Shown here piece by piece: positions 1-64,000 of a stretch of 64,000 bases of DNA. How positions within the stretch are numbered: the stretch's first letter is position 1; every line of letters begins with the position of its first letter. The notes beneath the pieces are model-generated. The model was given only the letters and a program-made list of their open reading frames with translations, had not been told where the DNA came from and made no database searches. Location: assembly GCF_012844225.1 (NCBI RefSeq), contig NZ_JABAGQ010000004.1:124001-188000 (forward strand), given 5' to 3'. The DNA is from Rhodococcus sp. 105337. Its GTDB lineage: Bacteria > Actinomycetota > Actinomycetes > Mycobacteriales > Mycobacteriaceae. A program made the position numbers and the translations under genes.

Positions 1-31
1 ACCGTCGCCGCTGAGTCGGATCATCGGACGA

Positions 32-66
32 GTGAGGCCCCGAACCATGTCGGTTCGGGGCCTCAC
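32..66. terminator. Strong hairpin terminator
   Basis: A perfect 15-bp inverted repeat (32-46 against 52-66) encloses a 5-nt loop. It lies just beyond the stop of the minus-strand gene at 96-338, so it probably terminates that gene and any plus-strand transcription arriving from outside the window. There is no clear U-tract, which is common for actinobacterial terminators. Confidence 0.75.
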
Positions 67-95
67 TCCGTGCTGTCGGCGTCCGCGACAACCGT

Positions 96-338
96 TCAGG
101 GTCGGCGTCCCTTGCGGAAGTAGCGGATCGGTCCGAAGAAGTTCACCGCGATCACCAGCGCCCACTTGAGTTTGCTGCCGTTGACCTTCTCCGCCGGACG
201 TGTCGCGAGGTCCGCCCAGGCCGTCGCCGCCAAGGACAACTGCACCGACGCGAGTGTCAGAACCAGTGCCTGCTTCCACGGAGGCATCTCGGCAAACCTG
301 GTCTTCTTCGACGTCCGTGTCGTCACGGTCCGGCTCAT
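96..338 (-). CDS. Small PLDc_N-like membrane protein
   Basis: An 80-residue protein starting MSRTVTTRTSKK. The ATG at 338 follows a good GGAGGA Shine-Dalgarno, which is why it is preferred to the upstream in-frame codon at 413. It has two hydrophobic segments (about residues 20-38 and 53-68) separated by a short polar loop; the second contains the WALVIAVNFFGPIRYF signature of the PLDc_N family, small two-helix membrane proteins of unknown function. The positive N-terminus suggests a cytoplasmic N-terminus. It is divergent from the SDR gene at 425, with a long dyad between them. No function can be assigned beyond the family. Confidence 0.75.
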   Translation of the reverse strand: MSRTVTTRTSKKTRFAEMPPWKQALVLTLASVQLSLAATAWADLATRPAEKVNGSKLKWALVIAVNFFGPIRYFRKGRRP

Positions 339-361
339 CGTTCCTCCTGGTGTGGCATAGC

Positions 362-392
362 GATATCGGGCGCGACAACCACGCCCGATATC
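362..392. promoter_or_regulatory. Candidate operator in divergent promoter region
   Basis: Eleven-base arms GATATCGGGCG (362-372) and CGCCCGATATC (382-392) form a perfect dyad with a 9-nt spacer, between the divergent genes at 338 and 425. Size and position fit a dimeric repressor acting on one or both promoters. No regulator gene is adjacent, so the binding protein is unknown. Confidence 0.5.
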
Positions 393-424
393 ATTATTGG
401 TACAGCACCACACGGAAAAGGCAG

Positions 425-1897
425 ATGAACCCCCAAAGCGACACCCTGACTTCGACCAGCGAGACCTTCGGTACCGATCGCATCGATCCCGCCGACCTCG
501 AAATCTGCCTGAGAGTTCTCGACCAGGCCGCCGAACTCCACGCCGAGCATCCGGACGCCGTGACCGTGCAGCGCGCGGTCGGGCACATGTTCAAGAAGTT
601 CAAGCAGATGCGGCGTAAGGAAACCCGTGGGCGCAAGGCCGCGGCGGACCGAGAGGTGATCTCGGCGACGGCCACCGGGTCTCCCCAGCGGATCGACGAC
701 GAAACCGCCGGGGTCCCGATCACCTCCTCGACGAGCGGTGCGAGTGCGGGTACGCTGTTGCGTCCGCGCCCCTGCTACATCTGCAAGGACCGCTACACGC
801 AGGTGGATGCCTTCTACCACCAGCTCTGCCCGTCGTGCGCGGCCGAGAACCACGCCAAACGCGACGCCCGCACCGACCTGACGGGTCGCCGCGCGCTGCT
901 CACGGGCGGTCGTGCCAAAATCGGTATGTACATCGCGTTGCGACTGCTCCGCGACGGCGCCCACACCACCGTGACCACCCGGTTTCCCAACGACGCGATC
1001 CGCCGTTTCTCCGCGATGGAGGACAGCGGCGACTGGCTGCACCGATTGCGTGTGGTCGGAATCGACCTCCGCGATCCCGCCCAGGTCGTCGCACTTGCCG
1101 AGGACGTGGCCGCGCAAGGCCCTCTCGACATCCTCATCAACAACGCGGCCCAGACCGTGCGCCGCTCCCCCGGTGCCTACTCGGCGCTCGCCGACGCCGA
1201 ATCGGGCCCCCTGCCGGCGGGACCGCTTCCCGAAGTGCTCACCTTCGGGAAGCCCTCCGACGCGCATCCGGCGGCGCTGACCGGTGCACTGCCCGCGGAG
1301 TTGTCCGGTGACGCGCTGACCTCACTCGCGCTCGTGGCCGGGTCGGCGACACCCGAACGGGTCGCCGCCGGCATTGCGGTCGACGCGGGCGGCCTGCTTC
1401 CCGATCTCGTGCACACCAACAGCTGGGTGCAGACCGTCGGCGAAGTGGAACCGCTCGAGCTTCTCGAGGTGCAGCTGTGCAACTCGGTGGCACCGTTCAT
1501 CCTGGTCAACCGGTTGCGGCCGGCCATGGCGGCCTCCCCCGCCCGCCGTAAGTACGTCGTGAACGTCTCCGCGATGGAGGGTCAGTTCGCCGGCCGCCGG
1601 TACAAGGGCGCCGGGCATCCGCACACCAACATGGCCAAGGCCGCGCTGAACATGCTCACTCGCACCAGCGCCGAGGAGATGCTCGAGGACGGCATTCTCA
1701 TGACCGCAGTCGACACCGGCTGGATCACCGACGAGCGTCCCCACCACACCAAGATGCGACTGGCGGAGGAAGGGTTCCACGCTCCTCTCGATCTGGTCGA
1801 CGGTGCGGCCCGCGTCTACGACCCGATCGTGCAAGGCGAGGCCGGTACGGATCTGTACGGCTGTTTCCTCAAGGACTACCGTCCCGCCCCGTGGTGA
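425..1897 (+). CDS. SDR-family protein with N-terminal zinc ribbon
   Basis: A 490-residue protein, far longer than a classical SDR (about 250). Residues 1-110 form a polar helical region containing a Lys/Arg-rich stretch. A CxxC...CxxC pair (CYICKDRY and CPSC) near residues 118-140 looks like a zinc ribbon. The Rossmann part follows, with a cofactor loop TGGRAKIG and the NNA motif (LINNAAQT). The catalytic region reads VNVSAMEG then HTNMAKAALN: the Lys is kept, but Thr stands where the catalytic Tyr of YxxxK is expected. Start chosen at ATG 425, because residues encoded upstream look non-coding and lie in the divergent promoter region. Likely nucleotide-binding but perhaps not a standard dehydrogenase. 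Substrate unknown. Confidence 0.75.
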   Translation: MNPQSDTLTSTSETFGTDRIDPADLEICLRVLDQAAELHAEHPDAVTVQRAVGHMFKKFKQMRRKETRGRKAAADREVISATATGSPQRIDDETAGVPITSSTSGASAGTLLRPRPCYICKDRYTQVDAFYHQLCPSCAAENHAKRDARTDLTGRRALLTGGRAKIGMYIALRLLRDGAHTTVTTRFPNDAIRRFSAMEDSGDWLHRLRVVGIDLRDPAQVVALAEDVAAQGPLDILINNAAQTVRRSPGAYSALADAESGPLPAGPLPEVLTFGKPSDAHPAALTGALPAELSGDALTSLALVAGSATPERVAAGIAVDAGGLLPDLVHTNSWVQTVGEVEPLELLEVQLCNSVAPFILVNRLRPAMAASPARRKYVVNVSAMEGQFAGRRYKGAGHPHTNMAKAALNMLTRTSAEEMLEDGILMTAVDTGWITDERPHHTKMRLAEEGFHAPLDLVDGAARVYDPIVQGEAGTDLYGCFLKDYRPAPW

Positions 1898-1905
1898 TGC
1901 TCCGG

Positions 1906-1937
1906 GTGTCGGCCCGCGTCTGCGACCGGGCCGACAC
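1906..1937 (+). terminator. Hairpin terminator after SDR gene
   Basis: Perfect 11-bp inverted repeat GTGTCGGCCCG (1906-1916) / CGGGCCGACAC (1927-1937) with a 10-nt loop, nine bases after the stop codon at 1897. Likely intrinsic terminator lacking a U-tract. Confidence 0.65.
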
Positions 1938-2042
1938 GAACACGGTTTGGAGGCCCGTTGCACACCGTCAGGTGACGCGAGCGGACCTCGAGCACGGAGA
2001 TAATGGACAAGGTCGTCGCCGTTCCACCGCCCGAGGAGAGTT

Positions 2043-2426
2043 ATGTCTGTCGCTGTGGTCCATACCGATAGCCCGGAGGGTCGTGCCGCACTCGTCGCCG
2101 CAGCGCGTGAAGCGGCCGATCGGGACGAGCGGCTTGTCGTCCTTCACGTTCTCGACGACGACGGTGCTGTCGCCCGGGCACAGGAGGAGAAGGTGCGCGC
2201 CGCCGTCCGCGAGGTCCTCGGGAACGACGACTGGGATCTGTGCACCGAGGTGCACGACGGTGATCGGGTCGGCGCCGTGATCGATCTCGTGGCCCGCACC
2301 GGAGCAGAACGAGTCGTGGCGGGAAGCCGCGGCAAGAACGCGGTCGGCAAGTTCCTCCTCGAACGCCCGCTACAGCGGTTGCTGATCGAGGTCGGGGTTC
2401 CGGTCCTGATCGTCAAGGCAGCGTGA
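2043..2426 (+). CDS. Universal stress protein (UspA family)
   Basis: A 127-residue single-domain USP. It opens SVAVVHTDSPEG, and the C-terminal part carries the G-x(2)-G-x(9)-G-type nucleotide motif variant GSRGKNAVGKF...RLLIEVGVPVLIV, typical of ATP-binding universal stress proteins that act as cytoplasmic dimers. The ATG at 2043 has a GAGGAG Shine-Dalgarno six bases upstream. It stands alone between the SDR terminator and the next leaderless gene. The client process is unknown. A second, membrane-tethered USP lies at 21614-22318. Confidence 0.85.
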   Translation: MSVAVVHTDSPEGRAALVAAAREAADRDERLVVLHVLDDDGAVARAQEEKVRAAVREVLGNDDWDLCTEVHDGDRVGAVIDLVARTGAERVVAGSRGKNAVGKFLLERPLQRLLIEVGVPVLIVKAA

Positions 2427-2539
2427 GCCGGATTCGGGAGTGCCGGTAGTTCACCCGACGCCCTGAGGCGTCACGCTCGCGGTCGGTTCTGCGACGTCCC
2501 ACGGATGTGACGCGCTTCGCACCCGGACTTACCCGGCAG

Positions 2540-2545
2540 TAGGGT
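2540..2545 (+). promoter_or_regulatory. -10 element of a leaderless transcript
   Basis: TAGGGT lies seven bases before the ATG at 2553, which would put the transcription start on or next to the A of the start codon. No Shine-Dalgarno precedes that ATG. Confidence 0.45.
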
Positions 2546-2552
2546 GAGTCAC

Positions 2553-3788
2553 ATGACTGCCTCACGTGACCTCGACATCGTCGTCTACGGCGCCACCGGA
2601 TTCGTCGGGCGGCTGACCGCTGCCTATCTCGCCGCGCACCTGCCCACCGGCGTCGCCGTCGGACTGGCCGGCCGGTCCGCCGATCGACTCGAGAAAGTGC
2701 GTGTGGAGTTGGGCACCGACTGGCCGCTGATCGAAGCCGACTCCGACGACCCGGTCTCCCTGGCGTCACTGGCACGCGCGACGCGCGTGGTCATCAGCAC
2801 CGTCGGCCCGTACGCCAAATACGGTCTGCCACTGGTCGAAGCGTGTGCCGAAGCCGGAACCGACTACGTCGATCTCACCGGCGAAGTGCTGTTCCACCGG
2901 GAGAGCATCGATCGATTCGACGACGTCGCCCGGCGCACGGGTGCACGCATCGTCCACTCGTGCGGTTTCGATTCCATCCCCTCCGATCTGGGCGTCCACG
3001 CGCTGTTCCGGGCGGCGGAGGCGGACGATGCCGGTGCCCTCACCGACACGACGTTCGTACTGACGTCGCTGCGCGGCGGGGTCAGCGGGGGCACGATCGA
3101 CTCGCTGCGACTGCAACTCGACGCCGTGCGCAAGGATTCTGCCGCCCGCAAGATCGCGGCCCGGCCGTACTCCCTGTCCCCCGACCCCGCACAGGAACCC
3201 GACCTCGGGCGCCAGAACGACTTCGCGATGGTCGACGGCAAGTCGATCGCCCCGGAACTGTCGGGCTGGAAGGCGCCGTTCGTCATGGCGTCCTACAACA
3301 CGCGGGTCGTGCGCCGCAGCAACGCGCTCACCGGGTGGGCGTACGGGAAGAAGTTTGCGTACCGGGAGGTGGTGAGCGTCGGCTCGTCCGCGTTGTCTCC
3401 GGTGCTCGCCGGCCTGGTCGCGGCGGGGAGCGGAGCACTTGCGGCAGGATTGGCGTTTCCGCCCACCCGTTTCCTGCTCGACAAGGTGCTGCCCGCTCCG
3501 GGTGAAGGCCCGTCCGAGAAGACCCGGGAATCGGGCCATTTCACCGTCGACCTCTACACGACAACAGAATCCGGCGCACGCTACACCGCACGGTTCGCAG
3601 CGCAGGGCGACCCCGGCTACAAGGCGACCGCTGTCATGCTGGCGGAGTCTGCGCTCTCGCTCGCCTCGGGTGGGTCCGCCCTGCATGCGGGCGGCGGAGT
3701 CCTCACGCCTGCGGTCGCATTCGGCGACGTACTGACCGAGCGCCTGCGCGACGCCGGTTTCGAAATCTCCGCACGCCGCCTCCCCTGA
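2553..3788 (+). CDS. Trans-acting enoyl reductase / saccharopine dehydrogenase-like
   Basis: A 411-residue protein with an N-terminal NAD(P)-binding Rossmann fold (DIVVYGATGFVGRLTAAYL) and the layout of the actinobacterial family that includes M. tuberculosis Rv2449c and the PDIM trans-acting enoyl reductase Rv2953. A hydrophobic segment near residues 285-315 may contact membrane or lipid. The family acts on lipid or polyketide intermediates; the exact substrate here is not inferable. GTG at 2544 is an alternative start, but ATG 2553 fits the -10 box. It converges on the SDR at 3795 with only six bases between. Confidence 0.75.
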   Translation: MTASRDLDIVVYGATGFVGRLTAAYLAAHLPTGVAVGLAGRSADRLEKVRVELGTDWPLIEADSDDPVSLASLARATRVVISTVGPYAKYGLPLVEACAEAGTDYVDLTGEVLFHRESIDRFDDVARRTGARIVHSCGFDSIPSDLGVHALFRAAEADDAGALTDTTFVLTSLRGGVSGGTIDSLRLQLDAVRKDSAARKIAARPYSLSPDPAQEPDLGRQNDFAMVDGKSIAPELSGWKAPFVMASYNTRVVRRSNALTGWAYGKKFAYREVVSVGSSALSPVLAGLVAAGSGALAAGLAFPPTRFLLDKVLPAPGEGPSEKTRESGHFTVDLYTTTESGARYTARFAAQGDPGYKATAVMLAESALSLASGGSALHAGGGVLTPAVAFGDVLTERLRDAGFEISARRLP

Positions 3789-3794
3789 CCGAGG

Positions 3795-4631
3795 TCAGCC
3801 GCTGGTCCTGGCGGCGTTGCCGGCGTCGACGGGGATCACGACGCCACTGAGGTGAACGCTGTCCTCGGCCGCCAGGAACAGCACTGCCCGCGTGACTTCG
3901 AAGGGATCGAGCCACGCGACGGGTTGCACGTGAAGGGAGCGGAAGACCGGTTCGACGTCGTCGGCTGTCGGGGATTCCAGATCCGGACGCATGTGGCCGT
4001 AGAGCGTCTCGTTGTGGATCATGGGGGTGCTGATGTTGCCGGGTGCGACAGCGTTGACCGTGATGCCGTGCCTTGCGAGATCGAGTGCGGCACTCTTGGT
4101 CAGGCCGATCACGCCCCACTTCGAGGCGGAATAGGCGGCAGTGTTGGTGCCGCCCTGACGGCCCAGCATCGAGGAGACGGTCACGATCCGGCCGTAGCCG
4201 CGTTCGATCATTCCCGGCGCGACCGCTCCGATGGTGTTGAACACTCCGGTGAGATTGCTGCCGAGGACTTCGTCCCACTGTGCGGTCGTGGTGTGCTGAA
4301 CCGATCCCATGAGCGTCACCCCCGCGTTGGCGACCGCGATATCGATCCGGCCGAACGCGGAGATACCCGCCTCGACAGCGGCGTTCATCGCGTCCCGATC
4401 CCCCACATCGCCGTGCACGACCACGGACCGTGTCCCGGCCTTCTCGACCATGCGAGCGGTCTCCGCAAGATCGTCGGCAGTGGCCATCGGGTAGCTGAGA
4501 ACGTCACGGTCCTCGCAACGATCGAGGAGGACGACGTCGGCTCCACGCTCGGCGAAGGCCACCGCGTGCGCACGGCCCTGTCCTCGTGCGGCGCCGGTGA
4601 TGAATGCAACTCTGCCTTCGAATCCGTTCAC
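3795..4631 (-). CDS. Mycofactocin-coupled SDR oxidoreductase
   Basis: A 278-residue classical SDR. It has TGAARGQGRAHA at the cofactor site, NAG (VANAGVT), catalytic Ser in VTVSSML, and YSASKWG as the YxxxK motif, ending with a SGVVIPVDAGNAA tail. The long insertion after the second beta strand (LLDRCEDRDVLSYPMAT) is characteristic of the mycofactocin-coupled SDR subfamily of actinobacteria, whose NAD(P) is thought not to exchange freely. The GTG at 4631 has GGAGGA nine bases upstream, so it is preferred over longer in-frame starts. No mycofactocin biosynthesis genes occur in this window. Substrate unknown (probably an alcohol or steroid-like compound). Confidence 0.8.
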   Translation of the reverse strand: MNGFEGRVAFITGAARGQGRAHAVAFAERGADVVLLDRCEDRDVLSYPMATADDLAETARMVEKAGTRSVVVHGDVGDRDAMNAAVEAGISAFGRIDIAVANAGVTLMGSVQHTTTAQWDEVLGSNLTGVFNTIGAVAPGMIERGYGRIVTVSSMLGRQGGTNTAAYSASKWGVIGLTKSAALDLARHGITVNAVAPGNISTPMIHNETLYGHMRPDLESPTADDVEPVFRSLHVQPVAWLDPFEVTRAVLFLAAEDSVHLSGVVIPVDAGNAARTSG

Positions 4632-4791
4632 GCGATTCCTCCAAGTCGTTCCGGTGTGCCCGTAGACCCGCCAGTAAGCCACGGGGCCCCGAACCGTCTC
4701 CCGCCGGTCTCACACATCGGGATTACCGGGCGGTGCCGAAACGGCTTTCCCAGATTTTCCGGTGGACGCTGTTGCTGTCTGCGGAACGGGT

Positions 4792-4797
4792 TATGCT
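4792..4797 (+). promoter_or_regulatory. Candidate -10 element for leader/TauE transcript
   Basis: TATGCT matches the actinobacterial TANNNT -10. It would start a transcript near 4804, giving an RNA leader of about 235 nt before the TauE/SafE start, long enough to hold the cysteine-rich ORF and two hairpins. Confidence 0.45.
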
Positions 4798-4885
4798 CGA
4801 CCGGTCGCCGCGAGCAGTGGTGACATCGACGACATCCGAGGACGGTAGCGTGCACGCGACGAGCATCGAGGCGGCTCCGGCCACC

Positions 4886-4966
4886 ATGCTTGCGCTCATG
4901 CCGTTCTGGCCTACGCGTCGTGGCGCGTGTTTCGACTGTCTGTGTTGCACCGAGGTCTGTTGCTGA
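4886..4966 (+). CDS. Cysteine-rich leader peptide (attenuator uORF)
   Basis: A 26-codon ORF whose last twelve residues are CFDCLCCTEVCC, giving six Cys codons with the final two directly before TGA. An in-frame GTG at 4850, preceded by GAGG, could extend it to 38 residues; ATG 4898 could shorten it. It resembles the actinobacterial leader family with a TRR...D...CC ending and the mycobacterial polycysteine leaders that control sulfur genes by ribosome stalling at low cysteine. The stop codon overlaps a hairpin (4965-4981), and the next gene (TauE/SafE, 5040) has its Shine-Dalgarno in a second hairpin. Cysteine-responsive control of the exporter is inferred. Confidence 0.65.
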   Translation: MLALMPFWPTRRGACFDCLCCTEVCC

Positions 4967-4981
4967 GCGGTTCGACCGCTC
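4965..4981 (+). promoter_or_regulatory. Hairpin overlapping the leader-peptide stop
   Basis: GAGCGGT (4965-4971) pairs perfectly with ACCGCTC (4975-4981) around a 3-nt loop. A ribosome finishing or stalling on the terminal Cys codons would cover or melt this stem, which makes it a plausible sensor element of the attenuator. Confidence 0.5.
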
Positions 4982-4999
4982 CTTTCGGTTCTCACCACC

Positions 5000-5039
5000 G
5001 AGCACAGCTCGGGTACTTTCGGACTTCGGAGCTCTGCTC
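5000..5039 (+). promoter_or_regulatory. SD-sequestering hairpin before TauE/SafE
   Basis: Positions 5000-5010 (GAGCACAGCTC) pair with 5029-5039 (GAGCTCTGCTC): ten base pairs with one central C-C mismatch and an 18-nt loop. The GGAG Shine-Dalgarno at 5028-5031 for the ATG at 5040 lies in the right arm, so the hairpin would block initiation unless upstream translation opens it. Confidence 0.5.
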
Positions 5040-5999
5040 ATGTTCAATTTGCTCGTATTCACCCTTGTCGGCGTCGGTGCGCAGCTCGTCGACGGCGCCC
5101 TGGGCATGGCGTTCGGCGTCACCGCGACCACCCTGCTGATCTTCAGCGGTGTCGGTGCCGCTCATGCGAGCGCGGCGGTGCACCTCGCAGAAGTCGGGAC
5201 CACGCTGGTCTCCGGCGCGTCGCACTGGCGGTTCCGCAACATCGACTGGAAGGTCGTGCTGCGACTCGGTGTTCCCGGAGCGATCGGCGCGTTCCTCGGT
5301 GCGACGGTGTTGTCGAGTCTGTCGACCGAGGCAGCGGCACCCGTGACTGCCGCCATCCTGCTGGCGATCGGCGTGTATGTCGCGCTGCGGTTCTCGGTGC
5401 GGCCGCCGGCGGTCGCGCACGCCCGGACCTCGCCGCACACGGCGAAGTTCCTCTCCCCTCTCGGCTTCTTCGGCGGCTTCGTCGACGCGAGCGGCGGTGG
5501 GGGCTGGGGTCCGATCACGACCAGCACATTGCTGTCGCGCGGCAAAACCGCCCCCCGCACCGTGATCGGCTCGGTGAGCGCCTCCGAGTTCCTCGTGGCC
5601 GTCTCGGCGAGCATCGGATTCCTCGTCGGCCTCGGGCACGAGTCCCTCGGGAATCTGCTGGTGGTCGCCGGTCTGGCTCTCGGCGGCGCCCTGGCGGCTC
5701 CGTTCGCCGCATGGCTGGTGAGCCGGGTACCGGCCACGTTGCTGGGTACTGCCGTCGGTGGGGTCATCGTCCTCACCAACGCCTACAAGCTGCTCGGCGT
5801 CGCCGACGCCGGACCGATCGCGTCGGCCTCGGTGACGTGCGCGATCGTGGGCGCCTGGATCGCGTTGCTGGCAGTGTCGTGGAAGCGTTCGCGCCTGACT
5901 CCGGCCGAGTCCTCCGGGGCGCTGGAGCGCCTCGGTGTGCCCACGCCTGTCCCCCTGCGCGAAACTGTGATCGACGGCGCGGGGAATCCGCGCCCGTAA
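5040..5999 (+). CDS. TauE/SafE family sulfite/organosulfur exporter
   Basis: A 319-residue polytopic membrane protein with about eight hydrophobic helices. It opens with the TauE/SafE signature (GVGAQLVDGALGMAFGVTAT; SAAVHLAEVGTTLVSG) and repeats the motif in the second half (GGFVDASGGGGWGPITTS), the usual internal duplication. Members move sulfite, sulfoacetate or related sulfur anions across the membrane. The ATG at 5040 has GGAG at 5028-5031, inside a hairpin that follows a cysteine-rich leader ORF, which ties the gene to sulfur or cysteine status. Substrate and direction are inferred only from family. Confidence 0.85.
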   Translation: MFNLLVFTLVGVGAQLVDGALGMAFGVTATTLLIFSGVGAAHASAAVHLAEVGTTLVSGASHWRFRNIDWKVVLRLGVPGAIGAFLGATVLSSLSTEAAAPVTAAILLAIGVYVALRFSVRPPAVAHARTSPHTAKFLSPLGFFGGFVDASGGGGWGPITTSTLLSRGKTAPRTVIGSVSASEFLVAVSASIGFLVGLGHESLGNLLVVAGLALGGALAAPFAAWLVSRVPATLLGTAVGGVIVLTNAYKLLGVADAGPIASASVTCAIVGAWIALLAVSWKRSRLTPAESSGALERLGVPTPVPLRETVIDGAGNPRP

Positions 6000-6062
6000 C
6001 CGGTTCGGCCGAGCAATGTCCGCTCCCCTCGCCATACCCCACCACCGGGCCCGCCTGATCGC

Positions 6063-6068
6063 TACTAT
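6063..6068 (+). promoter_or_regulatory. -10 element of a leaderless transcript
   Basis: TACTAT is seven bases before the GTG at 6076, and no Shine-Dalgarno is present. This is the spacing expected when transcription starts at the G of the start codon. Confidence 0.5.
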
Positions 6069-6075
6069 CCCCGGC

Positions 6076-6663
6076 GTGACACAAAACCGAATACACATTG
6101 TTGCCGCTCTCCTTGCGGGCGGACTGGTACTCGCAGCGTGTTCGGCGGGCTCCCCCGCGGAGGCCGAGACCGGTGGTCCTCGCGATCTCGCCGCCTCCGA
6201 CTCCCCGGAGAGCAGCGGACCGGACTACGTGGCCGCGGTACGCGCCCGTTTCGTGGATTGCGAGGCGATCGGTGCGACGGTCACTCCCTATGTCGCCGGC
6301 CTCGTGTCCACACCGTCGGACAGGTTCGACCCGTCCCGCGTGTACTGCACGTGGGGAAACCCGGGTGCGTCCGATGCCGGCGGCTCACGCGGCGTCGAGA
6401 TCCTCATCGAACCGGGCAACGGTGTCGTCGCGACCGCTTCCGCCGCGACCACCGGACTCGAGATGATTCCCGACGAGCAGATCGAATCCTTGGGCGGCCT
6501 CGCCTACAGCATGTCCGTCTCGACCGCGGGGACCGCCTTCTCGGCGACGAAAGTCGAACTGCCCCAGGTGTCGGTGTCGATCACCGTCGGGGGCAGCGCC
6601 GCGCAGCCGACACCGAGTGGACCTGCCGCTGTCGAGATCACGAAGAAACTGCTCGGGTTGTAA
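6076..6663 (+). CDS. DUF3558-like secreted lipoprotein
   Basis: A 195-residue protein with an N-terminal signal of about 20 residues ending in the lipobox LAAC (VLAACSAGS), so it should be lipid-anchored on the outer face of the membrane. The mature part contains a region with Cys pairs (VDCEAIGATV, YCTWGNPG) typical of DUF3558 lipoproteins of mycolate actinobacteria. The GTG at 6076 is chosen because the signal peptide begins there and a TACTAT -10 fits leaderless expression; an in-frame ATG at 6016 would add 20 unlikely residues. Function unknown. It converges with the ArsR-type regulator. Confidence 0.75.
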   Translation: MTQNRIHIVAALLAGGLVLAACSAGSPAEAETGGPRDLAASDSPESSGPDYVAAVRARFVDCEAIGATVTPYVAGLVSTPSDRFDPSRVYCTWGNPGASDAGGSRGVEILIEPGNGVVATASAATTGLEMIPDEQIESLGGLAYSMSVSTAGTAFSATKVELPQVSVSITVGGSAAQPTPSGPAAVEITKKLLGL

Positions 6664-6696
6664 CGCCGAGCGACCGCGGCACCGCCGACGACCCGA

Positions 6697-7392
6697 TCAG
6701 ACTGACGCGAGGGTGTCGCCGTCGACACCCCAGTGCTTCTCGAGCGCGTCCCGCCCCGCAGGACTGACCGCGAGACCACGACCGCGGCGGGCGGGCAGTA
6801 CCCAGCCGGCCGCGAGAGCGTGACTCGCGAGGACGGCGCCGAGTCGTCCTGCGAGATGTGGCCGCCGCTCCGTCCAGTCGGGACACGCCCGGCAGAGCGG
6901 TCGGCGGGACGACGCGCCTGCCGCGAGGTCGAGGCCGATGCCGCCGAGCCGGTTGAGCCCGAGATCGGTCGCCTCCAGCCCTCTTTCCTCGCACAACCAC
7001 CCGGCCTGGACCATTGCGTCGGTCAACGCGACGCCGAGACGCCCGGCGAGATGGTCGTAGCACAGCCGTGCCTGCGCAAGGTCTTCGGCCTGACGAGATT
7101 GCCGGTACGACACCACCGGAGCAGAGGGGCACAGATGGCCGAGCTGTTCGAGCGCAGCGGCGATGGTGGGACCGGCGATGCGGTAGAAGCGTTGCCGGCC
7201 GCGTACCGTGCCCACGATGAGGCCGGCGTCGCAGAGAATCGCCAAATGCCCACTCGCAGTGGATGGGCTGACCCTCGCAGCCGCAGCCAATTCCGATGCC
7301 GGCCGACTCGATCCGTCCATGAGCGCATTGAGCACGACCGACCGCGCGGGGGCCGACAGCGCGTGCCCGATCACCGAGAAGTCTTTACTCAC
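6697..7392 (-). CDS. ArsR-type winged-helix regulator
   Basis: A 231-residue protein, about twice the size of a classical ArsR. Residues 5-90 are a winged HTH (LNALMDG...SELAAAARVSPSTASGHLAIL...GRQRFYRIAG). A C-terminal domain with several Cys residues (LCYDHLAGRLG; RRPLCRACPDWTERRPHL) follows, a pattern seen in larger ArsR-family regulators of actinobacteria. The GTG at 7392 is the likely start. It is transcribed away from the OsmC gene, and a strong dyad lies between them (7413-7437), so it probably represses both itself and osmC. The inducer is unknown; Cys residues and the OsmC partner hint at peroxide or thiol stress. Confidence 0.8.
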   Translation of the reverse strand: MSKDFSVIGHALSAPARSVVLNALMDGSSRPASELAAAARVSPSTASGHLAILCDAGLIVGTVRGRQRFYRIAGPTIAAALEQLGHLCPSAPVVSYRQSRQAEDLAQARLCYDHLAGRLGVALTDAMVQAGWLCEERGLEATDLGLNRLGGIGLDLAAGASSRRPLCRACPDWTERRPHLAGRLGAVLASHALAAGWVLPARRGRGLAVSPAGRDALEKHWGVDGDTLASV

Positions 7393-7412
7393 AACACAAC
7401 TGTAGAACGGGG

Positions 7413-7437
7413 AAAGTTCGGCGCACGCCGAAACTTT
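7413..7437. promoter_or_regulatory. Candidate operator of the ArsR/OsmC pair
   Basis: AAAGTTCGGCG (7413-7423) and CGCCGAAACTTT (7426-7437) form a nearly perfect dyad with one extra base in the right arm. It covers the expected -35 area of the osmC promoter (-10 TACGGT at 7445-7450) and lies directly upstream of the regulator start. Confidence 0.6.
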
Positions 7438-7456
7438 GCAGGGATACGGTGCCGAC

Positions 7457-7915
7457 ATGACTCGACACCACTACAGCGCGCATATCGAATGGCAGGGCAC
7501 GACAGGAGCAGGGTACGGCGGGTATTCACGCACTCACACCGCCACCGCTCCACCGGCAGCCCAGCAACTTTCCCTCAGTGCTGATCCGGCGTTCCGCGGG
7601 GACGCGGACCTGCTGGACCCCGAGCAGCTCCTGGTCACCGCCGCCTCGTCCTGCCAACTGCTCTCGTTTCTCGCGGTTGCTGCTCAGGCCGGCCTCGACG
7701 TGCTCTCCTACGAGGACGCCGCCACTGCGGTGCTCGATACCGGTAGCGCCCCTCCGCAGATAGCCGAAATCCGGCTCGCACCCATGATTCGCGTCGCTCC
7801 GGGAACCGATCACGAGAAGGTCCGCACCGCTGCCGCCACCGCGCACCGCGGGTGCTACATCGCGAACACGCTGAAGTGTCCCGTTCAGGTCGAGGTGACG
7901 GTGATCGACGCATGA
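7457..7915 (+). CDS. OsmC family peroxiredoxin-like protein
   Basis: A 152-residue OsmC/Ohr-fold protein. Both redox cysteines are visible: the first in the helix TAASSCQLLSFLAVA (about residue 63), the second in HRGCYIANTLKCPV (about residue 134). These enzymes reduce organic hydroperoxides in the cytosol as homodimers. The ATG at 7457 lies six bases after a TACGGT -10, so the mRNA is probably leaderless. The stop overlaps the next gene by the ATGA arrangement, coupling the ACT-domain protein to it. Regulation is probably by the divergent ArsR-type protein through the dyad at 7413-7437. Confidence 0.85.
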   Translation: MTRHHYSAHIEWQGTTGAGYGGYSRTHTATAPPAAQQLSLSADPAFRGDADLLDPEQLLVTAASSCQLLSFLAVAAQAGLDVLSYEDAATAVLDTGSAPPQIAEIRLAPMIRVAPGTDHEKVRTAAATAHRGCYIANTLKCPVQVEVTVIDA

Positions 7916-8328
7916 GCACCCTCCGCGATATCGAAGTAACACTCCCCGACGAGCCCGGCGTCCTCGCGCATTTCGGTGAGCTTCTGGGCCGGGCGGGAGT
8001 GAGCCTCGAAGGCGGTGGCGTCTTCACCTTCCGAGGTACAGCGATCGCCCATTTCCTCGTCGGCGACGCCGAGACCGCGAGTCGCGTGCTCGACACGGCA
8101 GGCGTCGGGCCGGTGACGATCCGGCCCGTGGTGATGCTCGCGCTCGATCAGGAGGTGCCCGGTCAGCTGGGTGCCTTCACGCGCTGCCTTGCGGACGAAG
8201 CGATCAATATTCTCGTCCAGTACAGCGACCACGACCACCACCTCGTCATCGTCACCGACCCAGCACGACACGAGGACGCCCGACACGTCGCCGCAGAGTG
8301 GACGACCCGGTCGCAGCGAAGCGGGTGA
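7912..8328 (+). CDS. ACT-domain amino-acid-binding protein
   Basis: A 138-residue protein made of two ACT-like halves: residues 1-70 (DIEVTLPDEPGVLAHFGELLGRAGVSLEGG) and 75-138 (VPGQLGAFTRCLADEAINILVQYSDHDHHLVIV). The DEPGVL and PGQLGAF turns are the ligand-binding loops of ACT domains. It probably senses an amino acid, but has no catalytic domain. Its ATG overlaps the osmC TGA (ATGA), so the two are translationally coupled and probably share the ArsR-controlled promoter. Confidence 0.75.
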   Translation: MSTLRDIEVTLPDEPGVLAHFGELLGRAGVSLEGGGVFTFRGTAIAHFLVGDAETASRVLDTAGVGPVTIRPVVMLALDQEVPGQLGAFTRCLADEAINILVQYSDHDHHLVIVTDPARHEDARHVAAEWTTRSQRSG

Positions 8329-8437
8329 CTGCGCGATCGGCACGCCCCTGCGCACCGATCGCCCGATACCCGCCACGAGGCCACACACGGTGCACTACCT
8401 TGAAGCCAGAGCGCGACCGAATTCGATTGCCCGACAA

Positions 8438-8467
8438 GGACAATCGGTGCATTCGCGTGGATTGTCC
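8438..8467 (+). promoter_or_regulatory. Inverted repeat upstream of hsp20
   Basis: GGACAATC (8438-8445) and GATTGTCC (8460-8467) form a perfect 8-bp dyad with a 14-nt spacer, 46 bases before the hsp20 start. It could be an operator or an RNA stem in the leader. It does not match the HspR (HAIR) consensus. Confidence 0.4.
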
Positions 8468-8513
8468 GCACTGGGCCGGACACGAAACCGGCATTCACCT
8501 CTAGGGAGATCTC

Positions 8514-8933
8514 ATGTCCACTGTTCCCGCACGCCGCGCCTGGAACCCGTTTCCGGAACTGTCCGACTTCTTCGATTCGATCGGCGGGTTCCGCCCGACT
8601 CTCGGCAACAACATCATTCGCGTCGAGGACGAACTGGCAGACGGCCGCTACATCGTGCGCGCCGAAATGCCCGGTCTCGATCCCGACAAGGACATCAACG
8701 TGCAGGTGAACGACGGGCGGCTCGAGATCTCGGCCGAGCGCACCGACAAGAAATCGGACAACGGCCACTCCGAGTTCACCTACGGTTCCTACCGGCGCAG
8801 CGTCACCCTCCCGCGCGGAGCCAAGGAGGACGACATCGACGCCTCGTACGCCCAAGGAATTCTGACCGTGTCCGTCGGTATCGGCGACACCGACTCGTCC
8901 GCGAAGAAGATCGAGGTCAAGAAAGCGGACTGA
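8514..8933 (+). CDS. Hsp20/alpha-crystallin small heat-shock protein
   Basis: A 139-residue small chaperone. Residues about 38-128 form the alpha-crystallin domain (IVRAEMPGLDPDKDINVQVNDGRLEISAERT ... GSYRRSVTLPRGAKEDDIDASYAQGILTVSVG), including the conserved A-x-Y-x-x-G-I-L-T motif near its end. It is followed by a short charged tail. It binds unfolding proteins without ATP in cytoplasmic oligomers and resembles mycobacterial Acr/Hsp16.3. ATG 8514 has a GGGAGA Shine-Dalgarno. Its 3' end overlaps the convergent YhhN gene by 17 bases. Confidence 0.9.
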   Translation: MSTVPARRAWNPFPELSDFFDSIGGFRPTLGNNIIRVEDELADGRYIVRAEMPGLDPDKDINVQVNDGRLEISAERTDKKSDNGHSEFTYGSYRRSVTLPRGAKEDDIDASYAQGILTVSVGIGDTDSSAKKIEVKKAD

Positions 8934-9612
8934 CGCGGACGTCGGCCTGTGCTTCCGCGTTCCTGGTGAGGACACCGCGTGCGATGAGAGCTTGCGCGCA
9001 GATATAGGTGATCATGATCCAGAAACCGGTGGCGGGCAGGGAGAACCCGTCGACGAAGGCGTTCAGCGCGATCAGCGAATCCGAGACCACGAAGACGACC
9101 GCGCCCCACGCGACGGTCCGGGACACGCCCGTCGCGAGAACCGCCATCGTGGCGATGCACGCTCCGTAGATCGTCACCGCGACGACGAGAGCCCCGGCGC
9201 CCGGCGCACACACCGCGATCAGAATCACCACTGCCGCGGCGTACGGCGCGAGAAGCCACCGGTTCGTGCGGATCACGCTGCGGTGGCGGTAGGGCAGGAA
9301 CGCGGCGATATACGTGATCTGGGCACACAGGAAGAACCCGATCAGCACGAGGAATGCTGTGTCGCCGTCGAACAGGTCCGGGGCTGCGTCGCCGAGCCAC
9401 GAAAACACCAGCGCGAGAAGCGTCAGTGTCACCAGCCGATCCCGGGGACGCGCGGTCCGGGCGGCCACTCCGAGCGCGAGCAGCGGCATGAGCAGCCACT
9501 GAGTGGACTCGGTCACGAAGGAATCAGGGTCCACCAGCTGGGCGACGAGGTGCGCCACTGCGACGGCCGCGAACGCGACGAATGCGGCGGTAGCGGCCGC
9601 AGTGCGGTTCAC
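8917..9612 (-). CDS. YhhN-family membrane protein (lysoplasmalogenase-like)
   Basis: A 231-residue polytopic protein with about eight hydrophobic helices. The YhhN hallmarks are present: FSWLGDAAPDLF (polar GD pair in a helix) and VVFVVSDSLIALNAF. Characterised relatives cleave the vinyl-ether bond of lysoplasmalogens; in actinobacteria the true substrate is uncertain. The GTG start at 9612 overlaps the meaB stop by four bases (GTGA), so it is the last gene of the mutA-mutB-meaB operon. It is convergent with hsp20, overlapping it by 17 bases. Confidence 0.8.
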   Translation of the reverse strand: MNRTAAATAAFVAFAAVAVAHLVAQLVDPDSFVTESTQWLLMPLLALGVAARTARPRDRLVTLTLLALVFSWLGDAAPDLFDGDTAFLVLIGFFLCAQITYIAAFLPYRHRSVIRTNRWLLAPYAAAVVILIAVCAPGAGALVVAVTIYGACIATMAVLATGVSRTVAWGAVVFVVSDSLIALNAFVDGFSLPATGFWIMITYICAQALIARGVLTRNAEAQADVRVSPLS

Positions 9613-10673
9613 CGCTCGCCGCCGTCACCCGTGGACACCGCGCTGCCGACGTTCGTAGCCGTAGCGCCGGCAGACTCTTGTTCGCCCACACCGTCGAACG
9701 CATCGAGAATTCGTTGCGCCGCCAGAGCCGCGGTGAGCGATCCGTCTTGCACCGCCGCCTCGACCTCGCCCCGGATCGCCTTGACCCGCGGTGCGGATTC
9801 GAGACGCCGCAGCAGCTGGTCGTGCACCATCGTCCAGGTCCAGTCGATCTGCTGACGACGCCGGTTCTCTTCGAATCGGCCCGCCTCGGTCAGCACGCGA
9901 CGGTGCTCGAGGACGGTGTCCCAGAACGTGTCCAGGCCGCTGCCTTCGAGCCCGCTCATCGTGATGACCGGGGGTTTCCACAACGCGTCGTGCGGGTGCA
10001 CGAGCCGCATGGCCCCGGCGAGTTCCCGGGCGGCGACGCGGGCGTCGCGCTCGAACTTGCCGTCGGCCTTGTTGACGGCAACGAGATCGGCCAGTTCGAG
10101 CACGCCCTTCTTGATGCCCTGCAACTGGTCGCCGGTGCGCGCGAGTGTCAGGAAGGTGAAGCAGTCCACCATGTTCGCGACCGTCACCTCGGACTGCCCG
10201 ACACCGACGGTTTCGACGAGAATCACGTCGAATCCGGCCGCCTCGAGCAGCACCATGGTTTCGCGGGTGGCCTTCGCGACACCGCCGAGTGTTCCGGCGG
10301 TCGGCGACGGCCGGATGAAGGCATCGCGTTCCACCGACAATCTGGCCATGCGGGTCTTGTCACCGAGAATCGATCCGCCGGTGCGGGTCGACGACGGGTC
10401 GACCGCCAGGACCGCCACGCGGTGACCCTTGCCCAGCAGGTACATGCCGAGGTTGTCGATGAACGTCGATTTGCCGACACCGGGAACGCCGGTGATGCCG
10501 ACCCGGATCGCCCCGCCCGCCTCCGGGAGCAGGCGCAACAGCAACTGCTGCGCCTGCTCCCGATGGTCGTTGCGGGTGGACTCGACCAGGGTGATCGCCT
10601 TCGCCACGGCGGCTCGCTGTCCCGCGAGCACCGCGTCGGCGAGAGCGTCGGTATCGACCGGAGGTCTGCCCAT
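9609..10673 (-). CDS. meaB: Methylmalonyl-CoA mutase-associated GTPase MeaB
   Basis: A 354-residue G3E-family P-loop GTPase. Residues 56-70 carry the Walker A (GITGVPGVGKST), followed by AVDPSSTRTGGSILGDKTRM (switch region), ETVGVGQSE and NKAD (VAVNKADG) for guanine recognition. A C-terminal helical dimerisation arm completes it. MeaB gates adenosylcobalamin delivery to methylmalonyl-CoA mutase and protects it from inactivation. It starts seven bases after the mutB stop and overlaps the next gene by GTGA. Confidence 0.95.
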   Translation of the reverse strand: MGRPPVDTDALADAVLAGQRAAVAKAITLVESTRNDHREQAQQLLLRLLPEAGGAIRVGITGVPGVGKSTFIDNLGMYLLGKGHRVAVLAVDPSSTRTGGSILGDKTRMARLSVERDAFIRPSPTAGTLGGVAKATRETMVLLEAAGFDVILVETVGVGQSEVTVANMVDCFTFLTLARTGDQLQGIKKGVLELADLVAVNKADGKFERDARVAARELAGAMRLVHPHDALWKPPVITMSGLEGSGLDTFWDTVLEHRRVLTEAGRFEENRRRQQIDWTWTMVHDQLLRRLESAPRVKAIRGEVEAAVQDGSLTAALAAQRILDAFDGVGEQESAGATATNVGSAVSTGDGGER

Positions 10674-10680
10674 GTCCGGT

Positions 10681-12927
10681 CTATCCCTGGACGTGGTGGC
10701 CGAGCTGGGCTGCCAGCTTCGTGAGCAGGCCGGCGGCCGCGTCGGCGATCACGGTTCCGGGCGGGAAGATCGCCGCGGCACCTGCCTGGTAGAGCTCGTC
10801 GAAATCCCCGGGCGGAATGACGCCGCCCACCACGATCATGATGTCCTCGCGGCCCACCTCGGCCAGTGCCTGCTTGAGAGCAGGAACGAGAGTGAGGTGA
10901 CCCGCGGCCAACGACGACACACCGATGACGTGCACGTCGTTGTCGGCCGCCTGCTGGGCGACCTCTTCGGGCGTCTGGAACAGCGGTCCGACATCCACAT
11001 CGAAGCCGAGGTCGGCGAACGCGGTGGAGATCACCTTCTGTCCGCGGTCGTGGCCGTCCTGTCCCATCTTCGCGACGAGGATGCGGGGCCGGCGGCCCTC
11101 CTCTTCAGCGAACTTCTCGACGAGTTCCGTTGCCGTGGTGATGTTGGTCGCCTTTCCGGCCTCGTCGCGGTACACCCCGCTGATCGTGCGGATCTCGGCC
11201 TGGTGCCGCCCGTAGACCTTCTCGAGGGCGTCGGAGATCTCTCCGACAGTCGCTTTCGCGCGTGCCGCGTCGATCGCGAGGGCCAGCAGGTTGTTCTCCA
11301 TGCCGCCGTCGGCCGACGCGGCGGCGCGGGTCAGCTCGGCGAGCGCGGCCTTCGTTGCCGCCTCATCGCGGTCACTGCGAAGCCGCTCGAGCTTCGCGAT
11401 CTGCTCGGCGCGCACCTTGGAGTTCTCGACCTTGAGCACCTCGATGGTGTCAACCTCGTCGGGAACATACTTGTTGACGCCGATCAGCGGCTGGCGCCCG
11501 GAGTCGATACGGGCCTGGGTGCGCGCGGCAGCTTCCTCGATGCGCAACTTCGGGATGCCTTCGGAGATGGCCTGTGCCATTCCGCCGGCTTCCTCGACCT
11601 CGGCGATGTGCGCGCGGGCCCGGTTGGCGAGCTCGTGGGTGAGCCATTCGACGTAGTGCGAGCCACCCCACGGATCGATGGGCCGGGTGGTGCCCGACTC
11701 CTGCTGCAACAACAGCTGCGTGTTGCGGGCGATACGGGCGGAGAAGTCGGTCGGCAACGCGATCGCCTCGTCCAGCGCGTTGGTGTGCAGCGACTGGGTG
11801 TGACCCTGTGTCGCGGCCATCGCCTCGACGCAGGTACGCGTGACGTTGTTGAACACGTCCTGCGCGGTCAGCGACCACCCCGAGGTCTGCGAGTGGGTGC
11901 GCAGCGACAGCGACTTGGCGGACTTCGGTTCGAACTTTTCGACCAGTTCGGCCCACAGGAGCCGGCCGGCGCGGAGCTTGGCCACCTCCATGAAGAAGTT
12001 CATTCCGATCGCCCAGAAGAACGACAGCCGTGGTGCGAACTTGTCGATGGCCATGCCTGCGTCCAGCCCGGCACGGATGTACTCCACACCGTCGGCGAGG
12101 GTGTACGCCAGCTCCAGATCGGCGGTCGCTCCGGCCTCCTGGATGTGGTAGCCGGAGATCGAGATGGAGTTGAACTTCGGCATCTTCGCGCTGGTGTACG
12201 AGAAGATGTCGGAGATGATCCGCATCGACGGCTTCGGCGGATAGATGTAGGTGTTGCGGACCATGAACTCTTTCAGAATGTCGTTCTGAATGGTTCCGGC
12301 GAGTTGTTCGGGCTTGACGCCCTGCTCTTCCGCGGCGACGACGTACAGCGCGAGAATCGGCAGCACCGCGCCGTTCATCGTCATCGACACGGACACCTGG
12401 GACAGATCGATGCCGTCGAAGAGTTGCCGCATGTCGAGGATCGAGTCGATCGCAACACCGGCCATACCGACATCGCCCTGGACGCGCGGATGGTCGGAGT
12501 CGTAGCCGCGGTGGGTCGCGAGGTCGAAGGCGACCGACAGGCCCTTCTGCCCGGCCGCGAGATTGCGGCGGTAGAAGGCGTTGGACTCCGCGGCGGTGGA
12601 GAATCCGGCGTACTGGCGGATGGTCCACGGCTGGTTGACGTACATCGTCGGGTAGGGGCCGCGCACGAAGGGCGCGATCCCCGGGTAGCTGTCGAGGGGG
12701 TAGCCCTCGGCGACGATCGCGTCGCGGTCCGCCCGGGTGTAGACCGGCTTGACGTCGATCCCCTCGGGCGTGGACCACACCACTTGGTCCTTGGTGTACA
12801 GGTTGGCGGTGGCGACGGATTCGGTGAGCGCGTCGGCCTGCTCCGGAGTGGGAGCGGACGGCACCGGCGCCGCCGGGTCGGTCAGCGGGATGTCGGCGAA
12901 GCTGCCGATCTCGTGTTCGATACTCAC
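10681..12927 (-). CDS. mutB: Methylmalonyl-CoA mutase large subunit
   Basis: A 748-residue catalytic subunit of the adenosylcobalamin-dependent mutase that interconverts succinyl-CoA and (R)-methylmalonyl-CoA in propionate, odd-chain and branched-chain catabolism. The TIM barrel (about 80-430) opens with [29 protein letters not shown]. The C-terminal B12-binding domain (about 610-748) has the base-off motif DGHDRG ([12 protein letters not shown]) plus GVSSLAAGH and [11 protein letters not shown]. The GTG start directly follows the mutA stop with no gap (TAAGTG). Full length and intact. Confidence 0.97.
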
Positions 12928-14817
12928 TTACGCTCCCAGGGTGTCGAGCAGGTCGGTCAGCGCGGCAACCGCGTCGATACGGGCGGTGAGGAAGCCGTCG
13001 GGACGGCTCTCGCCCTGCACATCGCCGACGGCTTTCTCCGGTCCGGCGAGCAGCACGGTCGTGATTCCCGCGGCGCGCAGCGCGGCGGTGGCGGTCGCGG
13101 CTTCCTGGCCGTACCGGGCATCGGTGCCGCAGAGGATCGCGATACTCGCGCCGGAGCCGCTGACGGCGGCGGCGACGGCATCGCCCGTGAGATCGAGCGG
13201 ACCCGGGTTGACGGTCTCGATGCCGCCCGATGCCATCAGGTTCGCGGCGAAAGTGCTGCGGCCGTTGTGTTCTGCGACGGGTCCGAGCGGTGCGAGCAGC
13301 ACCTTCGGCCGGGCGCCGTGTGCGGCGAGGTAGACGTCCGAGCGGTCACGCAGCGCCTCGAACGGCGCCGCATAGCGCGCGGCGAACGTGCCGGCGTCCG
13401 CGGCGCCGGCGGGGAGCGGGGCCTCGGCGAGATTGGGGAACTCGTTGATGCCGGTGAGCGCGGTCCTGCGATGCGCGATGTCGTCTTCCCTGTGCGCACG
13501 GGTCGCGGCGATGCGTTCGGCGACCAGCCCCGACTCGAGGGCGGCGCGGTATCCACCGGCAGCTTCGATCTCCTGGAAGAACTCCCAGGCCTTGGCGGCA
13601 ATCTGCGCGGTGAGTTCCTCGACGTACCAGGATCCGGCGGCGGGGTCGAGAACGCGGCCGAGGTTGGATTCCTCGAGGAGCAGCAACTGGGTGTTGCGGG
13701 CGATGCGTGCGGCGAACCCTTCGGACACGCCGAGCGCGCCCGTCGGCAAAGCGGCATCGAACGGCAGCACGGTCACGGCGTCGGCACCGCCGATGCCCGC
13801 GCCGAATGCGGCGAGGGTGGTGCGCAGCATGTTCACCCAGGGGTCGCGCTGGGCCATCATCGCGGCCGAGGTGACTGCGTGCTGGGGAGCGTTGCCGGCT
13901 TCCGGTGCGCCGACCACCTGGGCGATACGTGCCCACACTTGCCGGCCCGCGCGGAACTTCGCGATGGTCTGGAACTGATCGTCCGTCGCAGCCAGGCGGA
14001 ACTCGATCTGTCCGAGCGCCTGCTCCGGCGAGAGTCCGGCGGTGATCAGTTCGCGAACGTACGCGAGACCGGCGGCGACCGAGGCGGCGAGTTCCTCGGC
14101 GTCCGAGGCACCGGCGTCATGGAATGCGGTGCCGTCGACGGTGAGGGCCCGAACCGTGCCGGTTCGCTCTGCCGCCACGACCGCGAGTTCGACCGCTTCC
14201 GGCACGGTGGTGTCCGCGCGGCCCGAGAATTCGCTGGTCAGCGGCGCGGCACCGAGAAAGAGGCGTACGGCATCCGGGTCGGCGAGGTCGCTGCGGGAAT
14301 CGACGACCGCGTACAGCGCTGCGGTGGCAGCAACGGTCTCGGCCCGGGCGTCGAGTGTCACCGGCGCGAGGTCGAGCAGTACGTTCTCGAGGGCTGCGCC
14401 GAGAGACTCGACGGGAAGGTCGGTGCCGCCGACACGCAGCCACAGTGCACCGACGCCGTTTTCGAGGCCGTTGAGGATGCGCTCGTTGACCTTGGTGGCG
14501 GTGCCGTAACCGGTCGCCGCCGCGTCGCCGCCGAACTGCGCGGACACCAGCCAACCGGTGGTGACGTCGCGGGTGGAGGAACCTCCGCGTACGAACGGGA
14601 ACTCACCGGGCAACGGGACTTCGGGACGTTCGTCGCGAATGCCGTAGAGGGGGTTTACGGTGACACCGTCGTACGTCGTGGTCTCGAGCAGTCGCTGCGG
14701 CTCGGGGCCGAGTTCTGCCGGGTCGACACGCCGAGACTTCGCGAGCACTCCCGCGACCGCGTCCTGCCACTGCGCATATGCGCGCGCGGCGTCCTCGGCT
14801 TCTGCAGCTAATGACAC
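12928..14817 (-). CDS. mutA: Methylmalonyl-CoA mutase small subunit
   Basis: A 629-residue non-catalytic subunit of the heterodimeric actinobacterial mutase. The barrel part (RNTQLLLLEESNLGRVLDPAAGSWYVEELT) mirrors MutB. The C-terminal flavodoxin-like domain lacks the DxHxxG cobalamin motif, as expected. The GTG start at 14817 has GGAGGA seven bases upstream. First gene of mutA-mutB-meaB-yhhN. A -10 candidate TAGCAT (14918-14913, minus strand) and a 15-bp dyad just downstream of it suggest repression. Confidence 0.95.
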   Translation of the reverse strand: MSLAAEAEDAARAYAQWQDAVAGVLAKSRRVDPAELGPEPQRLLETTTYDGVTVNPLYGIRDERPEVPLPGEFPFVRGGSSTRDVTTGWLVSAQFGGDAAATGYGTATKVNERILNGLENGVGALWLRVGGTDLPVESLGAALENVLLDLAPVTLDARAETVAATAALYAVVDSRSDLADPDAVRLFLGAAPLTSEFSGRADTTVPEAVELAVVAAERTGTVRALTVDGTAFHDAGASDAEELAASVAAGLAYVRELITAGLSPEQALGQIEFRLAATDDQFQTIAKFRAGRQVWARIAQVVGAPEAGNAPQHAVTSAAMMAQRDPWVNMLRTTLAAFGAGIGGADAVTVLPFDAALPTGALGVSEGFAARIARNTQLLLLEESNLGRVLDPAAGSWYVEELTAQIAAKAWEFFQEIEAAGGYRAALESGLVAERIAATRAHREDDIAHRRTALTGINEFPNLAEAPLPAGAADAGTFAARYAAPFEALRDRSDVYLAAHGARPKVLLAPLGPVAEHNGRSTFAANLMASGGIETVNPGPLDLTGDAVAAAVSGSGASIAILCGTDARYGQEAATATAALRAAGITTVLLAGPEKAVGDVQGESRPDGFLTARIDAVAALTDLLDTLGA

Positions 14818-14888
14818 GTGCGATTCCTCCTACTGCGGCATGCAGGATCTGTTCGGCGGCGTTGTGGGCCGGAGGCGGATGATCCCGA

Positions 14889-14903
14889 AAAGGTTAAACC
14901 TTT
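14889..14903. promoter_or_regulatory. Candidate operator of the mutA operon
   Basis: AAAGGT-TAA-ACCTTT is a perfect 6-bp dyad with a 3-nt centre. It sits just downstream of a minus-strand -10 box (TAGCAT, 14918 to 14913), covering the predicted transcription start area of the methylmalonyl-CoA mutase operon. A repressor responding to propionate metabolism is plausible; none is encoded nearby. Confidence 0.5.
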
Positions 14904-14940
14904 GTCGCTGTGATGCTAGCCGCACACTCTGGACACTCAC

Positions 14941-14956
14941 TGTGGGGATTCCCACA
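14941..14956. promoter_or_regulatory. Short dyad in mutA/TVP38 divergent region
   Basis: TGTGGG (14941-14946) and CCCACA (14951-14956) form a perfect 6-bp inverted repeat with a 4-nt centre, about 100 bases before the GTG of the TVP38-type gene. Possible regulator site; nothing else supports it. Confidence 0.3.
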
Positions 14957-15057
14957 GATTCTCTAACGATCGATAAATGTGGTCCGCAGTGCGTGATCGG
15001 GCACGCCGGTCGCGGCGCCTCCGGAAGTACCGCGCCCCGCGGGTACGCTCAGACCCC

Positions 15058-15759
15058 GTGACGAGGATTATCGGAGACCGCAGGATCCTCGGTCTCCTCC
15101 TCTTGCTCGCCGGCCTGATCGCCGTGGCGCTGCTGGTTCCGCTCCCCTCCGTAGGACAGATTCGGGAGTGGTCCCAGTCGGTGAACGGCCCCACGCTGAT
15201 CCTCACGTTCTTTGCGGTCCACACCCTGGTGACGATCGCTCCCGTGCCGCGAACGGTGTTCACGCTCAGCGCCGGTGTGCTCTTCGGGAGCGTGACCGGA
15301 ATCGCGGTGTCGGTCGCCGCAACGACCGCAAGCGCGATTCTGGCGTTTCTTCTGCTGCGCGCGGTGGGACGCACCGTCGTCGAGGCGCATCTGACGCACC
15401 CCGCCGCCAAAGCGGTCGATCTGCGTCTGGCTCGCCGTGGCTGGCTCGCTGTCGGGTCCCTGAGATTGATCGCGGCTGCACCGTTTTTTGTCGTCAACTG
15501 CTGTTGCGCGGTGTCGTCGGTGCGATTCGTGCCGTACACCCTCGCCACGATGGTCGGCATCCTTCCCGGCACCGTCGGTGTCGTGTTGCTCGGCGATGCC
15601 CTCACCGGCCGGGCCGATCCTGCGTTGATGGTCGTCAGCGCCGTGTGTATCGCGGTCGGCATCGGTGGCCTCCTACTCGAAGCCCGACTCCCCGAACCGG
15701 CGGGTTCCGCTCTGGACGCTGTCGTCGATCCCCCGGCACACTCGCCCCGGAGCGAGTGA
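15058..15759 (+). CDS. TVP38/TMEM64 (DedA-like) membrane protein
   Basis: A 233-residue protein with about six hydrophobic segments in the VTT/SNARE-associated fold. Family marks include FTLSAGVLFGSVTGIAVSV and the re-entrant-loop region SLRLIAAAPFFVVNCCCAVSSVRF, where the usual Pro/Asn-rich loop has three consecutive cysteines. These proteins are thought to flip lipids or carrier intermediates. The GTG at 15058 is preferred over ATG 14977 because a TACGCT -10 (15044-15049) lies eight bases before it (leaderless). Divergent from mutA. Confidence 0.8.
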   Translation: MTRIIGDRRILGLLLLLAGLIAVALLVPLPSVGQIREWSQSVNGPTLILTFFAVHTLVTIAPVPRTVFTLSAGVLFGSVTGIAVSVAATTASAILAFLLLRAVGRTVVEAHLTHPAAKAVDLRLARRGWLAVGSLRLIAAAPFFVVNCCCAVSSVRFVPYTLATMVGILPGTVGVVLLGDALTGRADPALMVVSAVCIAVGIGGLLLEARLPEPAGSALDAVVDPPAHSPRSE

Positions 15760-15845
15760 CATGCCCCGGTCGATACTGAGTATTGCCCCGGCTCTGCCGC
15801 ACTCCCCTTCACACTGGGAGCGATGACGGGGAGCGGAGCGGGAAG

Positions 15846-16619
15846 ATGACGAGATACGAGTCCATTCGCGTCGAGACCGAGGATCGCGTGACCACGGTGG
15901 TCATGGCGCAACCGGATCGTCGCAATGCCGTCGACGGTGCGATGGCTGCGGAACTCGCGCGGGCATTCGAAGAGTTCGACACCGACCCCGGCACCGACGT
16001 CGCCGTCCTGTACGGCGAGGGCGGGACGTTCTGCGCCGGCGCCGATCTGAAATCGATCGGTACAGAGAGAGCCAACACCGTCGCGGTGGAGGGTCACGGC
16101 CCGATGGGCCCGACGCGCCTGAGCATGTCGAAACCGGTGATCGCGGCGATCGAGGGCTATGCGGTGGCCGGTGGTCTCGAGCTTGCGATCTGGTGTGACC
16201 TGCGGGTTGCCGCGTCGGACGCCGTGTTCGGCGTGTTCTGCCGGCGCTGGGGAGTACCGCTCATCGATGGCGGCACCGTGCGCCTACCGCGACTGATCGG
16301 CGAGAGCCGGGCCATGGACATGATTCTGACCGGCCGGCCGGTGGGTGCGGACGAGGCGCTCGGTTTCGGCCTGGCCAATCGTGTGGTCGAGCCCGGCACC
16401 GCGCGAGCAGCCGCAGAGCAGCTTGCCCGCGAGCTGACGCGCTTTCCGCAAACCTGCATGCGCAACGACCGCCGGTCGGCTCACAACCAGTTCGGACGCA
16501 CAGAGCGAGAGGCCATGGCACTCGAGATCCGGGTCGGGATGGAATCTCTCGCGGTCGATACGACCCACGGCGCTGCTCGGTTCAGCGACGGAGAAGGCCG
16601 CCACGGCGACTTCTCGTAG
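15846..16619 (+). CDS. Crotonase-family enoyl-CoA hydratase
   Basis: A 257-residue enoyl-CoA hydratase/isomerase. The CoA-binding and oxyanion-hole motifs are clear: FCAGADLKSIG (first oxyanion loop) and AIEGYAVAGGLELAIWCDLRVAA (second). The acid/base position following GVPLIDGGTVRLPRLIG lies in the region where hydratases carry Glu; here it reads Asp-Gly-Gly, so the precise reaction may differ. ATG 15846 has a GGGAAGA Shine-Dalgarno. Likely role in fatty acid or branched acyl-CoA degradation, consistent with the nearby methylmalonyl-CoA genes, though transcribed separately. Confidence 0.85.
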   Translation: MTRYESIRVETEDRVTTVVMAQPDRRNAVDGAMAAELARAFEEFDTDPGTDVAVLYGEGGTFCAGADLKSIGTERANTVAVEGHGPMGPTRLSMSKPVIAAIEGYAVAGGLELAIWCDLRVAASDAVFGVFCRRWGVPLIDGGTVRLPRLIGESRAMDMILTGRPVGADEALGFGLANRVVEPGTARAAAEQLARELTRFPQTCMRNDRRSAHNQFGRTEREAMALEIRVGMESLAVDTTHGAARFSDGEGRHGDFS

Positions 16620-16652
16620 ACCGGCCCGGCTGGACGGGCGTGCGCCACGGGG

Positions 16653-16985
16653 TCATTTTGCCGGGGTCTTGCGGGGCCGTCCCCGGCGCGCCGGCCGGGC
16701 AGGAGACGGGCTCGCCGGCTCCGTCGACGGTTGTTCCTCGGCCCCCGATGCGCCGGACGGAGCGTCGCGCCAGCTGATTTCGATTTCGATTTCGATCTCG
16801 TCGCCGTCGACCTCGATCTCCAGCTCCCACCGCACTCGGTCGGCGACCTCCATCGTCACCGAGTCACCGGACGATCCCAGCTCCACCTCCGAGCCGTCGG
16901 CGAGAGCACGGCCGAGTTCGATCAGCCGCTCGGACGCTTCCTTACGAGAAAGCTCGGACGTCTTCTTGATCTCCAGCTTGGGCAC
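16653..16985 (-). CDS. Amphi-Trp domain-containing protein
   Basis: A 110-residue acidic protein starting VPKLEIKKTSELSRKEASERL (GTG 16985, GGAG Shine-Dalgarno). Residues 1-70 form the amphi-Trp domain, whose sheet is very regular (WELEIEVDGDEIEIEIEISW). A disordered Pro/Ser-rich linker and a basic AT-hook-like end (RRGRPRKTPAK) follow. The RGRPRK motif suggests DNA or nucleic-acid contact. Function of the domain is not established. Monocistronic. Confidence 0.75.
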   Translation of the reverse strand: MPKLEIKKTSELSRKEASERLIELGRALADGSEVELGSSGDSVTMEVADRVRWELEIEVDGDEIEIEIEISWRDAPSGASGAEEQPSTEPASPSPARPARRGRPRKTPAK

Positions 16986-17215
16986 GACGACTCCTGACCT
17001 CAGCGCAGTGTGCACTCACCGTAACCGCCGCGAGGTATGTGACCGGCCCGAACGAGAAGACGGACGGCGGGTCAGCGGCCGCACGAACCTTCGCGACCTC
17101 TGCCTGCATCGCCCTCGCTCGTGGGAAACTCGATCTCGGGATGGGTATCACACCGGGTACCGGTGTGGCTTCCCGGCCGCTCCGGCGACCCCGACCGAAC
17201 GGCGGTGCACACCGC

Positions 17216-18811
17216 ATGAGCGAACACCCACCTGCCGGCGAATCGTCCGGGGAAGTAGTGGCTCCTCGGCGGCTGCTGGGTCTCCTGCTGGCGATGGCGA
17301 TGTTCGTCCTCGTCGTCGATACCTCACTGATGAACGTGTCCATCTCGTCTGTGGTTCGCGATCTCGACACGACCGTGAGCGGTGTTCAGTCGGCGATCGC
17401 GCTCGAGGCACTGGTCTCGGCCGCGTTCATCCTGATCGGCAGCAAGATCGGCGACCTCATCGGACGGAAGCGGGCCTACGTACTCGGCCTGCTGGGCTAT
17501 GCCGTCGGTGCGACAGCCATGGCACTCGCACAGACCCTCACGGCGGTCATCGTCTTCTGGGCCGTCCTGGGCGGTATCGGCGCGTCGCTGCTGTTACCCG
17601 CCATGCAATCGCTCATCCACGGAAACTTCGAAGGGAAGGCGCAGAAGAAGGTCTACGCCCTGGTCGGGGCGGCCGCCGCGATCGCCGCTGCGGTCGGGCC
17701 ACTGCTCGGCGGGTTCATCACCACGTTCCTGTCGTGGCGGGTGGGCTTCGTCCTCGAGGTTGTCGTCATCGGGATCGTGTTGTGCGGGATCGGACTCGTC
17801 CGCGACGTGCCGTACACCGGTCCGCGGACGATCGACCTGGTCGGCGCCGCCCTCTCCGTCGTGGGAATGGGTGGCGTCGTACTGGGGATTCTGGTGTGGC
17901 AGGAAGGCGGCGAGTTCGTCGGCGTGCTCCTCGTGCTCGGCGCACTCTCGCTGGTCTGCCTCGCGGGCTGGCTCGTGCGCCGCAAACATCGAGGGAAGAC
18001 GACGTTGCTGGACCCGGATCTGTTTCACTCCACGATGTTCCGGCTTGGAATCACGGGACAGATGCTCCAGCAGATCGCCCTGGGCGGGACGATGATCGCG
18101 TTGCCCATCTACCTACAGATGGTGCTCGAATACAACGCGCTTCAAGCGGGACTGTCGCTCGCGCCGCTGTCTCTCAGTATGTTCGCGGTGGCGTTGCTCG
18201 CAGGCAACAAGGCCGGCGACCGGCGCCCCAGCAGCATCATCCGCGGAGGATTCGTGCTGTTGACGATCGGCATCGCCGCGCTGATACCGATCGTGCCGCG
18301 AGCCGAATTCGGATGGGGGCTCATACTTCCCCTGATGATCGCCGGATCCGGCCTCGGTTTGCTGGTGTCCCAGCTCAACAACTACACACTCGCACCGATC
18401 GACGAAGAGCGCATCAGCGAAGCGGCGGGGGTCAACTCCGCGTCGGGGTCGTTCGGACTCTCGTTCGGACTCGCATTCGCAGGTGCTCTGATGCTGGCGA
18501 CACTGTCCTTCACGTTCACGTCCATGGCGGAATCGAGCACCGTACTCCCTCCGGCCGAGCAGCGTCAGGTCGCGCACGTGCTCGAGGACGACGCGCAGGT
18601 CATGAGCAACACACAACTCGAACAACTGCTCGTAGAACAGCCGCCGGTGATTCGAGACGAGATCGTTCGGATCAACACGGACAGCCGTCCTCGCGCTCTC
18701 CAGGTTGCCTTGCTCGTTCCCCTTGTCGCAGGCCTCGCCGGGATCGTCACATGCCTACGGATGGGGCGCATACCCGATCCGGAATCCCACGAACCGGCGG
18801 ACAGCACCTAG
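17216..18811 (+). CDS. MFS drug:H+ antiporter (DHA2, 14 TM)
   Basis: A 531-residue major facilitator protein. The motif A loop GDLIGRKRAYVLG follows helix 2, and motif C-like AIAAAVGPLLGG lies in helix 5, which marks it as an antiporter/exporter. The number of hydrophobic segments fits 14 helices. A large extracytoplasmic loop of about 65 residues (near 440-500) precedes the last helix. ATG 17216 is chosen because upstream in-frame residues look non-coding and the region carries no signal. It ends overlapping the convergent dehydrogenase stop by four bases. Substrate unknown. Confidence 0.85.
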   Translation: MSEHPPAGESSGEVVAPRRLLGLLLAMAMFVLVVDTSLMNVSISSVVRDLDTTVSGVQSAIALEALVSAAFILIGSKIGDLIGRKRAYVLGLLGYAVGATAMALAQTLTAVIVFWAVLGGIGASLLLPAMQSLIHGNFEGKAQKKVYALVGAAAAIAAAVGPLLGGFITTFLSWRVGFVLEVVVIGIVLCGIGLVRDVPYTGPRTIDLVGAALSVVGMGGVVLGILVWQEGGEFVGVLLVLGALSLVCLAGWLVRRKHRGKTTLLDPDLFHSTMFRLGITGQMLQQIALGGTMIALPIYLQMVLEYNALQAGLSLAPLSLSMFAVALLAGNKAGDRRPSSIIRGGFVLLTIGIAALIPIVPRAEFGWGLILPLMIAGSGLGLLVSQLNNYTLAPIDEERISEAAGVNSASGSFGLSFGLAFAGALMLATLSFTFTSMAESSTVLPPAEQRQVAHVLEDDAQVMSNTQLEQLLVEQPPVIRDEIVRINTDSRPRALQVALLVPLVAGLAGIVTCLRMGRIPDPESHEPADST

Positions 18812-19698
18812 GCGGTGGTGTCCCCGGTCAGACCGGCCCTGCGCCGGGTCGCCTCGGTGATCGCGGACCAGTCCTGACGGGCCTGCCCGTGGGCCAGCGC
18901 ATCGATGAACACATCTTCGAGCACGCTTCCGAACGGCAGTGTCACATCGGCCTCCCGCGCCTGGGCGCGTGCGAGACGCACATCCTTCAGCCCCAGAGCC
19001 AGTCCGAATCCGGTCGGCTCATACGTGCGACGAGAGATCATCCGCCCGTAGCCCTCGTAGACGGCACCGGGGAACAAGCTGTCGTTCATGATGTTCATCA
19101 GCAACTCCGGTGATCCGCCCACCTTCTCCGAGATGGTCGTCGCCTCGGCCATGGCCTGGAGTGCGTTGGCGATCAGATAGTTGCCGAGAATCTTGACGAT
19201 GTTGGCCTGCTTGGGGTCCTCGCCGATCCGCCACGTCCGGCGTCCGATCGCCTCGAGCAGCGGAGCCACTTCCTCCACGGCGGAGGAGTCACCCGCGGCG
19301 AGCACCGTCAGGTTGCCCGCGTCCGCAACTTCCGCGCGCCCGAAGACCGGGGAGGCCACGTAGCGGACGCCGATACCTGTCAGCGCCTCCGCAGCGTGGG
19401 TAGCCATTTCGGGGCTCACCGTGGCGAGGTTGACGTGGATGGCACCCGGCGGCATCGCAGCGAGAGAGTCGGGAGACAGTACGGTGCCCGCGAATGCGTG
19501 GTCGTCGGCGAGTGCACTACACGAGATGGGCACACGCAACGCCTCCGCCGGCGAGTCGACTTCCGTGGCACCGTACTCGACCACAGCGCCGGCTTTGCCG
19601 GGGCTTCGATTCCAGACGGAGACGGTGTTTCCGGCTCGTGCCATATTGCGGGCCATCGGTGTACCCATCGTGCCGAGGCCGAGAAATCCGATCTCCAC
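18808..19698 (-). CDS. Beta-hydroxyacid dehydrogenase (3-HIBADH family)
   Basis: A 296-residue NAD(P)-dependent oxidoreductase. It has the N-terminal Rossmann GxGxMG (IGFLGLGTMGTPMARNMARAG), substrate loop (SPVFGRAEVADAGNLTVLAAG) and the catalytic Lys helix (KILGNYLIANALQAMAEATTISEK), equivalent to K-x-x-N in the family. It reduces or oxidises small beta-hydroxyacids such as 3-hydroxyisobutyrate or tartronate semialdehyde; the specific substrate cannot be told. The GTG at 19698 with GGAAGGA upstream is the preferred start. Confidence 0.85.
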   Translation of the reverse strand: MEIGFLGLGTMGTPMARNMARAGNTVSVWNRSPGKAGAVVEYGATEVDSPAEALRVPISCSALADDHAFAGTVLSPDSLAAMPPGAIHVNLATVSPEMATHAAEALTGIGVRYVASPVFGRAEVADAGNLTVLAAGDSSAVEEVAPLLEAIGRRTWRIGEDPKQANIVKILGNYLIANALQAMAEATTISEKVGGSPELLMNIMNDSLFPGAVYEGYGRMISRRTYEPTGFGLALGLKDVRLARAQAREADVTLPFGSVLEDVFIDALAHGQARQDWSAITEATRRRAGLTGDTTA

Positions 19699-19855
19699 AG
19701 CAAAGTCCTTCCCATCGGGAAAGCGTGTTGGCGGCCGGTTCAACTCTAGCGCCGCCTCCGTGCGGGCGCGGGCGCTCGACGGAAGCGGGCGAACGGTCGC
19801 GGCGGCTCGTGAGACCCGAGGGAAGCAGTACCGCCGGATCACGCAGGGTCGTGGA

Positions 19856-20257
19856 TCAGTCGTTCTGCAGTGCGTCGATCGCGGCTGCGAGTTTGGCGGC
19901 GGCGTCCTCCGCGACCTCACGCAACCCCTCGGTGTCGGCCACCTGCACCATGATCTGCGGGTTCATCGCATCGATGATGATCACGCCGTCGTTCTCGGGG
20001 TCCCGACGCACCACGACATTGCAGGGCAGGAGAAGTCCGATCTGCCTGTCCGTGGTCACGGCGCGATGCGCGAGTGGCGGATTGCACGCGCCGAGAATCA
20101 CGTAGTCTTCGATGTCCTCGTCGAGCTTGGCCTTGAGCGTCGCCTTCATATCGATCTCGGTGAGAACACCGAAACCCTGCTCCGACAATGCTTTTCGAGT
20201 CCGGTCGAGTGCGTCGTCGAAGGTGGTCGCGAGAGTGGTCGAGAGTGCGAGGGTCAT
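19856..20257 (-). CDS. DUF302 domain protein
   Basis: A 133-residue DUF302 protein (MTLALSTTLATTFDDALDRTRKALSEQGFGVLTEIDMKATL...). The family mark G-A-C-N-P-P-L-A (ILGACNPPLAHRAV) followed by GLLLPCNVVV carries the two conserved cysteines. DUF302 proteins occur with persulfide, copper and CsoR/CstR-regulated genes, but no activity is established. The promoter carries an ATACCCC-TC-GGGGTAT palindrome (20321-20336) overlapping a TATGCT -10, which is the CsoR-family operator layout. The start has a GGAAAGGAAA Shine-Dalgarno. Confidence 0.85.
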   Translation of the reverse strand: MTLALSTTLATTFDDALDRTRKALSEQGFGVLTEIDMKATLKAKLDEDIEDYVILGACNPPLAHRAVTTDRQIGLLLPCNVVVRRDPENDGVIIIDAMNPQIMVQVADTEGLREVAEDAAAKLAAAIDALQND

Positions 20258-20320
20258 GGGTGTTTCCTTTCCGGTCCGGCGTCGGGCCCGCTTTGTGTCA
20301 GGCGGGCACCTCCTCTCAGC

Positions 20321-20336
20321 ATACCCCTCGGGGTAT
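20321..20336. promoter_or_regulatory. CsoR/CstR-like operator at the DUF302 promoter
   Basis: ATACCCC-TC-GGGGTAT, a perfect 7-bp palindrome with a 2-nt centre, 64 bases upstream of the DUF302 start. It overlaps a minus-strand TATGCT -10 box. CsoR-family repressors (Cu(I) or persulfide sensing) bind GC-rich pseudopalindromes of this form. No csoR gene is in the window. Confidence 0.6.
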
Positions 20337-20401
20337 CCCCACTCCCCGTTCGGACGCCCGGCCCACCGGGCCGACCGAGGGTGCGCGACGAACTCGGACC
20401 C

Positions 20402-20845
20402 CTACTCCGGCGAGGGCGACGCCGACGTCCTCGACGGCCCGGACCAACTCACGACCACCGACCGCACCCCCGAACATTCCAGCATCGACCGAATCGGCCC
20501 GCCTGCGCACAACTGACGGTCGAGTTCTCTCTGTTGCGCGCCCAGATCACGGCCGTCGGGTACCCCGACGAGGATCTCGACAGGGGCAGTACTGCGCCCA
20601 CCCTCGAGCAGGAGTTGTTCCTCGTGGACGGCATGGACCGGGACGTCCTCGTTTCCGGCGGCATCTCCGACGACGAGCGCGACGTAGTCGGCTTCGTCGT
20701 CGTGGTAGACGACGAGATGGCTGGGGCGCGTCGTTGCGGGCAAGGAAACGTCCACGTGCTCGCCTCGACGCACCTCCTGCAGTTCCCCACCGAGGCTCAC
20801 CCGCCGGGCAGTCCAGCTGAAGAATCCGGTATCAAGCTCCTTCAT
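20402..20845 (-). CDS. Hypothetical acidic protein
   Basis: A 147-residue protein not recognised. The ATG at 20845 (MKELDTGFFSWTARRVSLGG) follows GAGAGCGGG. The N-terminal half is beta-rich (HVDVSLPATTRPSHLVVYHDDEADYVALVVGD), the middle part helical and acidic, and the last 30 residues low complexity (Ser/Pro/Val). No membrane segment or signal peptide. It lies upstream of DUF302 on the same strand, with 144 bases that include the DUF302 operator, so it is a separate unit. Codon use appears normal for the window. Confidence 0.5.
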   Translation of the reverse strand: MKELDTGFFSWTARRVSLGGELQEVRRGEHVDVSLPATTRPSHLVVYHDDEADYVALVVGDAAGNEDVPVHAVHEEQLLLEGGRSTAPVEILVGVPDGRDLGAQQRELDRQLCAGGPIRSMLECSGVRSVVVSWSGPSRTSASPSPE

Positions 20846-20944
20846 CGCTCGCCCGCTCTCCTCGTGGTCACTCGTACGAGAGTTATTCGTCGCCGGAACG
20901 CGGCGGGACGGGTGAGTGTTTCTGCGGACCTCCGCAGTCACACG

Positions 20945-21088
20945 TCAGCGCGAGCGGCGCTTGTCGCGTAACCGGGTAGCGAACTCGCGCGCCTTGCGCT
21001 GGTTCTCCGGTTTGGACGCTTCGCGCTTGGCCACCTGGATTGCCTTGACGGCCACGCCGCCCTTGATGACCCTGCTGAGCATTCCCAT
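20945..21088 (-). CDS. Small basic protein
   Basis: A 47-residue protein, MGMLSRVIKGGVAVKAIQ..., very rich in Lys and Arg, with a short apolar helix (RVIKGGVAVKAIQVAKREA) and a basic helical tail. A strong AGGAGG Shine-Dalgarno sits six bases before ATG 21088, which supports translation. Similar tiny basic proteins occur in Rhodococcus and relatives without known function. It is 99 bases upstream of the gene at 20402 on the same strand and may be its operon partner. Confidence 0.6.
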   Translation of the reverse strand: MGMLSRVIKGGVAVKAIQVAKREASKPENQRKAREFATRLRDKRRSR

Positions 21089-21326
21089 CGTGTGCCTCCT
21101 GTCGTGCGGACATCGAATCCGATACTTCAAACGGTACGAGCCGACACCGGACTGCGCGACCTACCGGCAGTCCTCCGGACCCACCAGGAGGCACGACAAT
21201 GCTCCCGCAGTGACGACGGACGATCATCACGATCCACAGAAAGGACACGATATCCAGGTCCGAAGGTCCCTGATCGCGCGACGATCATCCCTTGTGCTGG
21301 GCCGTTTTCCTGCAGAGAATCACCGC

Positions 21327-21503
21327 ATGGGGAACTTCGGGGTGCCCGCCGATCTTTCGGACGACGAGATCGTAGAAGGCCTCTATTTCTGGCGAAACAG
21401 ACTGCGCCACTTCGCTTCCGAAGGAGACACCGTCGCCGAGGAAGAGGATCGCGCCGCCCTCGGACAATTCACGAGCGAGGCTCAGCGGCGCGGACTTCAC
21501 TGA
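21327..21503 (+). CDS. Small acidic hypothetical protein
   Basis: A 58-residue ORF beginning MGNFGVPADLSDDEIVEGLYFWRN, predicted as one or two amphipathic helices with strong acidic character (SEGDTVAEEEDRAALGQF). The upstream AGAGAA is only a weak Shine-Dalgarno. Composition looks like a genuine soluble protein rather than a frame shadow, since the opposite-strand ORF here is Arg-rich nonsense. No family recognised. Confidence 0.4.
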   Translation: MGNFGVPADLSDDEIVEGLYFWRNRLRHFASEGDTVAEEEDRAALGQFTSEAQRRGLH

Positions 21504-21613
21504 AGCGGACGACTGCTCCCCCGGCTGTCGTCCGACGCCGCCCGGCGTTCGCTGCGCCCACCACCGTGGCCGGATCGACCGTCGTCGCGGTGCGTGCGGG
21601 AAACATGGGATCG

Positions 21614-22318
21614 CTAACGGTTTCCGGTTTCTCTCGGCGAGTCGAGTGGGCTCACCCGAACGGCCACAGTGGGTTCTGCGGAATCCTGCCCTTCCGACGG
21701 AACCGTCGGATCCACCACGAGAACAGGGACCGGACAGTGCGCCGTGAGATACTCCGCCACGCTGCCGAGCATCCGGGTCGACATCCCGCGGCCCCGCTTC
21801 CCGACGACCAGCACGTCTGCACGGTGGTTCTCGGCGTACCAGCGCAGGCACTCTCCGGGCGGACCTGCAAGAACCGCGTAACCCACCGGAACGGTCCCGG
21901 CGCCGGAGGCTGCCGCGGTCAGACGCTGCTTCGCCCGGTCCACCATCGTCGAGTCGGGGTCGTTGGCGTCGTCGTAGGACACGACCGCGACCAGCTCGAG
22001 AACTCCGCCGCCGCTCCCGAACAAGCGCAGCGCCGAGTGCAGCGCGTGCTCGGCCTCGACGGACGCGTCGTACCCGACCATCACGCGGAGTCCGGACGCC
22101 TTCGCGGCGTCGGCGCCCCAGCTGTCGACGGACGTCACGTCGACGGAGCGGGGATTGCGTTCGACTCGCTCGTACGCAATGGGGACGAACAACGGCCCGA
22201 GGATCACCGCGATGAGTGTCCATCGACCGTCGTGTCCGCGGCGCGCCATCCATAGACCCGTCAGCAATCCGACGCACACCCACACGACGACGAAGACGGC
22301 AAATACGGTCCAGTTCAC
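21614..22318 (-). CDS. Membrane-tethered universal stress protein
   Basis: A 234-residue fusion. Residues 1-60 hold two hydrophobic helices (VFAVFVVVWVCVGLL and WTLIAVILGPLFVPIAY) resembling a PLDc_N-type anchor. Residues about 75-205 are a USP domain with the nucleotide motif VVGKRGRGMSTRMLGSVAEYLTAHCPVPVLVV, which matches G-x(2)-G-x(9)-G-S/T. The GTG at 22318 with GAGGAG upstream is preferred over the codon at 22336. The arrangement should place an ATP-binding stress domain at the inner membrane surface. The downstream neighbour on this strand is a separate basic protein; nhaA lies upstream. Confidence 0.8.
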   Translation of the reverse strand: MNWTVFAVFVVVWVCVGLLTGLWMARRGHDGRWTLIAVILGPLFVPIAYERVERNPRSVDVTSVDSWGADAAKASGLRVMVGYDASVEAEHALHSALRLFGSGGGVLELVAVVSYDDANDPDSTMVDRAKQRLTAAASGAGTVPVGYAVLAGPPGECLRWYAENHRADVLVVGKRGRGMSTRMLGSVAEYLTAHCPVPVLVVDPTVPSEGQDSAEPTVAVRVSPLDSPRETGNR

Positions 22319-22362
22319 GATCTTCTCCTCGTACACGATGCAGCATCACGGTGTGTCCGCGT

Positions 22363-22416
22363 GCGGACCTCGGGGACAGTGCGCACCTCGGGGACAGTGC
22401 GGAAGTCGGGGACTGT
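22363..22416. repeat. Three 18-bp tandem repeats
   Basis: Units 22363-22380, 22381-22398 and 22399-22416 share the core CGGGGAC; units 1 and 2 differ at one base and unit 3 at a few. They lie between nhaA and the membrane USP gene, in no assigned coding sequence. Could be a protein-binding array or a replication-slippage product. Confidence 0.75.
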
Positions 22417-22471
22417 GTCCCGCGCCGAGCTCGGCCGAACTCTGCCTCCCGGCGCCGCGCCGAGCCCGATC

Positions 22472-23776
22472 TCAGGCATGACGCTCACCCTTCTGGTAGA
22501 CGTCGGGGATCCCGTCTCCGTCGTCGTCGACCGTCTCCAGTGCGGCGATCCTCCGGTAGGTGCGGTTGCGGACGACAAGCACCGACGAAGCGCACAAGGC
22601 ACTGAGCAGCGAGCCGCACAGGACGGCGACCTTGATGTGGTCGGCGGCAGGAGTCCCCGCGCCGTACGCGAGATCCCCGATCAGCAACGACACCGTGAAT
22701 CCGATACCACCGAGCAGCGCGACACCGAACACATCGACCCAGCTCAGTTCGTCGTCCAGGTGCGCGCGGGTGAAGCGCGCCACCAGGTAGCTGACACCGA
22801 AGATTCCGACGACCTTACCGATGACCAAGCCCGCAATCACGCCGATGGAGATGGGATCGGTGAGGGCATCGGCCAACCCCGTGAGGCCGCCGACCGTCAC
22901 GCCGGCGGCGAAGAACGCGAACACCGGTACCGCGACTCCGGCGGACAGCGGGCGAATCCGGTGTTCGATGTGCTCGGCCACCGGAATCTTCTTACCGTCG
23001 ACCATCCGTGACACCGGAACCACGAACCCGAGCAGGACGCCGGCAATCGTGGCGTGCACCCCGGATTCGTGGACGAGCCACCAGGTGACAGCAGCCAAGG
23101 GCACCAGCACCCACCATGCGTTCACCCCGCGCTGCAGGGCGAACCCGAACGCCAGCAGGGGAAGCAACGCAGCGCCGAGAAAGAGCAGCTTTACATCGTC
23201 GGTATAGAACACGGCGATCACCGTCACCGCCAGGAGGTCGTCCACCACGGCCAGCGTGAGCAGAAACGTCCGCAGCGCCGACGGCAGGTGTGCGCCGATC
23301 ACAGCGAGGATGGCCACCGCGAACGCGATGTCGGTCGCGGTGGGGACCGCCCAGCCGTTGAGCGCCTCCGCACCGCCGCGCGCGTTGATCGCAACGAAGA
23401 TCAGCGCGGGGACCACCATGCCGCCGAGCGCGGCGGTGACAGGCATCGCGGCGCGGCGCAGATCCCGCAGACTGCCTTCGACGAATTCGCGCTTCAGTTC
23501 CACACCGACGACGAAGAAGAAAACCGCGAGCAGCCCGTCCGCCGCCCACGTGCCCAACGACAAATCCATGTGGAGGGCCGACGGACCGACGGTGGTCTCG
23601 CGCAAGGCGTGGTAGGAGTCGGACCACGCGGTGTTCGCCCAGACGAGCGCGGCGACCGCCCCGACGAGCAGCAGGATGCCGCCCACCGTTTCTTTGCGCA
23701 GAATGTCCGCCACACGCCGGGATTCCTCCCAGGAACCACGGGACAGGAACGGAAGGCCGGAGAAGATGCTCGACAT
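22472..23776 (-). CDS. nhaA: Na+/H+ antiporter NhaA
   Basis: A 434-residue NhaA-type antiporter with about 12 transmembrane helices. Signature parts are [33 protein letters not shown] (with the catalytic Asp region) and [20 protein letters not shown], where the DD pair corresponds to the ion-binding aspartates. It exchanges Na+ or Li+ for protons at high pH. ATG 23776 has a GAGGA Shine-Dalgarno. Unusually, the C-terminal tail ends [22 protein letters not shown]: residues 417-425 read DDDGDGIPD, a canonical Dx-Dx-DG-xx-D calcium loop. A 48-bp alternative extension upstream lacks support. Confidence 0.92.
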
Positions 23777-24098
23777 CACACGTCCTCGGAAGACAGCGCG
23801 GCCGACTGTCGGGCGGGGCAGCATCGGCCGGGCCGAGAATTCACGACGGGAGTCAACGCGCCGGGCATCCCGGCAGGCGGGGTTGGAGATACAACACGAC
23901 GGTACACACAGTCCTCCGGCTCGAGAGTGAGATCATCACCTTGCCGACCAGACTTCCCGGCGCACCGGAAAGGACAGTACCGCACTCGTACGGTGTGGAC
24001 GGTCGTCGCCCTCCTGCGCCTCGCACATGCTGGAGCAGGCCGTCGCGAGCAACCGGCGCTCCCGTGCGGTGATCCCGTATCTCTGGCACCATCATGGC

Positions 24099-24575
24099 GT
24101 GACGACCGATCGGATCGAAGTACAGCGGACCGTCAAGTCCGATCCCGCAGCGATTTTCGCGGTGCTGTGCGACCCCCAGGGGCACGTTGCCATCGACGGT
24201 TCCGGCATGTTGATGGACGCGGAGGGCCCGGTGGTGACCGCGGCCGGCGATAAATTCGTCGTTCACATGGACCGGGAGGCCCTCGGTGACATTCCGATGG
24301 GTGAATACGATGTCACGGTCACGATCAGAGACTTCGTCCCGGAACGAGAGATCTCCTGGACCATCCTGGGAAGAGTGCGACCCCAGATCGGGCACATCTA
24401 CGGCTACCGGATCGAACCCGTCGACGACGGTTCTCTCGTGACGTCGTACTACGACTGGTCCGAGATCCACCCGACGTGGCGCGAGGCGGGCATCTTTCCG
24501 GTGATCTCCGAGGCGACTCTCAAATCGTCGCTCGGTATCCTCGCGCGCACCGTGCGCCGGGGTTATCCGCACTGA
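24099..24575 (+). CDS. SRPBCC-fold protein
   Basis: A 158-residue START/SRPBCC protein (polyketide cyclase/dehydrase type): N-terminal strand VQRTVKSDPAAIFAVLCDPQGHVAIDGSG, later REISWTILGRVRPQIGHIYGYRIEPVDDGSLVTSYYDWS, and a C-terminal long helix (EATLKSSLGILARTVRRG). Such folds bind hydrophobic ligands. The GTG at 24099 is chosen because the fold begins there; the CACCAT box six bases upstream may give a leaderless mRNA. It ends back to back with the convergent phosphotransferase gene (stops adjacent at 24575/24576). Confidence 0.75.
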   Translation: MTTDRIEVQRTVKSDPAAIFAVLCDPQGHVAIDGSGMLMDAEGPVVTAAGDKFVVHMDREALGDIPMGEYDVTVTIRDFVPEREISWTILGRVRPQIGHIYGYRIEPVDDGSLVTSYYDWSEIHPTWREAGIFPVISEATLKSSLGILARTVRRGYPH

Positions 24576-27215
24576 TCACGGACCCGGGGGTGCGTCACGT
24601 CCCGTGCCTGCCTCGGGCATGATCTCGACGTAGCCGTCCGTCCCGTTCACGCGAATGAGCGAGCCGTCCCGGATCGTCCCGGTGGCGTGCTGCACGCCCA
24701 CCACGGCCGGCACGCCGTACTCCCGTGCCACCACCGCGCCGTGGGTCATCAGTCCGCCCACCTCGGTGACCAACCCGCCGATCGAGACGAACAATGGGGT
24801 CCAACTCGGATCGGTATACGCGGTGACCAGGATGTCGCCCGGCTCGAGGTCCGCCTTCGCCATGTCGTCGACCACCCGGGCTCTCCCCTCGACCACCCCG
24901 GCGGAGACCGGCATGCCGGTCAGTGCGCCGTCGGGGACGTCCTCACGCCGGTACTCCCCCACGATGACCTCCCCGTCGGACGTGAAGACCCGAGGGGGCG
25001 TGAGAGACGTGTACGTGCGGAACAAGTCTTTCCGCTCCCGCACAAGGGCATCGCACTCTCGATGCGTGCGCACGATGTCGCGCAGTTCCTCGAACCTCAG
25101 GTAGAAGATGTCGTCCCGGTGGCGGAGTACACCTGCGTGCACGAGGCGCTCGGCTTCGGCGGACAGTGCTCGTTTGTACACGAAATAACGGCTGACCATG
25201 GCGTACTTCGGGTACTCCCGGTACCCCGAGAAAGTCCGGAGACGGTCGATCATCCGTTCGGTCTCGTCGGCTTTCCGATTCCCGTCCGGCAGCGTCCGTA
25301 GGCGTCCGAGCAACTCGCGTGTCTTTTCTTCCGCCTCACGCCGGCCGTGTTCGAAACGCCGCCTCGCAGCGCCGGGAGCAAAGTTCTCGACGTTGCCGAC
25401 GATCACCGGCACCAGAGCCGTCGGCCGTTCGCTCCAGCGTGGCCTCGTGATGTCGATCTCGCCGGCACAGCGCATCCCGTACTCGGCGAGATACTCGTCG
25501 ATCGCGGCTTCGGCCTGCCGACCGCCGGGGATCTCACCCAGTTCCCGCCGGAAACGTTCGTCGTCGCCACCCGATCGCGCCACATGCCGAAGGAACTCCA
25601 CCACCTCCGGGTACGGCCGGATCGCGTCCGCGACGTCGAGGAGCGCCAAACCCATCTCGGAGGTGACGTTGTGGGGAACGGATTGCGCGAGCGTGTCGGC
25701 AACGTTCCTCTTACCGAGCCACTCGTCGAGATGGGCGTCGAGCCACCGCGCCGATTCCGTCGCGGAGGTGATCACCCGAAGACTTCGCGGATCGAACAAC
25801 AGCCGTCTCAGCTCCTGGATGTCGCATTCTATGAAATCGAGCAACGCCGTCCCGGATCTGCCACGGATCTCGCGCTGCAACGCGTCCAGAGAGGCCTCCG
25901 CGTGCGCGATCAACTCGGTGACGACCTCCGGGTCCGCGTCGAGCAGGTCGGGTGCGTCCGGCACGGGACCGCCCGGCTGCTCGTCGGTGCCCGATCCAAC
26001 GAGATCCGCGCGGGCGAGAACGGTGTGCAAGGCATCCCCGATGAGTGGATCGGATCTTCCGAGGCCTTCCACCAGGGCGGCACGGGTCGCCGGTGCGGAC
26101 AGCGCAGCGGTGACATCGACGAACAACCGTCCTCCCGCATCACGCATGGGTGCCGGACTCGTCAACTGCCACACGGAGATTCCCAACGGCTTCATGGCGT
26201 CGGTCATCATCTGCTGATGTCCGACCGACACGTAGACGTGTTTTTCTCCGTCCCGTACTGCGGGGAGCGGGAACAGGGTGGTGACGGGCCGACTCTGGAC
26301 GACGCGGAAGTCGTCGCCCACCAGACACCATTCGATGTCCTGGGGGCAGCCGAAATGAGCCTCGATGTCCCGCCCCAGACGCGCGAGACGAAGGATCTGC
26401 GCGTCGGACAGGACGGGGATGTTCCGCCGCTCCGGTTCGACTTCCCGGACGCGCGTTCCCCCGGTGGGCGCAGCCCACAGAGCGTGCCGTTTCCGGGCAA
26501 CCGCCCTGGTGACGACATCGCCTGCGCGCACGCTGTAGACGTCCGGGTTCACCGAGCCCGACACGAGCGCCTCACCGAGCCCGAAGACTGCTTCCACGGA
26601 AACGACCGTGCGATCGGAGGTAACCGGGTCGGCGGTGAACATAACCCCCGCCGCGTCCGGGAACACCATCTTCTGCACGACCACAGCCATACGGACCTGC
26701 CGGTGGTCGAATCCGTTCCGCATACGATAGGTGACGGCCCGCTCGGTGAACAGCGACGCCCAGCATCGCGTTACGCACCGAAGGATCTGGTCACGGCCCG
26801 AGACGTTGAGGTACGAATCCTGCTGTCCGGCGAAAGACGCCGTGGGCAAGTCCTCGGCGGTGGCACTGGACCGGACCGCGAAGGCGGCATCTCCACCGAA
26901 CCCGCCGAGCGCCGCGAGGACCGCGCCCGCGACATCGTCCGGAACGCCGTGATCTTCGATGGAGTCGCGGAGCGTCCCGCTCGCCACACGGATCCCGTCG
27001 CGGTCGTCCGGGTCGAGTAGCGACAGTCGATCGAGCAGGTCACCGAATGACGGAACGGCGTCCATGGCACGCGTGAATGCATCCGCTGTGACGCAGAAGC
27101 CGTCCGGCACACGCGTCCCTGCGACCCTCGTGAGTTCTCCTAGATTCGCCCCTTTTCCTCCTGCCGGCGCCCCCTGTTCCCGCCCGACCTCATCTAGACC
27201 CAGTACGTAGTTCAT
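24576..27215 (-). CDS. rph: Probable rifamycin phosphotransferase (PEP-synthase fold)
   Basis: An 879-residue protein with an N-terminal PPDK-type ATP-grasp (GGKGANLGELTR; AVRSSATAEDLPTASFAGQQDSYLNVSG; DIEWCLVGDDFRVVQSRP), a central helical domain beginning VSVGHQQMMTDAMKPLGIS, and a C-terminal swivelling His domain (GGLMTHGAVVAREYGVPAVVGV). The phospho-histidine is residue 825. Length, the HQQMMTD block and the His position fit rifampin phosphotransferases, which move the ATP beta-phosphate to the ansa-bridge hydroxyl, rather than gluconeogenic PEP synthase. ATG 27215 has GAGGAG. I do not see a rifamycin-associated palindrome upstream. Alternative: an uncharacterised PEP-utilising enzyme. 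Confidence 0.75.
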   Translation of the reverse strand: MNYVLGLDEVGREQGAPAGGKGANLGELTRVAGTRVPDGFCVTADAFTRAMDAVPSFGDLLDRLSLLDPDDRDGIRVASGTLRDSIEDHGVPDDVAGAVLAALGGFGGDAAFAVRSSATAEDLPTASFAGQQDSYLNVSGRDQILRCVTRCWASLFTERAVTYRMRNGFDHRQVRMAVVVQKMVFPDAAGVMFTADPVTSDRTVVSVEAVFGLGEALVSGSVNPDVYSVRAGDVVTRAVARKRHALWAAPTGGTRVREVEPERRNIPVLSDAQILRLARLGRDIEAHFGCPQDIEWCLVGDDFRVVQSRPVTTLFPLPAVRDGEKHVYVSVGHQQMMTDAMKPLGISVWQLTSPAPMRDAGGRLFVDVTAALSAPATRAALVEGLGRSDPLIGDALHTVLARADLVGSGTDEQPGGPVPDAPDLLDADPEVVTELIAHAEASLDALQREIRGRSGTALLDFIECDIQELRRLLFDPRSLRVITSATESARWLDAHLDEWLGKRNVADTLAQSVPHNVTSEMGLALLDVADAIRPYPEVVEFLRHVARSGGDDERFRRELGEIPGGRQAEAAIDEYLAEYGMRCAGEIDITRPRWSERPTALVPVIVGNVENFAPGAARRRFEHGRREAEEKTRELLGRLRTLPDGNRKADETERMIDRLRTFSGYREYPKYAMVSRYFVYKRALSAEAERLVHAGVLRHRDDIFYLRFEELRDIVRTHRECDALVRERKDLFRTYTSLTPPRVFTSDGEVIVGEYRREDVPDGALTGMPVSAGVVEGRARVVDDMAKADLEPGDILVTAYTDPSWTPLFVSIGGLVTEVGGLMTHGAVVAREYGVPAVVGVQHATGTIRDGSLIRVNGTDGYVEIMPEAGTGRDAPPGP

Positions 27216-27498
27216 GCCCGCTCCTCTCGCTGCGCGCCCGAGCACTCTGCGAGCGAGTATGGGCCGAAAACCCGGGTCTCATGAGGTCGCCCGATGCGGT
27301 ATAACGTGAAAGGGGGATAGCGAGACGTGTATACCCCGTCCTAGCGGGCCTGGGGTTCCGGAGCGTCCGCTGAACGCACACGGCGCCAACGTATTCGAGG
27401 TTTTCGGGCGCCGGAAACGTATCGCGATGCCAGGATTCTCTCACCACCCGGCCATTTCGTGCGTGCCTGTCGCGCCACCGAACCGTCCGAGGAGAGAT

Positions 27499-27987
27499 AT
27501 GCACCGGAAACTGTCCCGCCTGATCGTCACCCCGCTCGTCACCGTCGCGGCCGCATCACTGAGCGTGGGTGCGGCGCACGCGGTCCCGTGGAACTCCGTC
27601 GACTTGTTCCCGCCGAAGGATCCCGTCGAGACACCGTTCTGCAGCATCGATTACGTCGACCCCAACGACTTCGGTCGATTCGACAGCAGTGACGTCACCG
27701 TGGCCTCGCCCGCACCCGGGCAAGTGATCTTCACGTTCCACACCCATTCGCAGTCTGCAGCGCCGTACACCCAGAGGGCGCATGTGGTCTGGGCAAACCT
27801 CGACACGGGTTTCAACGGCGTCGGCGAGGCAACGGCGCGTATCGACGCTGGTGACACGATCATCGAGTTGCCTGTCCAGAACACGGAACCGGGCCGGATC
27901 ACGGCCGTCACCGGTGTCACCAACACCGCAGACAACGGGCAGAACGTTACGTACTACGACTGCTCCACCGAATACACCGTGCCCTGA
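27499..27987 (+). CDS. Secreted hypothetical protein
   Basis: A 162-residue protein with a classical signal peptide (MHRKLSRLIVTPLVTVAAASLS...AAHA|VPW; cleavage near residue 28-30). The mature domain of about 130 residues is beta-rich with Tyr/Asn/Thr and two Cys (FCSIDYVD and YYDCSTEY), which probably form a disulfide outside the cell. ATG 27499 follows GAGGAGAGAT. Similar exported proteins of unknown role occur in Rhodococcus and Gordonia. It is followed by a strong hairpin (27995-28029). Confidence 0.65.
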   Translation: MHRKLSRLIVTPLVTVAAASLSVGAAHAVPWNSVDLFPPKDPVETPFCSIDYVDPNDFGRFDSSDVTVASPAPGQVIFTFHTHSQSAAPYTQRAHVVWANLDTGFNGVGEATARIDAGDTIIELPVQNTEPGRITAVTGVTNTADNGQNVTYYDCSTEYTVP

Positions 27988-27994
27988 CGAAGCA

Positions 27995-28029
27995 CGCCGC
28001 CGTCCTGCCCCCTGGTCAGGACGGCGGCG
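27995..28029. terminator. Bidirectional hairpin terminator
   Basis: Perfect 13-bp stem CGCCGCCGTCCTG (27995-28007) / CAGGACGGCGGCG (28017-28029) with a 9-nt loop between two convergent genes. It overlaps the last codons and stop of the monooxygenase gene, so it serves both strands. Confidence 0.75.
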
Positions 28030-29503
28030 CCGTGACTACGTCCGCACGAGAAGCCGACGCCACGTCGAACGCGGTGTCGTCGAATGCCGCAAGCTCCTTC
28101 AGCATCCGCCGGGTCGACCACGGCCAGTTGAAACTGTTACGGCCGTTGGCGTCGAAGAAGTAACTCTGGCAGCCTCCGGCGTTGTACACCGTGCCGGCGA
28201 GTGCCTTCTGTACGCGCGTGTTGAAGGAGTCCTGCGCGGCGCGGCGGGGCTCGACGCGGGTCCATCCCTCCTGCCGTGCACGGGTCAGCACCTGGAGGAC
28301 GTAACCGAGTTGCGCTTCGAGAATCGTGAATGCCGAGGTGTGGCCGGTGCCGAGCGACGGGCCGAGCAGAACGAATGCGTTCGGGAACCCTGCGACCGTG
28401 GTTCCGAGATATGCTTGCGGACTGCCCTTCCAGTGGTCGTCGAGGCTACGGCCCTGCGCGTCGAAGATTCGGCTCGCGACCGGCATGTCGAGAATGTGGA
28501 AGCCGGTGCCGAAGATGATCGCGTCCACGGCGGTTTCGCTTCCGTCCGCCGCGACCACGACGTTCCCGCGCACGGACGCGACGGCCGTCGGATGAACCTC
28601 GACGCCGGGTCGGGCCAGGGACCGGTAGTACTTGTTGGAGAACAGAAGTCGTTTACAACCCAGCGTGTACCGAGGCGTCAGCGTCTCGCGGAGTCGGGGT
28701 TCGCTCACCTGAAGTCGGAGCCATATCTTGCCGAGTTGCTGAATCACCTTCATGATCCACGGGTTTCGGAAGCCGAGTCCGAGCGCCTCCATGATGCCGT
28801 ACTCGACGCGCCGGAGAGCGTCGTGCGCGCCCGGCACACGCCGGAGTACGGTGCGCTCGAAGGCGCGCAGGGCGTAGTCCGGCTTGGGCAGCACCCACTG
28901 GGCCGTGCGCTGATACACGTGCAGGGCTTCGACCTTCGGCTGGATCTCGGGGATGAACTGCACCGCGGACGCACCCGTGCCGACCACCGCCACGCGCTTT
29001 CCGGTCATGTCGTACCGGTGGTTCCACCGCGAGGAATGGAACACTTCGCCCGGGAACGTGTCGAGTCCGGGGACGTCGGGGACGAGGGGTTCGTTCCAGG
29101 GACCTGCTGCCGCGATGAGCGCGCCGGCCGTGATCACGCCGGCGGAGGTCTCGATGATCCATCGGTGGGTCTGTTCGTCCCACTGGGCGCGACGCATCTC
29201 GGTACCGAAACGCACGCGGGGAAAGATGCGGTGTTCCCCGGCCACTCGCTCGACGTAATGCCGAATCTCGGCCTGCCCGGCGAAGAGGCGGGACCACTCC
29301 CGGTTGGGTGCAAACGAGTACGAGTACAGAGCAGAGGGGACGTCGCAGGCACATCCCGGATAGGTATTGTCACGCCACGTACCCGCGACAGCGTCTCCTT
29401 TTTCGAGAAGAACGAAGTCGTCGATCCCCTGCCGGCTCAACCGGACCGCCGCGCCGATACCGGAGATTCCGGCGCCCACGATCACCACCTCGTAATGCTT
29501 CAC
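28016..29503 (-). CDS. Flavin monooxygenase, Baeyer-Villiger type
   Basis: A 495-residue class B flavoprotein monooxygenase. It has an FAD site GAGISG (VVIVGAGISGIGAAVRL), a GTWRDNTYPGCACDVPSALYSYSF loop, and the BVMO fingerprint F-x-G-x3-H-x3-W (FPGEVFHSSRW, about residues 150-160). The NADPH site is GTGASAVQF, with the late G-T-G (IIFGTGFHI). It inserts oxygen into ketones or oxidises heteroatoms using NADPH and O2. The GTG at 29503 with GGAGG upstream gives the standard N-terminus. It is divergent from the decarboxylase at 29756. Substrate unknown. Confidence 0.9.
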   Translation of the reverse strand: MKHYEVVIVGAGISGIGAAVRLSRQGIDDFVLLEKGDAVAGTWRDNTYPGCACDVPSALYSYSFAPNREWSRLFAGQAEIRHYVERVAGEHRIFPRVRFGTEMRRAQWDEQTHRWIIETSAGVITAGALIAAAGPWNEPLVPDVPGLDTFPGEVFHSSRWNHRYDMTGKRVAVVGTGASAVQFIPEIQPKVEALHVYQRTAQWVLPKPDYALRAFERTVLRRVPGAHDALRRVEYGIMEALGLGFRNPWIMKVIQQLGKIWLRLQVSEPRLRETLTPRYTLGCKRLLFSNKYYRSLARPGVEVHPTAVASVRGNVVVAADGSETAVDAIIFGTGFHILDMPVASRIFDAQGRSLDDHWKGSPQAYLGTTVAGFPNAFVLLGPSLGTGHTSAFTILEAQLGYVLQVLTRARQEGWTRVEPRRAAQDSFNTRVQKALAGTVYNAGGCQSYFFDANGRNSFNWPWSTRRMLKELAAFDDTAFDVASASRADVVTAPPS

Positions 29504-29695
29504 TGCCGAGCCTCCATATGCAGTTCCCCCGATGACAGGACCGAGTCGCCGTCCACGTGCACCCGTAGGTGCGAGCGGTGCCGGAAACCGATCCATCGAC
29601 GAATTGTGTGTAACTCGCCGTCATACCAAGAAGTTACCAGGCCATGCAGTCTCCGACCACCGCGTCGACCACTCGCTCGGCATATGTTCTGCGGG

Positions 29696-29734
29696 CCCTC
29701 CGGATCCGAACAGCGTCAGCCGATTGCCGGAGGG
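29696..29734 (+). promoter_or_regulatory. Leader hairpin before the PLP decarboxylase
   Basis: CCCTCCGG (29696-29703) pairs perfectly with CCGGAGGG (29727-29734) around a 23-nt loop. The right arm is a good Shine-Dalgarno-like GGAGGG but lies 21 bases before the ATG at 29756. The 252-bp divergent region otherwise holds no feature I can name. Confidence 0.35.
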
Positions 29735-29755
29735 ATAACCGGGTATCTCGACGTC

Positions 29756-31222
29756 ATGGACCAGTCGGAGACACCGCTGCTGACGGGGTTGGCGCAATAC
29801 CACGAACTTGGTCGCTACGGATTCTCCCCGCCGGCGCACCGCGAGGGCCGCGGGGTCGATTCACGCGTCGTAGAGGTGCTCGGCATCGATCCGTTCCGGG
29901 CCGACGTACTCGCTTCCGGCGGTCTCGACGACCGAACCTCCAGCAACGGGTACCTGTCCCGGGCCGAGCAACTCATGGCCGAAGCAGTCGGCGCCGAACA
30001 GGCCTTCTTCTCGACCTGCGGCAGTTCGCTCTCGGTCAAGGCCGCGATGATGGCCGTGGCGGGAAACGATCCCGGCGGCTTGTTGCTCGGGCGCGATTCC
30101 CACAAATCGGTCGTTGCGGGATTGATCTTCAGCGGCGTCGTTCCCCGGTGGATCACCCCGCAGTGGGACGAGGATATGCACTTCTCCCATCCGCCTTCAC
30201 CCGAACAGGTGCGGCAGACATGGGAGGAATACCCGGATGCCGCCGGAGCCCTGATCGTCAGCCCCAGCCCGTACGGCACATGCGCGGACATCGAGGGCAT
30301 CGCCGCGGTATGCCACGAACGAGGCAAACCGCTGATCGTCGACGAGGCGTGGGGCGCGCACCTGCCCTTCGACGACGACTTGCCGACGTGGGCCATGGAT
30401 GCCGGGGCGGACGTGTGCGTGGTGAGCGTCCACAAGACGGGTTCGGGCTTCGAGCAGGGTTCGGTGTACCACGTGCAGGGAGACCTGGTCGACGGCGCAC
30501 ACCTGTCCGCCTGCGCGGATCTGCTCATGACCACGAGCCCCAATGTGATGATCTACGCCGCGATGGACGGCTGGCGACGGCAGATGGTCGAGCACGGCAC
30601 CGAATTACTCGGGAGCGCACTCGACCTCGCCCGTCGCACGAGGGACCGGATCGCCGCACTCGACGGACTCGATGTCCTCGAAGGCCGCTTGCTCGGTGAC
30701 CAGGCCTCACACGACCTGGACCGGCTCCAGATTCTCGTCGACGTCGACGCGCTCGGCGCCTCGGGCTATCAATGTGCCGACTGGCTCCGCGAACATTGCC
30801 GGATAGACATGGGATTGACCGATCACCGCCGGATCCTCGCAACGATCTCGATTGCCGACGACGAGGACACCACGGACCGTCTGGTCCGTTCCCTCGAGTT
30901 GCTGGTGCAGGCAGCCGAATCGTTCGATCCCCCGCCGAAAATGTACCTGCCGGGACCCGACGAGATCCAGCTCGAGTCGGTGATGTCGCCGCGAGATGCA
31001 TTCTTCGGCCGTGCGGAAATGATCGCGGCAGACAAGGCCGCCGGCCGTATCGCAGCCGAGCAGATCACCCCGTATCCCCCGGGCATCCCCGCGGTGGTGC
31101 CCGGCGAGCGGCTCGATCGGGCGGTTCTCGACTACCTGCGCAGCGGACCGGGCGCGGGGATGACTCTCCCCGACGCAACCGACGCGACACTAGAAAAGCT
31201 ACGTGTGGTCGTCGAGGACTGA
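29756..31222 (+). CDS. Orn/Lys/Arg decarboxylase family protein (fold type I PLP)
   Basis: A 488-residue PLP enzyme of the Gram-positive SpeA-like family, which lacks the N-terminal response-regulator wing. The substrate and cofactor regions are visible: FFSTCGSSLSVKAAMMAVAG, RDSHKSVVAGLIFSG, VDEAWGAHLPFDDD and the Schiff-base lysine in SVHKTGSGFEQGS (about residue 229). A C-terminal domain (from about 380) carries the ITPYPPGIPAVVPGE signature of the family. Expected reaction: decarboxylation of arginine, lysine or ornithine to a polyamine precursor. ATG 29756 lacks a near Shine-Dalgarno. Confidence 0.88.
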   Translation: MDQSETPLLTGLAQYHELGRYGFSPPAHREGRGVDSRVVEVLGIDPFRADVLASGGLDDRTSSNGYLSRAEQLMAEAVGAEQAFFSTCGSSLSVKAAMMAVAGNDPGGLLLGRDSHKSVVAGLIFSGVVPRWITPQWDEDMHFSHPPSPEQVRQTWEEYPDAAGALIVSPSPYGTCADIEGIAAVCHERGKPLIVDEAWGAHLPFDDDLPTWAMDAGADVCVVSVHKTGSGFEQGSVYHVQGDLVDGAHLSACADLLMTTSPNVMIYAAMDGWRRQMVEHGTELLGSALDLARRTRDRIAALDGLDVLEGRLLGDQASHDLDRLQILVDVDALGASGYQCADWLREHCRIDMGLTDHRRILATISIADDEDTTDRLVRSLELLVQAAESFDPPPKMYLPGPDEIQLESVMSPRDAFFGRAEMIAADKAAGRIAAEQITPYPPGIPAVVPGERLDRAVLDYLRSGPGAGMTLPDATDATLEKLRVVVED

Positions 31223-31283
31223 CGTCGGTCCGGAACAGACGGAACCCACCTGCCCTCCGCCGAGGTCGAGCGCGGCGGTCGCC

Positions 31284-31589
31284 TCAGGCCGGCTGGACGG
31301 CCGCAGTCAGGAACAGGGACGCGAGCATCGCAGGCGCCCGATGCACGCTGACGCAGGGGATTCCTGCCGCGCGGACGTCGTAGATCACCTTCGCCTCCGT
31401 CGGAGAACACATACCGTCGAGGACCTCCTCGGTGGCCACTGCGCCCCAGACATCTCCGGCCGCGGGAATGTCTCGCGTCGTCAGCCACCCGTGTTCGTCC
31501 GCCCAACTCTGCACCGCGTCCCAGTGAGCGCGGGCGGCAGCATCGCACGGCGTGCCCACCAACACCACATATCTCTGCGGAGACGTCAT
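31284..31589 (-). CDS. Small hypothetical protein downstream of GAF-ANTAR gene
   Basis: A 101-residue soluble protein (MTSPQRYVVLVGTPCDAAARAHWDAVQSWADEHGW...), with a beta-alpha start like a small Rossmann half and three Cys in PCDAAAR, GMCSPTEAKV and IPCVSVHRAP. ATG 31589 has GGTGAGG upstream. It lies downstream of the first GAF-ANTAR gene (31753) on the same strand, with two hairpins in the 163-bp gap. Family not recognised. Confidence 0.55.
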   Translation of the reverse strand: MTSPQRYVVLVGTPCDAAARAHWDAVQSWADEHGWLTTRDIPAAGDVWGAVATEEVLDGMCSPTEAKVIYDVRAAGIPCVSVHRAPAMLASLFLTAAVQPA

Positions 31590-31620
31590 TGTCACCCTCA
31601 CCTTCTCGTAGCGGCCGGCT

Positions 31621-31676
31621 GTGTCCGGCGCCGTGTAGCAACGCCGGACACCCTCCCCGGGTATCAGTACAGATAC
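31621..31676 (-). promoter_or_regulatory. Two stem-loops in the gap after the GAF-ANTAR gene
   Basis: Stem 1: TGTCCGGCG (31621-31629) / CGCCGGACA (31641-31649), 9 bp perfect, 11-nt loop. Stem 2: GGTATC (31659-31664) / GATACC (31671-31676), 6 bp with a hexaloop. They lie in the 5' region of the gene at 31284-31589 and downstream of an ANTAR gene. ANTAR targets are paired hexaloops with A at position 1 and G at 4; neither strand of the hexaloop here fits, so this may simply be a terminator. Confidence 0.4.
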
Positions 31677-31752
31677 CGCGGCGTGTCCCCGGGTAAACCT
31701 GAGGGTGAGGTGGTGCTGCCCACGATCCGGGTGGAACGCCGCCGCGACGCGG

Positions 31753-32478
31753 TCACGCCGTGGCGGGCCCCGAGTCGACGAGTCGGGTCGCAAGCTCGGA
31801 AAGAGGAGTGTTGGTGTCCTGCGACAACCGCCGCAGCATGTCGAAGGCACGCAGCGCGTCGATACCGTAGCGCTCCATGATGATGCCCTTGGCCTGGCCG
31901 ATGACATCCCTGGTTGCGAGAGCCGAGGTGAGTTGTTCCTGAACACGGGCAGCCGTGATCGCCGTGGCAGCTTGTGCGGCCAGGGCATCGACGAGGGCCT
32001 CGTCCCCGGCATCGAACGCATCCGCGACGCGGGAATGGAGATTCAAGGTCCCGACCTCGTCGCGGTGGGTGTACAAGCGCACCGAGAGGCAGCTGAGGAC
32101 TCCCGCGTCGACCGCGGCCGACGCGTACGCCGGCCATCGCGTCTCGGTACGCAAGTCCGCGCACCGGACGATGGGGTCGGACCTGGCAGCGTCGAGGCAC
32201 GGGCCTTCGCCCAGTTTGATCTGCATTGCCTCGAGCTGCGCGGCCAGAGGCGAGGTGGCAGCGGTGGATCGAAATTGTTCCCGATCGACCGAGAGGAGAA
32301 TGCCGATACCGTCGGCCGCACCGATCAGTTCTGCCGCCGACGCAGCGATCCGATACAACGTGCTGTCGAGATCCTCGGGAACGAAGAACTCACGCGCCAG
32401 CACTCCGATCCGTCGGCTGATCTCCGCCGAGGTCGGAAAACCGGCCGGAGCGCCTTCGCCCCGTTCCCACCCGTCCAT
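31753..32478 (-). CDS. GAF-ANTAR regulator 1
   Basis: A 241-residue regulator with a GAF sensor (about 20-165, FVPEDLDSTLYRIAASAAELIGAADGIGILL ... LGEGPCLDAARSD) and an ANTAR domain (about 175-235, TRDVIGQAKGIIMERYGIDALRAFDMLRRLSQDTNTPLSELATRLV). ANTAR domains bind paired hexaloop RNA hairpins to cause antitermination or translational control. GTG 32493 is an alternative start. It is the third of three similar genes (31753, 32547, 33432), all minus strand, with separate gaps and individual starts. Ligand unknown. Confidence 0.85.
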   Translation of the reverse strand: MDGWERGEGAPAGFPTSAEISRRIGVLAREFFVPEDLDSTLYRIAASAAELIGAADGIGILLSVDREQFRSTAATSPLAAQLEAMQIKLGEGPCLDAARSDPIVRCADLRTETRWPAYASAAVDAGVLSCLSVRLYTHRDEVGTLNLHSRVADAFDAGDEALVDALAAQAATAITAARVQEQLTSALATRDVIGQAKGIIMERYGIDALRAFDMLRRLSQDTNTPLSELATRLVDSGPATA

Positions 32479-32546
32479 ACTCGATAGTTCCACGGTGTAG
32501 CGCAGGGAGCAGCAAGCAGCAAGCAGATAATTCTACCGAATTCGCG

Positions 32547-33239
32547 TTACGAAGGTTCGGTGCGCTCTTCGGCGATCCACCGGGAAAGGATGACGAGCGG
32601 AATCCCGGTGTCCTGCGAAAGCTTGATGAGCATGCCGAACGCACGGTCGGCGGGGATGCCGAATCGCTCCATCATCATGCCTTTGGCCTGGCCGATGACG
32701 TCACGGTTCAGCACTGCGGAATGCAGCTTCAGTTCGTCCCGTCCCGCGGCGATGGCGATGGCCGCATGCGCCGCGAACGCCTCCCCGACCGCAATCGATT
32801 CGCCGCCGAATACGTTCGGTGACGTGGCGAACAAATTCAACGCCCCCGCGGTGCTCGCCGAGGTGTACAGCTGGAACGACAGAATGCTGCGCACCCCCGC
32901 GTCGAGCGCTTCCGGGGTGAATCGAGGCCATCGGGTCTCCGACACGAGATCATCGCTGAGGGTGGTGAAGGCACCCATCGCGGCATCGACACACGGTCCT
33001 TCCCCGAGCCGCTCCTGCGCACGATCGAGTTCGACGGGCAACAGCGACGTCGGGGCATGGGATTCGAACGTGTTCTTCCCGCTGATGAGCAGGATGTCTG
33101 CGCTCTCGACGCCGGGAATCAAGTCGACGGCAGAGTCGGTGACCGTGCGCAGTACACCCTCGAGGTCGCGCTGCCCGGACAGAGATCGCGCCAGTGCTGC
33201 CAGCGAATCCACCAGTTTGTTGTCGATCGGCTCTGCCAT
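32547..33239 (-). CDS. GAF-ANTAR regulator 2
   Basis: A 230-residue paralogue of the neighbouring regulators. GAF domain about residues 10-155 (ESADILLISGKNTFESHAPTSLLPVELDRAQERLGEGPCVDAAM), ANTAR about 165-222 (NRDVIGQAKGMMMERFGIPADRAFGMLIKLSQDTGIPLVILSRWI). ATG 33239 follows GAGGG; an in-frame GTG at 33320 could add 27 residues. It keeps the conserved ANTAR A-K-G-M-M-M-E-R-F core used in RNA contact. Role unknown; such proteins commonly control lipid or stress mRNAs in actinobacteria. Confidence 0.85.
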   Translation of the reverse strand: MAEPIDNKLVDSLAALARSLSGQRDLEGVLRTVTDSAVDLIPGVESADILLISGKNTFESHAPTSLLPVELDRAQERLGEGPCVDAAMGAFTTLSDDLVSETRWPRFTPEALDAGVRSILSFQLYTSASTAGALNLFATSPNVFGGESIAVGEAFAAHAAIAIAAGRDELKLHSAVLNRDVIGQAKGMMMERFGIPADRAFGMLIKLSQDTGIPLVILSRWIAEERTEPS

Positions 33240-33431
33240 GAGAGCGCCCTCTTCCGCATCGACCACGATGTCGCTGACGAGGCGAAAAAGTGCCCGGGCC
33301 AAGTTGCCCGTGACCTCCACGCTACCCCTGATTCGTGCCCAGGGACCTGTAGCACTGCGCGTGCTCCGGAACCCGGAGCGGACCTGTCTTGTCCGATGCG
33401 AGCGCAGCCCCACGTGGTTCCGGGAGCTCGG

Positions 33432-34145
33432 TCAGGCGGAGGGGTCGCCGCCGAGTTGGGCGGGACCCGCCTCGACAATTCTGGACGCGACCTCGGCGAG
33501 CGCGATATTGCTGTCCTGGGACAGCTTGCGCAGCAGTTCGAAAGCGCGTACGGAATCGACGCCGAACCGCTCCATGATCATGCCTTTGGCCTGACCGATG
33601 ATGTCGCGGCTCGCCAGTGCCGACGAGAAGTTCTGGTGGTCACGTGCGGCACTCAACGCCATTGCTGCCTGTGCGGCCAGCACCTCGGTGATCGCCTCCG
33701 CGTCCGTGTCGAAAGCATTCGGCTTGAACGAGAACAGATTCAGCGCACCCATCGAGTCCTTCTCGACGTAGAGCTGGAACGACAAAGTGCTGAGCACTCC
33801 TGCCTGGACCGCTTCCCGGGAGAAACGCGGCCACCGTGTCTCGGTCCGAAGATCATCCGTCCTTACGATGAGATTCTTGTACGCAGCATCGAGGCATGGC
33901 CCCTCGCCGAGCTTCTCCTGCACGGCATCGAGTTCTTCCGGCAAAGTCGAGGTAGCGGCGTACGATTCGACCTTCCTCCTGCCGGTCACCACGAGGACGT
34001 CGGCGCAGTCGGCGTCCGGCACCAGTTCGACCGCAGCGGTGGTGACACCGCGCAACGTATCCGCGAGACTGCTGGGACGGTAGAACTCGCGTGCCAGCTT
34101 CGCCATCTGGCGACCGAGGTCCTGTGGTTCCGCCGACGCATTCAT
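33432..34145 (-). CDS. GAF-ANTAR regulator 3
   Basis: A 237-residue GAF-ANTAR protein: GAF about 25-165 (DADCADVLVVTGRRKVESYAATSTLPEELDAVQEKLGEGPCLDAAYKN), ANTAR about 178-230 (SRDIIGQAKGMIMERFGVDSVRAFELLRKLSQDSNIALAEVASRIV). ATG 34145 is preceded by AAAGGACC. First gene of the trio on its strand. The LGEGPCLDAA sequence is shared by all three, so they probably arose by local duplication and then diverged in the sensor. Directly upstream lies the recombination scar with a murE fragment. Confidence 0.85.
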   Translation of the reverse strand: MNASAEPQDLGRQMAKLAREFYRPSSLADTLRGVTTAAVELVPDADCADVLVVTGRRKVESYAATSTLPEELDAVQEKLGEGPCLDAAYKNLIVRTDDLRTETRWPRFSREAVQAGVLSTLSFQLYVEKDSMGALNLFSFKPNAFDTDAEAITEVLAAQAAMALSAARDHQNFSSALASRDIIGQAKGMIMERFGVDSVRAFELLRKLSQDSNIALAEVASRIVEAGPAQLGGDPSA

Positions 34146-34205
34146 GAGCAGGTCCTTTCTTCGGCTGGAAAAGGCACACCGTACGCCGACCGTGCGGGAG
34201 GTTGC

Positions 34206-34328
34206 CTACACATGCCGCCAGCCGCCTGCCACCGAGGTGATGTGTCCGCCTCGCGTCGTCCGACGGCACGGACGTCGACCACTGTGTCGATCCCGCGCCG
34301 GCCCCTTACCTTCGACCGTTGCCTTCAT
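34206..34328 (-). CDS. Possible 40-residue small protein
   Basis: An ORF starting MKATVEGKGPARDRHSGRRP with a plausible GGAAGG Shine-Dalgarno at the right spacing. Its first residues resemble the N-terminus of zinc alcohol dehydrogenases (MKA-x-V-x-G-x-G), but the rest is Arg/Gly-rich and not conserved in appearance. It may be debris of the same recombination that left the dehydrogenase tail at 34472. Low confidence as a functional gene. Confidence 0.2.
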   Translation of the reverse strand: MKATVEGKGPARDRHSGRRPCRRTTRGGHITSVAGGWRHV

Positions 34329-34471
34329 GAGCAGGACCTTCCATCGCGAATCAGGGGTTCCCGGGTCGGTCCCGAAGGAAACGTCCCAGTGCCGATCACG
34401 CTGTGGGAGACGACGGTGTGCATTCCGAGCGGTCCCCTTACCGCGGACGACGGGACCGGCCTCGGTGGAGG

Positions 34472-34540
34472 TCAGACGGTCAGCAGCACCCTGATCGCGC
34501 GGCGTTCGTCCATCGCTCGGTAGCCCTCCGCTGCCTCTAC
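34472..34540 (-). pseudogene. Remnant 3' end of a zinc alcohol dehydrogenase
   Basis: The reverse strand encodes AAEGYRAMDERRAIRVLLTV followed by TGA, nearly identical to the C-terminus of the intact dehydrogenase at 37158-38177 (AAEGYRAMDERRAIKVMLTP). At DNA level about 50 of the first 63 bases match. Upstream coding sequence is gone, replaced at once by the murE fragment, so this is a gene tail left by a rearrangement. Confidence 0.8.
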
Positions 34541-34553
34541 GCCGCCGGGCCCG

Positions 34554-35418
34554 GAAACAGTTTTCGCGGCCACGTACCTCCTCGACGCCGCTCTCGGGAC
34601 GCTCGGCGTCGTCACCGGCATGATCAGTGGAGTCACCGTGCGCGGTCCCGGCGGCGCCCGTCCAGCCACGCGAACGACCCCCGAAGCGGCGGTGCTCCAG
34701 CGCATCCTCGCCGAGTTCCGGGAGCAGGACGTGGGCGCGGTGCCGATGGAAGTGTCGTCTCACGCCATCGTCCAAGGCCTCGTGGACGGCGTGTGGTTCC
34801 GCACCGTTGCGTTCACCAACCTCGGACCCGATCATCTGGACTTCCACGGAACGATGGACCGCTACTTCGCCGCCAAAGCCGCCGTGTTCACCCCGGACCG
34901 CGCAAAGGCCGCCGTCGTCAATCGCGACGACGAATACGCGAGGCGATTGGCGGCGACCGCGAGGATACCGGTGTGGACCCACTCGACGAACGACACGCAT
35001 GCGGATCTGTACGCCGACGAAATACGTTGCGGTGCCGACGGAACCGACTTTTCTCTGCACACACCCGACGGGTATGCCCGAGTCCGCCTTTCCCTTCTCG
35101 GACCGCACCAGGTGGGTAACGCGTTGACCGCTCTCACGTCGCTCGCCGCCACCGGTGCCGACGTACTGGGTGCGGCGGCGGGCCTCGAGACTCTGCACGG
35201 CGTCCCCGGGCCGCCTCGACGCCGGCCAGGATTTCCTCGCCCTCGTGGACTACATGCACAACACGTCGGGCCAGAAAGAGTTGTTGCCGTTTCTGCGCTC
35301 GCTGACGGCCGGCGGGCTGTTCATCCTCGTGATCGGCGCGACCGGCGACCGGGATCCGAGCAAACGGTTCCCGCTCGGGCACACTGCCGCCGCGTACGCA
35401 GACGTCGTCGTCACCTGA
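34554..35418 (+). pseudogene. Truncated, frameshifted murE-like Mur ligase fragment
   Basis: In frame from about 34554 the sequence reads as the ATP-binding middle of a MurE ligase (LLDAALGTLGVVTG; MEVSSHAIVQGLVDGVWFRTVAFTNLGPDHLDFHGTMDRYFAAKAAVF). The N-terminal domain and P-loop (GTxGKTT) are missing. Near 35208-35210 one extra G shifts the frame; reading then continues as DAGQDFLALVDYMHN and stops at 35418 after AYADVVVT, where family members continue. Family function would be adding diaminopimelate to UDP-MurNAc-L-Ala-D-Glu. It cannot be functional as read. Adjacent to a dehydrogenase remnant. Confidence 0.85.
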
Positions 35419-35443
35419 TCCGGTGACGAGCAAGCGCCGACTG

Positions 35444-37093
35444 CTATCCGGCGTCCGGTACCGGCACTCCAGCCTGCCTGCGCGGTTGTAACTGGGTGGC
35501 GCTCGCCAGTCCGATGACGAGGAATCCCGCCGCGAAGAACAACGACCACCTGGTGGCGTCCGCGAAACCTTCCGACAGGGCCTCGGCGGTCTCGGGACCG
35601 GCCGGACCGAGACGGCCGTCGTCGCCCTGATCGCGGATGATCGGAATGGTGCTGCCTGCCGAGTCCCGGGTGCTGTCGACCAAGCCGGACTGCACCTGCG
35701 CCGGTAGAGGACTCGATTCGAGGCGGTCGGTGAGGCTGTGCGCCAAGCCGAGCGAGAGCACGGTCCCGAGGATGGCCGTGCCCAGGGCTGCGCCGAGCTG
35801 CCGGGAGGTGCTCTGAATGGCAGACCCCTCCCCCGACTCCGCTGTCGGGATATCGACCAGCACGGTTCCGGTGAGCTGGGCGGACGCGAGGCCCAAGCCC
35901 ATGCCGTAGATCGCGAGCAGCAGCGCGAGCAGGACGGAGCTCGCCGACGGGCGGAGGTACAGCGCGAAGGCGAGCACCCCGATCACTTCCAGCGTCAGAC
36001 CCAGCATGACGGTACGGGGAGCTCCGAGTTTCCCGGTGACGAAGCGCGCCGAAGCCCCGGAAGCGAACGCGCCCAGCGCCATTACTGCCAGCACATAGCC
36101 GGCGCCGAGGGTACTGAGTCCGTAGGCGTTCACGAGGAACAGCGGTAGAACCAGCAGGAGCCCGAATTCTCCGATCGCCACCGTCATCGCGGTGGTGTTT
36201 CCCCAGCTGAAGGTGCGGATCCGGAACAGGGTCAGGTCGAGGATTGCGGACCGCCGGAGGCCGGCACGATGTCGCTCCCACATCACGAACGCCCCGAGGG
36301 TGACAACTCCCACCACAGCGACAACCGGGGTCGCCGAGATCGGCGCGGTCTCCGGCCACGTCACCCCGAAGACCCTCAGATCGGCGATCGGTTTCCACCA
36401 GCCGATCTTCTGCCCCTCGATGAGGGCGAACACCAGCGCGCCGAACCCGATCGCACTCAGAATCGGCCCCAGGACATCGAGTCCGGGAACCGTGGTCTTC
36501 GACCGGGTCTCGGGCACGAACAGCACCGCTCCGATGATGACGAGGATGCCGATCGGCACATTCACGAGGAAGATCCACGGCCAGGTGAACGAGGTCGTCA
36601 GCCAACCTCCCAGCAACGGACCGACGGCTGCCATCCCCGAGATCACCGCACCCCACACGCCGAACGCGACTGCTCGGTCCCTGCCGCGGAAGGTGGCGTT
36701 GACCGTCGAAAGTGTGCAGGGAAGAACGAGGGCACCTCCGATGCCCTGAACGACGCGGGCAGAGATCAACGTGGTGGAACTGTCCGACGCCGCTGCGGCC
36801 AGGCTTCCGCAGATGAACACGAGCACCCCGATGATGAACAGCATTCGGCGACCGGCTCGGTCGCCGAGCCTTCCCGTCGTGAGCAACAATGCCGCGAACA
36901 CGACCGAATAGATGCTGTTGATCCACTGCGCGTCGGTCAGATCCAGGTTCAGGTCGTCGATGATGACCGGGAGGGAGACGTTGACAATCGTGCCGTCGAC
37001 GACGATCAACGACAGTCCCAGGGCCAGGACGCCGAGTCCGATCCACTTCCGGCGGCCCACGTCGACTTCAGGATCAGGGGTTTCCATCGTCAT
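35444..37093 (-). CDS. MFS multidrug exporter (DHA2/QacA-EmrB type)
   Basis: A 549-residue 14-helix major facilitator. Helix 1 carries LIVVDGTIVNVSLPVI (the D-T-x-V-N-V-A-L-P type motif of DHA2 exporters), the 2-3 loop has GRLGDRAGRRM, and helix 5 has AVGPLLGGWL. A 55-residue extracytoplasmic stretch (DRLESSPLPAQVQSGLVDSTRD...) precedes the last helix. ATG 37093 follows AGGAAG; M3 at 37087 is a possible start. It forms a same-strand pair with the dehydrogenase (64-bp gap). Drug or metabolite exported is not predictable. Confidence 0.88.
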   Translation of the reverse strand: MTMETPDPEVDVGRRKWIGLGVLALGLSLIVVDGTIVNVSLPVIIDDLNLDLTDAQWINSIYSVVFAALLLTTGRLGDRAGRRMLFIIGVLVFICGSLAAAASDSSTTLISARVVQGIGGALVLPCTLSTVNATFRGRDRAVAFGVWGAVISGMAAVGPLLGGWLTTSFTWPWIFLVNVPIGILVIIGAVLFVPETRSKTTVPGLDVLGPILSAIGFGALVFALIEGQKIGWWKPIADLRVFGVTWPETAPISATPVVAVVGVVTLGAFVMWERHRAGLRRSAILDLTLFRIRTFSWGNTTAMTVAIGEFGLLLVLPLFLVNAYGLSTLGAGYVLAVMALGAFASGASARFVTGKLGAPRTVMLGLTLEVIGVLAFALYLRPSASSVLLALLLAIYGMGLGLASAQLTGTVLVDIPTAESGEGSAIQSTSRQLGAALGTAILGTVLSLGLAHSLTDRLESSPLPAQVQSGLVDSTRDSAGSTIPIIRDQGDDGRLGPAGPETAEALSEGFADATRWSLFFAAGFLVIGLASATQLQPRRQAGVPVPDAG

Positions 37094-37157
37094 CGGAGGC
37101 TTCCTTTCCCGGCTGCGGAGTTCGTCGCCCTGGACAGCACCGCACCATCGACGGAAC

Positions 37158-38177
37158 TCAGGGAGTGAGCATCACCTTGATCGCTCGACGTTCATCCATT
37201 GCGCGGTAGCCCTCGGCTGCCTCGTCGAGAGGCAGAGTCAGATCGAATACGGCTCCTGGGTCGATGGCGCGGTTCCAGATCAGGTCGATCAACTCCGGCA
37301 GGAAGCGCCGTACCGGGGCGGGCCCGCCGTGCAGATGCACCTCGGCGAAGAACAGTTCTCCGCCGGGCAGCGATACGTCATGGGACACACCGACATACCC
37401 GACGTGCCCACCCGGCCGTGTCGAGCGGATCGCCTGCATCATCGACTCCTGGGTGCCGACGGCCTCGATCACCGAGTGCGCTCCCAGTCCGGAAGTGAGG
37501 TCCTTGATTCTCCCGACGCCCTCGTCCCCGCGCTCCTCGACGATGTCGGTGGCTCCGAACTCGCGCGCCAGCTCTTGACGATCGGCGTGGCGGCTCATGG
37601 CGATGATCCGTTCGGCGCCGAGCTGTTTCGCTGCCATGACCCCCAGTAGCCCCACTGCACCGTCACCGACGACTGCGACGGTCTTACCGGGGCCTGCCTC
37701 CGCAGCAACCGCGGCGAACCACCCGGTTCCGAGTACATCCGACGCTGCCAGGAGCGAGGGGATGAGATCCGGGTCGGGTGGGCCGGGCGTCCGGACGAGT
37801 GTGCCGTCGGCCAACGGGACGCGCGCGTACTCGGCCTGGGTGCCTATGGCACCCATCGGTACGGCGTGCACGCACCGGGACTGATAACCGGCGCGGCAGA
37901 TCTCACAGGTGTTGTCGGATGCGAAGAACGAACCGACCACGAAGTCCCCGACCGCGACGTCGGCAACCGCATCGCCTATCCGGGTGACCGTTCCGACGTA
38001 CTCGTGACCCATCGGCATGTGGTCGACAGGGTCTGCGCCGCGGTAGGGCCACAGATCGGAACCACAAATGCAGGTGGCGGCCAATCGGATGACGGCGTCG
38101 GTCGGCTCGAGTATCTCCGGATCCGGACGGTCCGCGATCCGCACCTCGCCGGGCCCGTCGAGAATGACTCCACGCAT
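37158..38177 (-). CDS. Zinc-dependent alcohol dehydrogenase
   Basis: A 339-residue MDR-superfamily dehydrogenase. Catalytic zinc ligands appear in ICGSDLWPYRG (Cys38-like) and MGHEYVG (His-Glu). The structural-zinc lobe here reads CEICRAGYQSRC, retaining three cysteines where four are usual. The NAD(P) fold has VGDGAVGLLGVMAAKQLGAERII. It oxidises or reduces alcohols or aldehydes; the best relatives are Zn-dependent dehydrogenases of uncharacterised substrate. ATG 38177 has GAAGGAG. It is transcribed with the MFS pump at 35444 (64-bp gap). A second, shorter 3' copy lies at 34472. Confidence 0.88.
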   Translation of the reverse strand: MRGVILDGPGEVRIADRPDPEILEPTDAVIRLAATCICGSDLWPYRGADPVDHMPMGHEYVGTVTRIGDAVADVAVGDFVVGSFFASDNTCEICRAGYQSRCVHAVPMGAIGTQAEYARVPLADGTLVRTPGPPDPDLIPSLLAASDVLGTGWFAAVAAEAGPGKTVAVVGDGAVGLLGVMAAKQLGAERIIAMSRHADRQELAREFGATDIVEERGDEGVGRIKDLTSGLGAHSVIEAVGTQESMMQAIRSTRPGGHVGYVGVSHDVSLPGGELFFAEVHLHGGPAPVRRFLPELIDLIWNRAIDPGAVFDLTLPLDEAAEGYRAMDERRAIKVMLTP

Positions 38178-38494
38178 GAGATCTCCTTCGTCTGCCGACA
38201 CGGATTCCGGTTCACCCGTTTCGGGTTCGGGGTTCCGCTCGCGTCCGAAAGGTCAACTTCGGCGATCAACGACGCGAACGTGCACTCCGTTCGGGTGCTG
38301 CTCACGCAGCCCGCGGCGTTCCCGCTACCGATCACGGCTGCACTGCTCTCCAGGTCACAGTACGGGCAATTGCCGTTCGGAAAGTGCATCCCCGACGATG
38401 CCGCCTGATCTGATGGACAGCACGACATCGGGCGATGACGGCCGCCCTCGCCGTCCGGGACATACGTGGGAGGGCTCGGCCGAAGGAGGACGTC
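38178..38494. other. Gene-poor divergent region
   Basis: This 317-base stretch separates the dehydrogenase (minus) from the cupin gene (plus). It contains a minus-strand ORF from ATG 38389 (MHFPNGNCPYCDLES...) with a CPYC motif, but that ORF lacks a Shine-Dalgarno and runs into the dehydrogenase gene in another frame, so I do not call it. Presumably promoters of both genes lie here. I see no strong hairpin or repeat. Confidence 0.5.
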
Positions 38495-38908
38495 ATGCAG
38501 ATCGTGCGCAGCTCGCTCGATACCGGGATAGGCCCGGAGGACTGGTTCAGCGGTGATGTCTACATAGACCCGGTGGCGGCAGCGCCGCCGCCGTCGCGAG
38601 TGTCGGCCGCTCTCGTCCACTTCATGCCCGGCGCCCGCACGCACTGGCATCTGCATCCCCTCGGCCAGACCGTCTTCGTCACGGACGGGGTCGGGTTGTG
38701 CCAGCGCCGGGGTGGCCCGGTCGAGGTGATCCGGCCCGGGGATCGCGTGTGGTTCGAAGCCGACGAGGAGCACTGGCACGGCGCCGCGCCCACCCGCCTG
38801 ATGATTCACCTCGCCATCAACGAAACGGACGACGAGCACGATACGGTCCACTGGCTCGAACCTGTCACCGACGAGGAATACAACCGGGTGCCCGAAGGCG
38901 AACTCTGA
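38495..38908 (+). CDS. Cupin-domain protein
   Basis: A 137-residue single-domain cupin. Motif 1 (GARTHWHLHPLGQTVFVTDGVGLCQRRGG) supplies the metal-binding His-x-His and motif 2 (GDRVWFEADEEHWHGAAPTRLMIHLAINE) the last His. The arrangement matches the small cupins that include Mn-dependent hydroxynitrile lyases and carboxymuconolactone-like enzymes; the activity cannot be fixed. ATG 38495 has GAAGGAGG seven bases upstream, so in-frame codons from 38435 are not used. It is followed 49 bases later by the SatD-like regulator, which has its own promoter. Confidence 0.8.
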   Translation: MQIVRSSLDTGIGPEDWFSGDVYIDPVAAAPPPSRVSAALVHFMPGARTHWHLHPLGQTVFVTDGVGLCQRRGGPVEVIRPGDRVWFEADEEHWHGAAPTRLMIHLAINETDDEHDTVHWLEPVTDEEYNRVPEGEL

Positions 38909-38920
38909 ACAAGCCTCAAT

Positions 38921-38951
38921 CCTTGACTTTGATCAAACAAGGTTTCACACT
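38921..38951 (+). promoter_or_regulatory. Promoter and overlapping dyad of the SatD-like gene
   Basis: -35 TTGACT (38923-38928), 17-bp spacer, -10 CACACT (38946-38951), then six bases to the ATG at 38958, giving a leaderless mRNA. The spacer begins with the palindrome TTTGATCAAA (38928-38937), flanked by CCTTG (38921-38925) and CAAGG (38938-38942), a likely binding site for an autoregulator. Confidence 0.6.
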
Positions 38952-38957
38952 TGACCG

Positions 38958-39539
38958 ATGTTCGTCTTGACGGTCGATCAACGAGGCAGTCGCCGCGACA
39001 TCGACCGCGTCTCGGGACTCCTCGCCGACCTGCGTGACCCACGATTGGTCCGTCCGTTCGACCGCACAGCCGGCGACGAAGTTCAGGCCGTCGCCGACGA
39101 TCCCGGTGTGGTGGTCGACCTCGTGCTGGAACTGCTCCGGCGAGAGCGCTGGAGCATCGGAATCGGGATCGGCCCCGTCGAGACTCCCCTGCCGAAACAG
39201 ACCCGCGCCGGTCGCGGACCGGCATTCGAACTCGCCCGACGTGCCGTCGAACGCGCCAAGAGTTCCATCGGGCAGGTCGCCGTGGAGGGCGACGACGCCG
39301 AGGCCGCAGCAGATGCCGACGCCGCCTTGACCTTGCTCGCGACCCTCGTCCTCCGGCGCTCCCCCCAGGGACACGAAGCCGTGGCACTCGCTCGCACCGG
39401 ATCGACGCAGGCCCGGATCGCCGACGAACTCGGCATCAGCAAGCAAGCCGTGTCCCAACGCCTGGCCGCGGCCGGGTGGCAAGCCGAGATCGCAGGATGC
39501 GCGCTCGCTCACCGACTGCTGGAAAGGGCCGATCGTTGA
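38958..39539 (+). CDS. SatD-like HTH regulator
   Basis: A 193-residue protein whose first 130 residues follow the SatD pattern (FVLTVDQRGSRRDIDRVSGLLADL; AGDEVQAVADDPGVVVDLVLELLRRERWSIGIGIGPVETPL) and whose C-terminal part is an HTH (STQARIADELGISKQAVSQRLAAAGW). The promoter has a palindrome overlapping the -35, which suggests autoregulation. It overlaps the next membrane-protein gene by four bases (TTGA), so the two are coupled. SatD-type proteins are not well understood; DNA binding is inferred from the HTH. Confidence 0.7.
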   Translation: MFVLTVDQRGSRRDIDRVSGLLADLRDPRLVRPFDRTAGDEVQAVADDPGVVVDLVLELLRRERWSIGIGIGPVETPLPKQTRAGRGPAFELARRAVERAKSSIGQVAVEGDDAEAAADADAALTLLATLVLRRSPQGHEAVALARTGSTQARIADELGISKQAVSQRLAAAGWQAEIAGCALAHRLLERADR

Positions 39540-40051
39540 CTGTCGTCTCGCTGGTGTGCCTCGCCGTTGCCGCCCTCGCGCCCGCGCTCTCTCTCCGTCC
39601 TACGCTCCCGGCGTGGCTCGGCGCGGCAGTGACGACCACGGCGCTCGGCGGTGCAGCCCTGGCGGCCACCGCCACCGCGCCCGTGCACGGCCTCGCGCTG
39701 GCAGTGACACTCGCGCTCACCACCCTGGCCGCCGTCACCGGCGGCGGACCGGCCGTACTCGTCGCCTTCCGTGTTGCCCGACGCCAACCGGATGCCGGAC
39801 CCGATCCCGCTCCCCCGCCCGGGCCGCTGCGGGGCGGACGGGTCATCGGCGTGCTCGAGCGCGGCGCCGTCGCGGTGTCGATCCTTGCCGGGTGGCCCGA
39901 AGGCATCGCGATCATCATGGCCGTCAAGGGTCTCGCGCGGTACCCGGAGCTACGCGAGCCGAACGCCTCGGAGCAGTTCATCATCGGCACGGCCACCAGT
40001 GTGCTGTGGGCGTGTGCCGCGTGCGGCGTCGGTACCGCGCTCATCACCTGA
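39536..40051 (+). CDS. Integral membrane protein coupled to SatD-like gene
   Basis: A 171-residue protein with about five hydrophobic segments (LTVVSLVCLAVAALAPALSL; AVTTTALGGAALAATA; LALAVTLALTTLAAVTGG; GVLERGAVAVSILAG; ATSVLWACAACGVGTALIT). The central loop GVLERGAVAVSILAGWPEGIAIIMAVKGLARYPEL is the most conserved-looking part and sits near the cytoplasmic side. The TTG at 39536 overlaps the regulator stop (TTGA), typical of translational coupling; an ATG at 39476 would lie inside the upstream gene. No family name recognised. Confidence 0.65.
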   Translation: MTVVSLVCLAVAALAPALSLRPTLPAWLGAAVTTTALGGAALAATATAPVHGLALAVTLALTTLAAVTGGGPAVLVAFRVARRQPDAGPDPAPPPGPLRGGRVIGVLERGAVAVSILAGWPEGIAIIMAVKGLARYPELREPNASEQFIIGTATSVLWACAACGVGTALIT

Positions 40052-40130
40052 TCCGCGCTCACCCGGATCCAGGGCCTCCGCATCGGGCTGGCATACTCGC
40101 TCGGACAACCGAATATGCCATCGAACTGCA

Positions 40131-40305
40131 GCGGGAGAGTTCCGCACACGTGCGGGCGCCGAAGGAGCAACCTCCCCGGGAATCTCTCAGGCCCCCAGAC
40201 CGCCGCCGGCGAGGCTCCTCTGGAAAGCAACCCCGCGGGGTTCACCGAAGGTGTAAGTGGGTCCACGGATCCGCGAAAGCTCTCAGGTCACATGACAGAG
40301 CGGGG
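40131..40305 (+). promoter_or_regulatory. Tandem glycine riboswitch
   Basis: Recognisable elements of Rfam glycine riboswitch RF00504: GCGGGAGAGTTCCG at the start, GCGCCGAAGGAGCAA, AATCTCTCAGGCCCC, and CTCCTCTGGAAAGC closing aptamer 1 (to about 40228). Then CACCGAAGGTGTAAGTG, GCTCTCAGGTCAC and GACAGAGCGGG complete aptamer 2. Glycine binding should turn on expression of the EamA transporter whose GTG lies 48 bases downstream. A small hairpin (40321-40335) lies between the riboswitch and the Shine-Dalgarno GGAGGA (40342-40347). Confidence 0.9.
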
Positions 40306-40353
40306 AACCGACCACCCGCCGGTGCGCGATGCACCCTGTCCGGAGGAAGTTCC

Positions 40354-41328
40354 GTGGCTCCGTCTGTCGACGCACCCTCACGCGTGCCTGTCGTTCCGCT
40401 TCTCATCGATAACCGCCCGGCCGATCAGTCGGCACATACCCGCCGAAGGCGGCTGGGTATCGCAGCGATCGTGGTCTCCGCAACGGCGATGGGCACCGCC
40501 GGGTTGTTCGGCCGCATGGCCACCCCTCCCGGCGCCGTACTCGGCGAAGCCCTCACCTTCGGCCGGATGCTCGTCGGCGGGCTGGGGATGCTGGTGATGC
40601 TGGCACTGTCGCGACGTCTCGGGAAACTGCGACGAGCCCGGCTGTCGTGGTCGGTGGTGCTCGGCGGCGTGTTCCTCGCCCTGTCCCTTGCCACCTATCT
40701 CTCCGCGACCGTGCTCACCGACCTGTCGCGCGCGGTGGTCCTGCACTATCTCGGCCCGGTTCTCGCGACCGTGTTCGCGAGGATGTTCCTCGGAGAGACG
40801 ATCACTCGCCGAGATGCGGTGTCCCTTGTCGCCGCGTTCACCGGGATGCTCCTGGCCGCGGGTCTGATCGGCGGCGCGCCCGCCCCGAGTTCGGACGAGC
40901 AAGTGCTGGGTACCGTGCTCGGTGTCGTGTCGGGAGTGTTCTACGGCGCCGCGCTGCTCTGCTACCGCTATCGCTCGGATATGCCCGCAGACGTACGCAG
41001 TTTCTGGACCTTCGCATTCGGGGCGGCAGCGACCGGGCTCGTCGTGGTGGTCACCCGGCCCGATCTTTCCGGAATGACCCCGGGCAACTGGGTATGGGCT
41101 ATCGGGTTCTTCGTCGTCTGCGGGTTGTTCGCCCTGGGCCTGCTCGTCGTCGCCGGCTCGTATCTGCGTGCGGCCGAACTCGCCGGACTGTCGTACCTGG
41201 AAGTCGTGGTCGCTCTGCTGCTCGGTGTGGCGGTGTTCGGCGAATCCGTGTCGCTCCTCGCGGGCGTGGGCGCCAGTCTCGTCATCGTGGCGATGGCACT
41301 TCCGCTCACATCTCCTCGCCGCCGGTGA
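40354..41328 (+). CDS. EamA/DMT family transporter, glycine-riboswitch controlled
   Basis: A 324-residue drug/metabolite transporter with ten predicted helices in two EamA repeats (about 35-165 and 185-318). The first has the V-L-H-Y-L-G-P-V-L segment at the end of helix 4, and the second has LSYLEVVVALLLGVAVFGES. The DMT superfamily includes amino-acid exporters. GTG 40354 has GGAGGA six bases upstream and lies immediately below a tandem glycine riboswitch, so the likely cargo is glycine or a glycine-derived amino acid, exported when glycine is in excess. The cargo is inference from regulation. Confidence 0.85.
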   Translation: MAPSVDAPSRVPVVPLLIDNRPADQSAHTRRRRLGIAAIVVSATAMGTAGLFGRMATPPGAVLGEALTFGRMLVGGLGMLVMLALSRRLGKLRRARLSWSVVLGGVFLALSLATYLSATVLTDLSRAVVLHYLGPVLATVFARMFLGETITRRDAVSLVAAFTGMLLAAGLIGGAPAPSSDEQVLGTVLGVVSGVFYGAALLCYRYRSDMPADVRSFWTFAFGAAATGLVVVVTRPDLSGMTPGNWVWAIGFFVVCGLFALGLLVVAGSYLRAAELAGLSYLEVVVALLLGVAVFGESVSLLAGVGASLVIVAMALPLTSPRRR

Positions 41329-41341
41329 CGTGCGTGCGCAC

Positions 41342-41358
41342 GCCCCGGCGGCCGGGGC
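41342..41358. terminator. GC-rich hairpin between convergent genes
   Basis: GCCCCGGC and GCCGGGGC (41342-41349 / 41351-41358) form a perfect stem around a minimal loop, in the 34-base gap between the EamA gene and the SPFH gene. It can act as a terminator in either direction. Confidence 0.55.
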
Positions 41359-41362
41359 AGGA

Positions 41363-42604
41363 TTACTGCCTCGGGAGTTCCTCGCCGACCTCTGTCTCCA
41401 GAGACGGAACGCGCTCTTCGGGCGCGGGGTCTGCGGCCGGCAGCGCGGACGACTGGCTACCGCGCGTGACACCGGCCGGCTTCTCTCCGGAGACGACCGG
41501 GACCGCGGGGTCCACCGGCTTGCGTGCCACTGCCTCGGCTTCGGCGACCGCTTTCGCCACGACCGGGTCGGTCTTCATGTCGAACCAGTCGCTCACCTCT
41601 GCCGAGTCGTCCTCGGGACGCTGGAGGTCTTCGTCGACCGGGCTCGGCTCGAAACGGAAGACACCGTCCTCACCGCGAGCACCGAGCGCGCCTGCGAAAC
41701 CCTTGAGGGCGTCGCCGAAGTCGCTGGGCACGAGCCACACCTTGTTCGCGTCACCCTGAGCCATCTGCGGCAGCGTCTGCAAGTACTGGTACGCGAGCAT
41801 CTCGGGGGTCGGCTTACCGGCCTTGATGGCTGCGAACACCTTCTCGATCGCCTTCGCCTCGCCCTGCGCCTCGAGGTACTGGGCGGCCCGATCACCCTGC
41901 GCCCGCAGGATGCGGGACTGCCGTTCCGCTTCCGCCTCGAGGATCGCGGCCTGCTTCGATCCCTCGGCCGACAGGATGCGTGCCTGCTTGTCGCCCTCTG
42001 CGGTCTTGATCGCGGCCTCGCGGTGGCCTTCGGCCGTGAGGATCGTCGCGCGCTTCTCGCGGTCCGCCTTCATCTGCTTTTCCATCGACTCCTGGATCGA
42101 CGGCGGCGGATCGATGCTCTTGAGTTCGACGCGCGCGACCCGCAGACCCCAGCGGCCGGTCGCTTCGTCGAGCACGCCGCGCAACTGACCGTTGATCGAG
42201 TCACGGGAGGTGAGAGTCTCTTCGAGGGTCATACCGCCCACGACGTTGCGCAGGGTCGTCACCGTGAGCTGTTCGACGGCGGCGATGTAGTTGCTGATCT
42301 CGTACACCGCGGCTTGCGGGTTGGTGACCTGGAAGTAGACGACCGTGTCGATGCTCAGCGTCAGGTTGTCCTTGGTGATGACCGGTTGCGGCGGGAACGA
42401 CACCACCCGTTCGCGCAGATCGACTTTCGCGCGGATACGGTCCACGAACGGCACCAGGAACGTCAACTGTCCCGACGCGGTCCGGAAATAGCGTCCCAGC
42501 CGCTCGATGACCGCGGCTTCTGCCTGCGGGATCAGGGCGACGGATTTCACCACCACGATCACGACGAGTACCACCAGTACGGCGAGTACGATCAGCGCTT
42601 CCAT
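41363..42604 (-). CDS. SPFH/band-7 membrane protein (QmcA-like)
   Basis: A 413-residue protein with one N-terminal transmembrane helix (LIVLAVLVVLVVIVVVKSVAL), then the SPFH domain (QAEAAVIERLGRYFR ... RERVVSFPPQPVITKDN), a long charged coiled coil of Ala/Glu repeats (EKQMKADREKRATILTAEG...AEGSKQAAILEAEAERQ) and a disordered tail of about 95 residues. Such proteins oligomerise into lattices that organise membrane proteases and quinone-linked enzymes. The downstream-oriented pair with NfeD (three bases between) is the classical partnership. ATG 42604. Confidence 0.9.
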   Translation of the reverse strand: MEALIVLAVLVVLVVIVVVKSVALIPQAEAAVIERLGRYFRTASGQLTFLVPFVDRIRAKVDLRERVVSFPPQPVITKDNLTLSIDTVVYFQVTNPQAAVYEISNYIAAVEQLTVTTLRNVVGGMTLEETLTSRDSINGQLRGVLDEATGRWGLRVARVELKSIDPPPSIQESMEKQMKADREKRATILTAEGHREAAIKTAEGDKQARILSAEGSKQAAILEAEAERQSRILRAQGDRAAQYLEAQGEAKAIEKVFAAIKAGKPTPEMLAYQYLQTLPQMAQGDANKVWLVPSDFGDALKGFAGALGARGEDGVFRFEPSPVDEDLQRPEDDSAEVSDWFDMKTDPVVAKAVAEAEAVARKPVDPAVPVVSGEKPAGVTRGSQSSALPAADPAPEERVPSLETEVGEELPRQ

Positions 42605-42607
42605 AGG

Positions 42608-43048
42608 TCAGACACCCCTCCATACGACGGCGGTCGCGCCGTCGATCTGCATCACGGTCACGGTTGTTCCGGGTTCGTACACTTCGGTGGCGTCCAACGG
42701 CCGGGCAGTCCACACGTCGCCGTCGATTTTCACCCGGCCCGCGTGCTCACCCACTTGCTCGACGACGAGCGCGTGCTTGCCGGGTAGCGCGTCGACGCCC
42801 GTCGTGAGCGCGGGCGGCGCGGAATAGCGGCGGCGCAGGATGGGCCGGACTCCGAGCAGCAATACCAGCGAGAACAGTGCGAACACCACGGCGTCGAGCC
42901 ACACCGGCAGATCCGTTGCAGCCGAGACACCGGCGGTAGCCAGCGCCGCACCGCCGAGCATCAGCAGGACGAAGTCACCGGTGAGCGCTTCCGCCGCAGC
43001 CAGTGCCACGCCGGCGATAAGCCATATCAATGCCGCCACAGCAACCAT
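42608..43048 (-). CDS. NfeD family membrane protein
   Basis: A 146-residue short NfeD. Two to three helices in residues 1-65 (ALIWLIAGVALAAAEALTGDFVLLMLGGAALATAG ... WLDAVVFALFSLVLLLGVRPIL) precede a C-terminal OB-fold (HALVVEQVGEHAGRVKIDGDVWTARPLDATEVYEPGTTVTVMQIDGATAVV). NfeD partners SPFH proteins and adjusts their membrane assemblies. First gene of the pair on its strand: ATG 43048. It is divergent from the oxidase-like gene at 43229 with a 180-base gap. Confidence 0.88.
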   Translation of the reverse strand: MVAVAALIWLIAGVALAAAEALTGDFVLLMLGGAALATAGVSAATDLPVWLDAVVFALFSLVLLLGVRPILRRRYSAPPALTTGVDALPGKHALVVEQVGEHAGRVKIDGDVWTARPLDATEVYEPGTTVTVMQIDGATAVVWRGV

Positions 43049-43228
43049 CGAACCATAAATCGGACATTGCGGCAGAGAGCCAGTTCACAGGCTTGCCGAG
43101 CGGTTGCCGCGCACACACCCGCCGCGACGAGCACAATGCTCAGCACGTCGGCGAACCGTCCGTGCGGAGGGAACGCGACCGGGCGGGCGCCGCCGGCCCC
43201 ACCCTTCCCCGAATCCGAAAGGGTCATG

Positions 43229-43657
43229 ATGAGCACCCCCACGAGTTCACTGACCGCCGAGGACCTGGAGTTCCTCAGACGCCCCCTGCACGGATTCGTG
43301 AGCGTGGCCGCAGGACCGCTCCCGCCCCAGCCCCGACCGGTCTGGTTCGAGGCCACCGACGCGGGCACCGTCGACTTGTTCACCGCCCCCGACTCGCTGA
43401 AGATCCGCCGCCTGGGGCGCGACCCCCGCGCCTCGATCGTGGTCGCCGCACCGGTCGGGGAACGTGAACGGTGGGTGTCGGTCGCGGGCCACACCACGAT
43501 CGAGGCGGACGGAGCACACGAGTTGTGTTCCCGCCTGGCCGCGCGCTATTGGGATCTCGACGATCCGGTTCGTGCCGCCGATCTCGCCGGGATCCTCGCC
43601 GAAGACCAGGTACGTATCGTCATCCATCCGGATACCGTGCGGCGGTACAGGTATTGA
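43229..43657 (+). CDS. Pyridoxamine 5'-phosphate oxidase-like split-barrel protein
   Basis: A 142-residue FMN/F420-type split-barrel protein. Features are the N-terminal LTAEDLEFLRRPLHGFVSVAAG, the core strands RPVWFEATDAGTVDLFTAPDSLKIRRLGRDPRASIVVAAPVGERERWVSVAGHTTIE, and a C-terminal RVVIHPDTVRRYRY strand. Small members bind FMN, F420 or heme and catalyse varied redox reactions. Two consecutive in-frame ATGs exist (43226, 43229); 43229 sits at proper spacing from GAAAGGG. Substrate unknown. Confidence 0.75.
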   Translation: MSTPTSSLTAEDLEFLRRPLHGFVSVAAGPLPPQPRPVWFEATDAGTVDLFTAPDSLKIRRLGRDPRASIVVAAPVGERERWVSVAGHTTIEADGAHELCSRLAARYWDLDDPVRAADLAGILAEDQVRIVIHPDTVRRYRY

Positions 43658-43696
43658 GTGCGCCCGGATGTGCCGTCGACCTTCGGTGCGGGGCGC

Positions 43697-44533
43697 TCAG
43701 TCGCCGTCGCCGGGTTCGGTGACGAAATCCACGAGTCGCTCGACAGCGCCGATCAGCGGGGCTTCGAGGTCCCGGAACGACGACACCGCGCCGTAGACCC
43801 GCCGCCAGCCTTCCTGCGGCGTACCCCAGCCGAGTTCACGGCACACGCCGGTTTTCCAGTCCTGGCCGCGCGGAATCGTCGGCCAGGACTCGATCCCGAC
43901 GGCCTTGGGGCGCACCGCTTCCCACACGTCGATGTAGGGATGGCCGGTGACCATGACGTGCGGGCCGAGGTTCGCGGTCAGCCGCTCTTCCTTCGATCCG
44001 GTGACGAGATGGTCCGCCAGGACACCGACCCTCCGTCCCGGACCGGGACGGAACTCGGCGAGCCGCTCGGCCAGGTTGTCGAGCCCTTCGAGTTGTTCGA
44101 CGACGACGCCCTCCACACGGAGGTCGTGTCCCCAGACCTGTTCGACGAGGGCCGCGTCGTGCACACCTTCGACCCAGATGCGGCTTCCGCGGGCCACGCG
44201 TGCCCGCAAGCCCTCGACTCTGGTCGACCCCGAGGCCGATCTCGCCGGGGTCTGCGCCGCCGGTCGCGGCTTCGGCCGCACCAGAGTGACAGGTGCACCG
44301 TCGATCAGAAACGCGGCAGGCCGCATCGCGAACAGACGGGTGCGGCGTTGCCCGTCCTCCAAGCGCACGAAGTCGCCGTCGTAGGTGCGTTCGATGCCGA
44401 CGATCGCGCCGCACCACCCCGACGCGGCGTCTTCGACCACGAGATCCTTCTCGGCCTCGAGTTCCGGGACGGTCTTCCTCCGCTTGCGGTTGTGTCCGGC
44501 ATAGATGTCGCCGTAGCTGTCGCGTGGACTCAC
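43697..44533 (-). CDS. DUF3097 domain protein
   Basis: A 278-residue soluble protein of the actinobacterial DUF3097 family (SPRDSYGDIYAGHNRKRRKTVPELEAEKDLVVEDAASGWCGAIVGIERT). Blocks RIWVEGVHDAALVEQVWGHDLRVEGVVVEQLEGLDNL and GVLADHLVTGSKEERL look like a TOPRIM-type core, so it may act on nucleic acid, but no activity is established. The GTG at 44533 is preferred because a TAACGT -10 (44547 to 44542) lies eight bases upstream, giving a leaderless transcript; TTG 44542 would be longer. It is divergent from the gene at 44610. Confidence 0.8.
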   Translation of the reverse strand: MSPRDSYGDIYAGHNRKRRKTVPELEAEKDLVVEDAASGWCGAIVGIERTYDGDFVRLEDGQRRTRLFAMRPAAFLIDGAPVTLVRPKPRPAAQTPARSASGSTRVEGLRARVARGSRIWVEGVHDAALVEQVWGHDLRVEGVVVEQLEGLDNLAERLAEFRPGPGRRVGVLADHLVTGSKEERLTANLGPHVMVTGHPYIDVWEAVRPKAVGIESWPTIPRGQDWKTGVCRELGWGTPQEGWRRVYGAVSSFRDLEAPLIGAVERLVDFVTEPGDGD

Positions 44534-44597
44534 GCCGGTCAACGTTAGGACAACGACACCGGCGGGCGGTCGTCGCCACGCCGGAGAACAGGCGTCC

Positions 44598-44603
44598 TAT
44601 GCT
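44598..44603 (+). promoter_or_regulatory. -10 element of a leaderless transcript
   Basis: TATGCT followed by six bases and the GTG at 44610, with no Shine-Dalgarno. On the other strand TAACGT (44547-44542) serves the DUF3097 gene in the same way, so this is a compact divergent promoter pair. Confidence 0.5.
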
Positions 44604-44609
44604 CGTTCC

Positions 44610-45419
44610 GTGAGTTCCCCGAGTCAGAGCCTGACGCTGTGGGCCGGAGCATGGCTCTCCGGTCGCGCGGCGCCCGACGAGGTCATCGATGCCCTGCACG
44701 AGTGGGCGCCGATGCACCTCGTCGCTGCCGCCGAGGCGGACGCGAAACACCGCGCCGGGCTGACCGGCCAGGACCCGCAGGACGGCGCCGCGGTACTGCT
44801 CACCGTGATCCGGCGGGCCGACCCCGCGGGAGGTTCGGGCATCCGACTGCTGTTGCCGTCTCCGGGCGATGTGCGCGGCCTGCCCGTCGGCATCGCCTTC
44901 TCCGCAGCAGCAACGGCTGCCGGGGAGGGTGTACTCGTCGGCGCGCCGGGAACGCCCGGACTCGGCCTGGTTCCGACCGTCGAGGGACCCGATGTACTCC
45001 GCTGGACCGTGTTCGCCGTCCCGGCGGTACCCGAACTCACCGACCTACCAGGCCTCGGCGAAGCGGAATTCACCATGCGCGAAGCGGTGCGCGACGCCGC
45101 CGCCACGCTCACGGGTATCCGCACGGTCGGCGACGACGGGCGCAGCACCGACCCGCGTGCCGAGATCGCGGCCGAGATCGCCGAGTACGCCCGTCACCGG
45201 TATCCGGACTCGATCCCGCAGCGTGCCGTGCGGATCCTCGATTCCGCCGATCAGGTCGCGGCGATCCTCACCGTCGCGGGGCGCGGCGGGGGTCTGCGTG
45301 CCGGTTCGGCGACCACGCTGGACGCCCGCGAATCCGCGCTGCGTCCCTTGTGGACCGCGGTGCGGCACGCGCGAGTCGGCGCGGTCGACGCCGCTCTGCG
45401 CGCGCCCCAGCACGGCTGA
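44610..45419 (+). CDS. Conserved actinobacterial hypothetical protein
   Basis: A 269-residue soluble protein starting SSPSQSLTLWAGAWLSGRAAPDEVIDALHEWAPMHLVAA. Two halves are apparent: residues 1-140, alpha/beta with Gly-rich loops (VGAPGTPGLGLVPTVEG), and 150-269, helical (REAVRDAAATLTGIRT; RAEIAAEIAEYARHRYPDSIPQRAVRILDSADQVAAILTVA). No enzyme motif is clear. GTG 44610 fits a leaderless mRNA. The gene is adjacent to and divergent from DUF3097 in this genome, and similar paired hypotheticals occur in mycolate actinobacteria, which hints at a linked role. Confidence 0.65.
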   Translation: MSSPSQSLTLWAGAWLSGRAAPDEVIDALHEWAPMHLVAAAEADAKHRAGLTGQDPQDGAAVLLTVIRRADPAGGSGIRLLLPSPGDVRGLPVGIAFSAAATAAGEGVLVGAPGTPGLGLVPTVEGPDVLRWTVFAVPAVPELTDLPGLGEAEFTMREAVRDAAATLTGIRTVGDDGRSTDPRAEIAAEIAEYARHRYPDSIPQRAVRILDSADQVAAILTVAGRGGGLRAGSATTLDARESALRPLWTAVRHARVGAVDAALRAPQHG

Positions 45420-45423
45420 GTTC

Positions 45424-46257
45424 TCACCCCGCGCGACTGGCAGTGACCAGCAGGTAATCCCAGTCCATCGCTCCCCCACCCAGATCGTGCCGGCGCGCCA
45501 GTTCGGCAAGTTCGCCGTCGAGCGCGGCGACTCGCTCGGGATCACCCGCGAGTGCGCGGTAGACCGCAATCGTCGGCCCGTAGTTCGTCTTGAAGAAGTC
45601 GCGGAACGCTTCGCCCGTGGGGAAACGGTCGACACGTAACGAACCGGTGCTCGCCGTCAGATCGGTCACCCGGTCCCCCAGCAGGGTCCGCACATGGTCT
45701 TCGTCGCCCCAGAGCGGGGGTGGTTGTGCCCCCGGGGGTGGTGCGGGCGCGTACGGCTTCATCGTGGCGAACATCCGGCCGATGAAACCCGCGGGCGTCC
45801 AGCTCAAGAGCCCGATCCGGCCTCCCGGACGGGTGACGCGCACGAGTTCGTCCGCCGCTACCTGGTGGTGCGGCGCGAACATCACCCCGACGCACGAGAG
45901 CGTCACGTCGGCACTCGCGTCGCCGAACGGCATCGCCTCCGCGTCCGCCTCTTGCCAGGTCACGGTGGCGCCGGCGTCCTCGGCATCGCGCCGGCCGATG
46001 TCGAACAGTTCGGGAGTCAGGTCCGTCGCCACGACGGTGGCCCCGGTCAGTGCGGCGGGAATCGCGGCGTTGCCCGAACCGGCCGCGATGTCGAGCACCC
46101 GGTCGCCCGGGCCGACCCGGCACGCGGACACGAGGATCTGCCCGAGCGACGGGATCACTCCGGACGCGACGGCCGGATAATCGCCGAGCGCCCACATGGC
46201 CCGGTGTTTCGCCTTGAGGTCGCGGTCTGCATCGAGTGCCGAGCGGGATTGCGTCAT
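45424..46257 (-). CDS. Class I SAM-dependent methyltransferase
   Basis: A 277-residue methyltransferase of the UbiE/type-11 group. SAM motif I is VLDIAAGSGNAAIPAALTGA (about residues 55-74), motif II covers TVTWQEADAEAMPFGDASADVTLSCVGVMF, and motif III is RPGGRIGLLSWT. A C-terminal specificity region follows (GEAFRDFFKTNYGPTIAVYRAL). Target not predictable. ATG 46257 has GAAGGAGATG at good spacing; GTG 46260 overlaps it. It is divergent from the HxlR regulator (132 bp apart), which could control it. Confidence 0.82.
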   Translation of the reverse strand: MTQSRSALDADRDLKAKHRAMWALGDYPAVASGVIPSLGQILVSACRVGPGDRVLDIAAGSGNAAIPAALTGATVVATDLTPELFDIGRRDAEDAGATVTWQEADAEAMPFGDASADVTLSCVGVMFAPHHQVAADELVRVTRPGGRIGLLSWTPAGFIGRMFATMKPYAPAPPPGAQPPPLWGDEDHVRTLLGDRVTDLTASTGSLRVDRFPTGEAFRDFFKTNYGPTIAVYRALAGDPERVAALDGELAELARRHDLGGGAMDWDYLLVTASRAG

Positions 46258-46375
46258 CACACATCTCCTTCAACGGAGCGTCCGATCCGTCGTCGACAGA
46301 TCTCGGAGGCGCACGTCAACGGTATGAACACCCGCGGATTGCTTCCAGTTCGGAATCTGTACCGCTCGGCAGGCC

Positions 46376-46381
46376 TACCAT
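46376..46381 (+). promoter_or_regulatory. -10 element of a leaderless transcript
   Basis: TACCAT seven bases before ATG 46389 with no Shine-Dalgarno between, so the HxlR-type regulator mRNA is probably leaderless. Confidence 0.45.
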
Positions 46382-46388
46382 TCGAAGC

Positions 46389-47075
46389 ATGGGCTCGCCC
46401 TACCACCAATTCTGTCCCGTCGCGAAAGCGATGGAACTCTTCGACGAGCGGTGGACACTTCTGCTGGTGCGCGAATTGGTGCTCGGTAGCGAGCGATTCA
46501 ACGACCTCCGCCGCGGACTCCCCCGGATGTCGCCGTCGTTGCTGTCCACCCGCCTGCACCAGTTGACGGTCGCGGGCATCGTGCAACGAACCGTCGACGG
46601 TTCGGAGGTCCGTTACGTGCTCACACCCGCCGGACGTGATCTGGAACCGGTGGTGTCCGCGCTCGGCACGTGGGGATCGCGGTGGACGGGCCGGCTCGGC
46701 GACGAAGACCTCGACCCCAAGCTGCTGATGTGGGATATGCACCGCAACGTCGACCACTCCGCGATCGAGGAGACTCGGGTGGTCGTGGAGTTCGTCTTCA
46801 CCGGCGCCCCACGCGGGTCGCGGCGGTGGTGGCTGGTCATCGTTCCCGGAGAGGTCGACGTCTGCGACACCGATCCGGGCTTCGAGGTCTCCGTCACGGT
46901 CACGGCTGGGCTGCGGGATCTGACCGAAATCTGGCGCGGAGAAAACGACTGGCCCGAGGCGCTGCGGACCGGAGCCGTGGTGGTGGAGGGCCCGGTGGGG
47001 CTGCTGCGGTCCCTCCCGAGCTGGTTCGTCTCTCCCCTGGCCGGGGCGAATCGCAGTGGTGAGCCGGCGCTCTGA
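46389..47075 (+). CDS. HxlR-type regulator with C-terminal ligand domain
   Basis: A 228-residue protein. Residues 1-95 are a HxlR winged helix (SPYHQFCPVAKAMELFDERWTLLLVRELVLGSERFNDLRRGLPRMSPSLLSTRLHQL) with a single N-terminal Cys in the position used for redox sensing in the family. Residues 115-220 form an extra SCP2-like domain (WWLVIVPGEVDVCDTDPGFEVSVTVTAGLRDLTEIWRGENDWPEALRTGAVVVEGP), which may bind lipid. The divergent methyltransferase is the obvious candidate target. ATG 46389 is leaderless with a TACCAT box. Confidence 0.82.
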   Translation: MGSPYHQFCPVAKAMELFDERWTLLLVRELVLGSERFNDLRRGLPRMSPSLLSTRLHQLTVAGIVQRTVDGSEVRYVLTPAGRDLEPVVSALGTWGSRWTGRLGDEDLDPKLLMWDMHRNVDHSAIEETRVVVEFVFTGAPRGSRRWWLVIVPGEVDVCDTDPGFEVSVTVTAGLRDLTEIWRGENDWPEALRTGAVVVEGPVGLLRSLPSWFVSPLAGANRSGEPAL

Positions 47076-47086
47076 GCCGTGAGTGC

Positions 47087-48166
47087 TCAGTCCTCCGCTG
47101 TGGGCGCCGGCCGAGAGGGCCGCGCCGGGGGTTCGCAGCACCGGACCGCGCAGAGCGTGCCGTTGCACCCCACTCCGAACTCCGGTTCCGTTCCGCGCCG
47201 GCGCGGCGATGCCGTACCGAGGCGTTCCTGCACGAGCTCACGGACCATCTGCGCGAAACGGGGATCGGTCCCGGCCGTCGCCGCGCGCACGAACTCCATG
47301 CCGAGTTCGGCCGCACGGTCCCGGGCTTCGGTGTCGAGATCCCAGACCACCTCGAGGTGGTCGGAGATGAATCCGACCGGAACCACGATCACCGAGGTCA
47401 CTCCCCGCTCGTGGAGAGCATCGAGATGGTCGACGATGTCGGGTTCGAGCCACGGCACCCGGGGCGGGCCCGAACGCGACTGCCAGACCAGGTCGTAGTC
47501 GTCGACACCGAGCGAATCCGCGACCAGGCGCGCGGCCTCGGCCACCTGGCGGCTGTAGAGACGCCCGCCGGCGTCCGGCGGTCCACCGGTCGCATCGGCG
47601 GACGTCGGGATCGAGTGAGCGGTGAAAACGAGGCGCGCGTCCGCTGCCTCGTCGGATAGTTCGGCGCGGGATGCGCGCACGGCATCGGCGACCGCGTCGA
47701 GGAACAGCGGGTGATCGTAGAACTGCCGGATCTTCGTCAGGTCGGGGGCGTCGTCGACCGCGCTCCGCGCCCGGCGGATGTCCTCGTGATACTGCCGGCA
47801 TCCCGAGTAACCGCCCCACGCCGAGGTCGCGAAGACCAGCGCGTTGCGAATTCCGTCGTCACGCATGGCCGCGACGGTGTCCTCGACCATCGGATGCCAG
47901 TTACGGTTTCCAAAGTACACCGGCAGGTCGATGCTGTGCGCCTCGAACTCGCCGCGCACGGCATCGATGAGGGCCCGGTTGAGCGCGTTGATCGGTGAGA
48001 CACCCCCGAAGTGCAGGTAGTGCTGCGCAACGTCGTCGAGACGTTCCGGCGGGATACCCCGGCCCCGGGTGACGTTCTCGAGGAACGGCCGGACATCGTC
48101 CGGGCCTTCGGGGCCGCCGAACGACAGCACCAGCAGCGCGTCGAACGATTCGGGGGTGCTCACCAT
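47087..48166 (-). CDS. hemH: Ferrochelatase (coproporphyrin type)
   Basis: A 359-residue ferrochelatase inserting Fe2+ into the porphyrin ring in the actinobacterial heme pathway (probably coproporphyrin III, the CPD route). It carries [36 protein letters not shown] (the catalytic His), [27 protein letters not shown], and a C-terminal extension [21 protein letters not shown], whose four Cys could hold a [2Fe-2S] cluster as in mycobacterial enzymes. ATG 48166 has AGGAGAG. Last gene of the fabG-inhA-hemH run (20-base gap), as in M. tuberculosis. Confidence 0.93.
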
Positions 48167-48186
48167 GGGAGTGCTCTCCTGACCTG

Positions 48187-48993
48187 TCAGGCGCCGAGGC
48201 CGACCTGTGAGTGGAAACCACCGTCGACGTACACGATCGACCCGGTGGTACCGGGCAACCAATCGGACAGTACCGCGCACACGGTCTTCGCGACCGGAGT
48301 CGGGTCTTCGACGTCCCATCCGATCGGGGACGCGGCGGACCAGCCTTCGTTGAGCCGGTTCATCTCGGCTCCCGGTCCGGTGGCATCCCCGGCGATCGCC
48401 TTCGCCGCAAGGGTCTTGATCGGGCCGGCGGCGACGAGATTCGAGCGGATTCCGCGCGGGCCGACCTCCTTGGCGACATACCGGTTGACCGATTCGAGGG
48501 TCGCCTTGGAGACGCCCATCCAGTTGTAGAACGGCACCGCGCGTGACGGATCGAAGTCCATGCCGACGAGAGAACCGCCCTCGTTCATGACCGGCAGCAC
48601 CGCCTTGGCAAGTGCACCGTACGAATACGCGGAGACCTCCAGGGCGACGGCGACGTCGCTCCACGGGGCATCGAGGAACGGGCTGCCCAGGCACGAACGC
48701 GGCGCGAAACCGATCGAATGCACGACGCCGTCGATCCCTTCGGGCGCGAGTTCACGCAGTTTGTCGGCGAGCCCGGCGAGGTGCTCGGTGTTCTGCACGT
48801 CGAGTTCGATCGCCGGCGGCACCGGCTGCGGCAGACGCTGCGCGATGCGGTCGATCAGCCGCAACCGGTCGAAGCCGGTGATGATGATCTTCGCGCCCTG
48901 TTCCTGTGCCGCTTTGGCGGTGTGGAACGCGATGGAGGCATCGGTGATGATGCCGGTGACGAGAATGGTCTTGCCCTCGAGCAGTCCGCCCAT
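48187..48993 (-). CDS. inhA: NADH-dependent enoyl-ACP reductase InhA
   Basis: A 268-residue FAS-II enoyl reductase. It has the NADH loop ([28 protein letters not shown]), [12 protein letters not shown] holding the Ser equivalent to mycobacterial Ser94, the catalytic-region [14 protein letters not shown] (Tyr158/Lys165 in M. tuberculosis numbering), and [16 protein letters not shown]. It reduces trans-2-enoyl-AcpM in mycolic acid chain extension and is the isoniazid-NAD and triclosan target. ATG 48993 has GGAGGA twelve bases upstream. Operon with fabG (53-base gap) and hemH. Confidence 0.97.
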
Positions 48994-49046
48994 GAGTGTG
49001 TCGATCCTCCAGTGAGATTCGGATGTGGTCCGGGTGTGGCGGCGGG

Positions 49047-50838
<1,792 letters not shown>

Positions 50839-50842
<4 letters not shown>

Positions 50843-51801
50843 CGGCCCACCCTCCCCACGCCGCCGGCTGCGTAACTGTGCCGGCGAGCCGCGACGAAAC
50901 GAACCACGTCGCTGATCCAGTCCCGGTCGGTCCGCAAACTCAGCATCGGGGCCCCGCAACTGCGCATCGCCTGCTGCACGGCAGCGCGATGCTCCGCGGC
51001 AGCCTGGGCGTAGTCGGCGCGAAGCTGCGGTGTCGTCGTGAACTCACGGGTGCGTCCGGTTTCGGGATCGTGCAGGACGACGTCTCCCAGGTCGGGCAGT
51101 TCCAGGTCGCGGCGGTCCAGCACCTCGACTGCCAGCAGGTCGTGCCGGCCGGAGAGGGCACGCAACGACCGCTGCCAGTCGAGCGGTCCCAGGAAGTCGC
51201 TGATCACGACGGCAAGACCGCGCCGGCGCTGGGGCCGCCGCAGCGCCTCGACGACACCGCGCAGATCACCGCGGGTCCCGTCCGGTGGGTGCGGGATGGT
51301 CGCGATGGTGCGCAGCATGGATTGGGCGTGGGCCCGTCCCCCGCGCGCGGGAATCCGCACCGTGTCGCGGCCGGTGGACACCACGGCGCCGATCCGGTTG
51401 CCGCCGCCGATCGTCAGATGCGCGATCGCCGCGACCGCTGCGACGACCAGATCGCGCTTCTCGCACGCGGCCGTGCCGAAATCGAGGCTCGCGGACAGAT
51501 CGACCGCGAGCCAGGTCTCGAGTTCGCGATCCGCGACGGTCTGCCGCACGTGCGGATGGGTGGTGCGGGCGGTGACCGACCAATCCATCTGGCGTACGTC
51601 GTCGCCCGGCTGGTACTCCCGGGCATCGCCCGGTTCGGACCCGGGTCCGGGAATCAGGCCCAGGTGATCACCGTGCAGGACACCGTCGAGCCGGCGCCGG
51701 ACGGTCAGTTCCAGGGTGCGCAGCGCAGCAGTCAATGCGGGGTCGCGCAGCTCGCCGGAACGGAACGTGGGTGGCGACCCGTCGCGGGCGGGTTCGCTCA
51801 C
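50839..51801 (-). CDS. DUF58 protein (Rv1480 type)
   Basis: A 320-residue protein of the DUF58/vWF-like family: [29 protein letters not shown] (conserved G-D-x-x-R-x-I-D-W-x-x-x-A-R motif), then DLSASLDFG and [20 protein letters not shown]. The second half folds as a VWA-like domain with a degenerate MIDAS. It is the adaptor between the MoxR AAA+ ATPase and VWA proteins. GTG 51801 overlaps the MoxR stop (GTGA), and its own stop overlaps the VWA gene in the same way, so the three are strictly coupled. Confidence 0.88.
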
Positions 51802-53141
51802 CGTTGCCCTGCACCTCCGTGCGGTCCGGGCGCGGGCACCACAGGAGCACCGGGACGCACCGCCGCGGGGGGACCCGCCGGCACGGGTGCCGTGGCCTGG
51901 GGCGCGACCTGCGGCAGACCGACCGTCTGGAGGATCTCGGCGATGATCCGGTCCGGTGAGACGTCGTCGGCCAGCGCGTCGTACGACAACACCAAGCGGT
52001 GACGCAGCACGTCGGGGATCACGTCGATGATGTCCTGCGGGATCACGTAGTCGCGCCCGCGGACGAGAGCGAGCGCGCGGGCTGCGGAGATGATGCCGAG
52101 GGTGGCACGCGGAGAGGCGCCGTAGGCGATCCATCCCTGCACGTCGTGCAGACCCAGTTCGGCCGGCGAGCGCGTCGCGAAGATGACCCGCACCACGTAG
52201 TCGACGAGCGCATGGTGCACGAACACGCGACTGGCGATCTTCTGCAGTCGCAGCAGTTCCTCCCGGGAGAGCACCTGCTTCGGTTCCGGAGCCGCGACTC
52301 CCATCCGGTAGACGATCTCGCGTTCTTCCTCGACCGAGGGGTAGTCGACGAGGACCTTGAACAGGAACCGGTCTCGCTGCGCCTCGGGCAGCGGGTAGAC
52401 GCCTTCGTTCTCGATGGGGTTCTGCGTCGCCATGACCAGGAACGGGTCGGGCATCGGGAACGTCTTGCCACCGATGGTGACGTGCCGTTCCGCCATCACT
52501 TCGAGCAGCGCCGACTGCACCTTCGCCGGGGCGCGGTTGATCTCGTCGGCGAGCACGAAGTTCGCCACCACCGGGCCGAGTTCGGTGTCGAACTCTTCGC
52601 GGCCCTGCCGGTAGATCCGGGTTCCGACGAGGTCGGTGGGTACCAGGTCGGGAGTGAACTGGACGCGGGAGAAGGATCCACCGACAACTTTGGCGAACGT
52701 CTCGACCGCGAGGGTCTTCGCGACACCCGGCACGCCTTCGAGCAGGACGTGCCCGCGGGCGAGCACTCCGACGAGCATGCGTTCGACGAGGAGGTCCTGG
52801 CCGACGATCACTCGCTTGACCTCGTAGATGGCGCGCTCGAGAAGGCGGACGTCGTCTGCCGGGTCGTACGCCTTCTCCGGTGCGGCCACAGGCTCCTTCG
52901 ACGTGGACACGGCGGGAGCGGACGCACTCGTCGCACCGGCGGACGGGCCGTTTCCGGCAACGGGAGGGTTCGCCGCGACACTGCCCCGTGTGGGAGCGCC
53001 GGCGTCCGCCCTGCCGCTGCCCGGTCCGGCCGTGCCCTGCGGCTCCACGTCGTGGCCCTGACCGGCGGCGTTGTTCGAGCCGGCCCCGCCCTTCTGTGCG
53101 CCCGCTGCCGTACCCGACGTCCCGCCCTCGCGTGAGGTCAC
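51798..53141 (-). CDS. moxR: MoxR family AAA+ ATPase (MoxR1 type)
   Basis: A 447-residue MoxR ATPase preceded by an unusual disordered N-terminal linker of about 85 residues (Gly/Ala/Pro-rich). The AAA+ core has Walker A LEGVPGVAKT, Walker B FVLADEINRAPAK, sensor 1 FLVMATQNPIENEG and the arginine-finger region AQRDRFLFKV. A C-terminal Pro/Ala-rich tail of about 45 residues follows. GTG 53141 is preferred, with GGTGGA upstream; a TTG lies one codon earlier. Part of MoxR-DUF58-VWA, the chaperone module next to the cell-wall hydrolase gene. Confidence 0.9.
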   Translation of the reverse strand: MTSREGGTSGTAAGAQKGGAGSNNAAGQGHDVEPQGTAGPGSGRADAGAPTRGSVAANPPVAGNGPSAGATSASAPAVSTSKEPVAAPEKAYDPADDVRLLERAIYEVKRVIVGQDLLVERMLVGVLARGHVLLEGVPGVAKTLAVETFAKVVGGSFSRVQFTPDLVPTDLVGTRIYRQGREEFDTELGPVVANFVLADEINRAPAKVQSALLEVMAERHVTIGGKTFPMPDPFLVMATQNPIENEGVYPLPEAQRDRFLFKVLVDYPSVEEEREIVYRMGVAAPEPKQVLSREELLRLQKIASRVFVHHALVDYVVRVIFATRSPAELGLHDVQGWIAYGASPRATLGIISAARALALVRGRDYVIPQDIIDVIPDVLRHRLVLSYDALADDVSPDRIIAEILQTVGLPQVAPQATAPVPAGPPAAVRPGAPVVPAPGPHGGAGQR

Positions 53142-53289
53142 CAAGAATCCACCGCTTTCGCCTACGTTGATCCACTGGAAATCGCCTGCTGCACCACTAT
53201 GGCAGGTGTCGATTCAGTGTGCCGTAACGCCAGGCCCGCGGCGTGGGCGAGTCCCACGCCCGGACAGTGCGATCACGATCACTTCACCG

Positions 53290-54966
53290 TCAGGACACCA
53301 TGCGCACCACATACGGTGTCATGCCGTCCCAGCGTACCGGCGAGATCATGACGTGCGAACCCGACTGCGGCGCCTCGAGCATCGTGCCGTCGCCGAGGTA
53401 CAGGCCCACGTGCTGGCTCGCATTGGGGCCGTAGAAGATCATGTCGCCGCGTCTCATCTCCGACGACGAGATCTGGGTGCCCGCTGTGTACTGATATCCG
53501 GTGTAGTGCGGCAGGGAGATGCCGATACCGGCGAACGCATAGATCATCAGCCCGGAGCAGTCGAAGCCCACCTTGCCGAAATCTCCGTAACTGTCGGCGA
53601 CACCGCCGTCCCGTATTCCGCGGGTCGGTCCGTTCTCGTCTCCCCCACCCCACGCATACGGCACGCCGATCTGGGACAGCCCACGGTCGATCACGGTCTC
53701 GACCGCCGCGGCGCCGGTGAGCGACGGCGTCGACCGGGTGCGCGGCGACGACCGCGGAGTCTGCGGTGTGGGCGTGCGAGGTGTCTCGGTGACTTCGTCT
53801 GCCGGGTTCACCTCGCTACCCGGGCTCGGTGTCACGTCGGGATCGAGGTCCTCGTCCGGTACGGCGGCGCTCACGGCCGGCGTGTCGAGGGTAGGTGCGC
53901 TCTCTCCCAAGTCGGTGTGGGGACGTCGTCCGTTGGCGAGTTCGGCTGCCCGCGCGAGTGCGGCGTCGTCGGCTGCGACCCGCTGGGCCGCCGCTGCCGC
54001 TTCCTCACGCGCCACCTCGGCGGCAGCGGCACGGGCCGCCTCCTCCGCCACGCGGCGGCGATCCCATGCCACGTACTCCGCGCGCTGACCCTCGAGACCG
54101 GCGGCATTGGTGCGCGCGAAATCCAGTTCGGCCTGGGCTCCCGCTCGTGCCTGCTCGATGCGGCTCTTTTCTGCGGCTTCCCGGTCGAGGGCATCGCGGG
54201 CGACGGCGATCGCAGCTTCCGCGTCCACCTTGCGCTGCTCGGCGGCCGCCGCTGCGGCGTCGGCCTCCTGTTTCGCGGCGCGCGCACGGGAATGGGAGTT
54301 CGCCTGTTCGGTGCGCGCGCGTTCGAGTGCGTCGAGCACCGCGTCGCGTCCGGTCGAAAGCATGCGCATCACCTGCGCGCGGTCGAGCAGGTCCTCGGGG
54401 CCGTCGGTGGACAGGAACGCGGCGAGTGATGTCGCGTTCGATCCGCGGGTGTAGCTCTCCCGCGCGAACGAGTCGAAGTCCGCTTGCGCGTGTGAGATCT
54501 GGGCGCCCGCGTCCTGGAGGGCGAGCTGGGAGGACGCCACGGCCTGCGCGGCTGCTGCCACGGCGTCCTGGGCGGAATGCAAGTCGACGAGGGCGCGGTT
54601 GACGTCCTCGCGTTTGATCGCGACCTGGGCGTCGAGTTCGGCGAGCTGCTGATCTGCGTGGGAGATGCGCACGATCAGTTCACCGATGCGGTGGATCCCG
54701 GAGTTCACGGCCGCCCCGGCCGCGTCCAGTTCCGTGTCCGACGGATTGGGCGGTGGTGGTGGCACCGCGGCCGCAGTCGACCCCACTGCGACGAGCACCG
54801 TCGTCAAGAGGCCGATTCCCGCGAGCAACCGGGAGGCGCGGACGACGTGGCCCGAACGGGTGCTGCGAAGAGAAGACCGCCGACGTCCGGCAGTGGTAGG
54901 CGATGCCGGTGCGCCGGTAGGCGACGACCGTCGCGGAATCCCCCCGTGGAAACCGAATCGTCTCAC
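53290..54966 (-). CDS. ripA: Secreted NlpC/P60 peptidoglycan hydrolase (RipA-like)
   Basis: A 558-residue protein: a 40-residue basic leader, a signal/anchor helix (LLAGIGLLTTVLVAVGST), a long Ala-rich coiled coil (about 80-330, HADQQLAELDAQVAIKREDVNRALVDL ... REEAAAAAQRVA), a Pro/Thr-rich linker, and the catalytic NlpC/P60 domain (about 430-558) with the nucleophile in VGFDCSGLMIYAF and the His in SQHVGLYLGDG. It cleaves peptide cross-links at septa. GTG 54966 has GAGGGAGAG. Its leader carries competing hairpins. Unlike in M. tuberculosis, no separate ripB gene follows; moxR is next. Confidence 0.88.
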   Translation of the reverse strand: MRRFGFHGGIPRRSSPTGAPASPTTAGRRRSSLRSTRSGHVVRASRLLAGIGLLTTVLVAVGSTAAAVPPPPPNPSDTELDAAGAAVNSGIHRIGELIVRISHADQQLAELDAQVAIKREDVNRALVDLHSAQDAVAAAAQAVASSQLALQDAGAQISHAQADFDSFARESYTRGSNATSLAAFLSTDGPEDLLDRAQVMRMLSTGRDAVLDALERARTEQANSHSRARAAKQEADAAAAAAEQRKVDAEAAIAVARDALDREAAEKSRIEQARAGAQAELDFARTNAAGLEGQRAEYVAWDRRRVAEEAARAAAAEVAREEAAAAAQRVAADDAALARAAELANGRRPHTDLGESAPTLDTPAVSAAVPDEDLDPDVTPSPGSEVNPADEVTETPRTPTPQTPRSSPRTRSTPSLTGAAAVETVIDRGLSQIGVPYAWGGGDENGPTRGIRDGGVADSYGDFGKVGFDCSGLMIYAFAGIGISLPHYTGYQYTAGTQISSSEMRRGDMIFYGPNASQHVGLYLGDGTMLEAPQSGSHVMISPVRWDGMTPYVVRMVS

Positions 54967-55042
54967 TTGCGCTCTCCCTCGGTCGTGCCGACCTGAGAAA
55001 CAGTCGGGCCCGACGCCTCGGGGAGCGCACAGCAAACACCGC

Positions 55043-55089
55043 TCGCGGGGTACCCGCGATCGGTCGCTGTACCGGTCTCCGGTCGCGGG
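55043..55089 (-). promoter_or_regulatory. Mutually exclusive hairpins in the NlpC/P60 leader
   Basis: The 7-mer TCGCGGG occurs twice on the plus strand (55043-55049 and 55083-55089) with its complement CCCGCGA between (55053-55059). The middle copy can pair with either outer copy: a tight 7-bp hairpin with a 3-nt loop, or a 7-bp stem with a 23-nt loop. Located 77-123 bases before the hydrolase GTG, in its transcribed leader, this is a classic two-state RNA arrangement. I do not recognise a known riboswitch. Confidence 0.4.
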
Positions 55090-55269
55090 CAGCGCCCCAC
55101 GACTGGGCTTGTGACACACCTTCCCCAAGAGCGTCATCTGAACCGTACGACACACCAGGCGCGTCTCGCGCGACAGTTACGGATTTCGATTACGGAAAGC
55201 GACCTTCGGGGCGCACTCCGGCGCCGGACATCGACACCGGAGCCGGCGAGAAGACAGGCGGCGGCGCCG

Positions 55270-58994
<3,725 letters not shown>

Positions 58995-59041
58995 CATCCC
59001 GATCGGCCGCCCACATCCGCGGGTGGCCCACGCTGTGAAGT

Positions 59042-59080
59042 GACGGCGGGCCCGGGACGTCTCGTCTCGGGCCCGCCGTC
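59042..59080 (+). terminator. Hairpin between acn and acnR
   Basis: GACGGCGGGCCCG (59042-59054) and CGGGCCCGCCGTC (59068-59080) form a perfect 13-bp stem with a 13-nt loop, just after the acn stop. It may terminate most acn transcripts so that the repressor downstream is expressed at a lower level. Confidence 0.65.
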
Positions 59081-59103
59081 CACATCGGGAAAGGACGGTC
59101 GCG

Positions 59104-59670
59104 GTGCCCAAGGTCAGTGAGCACCACCTCGCCGCGCGCCGAAGTCAGATCCTCGACGGCGCCCGGCGTTGCTTCGCCGAATACGGCTACGACGGCGCCA
59201 CCGTGCGCCGCCTCGAGGAGGCCACGGGTCTCTCCCGCGGCGCAATCTTCCACCATTTCAAAGACAAGGACGGGTTGTTCCTCGCGCTTGCGCAGGAGGA
59301 CGCCAAGCGGATGGCCGACGTGGCCGCCAACGAAGGCCTGGTGCAGGTCATGCGCGACATGCTGTCCTCGCCCGACCAGTTCGACTGGCTCGGTACCCGG
59401 CTCGAGATCACGCGGCGCCTGCGGACCGATCCGGAGTTCGCCAAGGAGTGGACCCAGCACTCCGCGGAACTGACCGCTGCGACCGTCGGGCGTCTGGAAC
59501 GGCAGCGCGAAGCCGGTCGCCTGCGCGACGACGTGCCCACCGAGGTTCTGGTGGGCTACCTGGACCTGGTGCTCGACGGGCTCATCGCCCGCCTCGCCTC
59601 CGGGCATGCCGAAAAGGAACTGTGCGCGGTCCTCGACCTCGTCGAAGAATCGGTGCGTCGCCGGGACTGA
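59104..59670 (+). CDS. acnR: TetR-type aconitase repressor AcnR
   Basis: A 188-residue TetR regulator, the length of C. glutamicum AcnR. The HTH is ILDGARRCFAEYGYDGATVRRLEEATGLSRGAIFHHFKDKDGLFLAL (residues 15-60); the C-terminal ligand core is all-helical and starts about residue 70. AcnR senses citrate-Mg2+ and represses acn by binding CAGnACnnncGTACTG, which is present in the acn promoter. GTG 59104 lies 109 bases after acn. M. tuberculosis Rv1474c has the same position. Confidence 0.93.
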   Translation: MPKVSEHHLAARRSQILDGARRCFAEYGYDGATVRRLEEATGLSRGAIFHHFKDKDGLFLALAQEDAKRMADVAANEGLVQVMRDMLSSPDQFDWLGTRLEITRRLRTDPEFAKEWTQHSAELTAATVGRLERQREAGRLRDDVPTEVLVGYLDLVLDGLIARLASGHAEKELCAVLDLVEESVRRRD

Positions 59671-59685
59671 TCCCGGCGACGTCCG

Positions 59686-59934
59686 TCACGCGCTCTTGTC
59701 GGCTGTTGCCCTGCGGCGATTCGGCCCACCTCGCCCGCGAAGCTGGACATCCGACTCCACCAGCACGTTGTGGACGAAACCGTAGGAACGTCCGGTTTCG
59801 TGGGCGAGGGTGCGAATGCTTGCACCTGCCTCGTAGCGGCGTTTGAGTTCCGCTTGCAATCGGTCCCGCGAATCCCCGGTGATCCGGGTTCCCTTCGCGA
59901 ACGTCGTCTGGCCACGATCGGGATTTCGCACCAT
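59686..59934 (-). CDS. Small HTH protein (Rv1473A-like)
   Basis: An 82-residue basic HTH protein. The first third is RNPDRGQTTFAKGTRITGDSRDRLQAELKRRY, then the homeodomain/resolvase-like helix-turn-helix EAGASIRTLAHETGRSYGFVHNVLVESDV, and a basic tail (RGRGGPNRRRATADKSA). ATG 59934 has GGGAGGA seven bases upstream. Position between acnR and the ABC-F gene equals Rv1473A of M. tuberculosis. Probably a nucleoid-associated or transcriptional factor; target unknown. Confidence 0.8.
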   Translation of the reverse strand: MVRNPDRGQTTFAKGTRITGDSRDRLQAELKRRYEAGASIRTLAHETGRSYGFVHNVLVESDVQLRGRGGPNRRRATADKSA

Positions 59935-60014
59935 CGGTTCCTCCCGGCACCTCGACAAAGGTCCTGGTTCAAGGCTAAAGGACCGAAACGATCACCGAAG
60001 CGGATCGGATCGGA

Positions 60015-61646
60015 TCATGCGAGCTGGATGAGCTCCAGGTAGTCCTGGGACCAGTGATCCTCGGTGCCGTCCGGCAGCATGATGACCCGTTCCGGGTTGA
60101 GAGCCTCGGCCGCGCCGGGATCGTGTGTCACGAGCACGACCGCCCCCTCGTAGCTGCGGAGCGCGTCGAGCACCTGCTCACGGGAGACGGGGTCGAGGTT
60201 GTTGGTCGGCTCGTCGAGGAGCAGCACGTTCGCTGCCGACGACACCAGACCCGCAAGCGCAAGCCGGGTCTTCTCGCCGCCGGACAGCGTGCCGGCCGGC
60301 TGATCGAGTTGCGGCCCGGTGAACATGAACGCACCGAGCAGACCGCGCAGATCCTGTTCACCCGCGTCGGGCGCGGCGTGGCGGATGTTCTCCCACACCG
60401 ACGCCGAGTCGTCGATCGTGTCGTGCTCCTGAGCGAAGTAACCCACCTTGAGCCCGTGACCCGGCACGAGTTCGCCGAGATCGGGCTTCTCCGTCCCGGC
60501 GAGCAGACGCAGAAGCGTGGTCTTACCGGCGCCGTTGAGACCGAGGATCACCACGCGGGTGCCCCGGTCGATGGCGAGGTCGACACCCGTGAAGATCTCG
60601 AGCGACCCATAGACCTTGGTCAGGTTCTTCGCCATGAGCGGGGTCTTGCCGCACGCGGCAGGCGTGGGGAACCGGATCTTCGCGACCTTGTCCGCGACCC
60701 GCACGTCGTCGAGATCGTTGAGAAGCTTGTCGGCGCGCTTGGCCATGTTCTGCGCGGCGGTGGCCTTGGTGGCCTTCGCTCCGAGCTTGGCAGCCTGCTT
60801 GTGCAGGGCCGACGCCTTCTTCTCCGCGTTGGCGCGCTCCCGGCGCCGACGCTGTTCATCGGTAGCGCGGGCGTCGAGGTACTTCTTCCAATCCATGTTG
60901 TAGATGTCGGCTTCGCCGCGCACCGCGTCGAGGAACCAGACTTTGTTGACGACATCGGCGAGCAGATCCACGTCGTGGCTGATCACGATCAGGCCGCCGT
61001 CGTGGCTCTGCAGGAAGCCTCGCAACCAGGTGATGGAGTCGGCGTCGAGGTGGTTCGTCGGCTCGTCCAGCAGCAGGGTCGTGTTCGACTTGCCGCCCGA
61101 GCCGTCGGACGCCGCGAACAGGATGCGCGCGAGTTCCACGCGGCGGCGCTGGCCACCGGAGAGCGTGTGCAGGGCCTGGCCGAGGACGCGGTCGGGCAAT
61201 CCGAGGCTGTTGCAGATGCGGGCCGCCTCCGACTCGGCCACGTATCCGCCGAGCGTCGAGAAGCGTTCCTCGAGAGATCCGTACTTCCGGACGGCACGGT
61301 CGCGGATCTTCTCGTCGACCGATTCCGCCATCAGTGCCTGTTGCTTCTCCATGCCCCGCAACAGTTCGTCGAGTCCTCGAGCGGACAGCACCCGGTCCTT
61401 CGCGAGGACGTCGAGGTTGCCCTCCTTGGGGTCCTGCGGGAGGTAACCCACTTCCCCGGATCGGATCACGGTGCCGGCATACGGCTCGCCTTCGCCCGCG
61501 AGGATCCGCAGCGTGGTGGTCTTGCCCGCGCCGTTGCGCCCCACCAGACCGATCCGATCGCCGGCCTGCACCCGCAGCGCCGACCCGGGCGCGGAGAGCA
61601 GGGTCCGCACACCTGCGCGGACTTCGAGATCGGTAGCGGTGATCAC
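60015..61646 (-). CDS. ABC-F family ATPase (Rv1473-like)
   Basis: A 543-residue duplicated ABC ATPase without transmembrane part. Half 1: Walker A GLVGRNGAGKTTTLRIL, signature LSGGQRRRVELARILF, Walker B TLLLDEPTNHLD. A linker of about 80 residues (RATDEQRRRRERANAEKKASALHKQAAKLGAKATKATAAQNMAKRADKLL) interacts with the ribosome. Half 2: GLNGAGKTTLLRLL, LSGGEKTRLALAGL, VLLLDEPTNNLD. ABC-F proteins act at the ribosomal E site in translation or antibiotic protection. GTG 61646 has AGGAG at correct spacing; TTG 61652 is too close. Confidence 0.93.
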   Translation of the reverse strand: MITATDLEVRAGVRTLLSAPGSALRVQAGDRIGLVGRNGAGKTTTLRILAGEGEPYAGTVIRSGEVGYLPQDPKEGNLDVLAKDRVLSARGLDELLRGMEKQQALMAESVDEKIRDRAVRKYGSLEERFSTLGGYVAESEAARICNSLGLPDRVLGQALHTLSGGQRRRVELARILFAASDGSGGKSNTTLLLDEPTNHLDADSITWLRGFLQSHDGGLIVISHDVDLLADVVNKVWFLDAVRGEADIYNMDWKKYLDARATDEQRRRRERANAEKKASALHKQAAKLGAKATKATAAQNMAKRADKLLNDLDDVRVADKVAKIRFPTPAACGKTPLMAKNLTKVYGSLEIFTGVDLAIDRGTRVVILGLNGAGKTTLLRLLAGTEKPDLGELVPGHGLKVGYFAQEHDTIDDSASVWENIRHAAPDAGEQDLRGLLGAFMFTGPQLDQPAGTLSGGEKTRLALAGLVSSAANVLLLDEPTNNLDPVSREQVLDALRSYEGAVVLVTHDPGAAEALNPERVIMLPDGTEDHWSQDYLELIQLA

Positions 61647-61828
61647 AGGCAAGAACTCCTAGACGACGACGGGGTGGGTGCCATGAACCGCGAGGCGGGG
61701 CACACGAACTACCCAGTTTACCCTGTTCGTCCGCGTTCCCAGCCGTGAGATGCACTACTACGCACGCGCGAACGCCGCTGCGGATGCCGCGTCCGGGCGC
61801 GCTTCGGCAGACTGCGCCGGCGCCCGCC

Positions 61829-61834
61829 TACTCT
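61829..61834 (+). promoter_or_regulatory. -10 element of a leaderless transcript
   Basis: TACTCT six bases before the GTG at 61841 and no Shine-Dalgarno; transcription probably starts at the lycopene cyclase start codon. Confidence 0.45.
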
Positions 61835-61840
61835 GTGGTC

Positions 61841-62956
61841 GTGCCTGTCTCCTCCCCCACCGACGTGCTGGTCGCCGGACTCGGTCCCGCGGGGCGGGCA
61901 GTCGCCGCCCGCGCCGCCCGCGCCGGTCTCGACGTGATCGCCGTGGATCCCCAACCGTCGCGGCGGTGGACGGCGACATACGGGGCGTGGCGGGACGAAC
62001 TCCCGTCGTGGCTGCCGGAGCGCGTCACCGCGGCGGAGGTCGCCACCCCTGCGGTATGGGCCTCGACGCTCCACGAGTTGACCCGGCCGTACCGGATCCT
62101 CGACACAGCCCGGCTCCAGGACTGCCTCGATCTCGAGGAGGTGTCCGTGGTGCGCGGGCGGGTGGACACGATCGACGCGCACAGCGCGGTCCTGAGCACC
62201 GGCGACCGGATTCGCGCCCGGTACGTGATCGACGCGCGGGGGGTGCCCGCAGGCCCGGATCGCGCCGCGCAAACCGCCTTCGGGCGGGTGCTCGACGACG
62301 CCACCGCCGCATCCGCCCTGGAAGGGCAGCAGGCCTGGTTCATGGATTGGCGGCGCGACAACGGCACCGACTCCTCCGATGTCCCGTCGTTCCTGTACGC
62401 GATGCCGCTGGGCGGCGGGCTCGCCCTCCTCGAGGAAACCTGCCTGGTGGGGCGGCCGCCTCTGACGCTCCCGGAGTTGCAGCGACGACTCGACGTCCGG
62501 CTGGCGGCGCGGGGCATCGCGACCGGGGACCCGGAACGGACCGAGAAGGTGCGGTTCGCTGTGGAAGGCATCCGTAGCGAGCGCGGGGTGGTCGGATTCG
62601 GCGCGCGGGGCGGACTCATGCACCCCGCGACCGGCTATGCCGTCGCGACGGCCCTCTCCACGGCGGACGCCCTCGTCGCCTCCGTGCTCGCCGGGTCCGA
62701 TCCGCGGCAGGTGCTGTGGCCGGCGTCCGCCCGTGGTGTCGCCGCGCTGCGTGGCCTGGGGCTTCGTGTGCTGCTCCGGCTCGACGCGCAGTCCGCCGCA
62801 GCCTTCTTCGACGAGTTCTTCGGTCTGCCCACCGAGCAACAGCGGGCCTACCTCTCCGGCCGCACCGATCTCACGGCCGTCGCCGGCACGATGTGGACGC
62901 TCTTCCGACGTCTGCCGGGACCCCTGCGCGGCGCTGTTCTGCGCTCGGCGTGGTGA
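61841..62956 (+). CDS. crtL: Lycopene cyclase (CrtL type)
   Basis: A 371-residue flavoprotein of the CrtL/CrtY lycopene cyclase fold. The N-terminal dinucleotide motif is VLVAGLGPAGRAVAARAARAGLDVIAVDP; further blocks are TYGAWRDELP (typical of CrtL cyclases), YVIDARGVP, QQAWFMDWRRDNGT and GARGGLMHPATGYAVATAL. It makes beta- or gamma-rings on lycopene at the membrane in carotenoid synthesis. GTG 61841 fits a leaderless start; GTG 61835 is two codons earlier. No other carotenoid genes are in the window. Ring specificity cannot be read. Confidence 0.85.
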   Translation: MPVSSPTDVLVAGLGPAGRAVAARAARAGLDVIAVDPQPSRRWTATYGAWRDELPSWLPERVTAAEVATPAVWASTLHELTRPYRILDTARLQDCLDLEEVSVVRGRVDTIDAHSAVLSTGDRIRARYVIDARGVPAGPDRAAQTAFGRVLDDATAASALEGQQAWFMDWRRDNGTDSSDVPSFLYAMPLGGGLALLEETCLVGRPPLTLPELQRRLDVRLAARGIATGDPERTEKVRFAVEGIRSERGVVGFGARGGLMHPATGYAVATALSTADALVASVLAGSDPRQVLWPASARGVAALRGLGLRVLLRLDAQSAAAFFDEFFGLPTEQQRAYLSGRTDLTAVAGTMWTLFRRLPGPLRGAVLRSAW

Positions 62957-63032
62957 CGCACGTCTCTGCGACACCCGGACCGATTTCGGCTTCTTTTCAG
63001 CGCATGTCCGGATCGTCGATCATGATGGAGAG

Positions 63033-64000
63033 ATGCGGTCGATTTGGAAAGGTGCCATCGCGTTCGGCCTCGTCAACGTGCCGGTCAAAGTGTATTCGGC
63101 AACCGAGTCCCACGACATCAAGTTCCACCAGGTGCACGCCAAGGACGGCGGACGCATCAAGTACCAGCGTGTGTGTTCCGAATGCGGGGAAGTAGTCCCG
63201 TTCCAGGAGATCGACAAGGCGTACGACTCCGACAACGGTGAGCGGGTCGTCCTGACCGACGAGGACTTCGAGAAGCTGCCCGCAGCGGAGAAACACGAGA
63301 TCCCGGTGCTGGAATTCGTGCCGTCCGAGCAGATCGACCCGATGCTCTTCGAGAAGTCGTACTATCTCGAACCGGATTCCACGTCGCCGAAGGCGTATGC
63401 CCTGCTGGCCGCGACCCTCGACCAGAGCGACCGGATCGCGCTGGTGCATTTCACCCTGCGGCAGCGCACCCGACTCGCCGCGCTGCGCAACCGGGACGGA
63501 CTGCTGGTGTTGCAGACGCTCCTGTGGCCGGACGAGGTCCGCGCCGCCGAGTTCCCGTCGCTCGACGGGGTCGAGAAACCGAAGCCGCGAGAACTGGCGA
63601 TGGCGGAGACACTCGTCGAGTCGATGTCGGGCGATTTCGATCCCACCGAGTTCACCGACGAATACCAGGTCGAACTGCGGGCCCTGATCGACGACGCCCT
63701 CGCGCGTGGCGGCGAGAAAGTGTTCCAGGTCGCCGAGCCGGACTCCGGCGGTGAGGACGCCGAAGTGCTCGATCTTGTTGCCGCGCTCCAGCGCAGCGTC
63801 GAGGCCGCGGGCACGGGGTCCGGTCGCACGTCCGGTAGGGCGTCGGAGGAAAAGTCGTCCGGGTCGTCCTCTGCGAAGAAGACCACCGCGAAGAAGACAG
63901 CAGCCAAGAAAACACCGGCCAAGAACGCCGGCGGCAAGGACTCGTCGAGCGACGGGTCTGCGGCGAAGAAGACGACCGCAAAGAAAACACCGGCGAAGAA
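63033..64000 (+). CDS. ku: Non-homologous end-joining protein Ku (partial)
   Basis: The 5' part (322 codons) of bacterial Ku: MRSIWKGAIAFGLVNVPVKVYSATESHDIKFHQ through the beta-barrel ring core, ending about residue 260. The homodimer rings broken DNA ends and recruits LigD. The C-terminal extension is Lys/Ala-rich (KKTTAKKTAAKKTPAK repeats), a DNA-binding tail of the extended Ku subclass. The gene is cut by the window end. ATG 63033 has GGAGAG directly upstream; a CATGAT box six bases before it may instead indicate a leaderless mRNA. A ligD gene is not seen in the window. Confidence 0.95.
   Translation, partial: MRSIWKGAIAFGLVNVPVKVYSATESHDIKFHQVHAKDGGRIKYQRVCSECGEVVPFQEIDKAYDSDNGERVVLTDEDFEKLPAAEKHEIPVLEFVPSEQIDPMLFEKSYYLEPDSTSPKAYALLAATLDQSDRIALVHFTLRQRTRLAALRNRDGLLVLQTLLWPDEVRAAEFPSLDGVEKPKPRELAMAETLVESMSGDFDPTEFTDEYQVELRALIDDALARGGEKVFQVAEPDSGGEDAEVLDLVAALQRSVEAAGTGSGRTSGRASEEKSSGSSSAKKTTAKKTAAKKTPAKNAGGKDSSSDGSAAKKTTAKKTPAK

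Follow-up and report, generated by a model that had tools for sequence, protein, structure and literature searches.

The 64,000-nucleotide stretch of DNA analyzed here (the window), which belongs to contig 29 of a 4.46 Mb genome, contains a gene for a TauE/SafE-family transporter that is preceded by a short open reading frame (ORF) and two predicted hairpins (Table 1). The short frame ends C-F-D-C-L-C-C-T-E-V-C-C-stop with six cysteine codons (TGT TGT TGT TGC TGT TGC), and the transporter gene starts 73 nt after its stop codon. A first-pass annotation had described it as a 26-codon ORF opening at ATG 4886, with a wider start at GTG 4850 raised as a possibility. The frame, its ending and the six cysteine codons stand as described, while the start and length do not: judging from the alignment of related leaders, the frame most likely begins at GTG 4850 and spans 38 codons. 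An ATG (10 leaders) or GTG (8 leaders) is aligned with this codon in all 18 leaders from the same genus, and peptide conservation begins there. ATG 4886 was rejected as the start, its methionine (peptide position 13) occurring in just 2 of 64 leaders.

Table 1. Features of the leader-transporter locus (positions within the window)
Feature	Position	Strand	Basis
Candidate -10 box TATGCT of the leader-TauE transcript	4792..4797	+	Conservation in same-genus loci
Probable Shine-Dalgarno site GAGGA of the leader ORF	4838..4842	+	Read from sequence
Leader ORF VHATSIEAAPATMLALMPFWPTRRGACFDCLCCTEVCC-stop, 38 codons plus TGA	4850..4966	+	Start GTG 4850, stop TGA 4964-4966
Conserved core FWPTRRGACFDCLCC, codons 19-33	4904..4948	+	Residues invariant across 64 leaders
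TGT codon of invariant C32	4943..4945	+	TGT in every leader read
Hairpin H1 GAGCGGT-TCG-ACCGCTC, 7 bp, overlapping the stop codon	4965..4981	+	Predicted fold; compensating changes, g1 versus g24
Second fold, pairing the Shine-Dalgarno site in this species	5000..5039	+	Predicted; matched by shuffles among relatives
GGAG, Shine-Dalgarno site of TauE/SafE	5028..5031	+	Sequence
TauE/SafE (PF01925) transporter, 319 aa, CysZ-like	5040..5999	+	Pfam E 3.8e-36

No promoter-like site was returned by a generic sigma-70 scan of 4680-5060, so that support for the candidate -10 box comes from conservation, TATGCT beginning 53-59 nt 5' of the leader start at 18 of 18 same-genus loci. A transcription start downstream of 4966 would have counted against the first-pass annotation's own reading, but the conserved candidate box lies upstream of the leader. 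Purine-rich stretches like the leader's GAGGA were seen by eye at several same-genus loci, and no Rfam element matched 4600-5200 at E <= 1. Elsewhere in the window, a gene for an ArsR-type regulator (6697-7458, minus strand) adjoins an OsmC-family gene (7436-7915, plus strand), with a slight overlap between the starts of the two listed frames, and a 1460-aa open frame (10429-14811, plus strand) lies opposite a 748-aa frame and part of a 354-aa frame, and is most likely an artefact of high GC content.

Conservation of the leader and its transporter gene

A leader profile (A1) searched against 401 genomes of the family produced 64 strong matches (E < 1e-9), the next appearing only at E 0.0025. 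These comprise 18 leaders from the window's own genus (g1) and, from the other family genera compared, 21 from g24 and 25 from g29; every one of the 64 FWP leaders sits 53-73 nt 5' of an orthologous TauE/SafE gene. The orthologue itself is found at E <= 1e-110 in 77 of the 401 genomes, including all 18 of g1, and the 64 of them that fall in g1, g24 and g29 are exactly the 64 leader-bearing genomes. Upstream of the orthologue in the other 13 genomes (11 in g23, one in g16 and one in g28), the FW motif is missing. Comparison of these genomes shows that the leader belongs to one gene, TauE/SafE, in three genera. Within a 24-codon core, the in-frame ratio pN/pS is 0.21 in g1, 0.27 in g24 and 0.17 in g29, as against 1.28-3.81 in the two shifted frames; because low values are confined to the leader frame, the ORF is very probably translated, with selection acting on its peptide.

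The residues F19, W20, P21, R23, R24, D29 and C32 are invariant in all 64 leaders, and F28 is present in 63. The conservation of cysteine codons among orthologous leaders, on which the first-pass annotation had placed weight, is thus found at C32, kept in 64 of 64. The number of cysteines between F19 and the stop varies widely, with one in 14 leaders, two in 21, three in 13, four in 3, five in 4 and six in 9, and ranges by genus from 3-6 (g1, in which 9 of the 18 leaders have six) to 2-3 (g24) and 1-2 (g29). With counts running from one to six and a single cysteine in 14 of the 64, polycysteine was rejected as the defining feature. What the aligned leaders conserve is the FW-RR-FD-C motif, FWP[ST]RR..(F/Y)D..C, together with UGU at C32, rather than a string of cysteines.

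The codon at C32 is TGT in all 64 family leaders, and the equivalent codon is TGT in 19 of 19 and 9 of 9 leaders in two sets from outside the family; TGT is accordingly fixed in 92 of the 92 leaders read, although the leaders share ancestry and neither these codon counts nor the conservation counts are independent draws, and the pattern persists outside the family. The remaining leader cysteine codons are TGC in 77 cases versus TGT in 40 (40 of 117), and TGT is likewise the minority codon in 34 genes of the window, where it accounts for 27 of 103 cysteine codons.

The transporter had been called an exporter by the first-pass annotation. Its Pfam family, PF01925, carried the older name DUF81. 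Homologues in g3 (50-61% identity) directly follow a CbiX-type gene at all five loci examined, and three of three upstream frames scanned there match the CbiX type. This order corresponds to that of cysY-cysZ in Corynebacterium glutamicum, where, according to PMC1266029, a strain without cysZ fails to grow on sulfate or sulfite at 2 mM and grows again at high sulfate; the same paper describes CysZ as a likely sulfate permease and DUF81 protein, encoded in an operon that responds to the sulfur source and to cysteine. Owing to the CysZ likeness and the matching gene order, we prefer uptake, and by this analogy import under sulfur limitation fits the transporter better than sulfite export does. 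A phmmer search returned no close solved structure at E <= 0.01.

Two further observations concern the region upstream of the transporter in other genera. At most of the g23 loci (L175-L184 and L023), a block like GTTCACGGTGATCGCAACC, identified by eye and perhaps an operator, lies 5' of the transporter in place of the leader. At three g4 loci (L186-L188), a palindrome AGAC-N6-GTCT that resembles the McbR site is found upstream of TauE.

Hairpins and predicted stall geometry

The hairpin H1, reported by the first-pass annotation as overlapping the leader stop, is present with its seven pairs. A stem anchored at the stop beats shuffles (p <= 0.05) at 17 of 18 g1 loci, 21 of 21 g24 loci and 4 of 25 g29 loci; these shuffles, like those used for the Shine-Dalgarno (SD) site, preserve nothing but base composition, and loops were permitted to be longer in the g29 test than in those of g1 and g24. 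Its arms differ yet stay complementary, as GAGCGG/CCGCTC, GACCAGC/GCTGGTC and GAACCGGC/GCCGGTTT, the last with one G-U pair. The covariation that had been suggested as a check is seen in H1, with compensating changes between g1 and g24. Comparative folding shows that H1 starts at or beside the leader stop and is conserved in two genera, g1 and g24, and that it is weak in g29. Scoring H1 for terminator-like character gave 1 found against a shuffle mean of 0.4, the U tract after the hairpin appears by eye to be poor or missing at many loci, and no competing antiterminator to H1 was found.

A ribosome covers about 12 bases beyond the first base of its A-site codon. Counted from the first base of C32, the stop codon lies at 6 bases in g24 and in two g1 species, at 12 or 15 in g29 and at 21 in 16 of the 18 g1 leaders, that of the window included, while the best g29 stem begins at 4-9 bases. 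A ribosome positioned at C32 would on this geometry overlie the greater part of H1's first arm in g24, g29 and the two g1 species. In the window, five codons (TEVCC) separate the C32/C33 region from the stop, and with the stop 21 bases past C32, a pause at C27, C30, C32 or C33 would leave the ribosome before the hairpin; to reach H1 it would have to be at C37, at C38 or at termination. The window geometry weakens plain masking of H1 at this locus, and such masking fits g24, g29 and the two g1 species better.

A second fold, at 5000-5039, had been proposed to bury the GGAG of the transporter gene and to act as a switch. The fold itself is predicted in the window, pairing three of the four GGAG bases, but such pairing is nothing special among relatives. 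In predicted folds of the intergenic region, pairing takes up three or more of the SD's four bases at 16 of 18 g1, 20 of 21 g24 and 1 of 25 g29 loci, but the frequency is matched by shuffles that leave the SD where it is (mean 0.89 in g1, 0.91 in g24). The mean fold z versus shuffles is +0.57 in g1, +0.69 in g24 and -0.11 in g29; the lowest values among the loci listed are those of the window, -1.6, and of its nearest relative (L033), which folds differently, -1.4. In the window, exposing the SD and start codon is predicted to cost 9.0 kcal on the naked leader, 9.0 with a ribosome at C32, 8.5 at the last cysteine pair and 9.3 at the stop, a flat profile that goes against the proposed switch. 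The g1 mean drops by 4-5 kcal, from 12.3 kcal naked to 7.5 with the ribosome at C32 (7.5-8.6 over the occupied states), and the change is about 1 kcal in g24 (7.3 versus 6.5) and g29 (8.3 versus 7.4), all of these energies being based on the best-match SD, which is poor at many g29 loci. With a marked drop in the g1 mean and none in the window, SD unmasking would be at most a g1 trait, and one that is unpredicted for the window. Burial of the SD at 5000-5039 was rejected as a conserved switch, since pairing is equal to that of shuffles and the window energies do not switch.

Related leaders and a possible sensing mechanism

Similar leaders are not confined to the family. A 24-column profile (A2) searched at E <= 0.001 in 394 genomes of the class Actinomycetes matched 61 places in 56 genomes, 50 of these places being outside the family. 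We read 29 of the 50, and 28 carry a leader of the form L..FW..R[RQ]...FD..C (L253 being the one without). According to Pfam, the gene 3' of the leader is a cysteine dioxygenase (CDO_I) at L234 and L254, a luciferase-like monooxygenase (Bac_luciferase) at L238, an SBP_bac_5 gene at L246 and a Trans_reg_C gene at L226 and L243; at L234 the dioxygenase gene is followed by one read by eye as rhodanese-like. Downstream genes at other outside-family loci resemble these by sequence, as judged without Pfam, and no clear downstream gene was seen at L231 (a contig end), L240 or L245. The gene order at these loci shows that leaders of this type also stand before different genes, several with a link to sulfur, in further families of the class. 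A broader profile (A4) matched each of the 18 g1 genomes once at E <= 0.05 and had matches in 29 of 35 chosen genomes, the six misses being genomes picked for missing a TauE-linked leader; a second, weak match appeared in one of the 35 (G250, E 0.015). Among 266 genomes of the phylum, A4 matched 9 at E <= 1e-4, all within this class. A literature search, with subscription papers mostly outside it, returned no paper containing FWPSRR, FWPTRR, FWPSRQ, FWSSRR or FWNSRR, and no report of a leader-peptide element with TauE, a sulfite exporter or cysteine dioxygenase.

We consider it reasonably probable that the element acts in cis as a leader peptide that responds to cysteine and controls a sulfur transporter of the TauE/SafE family. 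When Cys-tRNA is short, the ribosome would pause at the UGU codon of C32 and, in g1, also at the added cysteine codons, and the conserved FW-RR-FD segment, by then in the exit tunnel, may help the pause. The pause would alter whether H1 forms, and the changed H1 would lead to more transporter and thereby to uptake of sulfate or sulfite by the cell; candidate points of control are H1 as a terminator, Rho, or translation initiation. The comparative anatomy is shown, whereas the stall, its signal and the direction of the response are inferred. Of the cysteine attenuation originally suggested for this locus, the cis-acting leader, an invariant cysteine codon and a hairpin at the stop are retained, and the polycysteine run, with one to six cysteines among relatives, is no longer essential. 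Several observations count against this explanation: single-cysteine leaders (14 of 64) offer few codons to a pure codon-starvation sensor, H1 is weak in g29 (4 of 25), the poor or missing U tracts and the lack of a competing antiterminator speak against simple termination at H1, the SD energies of the window do not switch, and the cysteine dioxygenase genes behind related leaders elsewhere would be better suited to an excess of cysteine.

The main rival, which we regard as unlikely, is an arrest peptide whose nascent FW-RR-FD-C chain would respond directly to a sulfur metabolite, be it cysteine, sulfite or a persulfide, independently of Cys-tRNA charging, and would open TauE at sulfur excess for sulfite export. 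It would account for an amino-acid motif that is better conserved than the number of cysteines and for the existence of single-cysteine leaders, and its best hint is the motif before two cysteine dioxygenase genes, a catabolic target. A peptide-only sensor, however, would have no need of the TGT codon that is fixed at C32 in 92 of 92 leaders, and the monooxygenase and substrate-binding targets, together with the CysZ likeness, point to starvation genes. There is still less to commend an ordinary translation attenuator of the mycobacterial polycysteine type, in which the SD hairpin at 5000-5039 would be the switch. The six cysteine codons of the window leader and the fold over its SD suit such a device, as does the prediction for g1 that the SD is better hidden in the naked leader than in a ribosome-occupied one (12.3 versus 7.5-8.6 kcal), but SD pairing in relatives is no commoner than in shuffles, the cysteines fall to one, SD opening in the window is nearly constant across ribosome states (8.5-9.3) and the NCBIfam leader models do not match. 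Least probable is that the ORF encodes a small functional protein, such as a transporter partner, or serves translational coupling only, with no sensor: the amino-acid constraint over the 24-codon core and the fixed neighbourhood would agree with this, but the same motif precedes unrelated proteins in other families, the cysteine codon lies close to a stop and hairpin, and 53-73 nt is a long distance for coupling.

Returning to the cysteine-responsive leader, we tentatively extend it to all FW leaders, which may form an unrecognized family, L..FW..R[RQ]...FD..C with a fixed UGU, of nascent-chain-assisted sensors: the conserved chain would prime the ribosome, one cysteine codon would gauge Cys-tRNA, and the device would have been placed before transporters, monooxygenases, cysteine dioxygenases and regulators in several families of Actinomycetes. 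Actinobacterial cysteine leaders are usually read as counters of cysteine codons, and here one codon can suffice, with a fixed motif beside it. If the motif is needed, attenuation by tRNA charging and nascent-chain arrest would be a single mechanism in these leaders. The leader also suggests that TauE/SafE proteins in this clade are importers induced on starvation, and the FW motif provides an annotation handle for sulfur-regulated genes that are missed by current NCBIfam leader models.

Comparison with known leader peptides

Arrest peptides such as SecM and TnaC have a conserved amino-acid motif upstream of the regulatory codon. The FW leaders are similar in that their motif is conserved near the presumed stall site; they differ in the motif itself, and both the ligand and the stall are hypothetical here.

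The polycysteine attenuators of Mycobacterium smegmatis, leaderless small ORFs, are likewise reportedly proposed to provide cysteine-responsive cis control of downstream sulfur genes (Canestrari et al. 2020). Compared with these, the window leader has a candidate -10 box 53-59 nt 5' of its start, which argues against a leaderless transcript, and an SD-like stretch; the FW leaders also vary in their number of cysteines, and their target is TauE/SafE. A cysteine run at the 3' end, as in the mycobacterial attenuators, is seen in the window with its six cysteines, while 14 of the 64 leaders have one and 21 have two. Small ORFs before cysA2, Rv0485 and nirA are described by Shell et al. (2015; PMC4633059), in whose text the word TauE is absent. 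The cysteine leaders before cys operons reported by Seliverstov et al. (2005; PMC1262725) have a run of cysteine codons near the stop and no clear terminator; no conserved terminator-capable hairpin was found there, in contrast to H1, which is conserved in two genera. In Rhodobacterales, uORFC-8-2 before cysS combines conserved cysteine codons with a downstream hairpin, and differs, according to PMC8632094, in having an intrinsic terminator with a U run, two tandem cysteine codons and a dominance of UGC, and in belonging to a different phylum.

Three NCBIfam models, NF042934 (cis_reg_atten), NF042933 (Ms5788A) and NF042936 (Ms4527A), represent cysteine leader peptides, and the window FW leader matches none of them: no family was found at E <= 1, and nine other FW leaders (two plus seven) matched no model at E <= 10. 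Four non-FW control leaders all match NF042934, three of them over its cut-off. The window leader resembles the NF042934 type in being a short actinobacterial ORF, taken as translated from its pN/pS, with a cysteine codon near its end and a sulfur gene downstream. The conserved parts differ, LV.R..VDL.R......C versus L..FW..R...FD..C, and a common profile of A2 with the NF042934-type set (A3) was rejected, hhalign having aligned one column with a probability of 0.2. In the window's own genome, NF042934 has seven matches at E <= 1, of which one exceeds the cut-off; sub-cut-off matches also occur in 6 of 14 control genomes, so that a weak match says little by itself. Among these seven, five (L280-L284, E 3e-5 to 0.0022) read by eye as NF042934-like cysteine leaders; a Trans_reg_C-like regulator follows one of them and a sulfite/nitrite-reductase-like gene another, both named by eye.

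A cysteine leader before TauE/SafE had been presented as an extension of the known cases, and in this respect the locus is not unique. In g9, a leader containing (V/I)DL.R.ASMLC, with TGT, was found in 10 of 10 upstream regions of TauE examined and also at L028, and two genomes of another family (f16; L027 and L030) have NF042934-type peptides before TauE-type genes, which makes TauE-type genes behind cysteine leaders a recurrent arrangement. The g16 genome (L019) has a 12-codon poly-cysteine ORF, MQSSVAFRCCCQ followed by a stop, 45 nt 5' of the same transporter; with TATAGT seven bases 5' of its ATG, this ORF is probably leaderless. Given this different poly-cysteine ORF in g16 and the NF042934-type leader of g9 before the same transporter, it seems that cysteine leaders were recruited on more than one occasion.
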